A DNA stretch of 10,186 nucleotides from contig JAMORD010000062.1 of assembly GCA_027063755.1 (NCBI GenBank), forward strand, positions 1 to 10,186, written 5' to 3'. The DNA is from a bacterium (GTDB lineage Bacteria; Coprothermobacterota; Coprothermobacteria; Coprothermobacterales; JAADFF01). This document shows, in pieces, positions 1 to 10,186 of the stretch. The notes under the pieces are model-generated. The model made no database searches and had not been told where the DNA came from. It saw only the letters and a list, made by a program, of their open reading frames with translations. The position numbers were made by a program, and so were the translations under genes. How positions within the stretch are numbered: the first letter of the stretch is position 1; the number at the start of each line of letters is the position of its first letter.

Positions 1-2
1 TG

Positions 3-152
3 GGGAGAGGATCATATATCTTTGCCCGTGGCGATATCCACTTTGTGGAGATGGCCCTCAATGTCAAACTTCAGGGTGGCATGGCATGGGTAGATGGGCT
101 GAAATCCCGAAAGAAACAGCTTATACCGGCCCTTAGCCGGGTGCTGATGTGA
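3..152 (+). CDS. 3' end of an unrecognised gene (partial)
   Basis: An open frame enters from the left edge and ends at TGA 150-152, giving 49 visible C-terminal residues beginning GRGSYIFARGD and ending ALSRVLM. The segment is soluble in character, with alternating hydrophobic and charged residues, a basic patch (KSRKKQ) and no membrane segment. It is richer in G+C than the minus-strand genes that follow and resembles guaB and guaA in composition, so it is probably part of the core genome. It is followed at once by a strong terminator, so it is the last gene of its transcript. I do not recognise the family from this short tail. That it is coding rests on composition, the clean stop and the terminator placement. 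Confidence 0.6.
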   Translation, partial: GRGSYIFARGDIHFVEMALNVKLQGGMAWVDGLKSRKKQLIPALSRVLM

Positions 153-159
153 GGTGGGG

Positions 160-187
160 AAAAGGACAGGGAGTTCCCTGTCCTTTT
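160..187. terminator. Bidirectional intrinsic terminator
   Basis: A 12-bp perfect stem (160-171 with 176-187; AAAAGGACAGGG against its complement) closes a 4-base loop AGTT. The A-run and T-run flanks give a U-tract in both directions. It sits 8 bases after the stop of the partial plus-strand gene and overlaps the TAA (188-186) of the minus-strand lipoprotein, so it serves both convergent genes. Confidence 0.88.
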
Positions 188-1076
188 AATGGTATAAGAT
201 GTAAAATCCGTTATTCTTTATGCTGTCTACTTGTTTGCCGTCTATCTGTAGGCTATTATCCTTGATAGTAATGTGGTATGTACCAATTTGTATTGTTGGA
301 TCAGGTTGATTGTTATTTAGGGTTTGAATACTGAAGCTGGTATGGGAGATATCTGGCACAACAAAAATCTTTTTCTTTTCATCTTGGCAAAGTAGGTAAT
401 GAGATGGTGATAGATATGTGGAGGAGCATGATACAAAACAACTAACGGTGGCTGTTTTCATAACTTGGTTATCAGTAATGTTATATAGTTGGACTACTGT
501 TTGAGGGGTGTTTCCCCTCATAGAGCTGTATCCCCATATTAGATATAGTTTGTCTTGTTTTTTAAATCCCGTCAATATGAAAGGGGGATTTTCATCGGCA
601 TTCCATGGTATATGAATCTCCATTATTTTTTTGTTGCCGAGGTATATTTCACCGCCGTTATAGTCATATGCGACTATGTAACCGCCATATATAGGGGCTA
701 TGCCTGAGCCAATGGATGGTGAAGGGAAGTATGGTAAAGTAGATGCATAAATAATGTCTGAATCATTGATATGGTATTTACTATCTGGGGGAAGATATAC
801 ATATATTTTTTTGTTAGTATATGAGAACGACTGAGGAACCAAATTATTATTTATCACGGTAGCTGTCATGACGGTTTGTTCTGATAGTTGTGTGCCGTCA
901 AAGTAAAGAGCTTTTAGGTTGTATATAGTGTATAGTTTGTTGTCATTAGTAGTTGTTATGCCTAGTACCTTTAGTCCTATGAATATTTTCTTGCTTGGGG
1001 ATTGACCGCATCCCACAAATATCGTTATTATTAGTATGAATACTGTAATTATCAACAAATGTTTTTTTTCTTTCAT
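186..1076 (-). CDS. Predicted lipoprotein, 296 aa, function unknown
   Basis: The protein starts at ATG 1076-1074, nine bases after the binding site AAAGGAGGG (1094-1086). A basic N-terminus (MKEKK) leads into a hydrophobic segment and a lipobox-like IFVGC with the lipidated Cys at residue 23, although Phe at -3 is unusual. The mature protein would be anchored to the outer face of the cytoplasmic membrane. The rest is rich in Tyr, Asn, Ile and short beta-strand-like units such as KLYTIYNL, KIYVYLPP and KLYLIWGY, which suggest a beta-propeller or beta-sandwich; this is inference only. Two cysteines lie close together in VSCFVSCSS. The gene lies 62 bases downstream of the amidase-domain gene with no clear promoter between them, so they may be co-transcribed. 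The mature N-terminus CGQS is shared with the second lipoprotein of this window. It is low in G+C. No family is recognised. Confidence 0.82.
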   Translation of the reverse strand: MKEKKHLLIITVFILIITIFVGCGQSPSKKIFIGLKVLGITTTNDNKLYTIYNLKALYFDGTQLSEQTVMTATVINNNLVPQSFSYTNKKIYVYLPPDSKYHINDSDIIYASTLPYFPSPSIGSGIAPIYGGYIVAYDYNGGEIYLGNKKIMEIHIPWNADENPPFILTGFKKQDKLYLIWGYSSMRGNTPQTVVQLYNITDNQVMKTATVSCFVSCSSTYLSPSHYLLCQDEKKKIFVVPDISHTSFSIQTLNNNQPDPTIQIGTYHITIKDNSLQIDGKQVDSIKNNGFYILYH

Positions 1077-1105
1077 GCTCTTCTTCCCTCCTTTTTTAGA
1101 TTAGA

Positions 1106-1125
1106 CGAGGATGAGGAGAGAAGGA
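1106..1125. repeat. Inverted repeat, left copy (between amidase and lipoprotein genes)
   Basis: The plus strand carries CGAGGATGAGGA (1106-1117), then G and AGAAGGA to 1125. The reverse complement occurs at 2177-2195, identical over 12 bases and then, after one extra base here, over 7 more. On the minus-strand transcript this copy lies 13 bases after the amidase stop and 11 bases before the lipoprotein ribosome binding site. Confidence 0.6.
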
Positions 1126-1138
1126 TTCTTATTTAGTG

Positions 1139-1540
1139 TTAATGAACATCAAAAACATTCCATTGCCCAATGTAGGTAAGCATGTGTTTTCTGTCACTAG
1201 TATGGGAGTCAATATAAATATAGCTTCCTGATACACCTGCTATAACACCTACATGAGCATAACTTTTGTAAGATGCTATATCTCCTGCGACTGGATTGTA
1301 GGTGTATTGAATGTGGTTTGTACTGAACAAGTATTCTATAAGTCCATTGACGTTTACCCATGCATAGGAATATGGATACCACCTATAGTCTGTTGTTAGT
1401 CCTCCCGCATGTAATGCCTGTGATACAAAATTTGCACAATCATTGCAATAGAAGTAGTTGTATGCATGGTTGTAATATGAGCTATCCATGTATGTTTGGG
1501 AATTGCACTTTTTCCAAGTATTGTTTGTATATCTATCTGC
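1139..1540 (-). other. Amidase_6-like / CHAP-like cysteine hydrolase domain, C-terminal part after the TAG
   Basis: Reading on after the TAG gives a compact papain-like hydrolase domain. The motif NDCANFVSQALHAGG carries the likely nucleophile Cys (residue 238 counted from ATG 2149). GDIASYKSYAHVGVIAG carries the likely general base His 299, and YIDSHTSDRK could supply the third polar residue. This order (Cys early, then GD, then HVGV) is typical of putative amidase and NlpC/P60-CHAP relatives that act on cell-wall peptide bonds. That role is inferred from family resemblance, and no substrate can be read from the sequence. The domain needs the upstream signal peptide to be exported. The longest ATG-initiated segment is 1489-1139 (116 aa), which would be cytoplasmic and lacks a ribosome binding site. 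Confidence 0.72.
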
Positions 1541-2149
1541 CTAAGATACAATGGCAGAGTGAGATACGTACCTGTTATTCATCTGTATTTGTTTTTTCTG
1601 CCATAGCCTATACTCTTTTAGAATTCTTGCTTTCCACATATCCTTAGTGATGACATAGTTTTTGAGTGGGAAGAGGACGATTGTGTTGAGAGGGTTGAAT
1701 CCCATTACCTTTACATTCTTGCCATCATTAACAATGGCGATACCAACGTCTATATCTTTAAAGGTCTGTCCGACAGAGGAATAGGCATCTATACCAGTTT
1801 TATTAGATAATTTCTTCATTTTATTTGTAAGGGTTTTAATAAATATAGAGAAGTTTTTGTCGTTTGCTTTTTCTGTCATTAGTTCCCTAAGTGCTTCTAT
1901 ACGGGTATCGTTGCCTACTTTGTAAGTGACAACAAACTCGTAGGTATAAACATCTTTACCTCCTATTTTGAAGTGATCTTTGTTCCATAGGTGATATCTC
2001 GCTATAGGATTGCCGACTTGGTCAAAGATTTGATAAAGTCCCTTTGTGGCAAGAGGTAAATATGGATCTTTGTTAGCATAGGTGGGAATAGAAAAGGAAC
2101 CACATAGCAGGATAGATATGATTGTTAATGTTAAAAGAAAACGCTTCAT
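1541..2149 (-). CDS. N-terminal part of the amidase-domain protein: signal peptide plus unknown domain, 202 aa
   Basis: Translation starts at ATG 2149-2147 after GGGAGGT (2163-2157), seven bases away. MKRFLLTLTIISILLCGSFS is a classical secretion signal with a probable signal peptidase I site after TYA (residue 25), so the product is exported. Residues 26 to about 185 form a mixed alpha/beta domain with no cysteine and a Lys-rich helix (KTLTNKMKKLSNKTG). Its family is not recognised. Many amidase_6 proteins carry an uncharacterised N-terminal domain of about this size, which is consistent with this being the first half of one protein rather than a separate gene. As the sequence stands, the product would stop at TAG 1541 and lack the enzyme domain. 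A promoter with an extended -10 lies at 2204-2212. Confidence 0.72.
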   Translation of the reverse strand: MKRFLLTLTIISILLCGSFSIPTYANKDPYLPLATKGLYQIFDQVGNPIARYHLWNKDHFKIGGKDVYTYEFVVTYKVGNDTRIEALRELMTEKANDKNFSIFIKTLTNKMKKLSNKTGIDAYSSVGQTFKDIDVGIAIVNDGKNVKVMGFNPLNTIVLFPLKNYVITKDMWKARILKEYRLWQKKQIQMNNRYVSHSAIVS

Positions 2150-2176
2150 TTGTTTTACCTCCCTTCTCTTAATATT

Positions 2177-2195
2177 TCCTTCTTCCTCATCCTCG
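2177..2195. repeat. Inverted repeat, right copy (5' leader of amidase transcript)
   Basis: The plus strand TCCTCATCCTCG (2184-2195) and the adjoining TCCTTCT (2177-2183) are the reverse complement of 1106-1125, with one base missing. It lies just after the predicted transcription start of the amidase gene and 13 bases before its ribosome binding site. The nascent 5' leader could therefore pair with the spacer after the amidase gene. Confidence 0.6.
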
Positions 2196-2203
2196 CCATA
2201 ATT

Positions 2204-2212
2204 ATTATAGCA
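2204..2212 (-). promoter_or_regulatory. Promoter (extended -10) for the amidase gene
   Basis: Read on the minus strand, 2212-2204 is TGCTATAAT, a consensus TATAAT with the TGn extension that can replace a good -35. No convincing -35 box is visible at 16-18 bases. The predicted start, near 2197, leaves a leader of about 48 bases before the ATG. Confidence 0.6.
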
Positions 2213-2878
2213 TTGATATATTAGTATTGTTTGAATTTAATAGTTGGAGAAATGCTTGTAAAGTTGGGAAAAACAGTATATATTGTGTAAAAACTATCAT
2301 TGGAATGGGAATGTATTATCAAATTGTGATTATCTGATACCTATTTTGTTATTGATACGATTTACAGTGGTGCTAGTGCTTTAGGTGGTAGAAAATAAAT
2401 GATGGCAAATGAGTTTTTTCGTGTTATGGGATTTAATATGAGTGCAAAGGGATGTGGACGATGTGGACATTTTATGGTATTTTATTGGAGATTTTTTTAA
2501 CAATCTAGGGGTTTTTTCTTTTTTTATTCACGATGCTGGTGTTGTGTAAATTAAGGTGAATTAAAATGGAAAAATAAAGGTCTGAATTTATTGATACAAT
2601 GGTATTCTTTTCTTGATAGTTTATCATGTAGAAGGTATGTGGCCTGCCTTTATTTTATCTGAGATACTTTTTATGCTGATAGTATATGTTGGTAATGGCT
2701 AAGATGGAGTTTTGTTATTGGATATTTGTTCCAATAAATAGGCTCGTCTATGTTCGTTTATTATGTGAAATGTATGCGGCTTCGTAGGTGATGATGTTAC
2801 TGTGGTAGGAAAGGATAGAGGTTAATTAGACAAGATTTTCCTCTCACTTATCGGAGGTATGCATTTGGACAGTAGTAG
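2213..2878. other. A+T-rich stretch without a convincing gene
   Basis: About 670 bases with stops in all frames. It contains a 9-bp tandem duplication GATGTGGAC (2451-2459 and 2460-2468), T-rich runs at 2491-2526, and an 8-bp hairpin TTATTGGA / TCCAATAA (2715-2722 with 2730-2737) that is too A+T-rich and lacks the T-tract of a normal terminator. One short open frame (2402-2500) is listed separately. I see no RNA gene, transposon end or further protein fragment. Confidence 0.5.
2402..2500 (+). CDS. Doubtful 32-codon open frame with a CGRCG motif
   Basis: ATG 2402-2404 to TAA 2498-2500 encodes a 32-residue peptide starting MANEFFRVMGF, with the cysteine pair in KGCGRCGHF created by the GATGTGGAC tandem duplication. 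The possible binding site (AGGTGG, near 2383) is about 13 bases upstream, too far to be good. No promoter is clear. It may be chance in A+T-rich DNA and is listed only because Cys pairs in small peptides can matter. Confidence 0.15.
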   Translation: MANEFFRVMGFNMSAKGCGRCGHFMVFYWRFF

Positions 2879-2983
2879 TTATTTCAAAAACAGATAAGGG
2901 GTTGATTGTCCTAGTCTATTGACAGTAAACATCAGTTGTGCGAATTTGTGAAAAGAACTGCTGCTAACGGCGACAGGTAAAAA
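2879..2983 (-). pseudogene. Out-of-frame continuation of the lipoprotein
   Basis: In the neighbouring frame, after the five-T run (2983-2979 on the minus strand), the translation reads LPVAVSSSSFHKFAQL and ends STPYLFLK at TAA 2881-2879. Joined after DPYL it gives a smooth 211-residue lipoprotein, whereas the in-frame ending TCRR is short and basic. I infer a one-base insertion in the homopolymer, or a sequencing error there. Slippage during expression is possible but less likely in so short a run. Confidence 0.5.
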
Positions 2984-3515
2984 GATATGGATCGGATATG
3001 TCTTGGGGATGAGACATAGGGTATGTGAGTGTGCCGACGAGGTATGTTCCTGTACCTGATACAGCATTGGGGCAAGATGTCACGGCGGATAAAGATTCTG
3101 GTATAGGAATGTAGTAATATATTGTGACAGTTGAGGAAAATTGCAAGGTATGTTTTATAAGTTTTCCAATAGGTGTTTTGCCGTCATATGGGTAGAACTG
3201 AGTGATAAGCGTTTTTATGGTTTCCGGTGTTTGACCTAGAGGAAATCCTGTGGAAGTTTTTTGCATTTTGACATAAGATATAATAACGGGATCCGGGTCT
3301 GATATCATGTCTAAATATCCTTTGAGGGCTTTTTCATTTTGAAGAATCTTAGGATCTGTTCCATGTAACAGAACGGTACGTATGTTTGAAAGATATGCTT
3401 GCAGTAGATGTTGTGTTTGCTGGAAATGCTCGGATACAGATTGACCACATGCAGCTAATAGTACTACCACACTAAGGACTATTATTAGTATCCTGTGCCT
3501 TATATATTTCCTCAT
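2964..3515 (-). CDS. Predicted lipoprotein, 183 aa as read (probably 211 aa)
   Basis: The start is ATG 3515-3513, with AAAGGGG (3532-3526) ten bases upstream. MRKYIRHR leads to a hydrophobic segment and a good lipobox LLAAC with lipidated Cys 23, giving a membrane-anchored outer-face protein whose mature end is CGQS, as in the lipoprotein at 186-1076. The body has a helical first part (HFQQTQHLLQAYLSNIRTVL) and a second part with beta-strand character (STVTIYYYIPIP, TGTYLVGTLTYPMS). As read it ends DPYLFTCRR at TAG 2966-2964. Deleting one base of the five-T run at 2983-2979 continues the protein to TAA 2879. The family is not recognised; a minus-strand -10 (TATAAT, 3551-3546) lies upstream. 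Confidence 0.75.
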   Translation of the reverse strand: MRKYIRHRILIIVLSVVVLLAACGQSVSEHFQQTQHLLQAYLSNIRTVLLHGTDPKILQNEKALKGYLDMISDPDPVIISYVKMQKTSTGFPLGQTPETIKTLITQFYPYDGKTPIGKLIKHTLQFSSTVTIYYYIPIPESLSAVTSCPNAVSGTGTYLVGTLTYPMSHPQDISDPYLFTCRR

Positions 3516-3545
3516 ATTCCTTCGTCCCCTTTCTTACGCGTTATT

Positions 3546-3551
3546 ATTATA
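3546..3551 (-). promoter_or_regulatory. Probable -10 box for the second lipoprotein
   Basis: The minus strand reads TATAAT at 3551-3546, with no good -35 at the usual distance. A start near 3540 would give a leader of about 25 bases containing the ribosome binding site. It is divergent from the guaB promoter about 120 bases away. Confidence 0.45.
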
Positions 3552-3666
3552 TCGATAATTGCGTTTACTCATCCTTCTTAGAGTAGAAATTTGAAGGTAG
3601 AAAAAGTTCCATACTTAAATGGATACGGGATTTCCCTTTTCCTTATCAATGATGAGGTTATTTCTT

Positions 3667-5200
<1,534 letters not shown>

Positions 5201-5203
5201 CAC

Positions 5204-5228
5204 GGGAGGGGCATGCCCCTCCCTTCTT
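5204..5228 (+). terminator. GC-rich palindromic hairpin between guaB and guaA
   Basis: GGGAGGGGCATGCCCCTCCC (5204-5223) is a perfect palindrome. It can form an 8-bp all-G/C stem closed by CATG, followed by TTCTT and four bases after the guaB stop. The short, broken T-tract suggests partial termination or mRNA stabilisation, lowering guaA relative to guaB, rather than full transcription stop, because guaA has no promoter of its own. Confidence 0.7.
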
Positions 5229-5233
5229 CATAT

Positions 5234-5241
5234 AAGGGGGG
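5234..5241 (+). promoter_or_regulatory. Ribosome binding site that selects the GTG start of guaA
   Basis: AAGGGGGG (5234-5241) directly abuts ATG 5242, leaving no spacing for that codon, but lies six bases before GTG 5248. The GTG is therefore the better start, giving MKSVLVLDFGSQY. Confidence 0.75.
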
Positions 5242-5247
5242 ATGTTT

Positions 5248-6786
5248 GTGAAGTCTGTCTTGGTGCTTGATTTTGGTTCTCAGTATACAAGACTCATTGT
5301 CAGGAGGCTGAGGGATAAAGGCTACTACGCTGTGCTCTTGCCACACAGCGTGTCTGAAGATGTAGCCCGTGAGTATGACCCCGGTGCCGTGATACTCTCA
5401 GGGGGACCAAATAGTGTGTATGAAGAGGGAGCCCCACAGATGCCAGAGTGGGTGCTATCTCTCAGTGTGCCTGTGCTTGGCATATGCTACGGGCTGCAGC
5501 TTATTGCCCACACACTTGGGGGACAGGTGCAGAAAGCACCACACAGGGAATATGGCAGGGCAAGACTACATGTAGACAATGACAGGCTCTTTGAGGGGCT
5601 ACCCCGTGAGTTTGATGTGTGGATGAGCCATGGTGACAGGGTGGAGAGACTACCGGAGGGATTTTTCTCTATAGCCCACACAAGCGATGCCCCATATGCA
5701 GCTATTAGAAACACGGAGGGTACTATGTATGGTGTGCAGTTTCACCCAGAGGTTGCACATACCCAGTATGGCTCTGAGATACTGGCAGACTTTGTTTCTA
5801 ATGTGGCGGGGCTACAGCCCACATGGAAGGTGGACAACCTTGTAGATGTGCTGATAGACGAAGTTAGACAGCAGGTAGGAGACGGCAAGGTTATCTTAGG
5901 TCTCTCCGGTGGTGTAGACTCTTCCACTTTGGCACTGCTTCTTCACAAGGCCATAGGTGACAGGGTGATCCCCATCTTTGTGGATACAGGTCTTATGAGA
6001 AAAAATGAGTCCGCCGAGGTAAGAAGTGCCTTTGAAAACTTGGGTATTCATATACACATGGTAGATGCCTCAGAGGAGTTTTTCCGTGCCCTGAAGGGGG
6101 TAACCGACCCCGAGGAGAAGAGAAAGCGTATAGGCCACACATTTATAGATGTCTTTACCCGTGAGGCCGAGAGGCTGAAAAAAGAACATGGTGATATAGA
6201 GTTTCTGGCACAGGGTACACTGTACCCCGATGTCATAGAAAGCAGTGTGCATGGGGGACCATCACGCACTATAAAGACCCACCACAATGTGGGAGGACTG
6301 CCGGAGAAACTGGGCTTTAAACTGGTTGAACCCTTTAGGTATCTTTTTAAAGACGAGGTGCGTGAGATAGCCCGGGCTTTAGGACTGCCCGAATATCTTG
6401 TAAAGAGACACCCATTCCCCGGCCCCGGCCTTGCCGTGAGAATACTAGGCGAGGTAACCCCTGAAAGGGTAAAGCTCCTTCAGGAGGCAGATGCCATATT
6501 TATAGAGGAGCTGAAGAGGTGGAACCTTTACGACAGCGTGTGGCAGGCCTTTGCCGTTTTGCTGCCCGTGCAAAGCGTTGGTGTTATGGGTGATGAGCGC
6601 ACATATGAAAATGCCGTGGTGTTGAGGGCTGTTGTCTCTACAGATGGCATGACAGCCGACTGGGCAAGACTACCGTATGATTTCCTTGACCATGTATCCC
6701 GCCGCATAGTAGGAGAGGTAAGGGGCATAAACAGGGTGGCATATGATATCACATCAAAGCCACCGGGGACCATAGAGTGGGAGTGA
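5248..6786 (+). CDS. guaA: GMP synthase (glutamine-hydrolysing), 512 aa
   Basis: GMP synthase uses ATP and ammonia from glutamine to amidate XMP to GMP, directly after GuaB. The N-terminal class I glutamine amidotransferase domain (about 1-190) has the triad Cys 80 (GICYGLQ), His 166 and Glu 168 (VQFHPEV). The ATP-pyrophosphatase domain follows, with its P-loop SGGVDSS (220-226). The C-terminal dimerisation and XMP-binding domain has HPFPGPGLAVRILGE, the RAVVSTDGMTADWARLP segment and the conserved end GTIEWE. All landmarks are intact and the length is typical. The GTG start is chosen by ribosome-binding-site spacing; the alternative ATG 5242 adds two residues. It depends on transcription from the guaB promoter through the intergenic hairpin, and ends just before a strong terminator. 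Confidence 0.97.
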   Translation: MKSVLVLDFGSQYTRLIVRRLRDKGYYAVLLPHSVSEDVAREYDPGAVILSGGPNSVYEEGAPQMPEWVLSLSVPVLGICYGLQLIAHTLGGQVQKAPHREYGRARLHVDNDRLFEGLPREFDVWMSHGDRVERLPEGFFSIAHTSDAPYAAIRNTEGTMYGVQFHPEVAHTQYGSEILADFVSNVAGLQPTWKVDNLVDVLIDEVRQQVGDGKVILGLSGGVDSSTLALLLHKAIGDRVIPIFVDTGLMRKNESAEVRSAFENLGIHIHMVDASEEFFRALKGVTDPEEKRKRIGHTFIDVFTREAERLKKEHGDIEFLAQGTLYPDVIESSVHGGPSRTIKTHHNVGGLPEKLGFKLVEPFRYLFKDEVREIARALGLPEYLVKRHPFPGPGLAVRILGEVTPERVKLLQEADAIFIEELKRWNLYDSVWQAFAVLLPVQSVGVMGDERTYENAVVLRAVVSTDGMTADWARLPYDFLDHVSRRIVGEVRGINRVAYDITSKPPGTIEWE

Positions 6787-6790
6787 GGGG

Positions 6791-6825
6791 TAAAGGCAGG
6801 TATCTACTGTGGATACCTGCCTTTA
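6791..6825. terminator. Intrinsic terminator after guaA, shared with the convergent membrane-protein gene
   Basis: A 14-bp perfect stem (6791-6804 with 6812-6825, TAAAGGCAGGTATC and its complement) closes a 7-base loop. It is followed on the plus strand by a T-rich stretch (GTTAATTATTTTT). It begins five bases after the guaA stop and ends one base from the minus-strand stop TAA at 6829-6827. It is strong for guaA and weaker, with a broken T-tract, for the opposing gene. Confidence 0.88.
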
Positions 6826-6826
6826 G

Positions 6827-8836
6827 TTAATTATTTTTGGTTCTTGAGGATGTAGGAATTTCTTTGACGATAAAGAGATTGTTGAAAGGTTTGAAGGGAT
6901 AAACTTTGCAATAGTCCTGGGTATTGTCGTCTTTGCAATCTTTGACTGTGGCTGCTTCCAAAGTGTATGTTTTGCCTTTTAGATTTATGATTTTTGGTAT
7001 AGAAGCTAACTGCTTTTGAATCGATGATATATCAGATTCTGTTAACTGCAATTCCTTTAGAGATTTTTGAAAGTCTAAGCAGATGATATTATGAGCATTG
7101 TTTGATTTGGATAGGAAATCTTGATTAAGGCAAATTAAACCCTGTTTCGTAAGAAAGTACCCCTCATTATTAAATATGATTTCTTGCTTTTTGGGAAATT
7201 TTATTGCGGAAACTTGGGAAGTTAAGTTTTTGGAATAACGAGTATACAGATGGAGATTATATATTGTGTTAAGTGGGTTGTTTATGAGGAGGACATTTCT
7301 TTGGGAGAATAAAAGAGCTTTGGCATTAGAGACCGGAATTATTATTTGTTTTAGGTCTATACTTGTGATATTTGAGATATTGTTATCATACCTGAATATT
7401 AGAGTACACAATTTATTATTGTTTTTGTTTTTTAAATATATAATAAAAGAACTACCATTGGCCATGGTATCGTATTGATAGTAGTTGTCGATGTAGTTAT
7501 CGATTAATGGAGTACAATCTTTGATCTCAGTTTTTATATTTAGTATTCTTGGGGGAGGATATATTACTAGGTTGTATATCCCTCCAGATAGTTTTATTTG
7601 TATAGGAGATTTTATGACTACAAATTCTTTTCTATCCTCACTAAGGAAAAGGGTTCTTATATTTTCTGAGTGGGTGTTTGTTTTAATTTTTATGTTAATA
7701 GCGAAGAGACGTTGCGTATAGGATTTAAATAAATCATTTACTTCTGATGAATATGGCGTGTGGTTTTCAACTGGATTTGTGAATAATAATTGACTTAGAT
7801 ATAACACAGATAACACTATTAAAGTGTACGAGAATGTTACTAGAATAAATTCAAAGAAATAGGTATTGATATATTTGTATTCCATCTTATAAAAAATAAG
7901 ACTTCCCCCAATGAATGTTACTAATGCTGTCAGTAGATTTTTCCAAGTTATAGGGTAATTTATAGTGATCAAGATGAAATCCCATAAAAGAATAATAACA
8001 AAAATTTTGTCTAGAGACGTAACTAAAGGATTTGTTGGGGATGTTTTTCCTATAGGTGACATGCGTGCTATTATTGGAAATAACAATATGGTTATGGACA
8101 GTACTGAGGTTATAAACCACGGTGAAATGAAGTAATCGACTTTATAATTGTTAAATAACTTAAATATTAATTCAGGTATAAGTAAACCAATAAATAAACT
8201 AATCAAAACTGTGGAATTTTCATAAATCTCATATATGTGATGAAAGTCTTTCTCTATATTTATAGGTACAAATATCATGATTGCTATTGTTGGAATAACT
8301 AGCACTGCAAATAATATTAGTGATTTTACTGTTATATATACATGAAACGTATAAAAAATAAGAGAGGTAATAAATATTATAAAAAATATTATTGATTGGT
8401 TTGGGTGGAGGATGTTTAGCAAAATTGAAACTATTGGCATTATAAAGATTGAAGAGATCAACCATAAAAATATAAATTGAGGCAGAAAGATATCGGGGAT
8501 ATATTCTATAACAGCTAAATTTATATTTCCATATAATGAAATAATGGAACCTAAAGTTGATAGAGTTAGTAAGAGTAAATATGGGTATATCTTTATTAGT
8601 TTTTCTTGATCTTTACGGTTATACCATATTAACAACGATATATATAAAGATGATGCTGTATTGATAATACTCCAGATAAGAAGGAGGAAGTGAAAAGTTA
8701 AGTTAGATATTTGATACAATCGGTTAGATATTAGTATTAATTCTATGTTTGGAAGTGTTGTTGCAAGAACTACTCCAAATTGGAAGTTATGAATCTGTAA
8801 GGGCTTAGCTAACTTTATATATATATTGTTATTCAC
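6827..8836 (-). CDS. Large orphan membrane protein with C-terminal soluble domain, 669 aa
   Basis: The chosen start is GTG 8836-8834, nine bases after AAGGAGG (8852-8846), giving MNNNIYIKLAKPLQ; an upstream in-frame TTG at 8863 lies before that site and is rejected. Residues 20 to about 352 hold roughly eleven hydrophobic segments (for example HFLLLIWSIINTASSLYISL, YLLLLTLSTLGSIISLYG, FIFLWLISSIFIMPIVSILL, YTLIVLSVLYLSQLLF). Residues 353-669 are soluble, rich in Asn, Ile, Lys and beta-strand patterns, with scattered cysteines including a pair in VKDCKDDNTQDYC near the end. With an odd number of segments the tail could lie outside the cell, but topology is uncertain. The gene is very A+T-rich, unlike guaBA, and has no recognisable partner. 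No transporter, polymerase or glycosyltransferase signature was seen. I do not recognise the family. Confidence 0.82.
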   Translation of the reverse strand: MNNNIYIKLAKPLQIHNFQFGVVLATTLPNIELILISNRLYQISNLTFHFLLLIWSIINTASSLYISLLIWYNRKDQEKLIKIYPYLLLLTLSTLGSIISLYGNINLAVIEYIPDIFLPQFIFLWLISSIFIMPIVSILLNILHPNQSIIFFIIFITSLIFYTFHVYITVKSLILFAVLVIPTIAIMIFVPINIEKDFHHIYEIYENSTVLISLFIGLLIPELIFKLFNNYKVDYFISPWFITSVLSITILLFPIIARMSPIGKTSPTNPLVTSLDKIFVIILLWDFILITINYPITWKNLLTALVTFIGGSLIFYKMEYKYINTYFFEFILVTFSYTLIVLSVLYLSQLLFTNPVENHTPYSSEVNDLFKSYTQRLFAINIKIKTNTHSENIRTLFLSEDRKEFVVIKSPIQIKLSGGIYNLVIYPPPRILNIKTEIKDCTPLIDNYIDNYYQYDTMANGSSFIIYLKNKNNNKLCTLIFRYDNNISNITSIDLKQIIIPVSNAKALLFSQRNVLLINNPLNTIYNLHLYTRYSKNLTSQVSAIKFPKKQEIIFNNEGYFLTKQGLICLNQDFLSKSNNAHNIICLDFQKSLKELQLTESDISSIQKQLASIPKIINLKGKTYTLEAATVKDCKDDNTQDYCKVYPFKPFNNLFIVKEIPTSSRTKNN

Positions 8837-8845
8837 TTTAGTATT

Positions 8846-8852
8846 CCTCCTT
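8846..8852 (-). promoter_or_regulatory. Ribosome binding site that fixes the GTG start of the membrane protein
   Basis: The minus strand reads AAGGAGG at 8852-8846, nine bases before GTG 8836. It lies inside the longer open frame that begins at TTG 8863, so the TTG version is not the start. Confidence 0.85.
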
Positions 8853-8872
8853 GAATGTGTCAATTTGAGATT

Positions 8873-8878
8873 ATTATA
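8873..8878 (-). promoter_or_regulatory. Probable -10 box of the membrane-protein gene
   Basis: The minus strand reads TATAAT at 8878-8873. The -35 position lacks a consensus and falls within an inverted repeat (8879-8926), so activator or repressor control is possible. The start would be near 8866, with a leader of about 30 bases. Confidence 0.45.
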
Positions 8879-8926
8879 CTATGTGGGGGATGTGACAGTA
8901 GATGACTCCTATTCCCATCCCCATAG
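8879..8926. repeat. Imperfect inverted repeat over the -35 region, possible operator
   Basis: The left arm CTATGTGGGGGATG (8879-8892) and the right arm CATCCCCATAG (8916-8926) pair over 11 bases with a three-base bulge. They directly abut the -10 box of the membrane-protein gene. The arms are about 23 bases apart, which suits a regulator site or an RNA hairpin on divergent transcripts; no experiment or known motif supports a specific regulator. Confidence 0.35.
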
Positions 8927-9006
8927 TTGCCTATTTATAAAGAAGGTACCTATACATAAAAGTGTGAAAAAAGGGAAACACTATTAGGAGAGATAACCTG
9001 GGGTAA

Positions 9007-9207
9007 TGCGGCTATAGCTCTGGCACATCTACGTTTTCAGGTGAGGAGACTTTGGAACTCCACAAGTATCTTGCCAAGAAATATGACCTTTTCCTTGGCT
9101 ATACATTTGCTGCCAACATACTCGTTAGCCACAAGCTAAAGATGGAAAGCGACATTGTCTTTACCGTAGCCCCTGACGGTGGCGATAGGTATATAAGCAA
9201 GCTGTAG
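9007..9207 (+). pseudogene. C-terminal remnant of a PLP-dependent cysteine-synthase-like enzyme
   Basis: The frame from just after TAA 9004-9006 to TAG 9205-9207 reads as the last third of a fold-type II PLP enzyme. It contains FSGEETLELHKYLAKKYDLF (helix before the substrate loop), LGYTFAANILVSHKL (equivalent of the usual G-x-S-S/T-G-A-N loop), and DIVFTVAPDGGDRYISKL, matching the typical end D-x-V-x-V-x-P-D-G-G-x-R-Y-L-S-K. Cysteine synthase, diaminopropionate-synthase-like and related enzymes share this end. The catalytic Lys, pyridoxal-binding region and any start codon with a ribosome binding site are missing, and the upstream sequence is closed by stops. The loop residues SSG/STG are replaced by YTF. 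It is a degraded gene fragment, richer in G+C than the membrane gene beside it. Confidence 0.65.
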
Positions 9208-9520
9208 TTGTCACAAGGTTGAGGAGTAGGATATCCTATTGGGAAATTCACAGTATGATACCAGAAGGACTTGGTCCATACATCGTAAACAGTATAATCC
9301 TCCCTGTAAATGAGCGGGTAAAGGGAAAATTCGGGTAACAATCGGAAATTCCGGTGGTGTTATACAAACATTGCCTGTGGAAAATTGTATTCTATTTACA
9401 GGATACCATTCTTATAGCTAGATGGGATTAAAGCGAAGCACTTTTTCACAAGTGGCTTTGTTTGCCATGTAAATGTTTGATTGCATTCTTTAAGTAATGG
9501 GGTAAATCCCAGGGTAATTC
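9208..9520. other. Relic-like stretch with a 27-codon open piece
   Basis: There is no full gene. A plus-strand frame ending at TAA 9336-9338 is open back to the PLP fragment; from ATG 9255 it reads MIPEGLGPYIVNSIILPVNE and ends VKGKFG. It looks protein-like but has no ribosome binding site and no recognised family, so it is probably a second gene relic. A weak hairpin AAGCACTT / AAGTGGCTT (9436-9443 with 9450-9458) with a T-containing tail may be an old terminator. Confidence 0.35.
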
Positions 9521-9652
9521 ATGTGGTATAGCAGAATAAAGGGATGGATGAGGAGACACCTCTTTCTGCCCTTTCCCAGTCAACATGACCGAAAAAAGTT
9601 TTTTGCAGAGAATGTGGAGCTTCTTCGTTCCCCGACATTAGCTTTTGGCTGA
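9521..9652 (+). CDS. Doubtful 43-codon open frame
   Basis: ATG 9521 to TGA 9650-9652 encodes a basic, aromatic 43-residue peptide. It starts MWYSRIKGWMRRHLFLPF, then reads SQHDRKKFFAENVELL and ends SPTLAFG. The composition is protein-like, and the only ribosome binding site candidate (AGGG, 9511-9514) is weak. It lies in a relic zone and could be a fragment of a larger lost gene. No family is recognised. Confidence 0.22.
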   Translation: MWYSRIKGWMRRHLFLPFPSQHDRKKFFAENVELLRSPTLAFG

Positions 9653-9717
9653 GTGAGAAAGAGTGTGATAAAACAAAGACAACAAGTTTAATTATTATTA
9701 TATAAACAAACTTATTG

Positions 9718-9726
9718 TGGTAAAAT
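9718..9726 (+). promoter_or_regulatory. Candidate promoter of the peptide / radical SAM operon
   Basis: TGGTAAAAT (9718-9726) is an extended -10 preceded by a very A+T-rich stretch (9687-9716). No good -35 is seen (TTATAT at 9698-9703). A start near 9733 gives a leader of about 27 bases with the ribosome binding site in it. Short inverted arms AAGTTT / AAACTT (9684-9689, 9708-9713) flank the region. Confidence 0.4.
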
Positions 9727-9744
9727 ATAACCGCAAAAATTTGG

Positions 9745-9752
9745 AAAGGAGG
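9745..9752 (+). promoter_or_regulatory. Strong ribosome binding site for the small peptide gene
   Basis: AAAGGAGG is a near-perfect anti-16S match seven bases before ATG 9760. An ATG at 9754 in the same frame is one base away and too close. A site this strong supports real, probably high, translation of a 35-codon gene. Confidence 0.85.
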
Positions 9753-9759
9753 AATGTTT

Positions 9760-9867
9760 ATGGAACAGTTTACAGTAAAGAGTATAAAGGATAAGATTCT
9801 ATGCTCCTGTAGTGGTCACGACAACAATCCTTGGAAGGAAATTCTTGTAGATGAAGAAGAGGAATAG
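9760..9867 (+). CDS. Candidate RiPP precursor peptide, 35 aa
   Basis: ATG 9760 to TAG 9865 encodes a 35-residue peptide. A basic/polar N-terminal part (MEQFTVKSIKDKI) precedes a small core LCSCSGHDNNPWKEI and an acidic tail VDEEEE. Two cysteines (15 and 17) are separated by Ser, and Cys 17 to Asp 21 makes a C-x3-D spacing, the geometry joined by thioether bonds in some radical-SAM ranthipeptides. A Trp (25) next to Lys (26) is another possible modification site. There is no export signal or lipobox. The gene has an excellent ribosome binding site and overlaps by 17 bases the start of a radical SAM gene, so the two are probably translationally coupled. A substrate role is inferred from this pairing. 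I do not match it to a named precursor family. Alternatives are a leader peptide or a small regulatory protein. Confidence 0.65.
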   Translation: MEQFTVKSIKDKILCSCSGHDNNPWKEILVDEEEE

Positions 9868-10186
9868 GCAGATTATTTCACGTTCTTCAGGTCTGCTAAC
9901 AGGTTGTACTTTGTCTTTTCCCAGGTTTGGTTATCCTATAAATAAAGATTATTTATGCTACGATAGATGTGAAGATAATGTTGAGGCTATGGAGATCTTG
10001 TATTTGGAAAGTATGTATATAGAGCTTACTTATAAGTGCGATTTTGGGTGTGGTTTTTGTTATAACAAACTTGTATCGCCTCTTGAGATGCATTCGCAAG
10101 CTTTTCTTGATGCTGTAGAATTAGCAGAAAGGATGGATGTGCATACGATATTATTGACAGGGGGAGAGCCTTTGCTCTCCCCTTTA
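9851..10186 (+). CDS. Radical SAM protein, probable peptide maturase (5' part, runs off window)
   Basis: From ATG 9851 the visible 112 residues contain the radical SAM cluster motif CxxxCxxC as CDFGCGFCYN (Cys 63, 67, 70), which binds the 4Fe-4S cluster that cleaves S-adenosylmethionine. It is preceded by ESMYIELTYK and followed after about 30 residues by ILLTGGEPLLSP, where GGEP (104-107) is the SAM-binding motif. This spacing matches the PqqE/SPASM-type peptide-modifying branch. The first 60 residues carry extra cysteines (19, 36, 40) and could be a short precursor-binding or accessory segment. The start is inside the peptide gene with only a distant GGAAGG (9833-9838), consistent with coupled translation; ATG 9989 is an alternative. 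Whether a SPASM domain follows cannot be seen. The last bases form a strong hairpin in the coding sequence. Confidence 0.85.
   Translation, partial: MKKRNRQIISRSSGLLTGCTLSFPRFGYPINKDYLCYDRCEDNVEAMEILYLESMYIELTYKCDFGCGFCYNKLVSPLEMHSQAFLDAVELAERMDVHTILLTGGEPLLSPL
10161..10182 (+). terminator. Terminator-like hairpin inside the radical SAM frame at the window edge
   Basis: GGGGAGAGC (10161-10169) pairs perfectly with GCTCTCCCC (10174-10182) around the loop CTTT, followed by TTTA at the edge. It encodes the conserved TGGEPLLSP, so the stem may be a by-product of the motif. The bases after 10186 decide whether a T-tract follows. Confidence 0.35.

Follow-up and report, generated by a model that had tools for sequence, protein, structure and literature searches.

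Close to one end of a bacterial contig, a 35-codon open reading frame (ORF) overlaps the start of a gene for a radical-SAM protein. Do the two form a RiPP precursor/maturase pair, and if so, of what kind? The sequence analyzed (hereafter the window) is the entire contig C62, 10,186 bases long, from a 1.5-Mb draft genome of 251 contigs that is 88% complete. The features of the locus are listed in Table 1.

Table 1. Positions in the window of the small ORF, the adjoining radical-SAM gene and their motifs.
Feature	Position	Strand	Details	Basis
AAGGAGG ribosome-binding site	9746–9752	+	7-base spacer to ATG 9760	Sequence, motif scan, Markov chance
35-codon ORF, putative RiPP precursor	9760–9867	+	MEQFTVKSIKDKILCSCSGHDNNPWKEILVDEEEE; ATG 9760 to TAG 9867	Translation
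CSCSGHDNNPW stretch, presumed modified part	9802–9834	+	Residues 15–25; holds C17-x3-D21	Sequence
Overlap of 35-codon ORF with radical-SAM ORF	9851–9867	+	17 bases	Sequence
Radical-SAM protein, N-terminal 112 codons	9851–10186	+	ATG 9851, open at contig end	PF04055, E = 1.8e-7
CxxxCxxC cluster-binding motif, CDFGCGFC	10037–10060	+	Residues 63–70	Translation, alignment with relatives
GGEP motif, SAM binding	10160–10171	+	Residues 104–107	Translation, alignment with relatives

The Small ORF and Its Ribosome-Binding Site

The original prediction described a near-perfect ribosome-binding site, a 35-residue ORF overlapping a radical-SAM ORF by 17 bases, and CxxxCxxC and GGEP motifs in the enzyme, and all of its statements about the sequence itself proved correct (Table 1). 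An in-frame ATG at 9754, upstream of the ATG at 9760, lies too near the AAGGAGG site. The frequency of such an arrangement by chance was estimated from first-order Markov samples of positions 8864–9880, scored for a ribosome-binding site, 4–10 bases, an ATG and an ORF of at least 30 codons. With the 7-base AAGGAGG site the probability is 0.0027, and with any of three 5-base sites, in the same model, 0.065. Because the 7-base site plus ORF arises in only 0.27% of Markov samples, the predicted ORF at 9760–9867 is probably a gene.

It is distinctly improbable that the small ORF is a chance frame behind a chance ribosome-binding site, with the enzyme starting elsewhere, for example at ATG 9989. 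Such a reading would be consistent with the 6.5% chance obtained for the upstream region with a 5-base site, with a peptide that has no homolog in the genomes searched and with the uncertain start codon of the enzyme, but the low chance of a well-spaced 7-base site argues against it, as does the fact that the other ORFs of at least 30 codons behind AAGGAGG-type sites in the window are, in the motif scan, plausible real genes, chance cases inside guaA apart. The 17-base overlap suggests translational coupling, provided that ATG 9851 is the true enzyme start; other possible starts are ATG 9989 and ATG 10013.

The Radical-SAM Fragment

The enzyme frame ends at position 10,186 through the contig end, without a stop codon. 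The fragment matches Radical_SAM (PF04055) above the gathering score, so that a small ORF with its own ribosome-binding site lies directly beside a radical-SAM gene whose product carries CxxxCxxC. None of the NCBIfam models reaches its own cut-off on the 112-residue fragment: MoaA (26.5 bits) and the tungsten-oxidoreductase maturase (25.3 bits) head the list, and these two models, together with StsB, viperin and PqqE, all score 22–27 bits. PADLOC likewise gave weak viperin matches, none at cut-off. The level scores of the MoaA, tungsten-oxidoreductase maturase and viperin models with RiPP models count against a RiPP reading.

The missing half of the enzyme is absent from the contigs of the bin. 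Each of the 13 other radical-SAM matches in the bin starts at or near position 1 of the Radical_SAM model, so none of them is the missing half; both SPASM matches in the bin lie inside other, complete radical-SAM genes, and the terminal sequence of C62 occurs only once in the bin. Roughly 50 residues precede the radical-SAM core, too few to form an attached PqqD-type domain, so a leader-binding protein, if there is one, must be separate. The sole PqqD match of the genome is on contig C114, as part of another radical-SAM gene. That gene (L008, positions 753–2135; G000) has a product of 460 residues whose N-terminal part matches PqqD (PF05402, E = 4.8e-7), and sits after an ABC-2-type permease-like ORF and before an ABC transporter ATPase-like ORF. 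It is likely a second RiPP maturase of the same genome; no precursor was identified for it.

Relatives of the Enzyme and Their Neighbors

Genomes were searched with the enzyme nearest first, 98 and then 386 in number, and the best matches had E values of about 1e-7 to 1e-8. At the thresholds used there was no match in the genus-mate or in other genomes of the phylum, and back-translated patterns gave no confirmed close relative in genome or viral contigs. An alignment query run against genome contigs yielded at least 80 relatives, all distant. These were picked by a GGEP pattern, and the figures that follow describe a sample, among the matches listed. The nearest relatives among the matches listed share 32–51% identity over about 60 core residues, mostly in alignments with residues 50–111 of the fragment; for L048, an N-extended maturase-like relative, the alignment already begins at query residue 32.

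A PqqD-like ORF or domain is found in the locus at five of the 10 nearest relatives, 12 of the 40 nearest and two of the next 40 among the matches listed, although the count leans upward for these loci because the PqqD profile was built from seven neighbors (three confirmed as PF05402 by Pfam) of which four came from counted loci. At L046, L047, L051, and L059, small Cys-rich or Nif11 peptides are encoded upstream of the enzyme relative. In 398 Bacillota genomes two enzyme matches fell below 1e-6, L123 (the best) and L124. Besides the matching protein itself, the L123 operon encodes a PqqD-like protein, another radical-SAM protein and a ACCACTACTACSAC peptide. At positions 415–3010 of this Bacillota locus both radical-SAM proteins are radical-SAM/SPASM-like, and a peptide of 70 residues that ends in ACCACTACTACSACK is encoded along with the PqqD-like protein. 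The Bacillota relative L124 adjoins an aldehyde:ferredoxin-oxidoreductase-like gene and, judged by this context, is not a peptide maturase.

The nearest relatives among the matches listed, by their neighbors mostly RiPP maturases, support a peptide maturase in C62 without assigning it to a family. Could the radical-SAM protein nevertheless be an enzyme that does not act on the peptide, for example a cofactor-pathway enzyme or metalloenzyme maturase, the small ORF being translated as a leader or regulator to which translation of the enzyme gene is coupled? The models that top the NCBIfam list, the context of L124 and the overlap of the two ORFs, which is consistent with coupling, all fit, but this explanation is judged unlikely, if the strongest of the alternatives: most of the nearest relatives among the matches listed have RiPP-type neighbors, searches for terminators and Rfam elements gave nothing, and a leader ORF would not usually have a Trp and two Cys so close together in hydrophilic surroundings.

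Because the layout of small peptide and radical-SAM gene is real, and RiPP maturases predominate among the nearest sampled relatives, the best reading is that the peptide and the overlapping gene are a RiPP-type precursor/maturase pair, an orphan of a known kind, and this is considered moderately probable. The original prediction had taken the adjacency as the hallmark of a RiPP; the layout and the RiPP-type relatives bear it out, but the peptide was not found beside any homolog of the enzyme examined, the relatives all being distant. The context of L124, a peptide without a homolog in the genomes searched and the mere 60 or so core residues common to the relatives are further points against it, and up to the contig end neither a SPASM or leader-binding domain nor a transporter or protease is seen.

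If the two genes are a RiPP-type pair, the 35-residue peptide would be translated and serve as substrate, and the downstream overlapping gene would provide its radical-SAM maturase. The maturase would bind the N-terminal part of the peptide, perhaps via a separate leader-binding protein, and a 5′-deoxyadenosyl radical would then lead to a crosslink within the CSCSGHDNNPW region. The crosslink could be a thioether starting at C15 or C17, or else a carbon–carbon bond of Trp or His (H20-D-N22, W25-K-E27), and the sequence does not favor one of these candidates.

The Peptide

CSCSGHDNNPW is assigned as the putative core of the peptide. The segment that the original prediction called leader-like is a putative leader, and the peptide lacks a GG motif. 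A CxC is present in 5.7% of residue shuffles of the 35-residue peptide. There was no family match to the peptide in Pfam, NCBIfam, PHROGs or PADLOC, a PDB search gave nothing at a useful E-value, and no homolog was found in plasmids. Nor was there a credible homolog in 386 genomes (nine of its own phylum, including the genus-mate, and about 380 further bacteria) or in 398 Bacillota genomes, where the matches were weak.

Several candidates were set aside. Nitroreductase-like SGHNNQPW or GRNPW stretches (L026, E = 0.007; L028, E = 0.06) are at chance level as relatives of the peptide, and the idea of a nitroreductase remnant was dropped because chance alone should give one genome with a match of E = 0.007 when 386 are searched. 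The weak match at L027 falls in a frame antisense to an enoyl-CoA-hydratase-like gene, and one viral contig matching a degenerate precursor pattern has an unrelated, arginine-rich frame.

Comparison With Known Systems

The best-matching cores are those of PqqD-linked radical-SAM/SPASM RiPP loci (L044, L045, L050, L052, L061; L004, L024), which have a FELTYRCNxDCFFCYN plus LTGGEPLxHP signature. Identity to the C62 fragment is 34–45% over about 60 residues only, and the peptides are unrelated. In these loci PqqD is encoded next door, in some together with an HPr-kinase-like gene, whereas neither is visible on C62 up to the contig end.

Sactipeptide maturases (AlbA, StsB, SkfB) offer a second comparison. 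The StsB and SkfB models match the core weakly and AlbA is the best-scoring model on the relatives L046, L048, and L059, in each case far below cut-off; in the C62 enzyme, however, a leader-binding domain attached at the N-terminus would not fit, and the peptide is unmatched.

Ranthipeptide systems (PapA/PapB freyrasin, SCIFF/CteB, NxxcA) resemble the C62 pair in that a radical-SAM enzyme is encoded next to a small peptide with Cys residues, and the C62 peptide has one C-x3-D, but PapA has six such motifs and SCIFF carries six Cys among its 45 residues. The original prediction read the C-x3-D spacing as a sign of a Cys–Asp thioether. This part of it gained no support: a Cys17–Asp21 thioether is without statistical support, because 15.6% of residue shuffles of the peptide also give C-x3-D at least once. 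C-x3-D is the PapA motif and a single motif is accepted by PapB (PMC9413430), and C17-x3-D21 would be compatible with PapB chemistry. A PapB-like ranthipeptide system with one Cys17–Asp21 thioether is nonetheless very improbable, given the frequency of the motif in shuffles, the six such links in PapA and the weak match to the PapB model NF047865 (17.2 bits, where the cut-off is 340, though on the 112-residue fragment).

Triceptides (three-residue cyclophanes) are made by enzymes that target triplets (PMC11002830). The aromatic-x-x triplets W25-K-E27 and H20-D-N22 are possible targets and could form cyclophanes, candidates as unsupported as the Cys17–Asp21 thioether, but such triplets are common and the C62 pair has no family match.

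Genomic Setting

Does C62 belong to its bin? By tetranucleotide profile the gua genes correlate with 20 other contigs of the bin at r = 0.88, and the flanks around them are AT-rich and less typical of the bin (r = 0.66–0.77). Since the genus-mate genome has no guaA match at E ≤ 1e-50, C62 may be mis-binned.

On the plus strand upstream of the pair (9052–9207), a 51-codon ORF resembles the last 50 residues of cysteine synthase (PDB 3fca, 1o58; E about 1e-3). It is apparently the remnant of a decayed cysteine synthase gene, and decayed sequence is therefore present in the region. A minus-strand gene that adjoins guaA (6827–8863) is AT-rich; its product, of 678 residues, has hydrophobic segments at the N-terminus and matches no Pfam family. 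Farther off is a cluster of small minus-strand genes (186–3515), mostly without a Pfam match; two have lipoprotein-like starts (VGCGQS, LAACGQS), and 1139–1489 is Amidase_6/CHAP-like.

Significance

Orphan precursor/radical-SAM pairs are common in genome mining. Because of this, and because the enzyme is incomplete and a conserved family was not found, the C62 pair is a lead, not a discovery. That it represents a new radical-SAM RiPP family from a small, poorly sampled phylum, with a 35-residue precursor, a central CxC…HDNNPW core, an acidic C-terminal tail and possibly a novel bond, is a tentative and rather doubtful proposition. If the pair is real, radical-SAM RiPPs, already a large set, would gain a short, unassigned precursor, and its modification might turn out to be a new crosslink.
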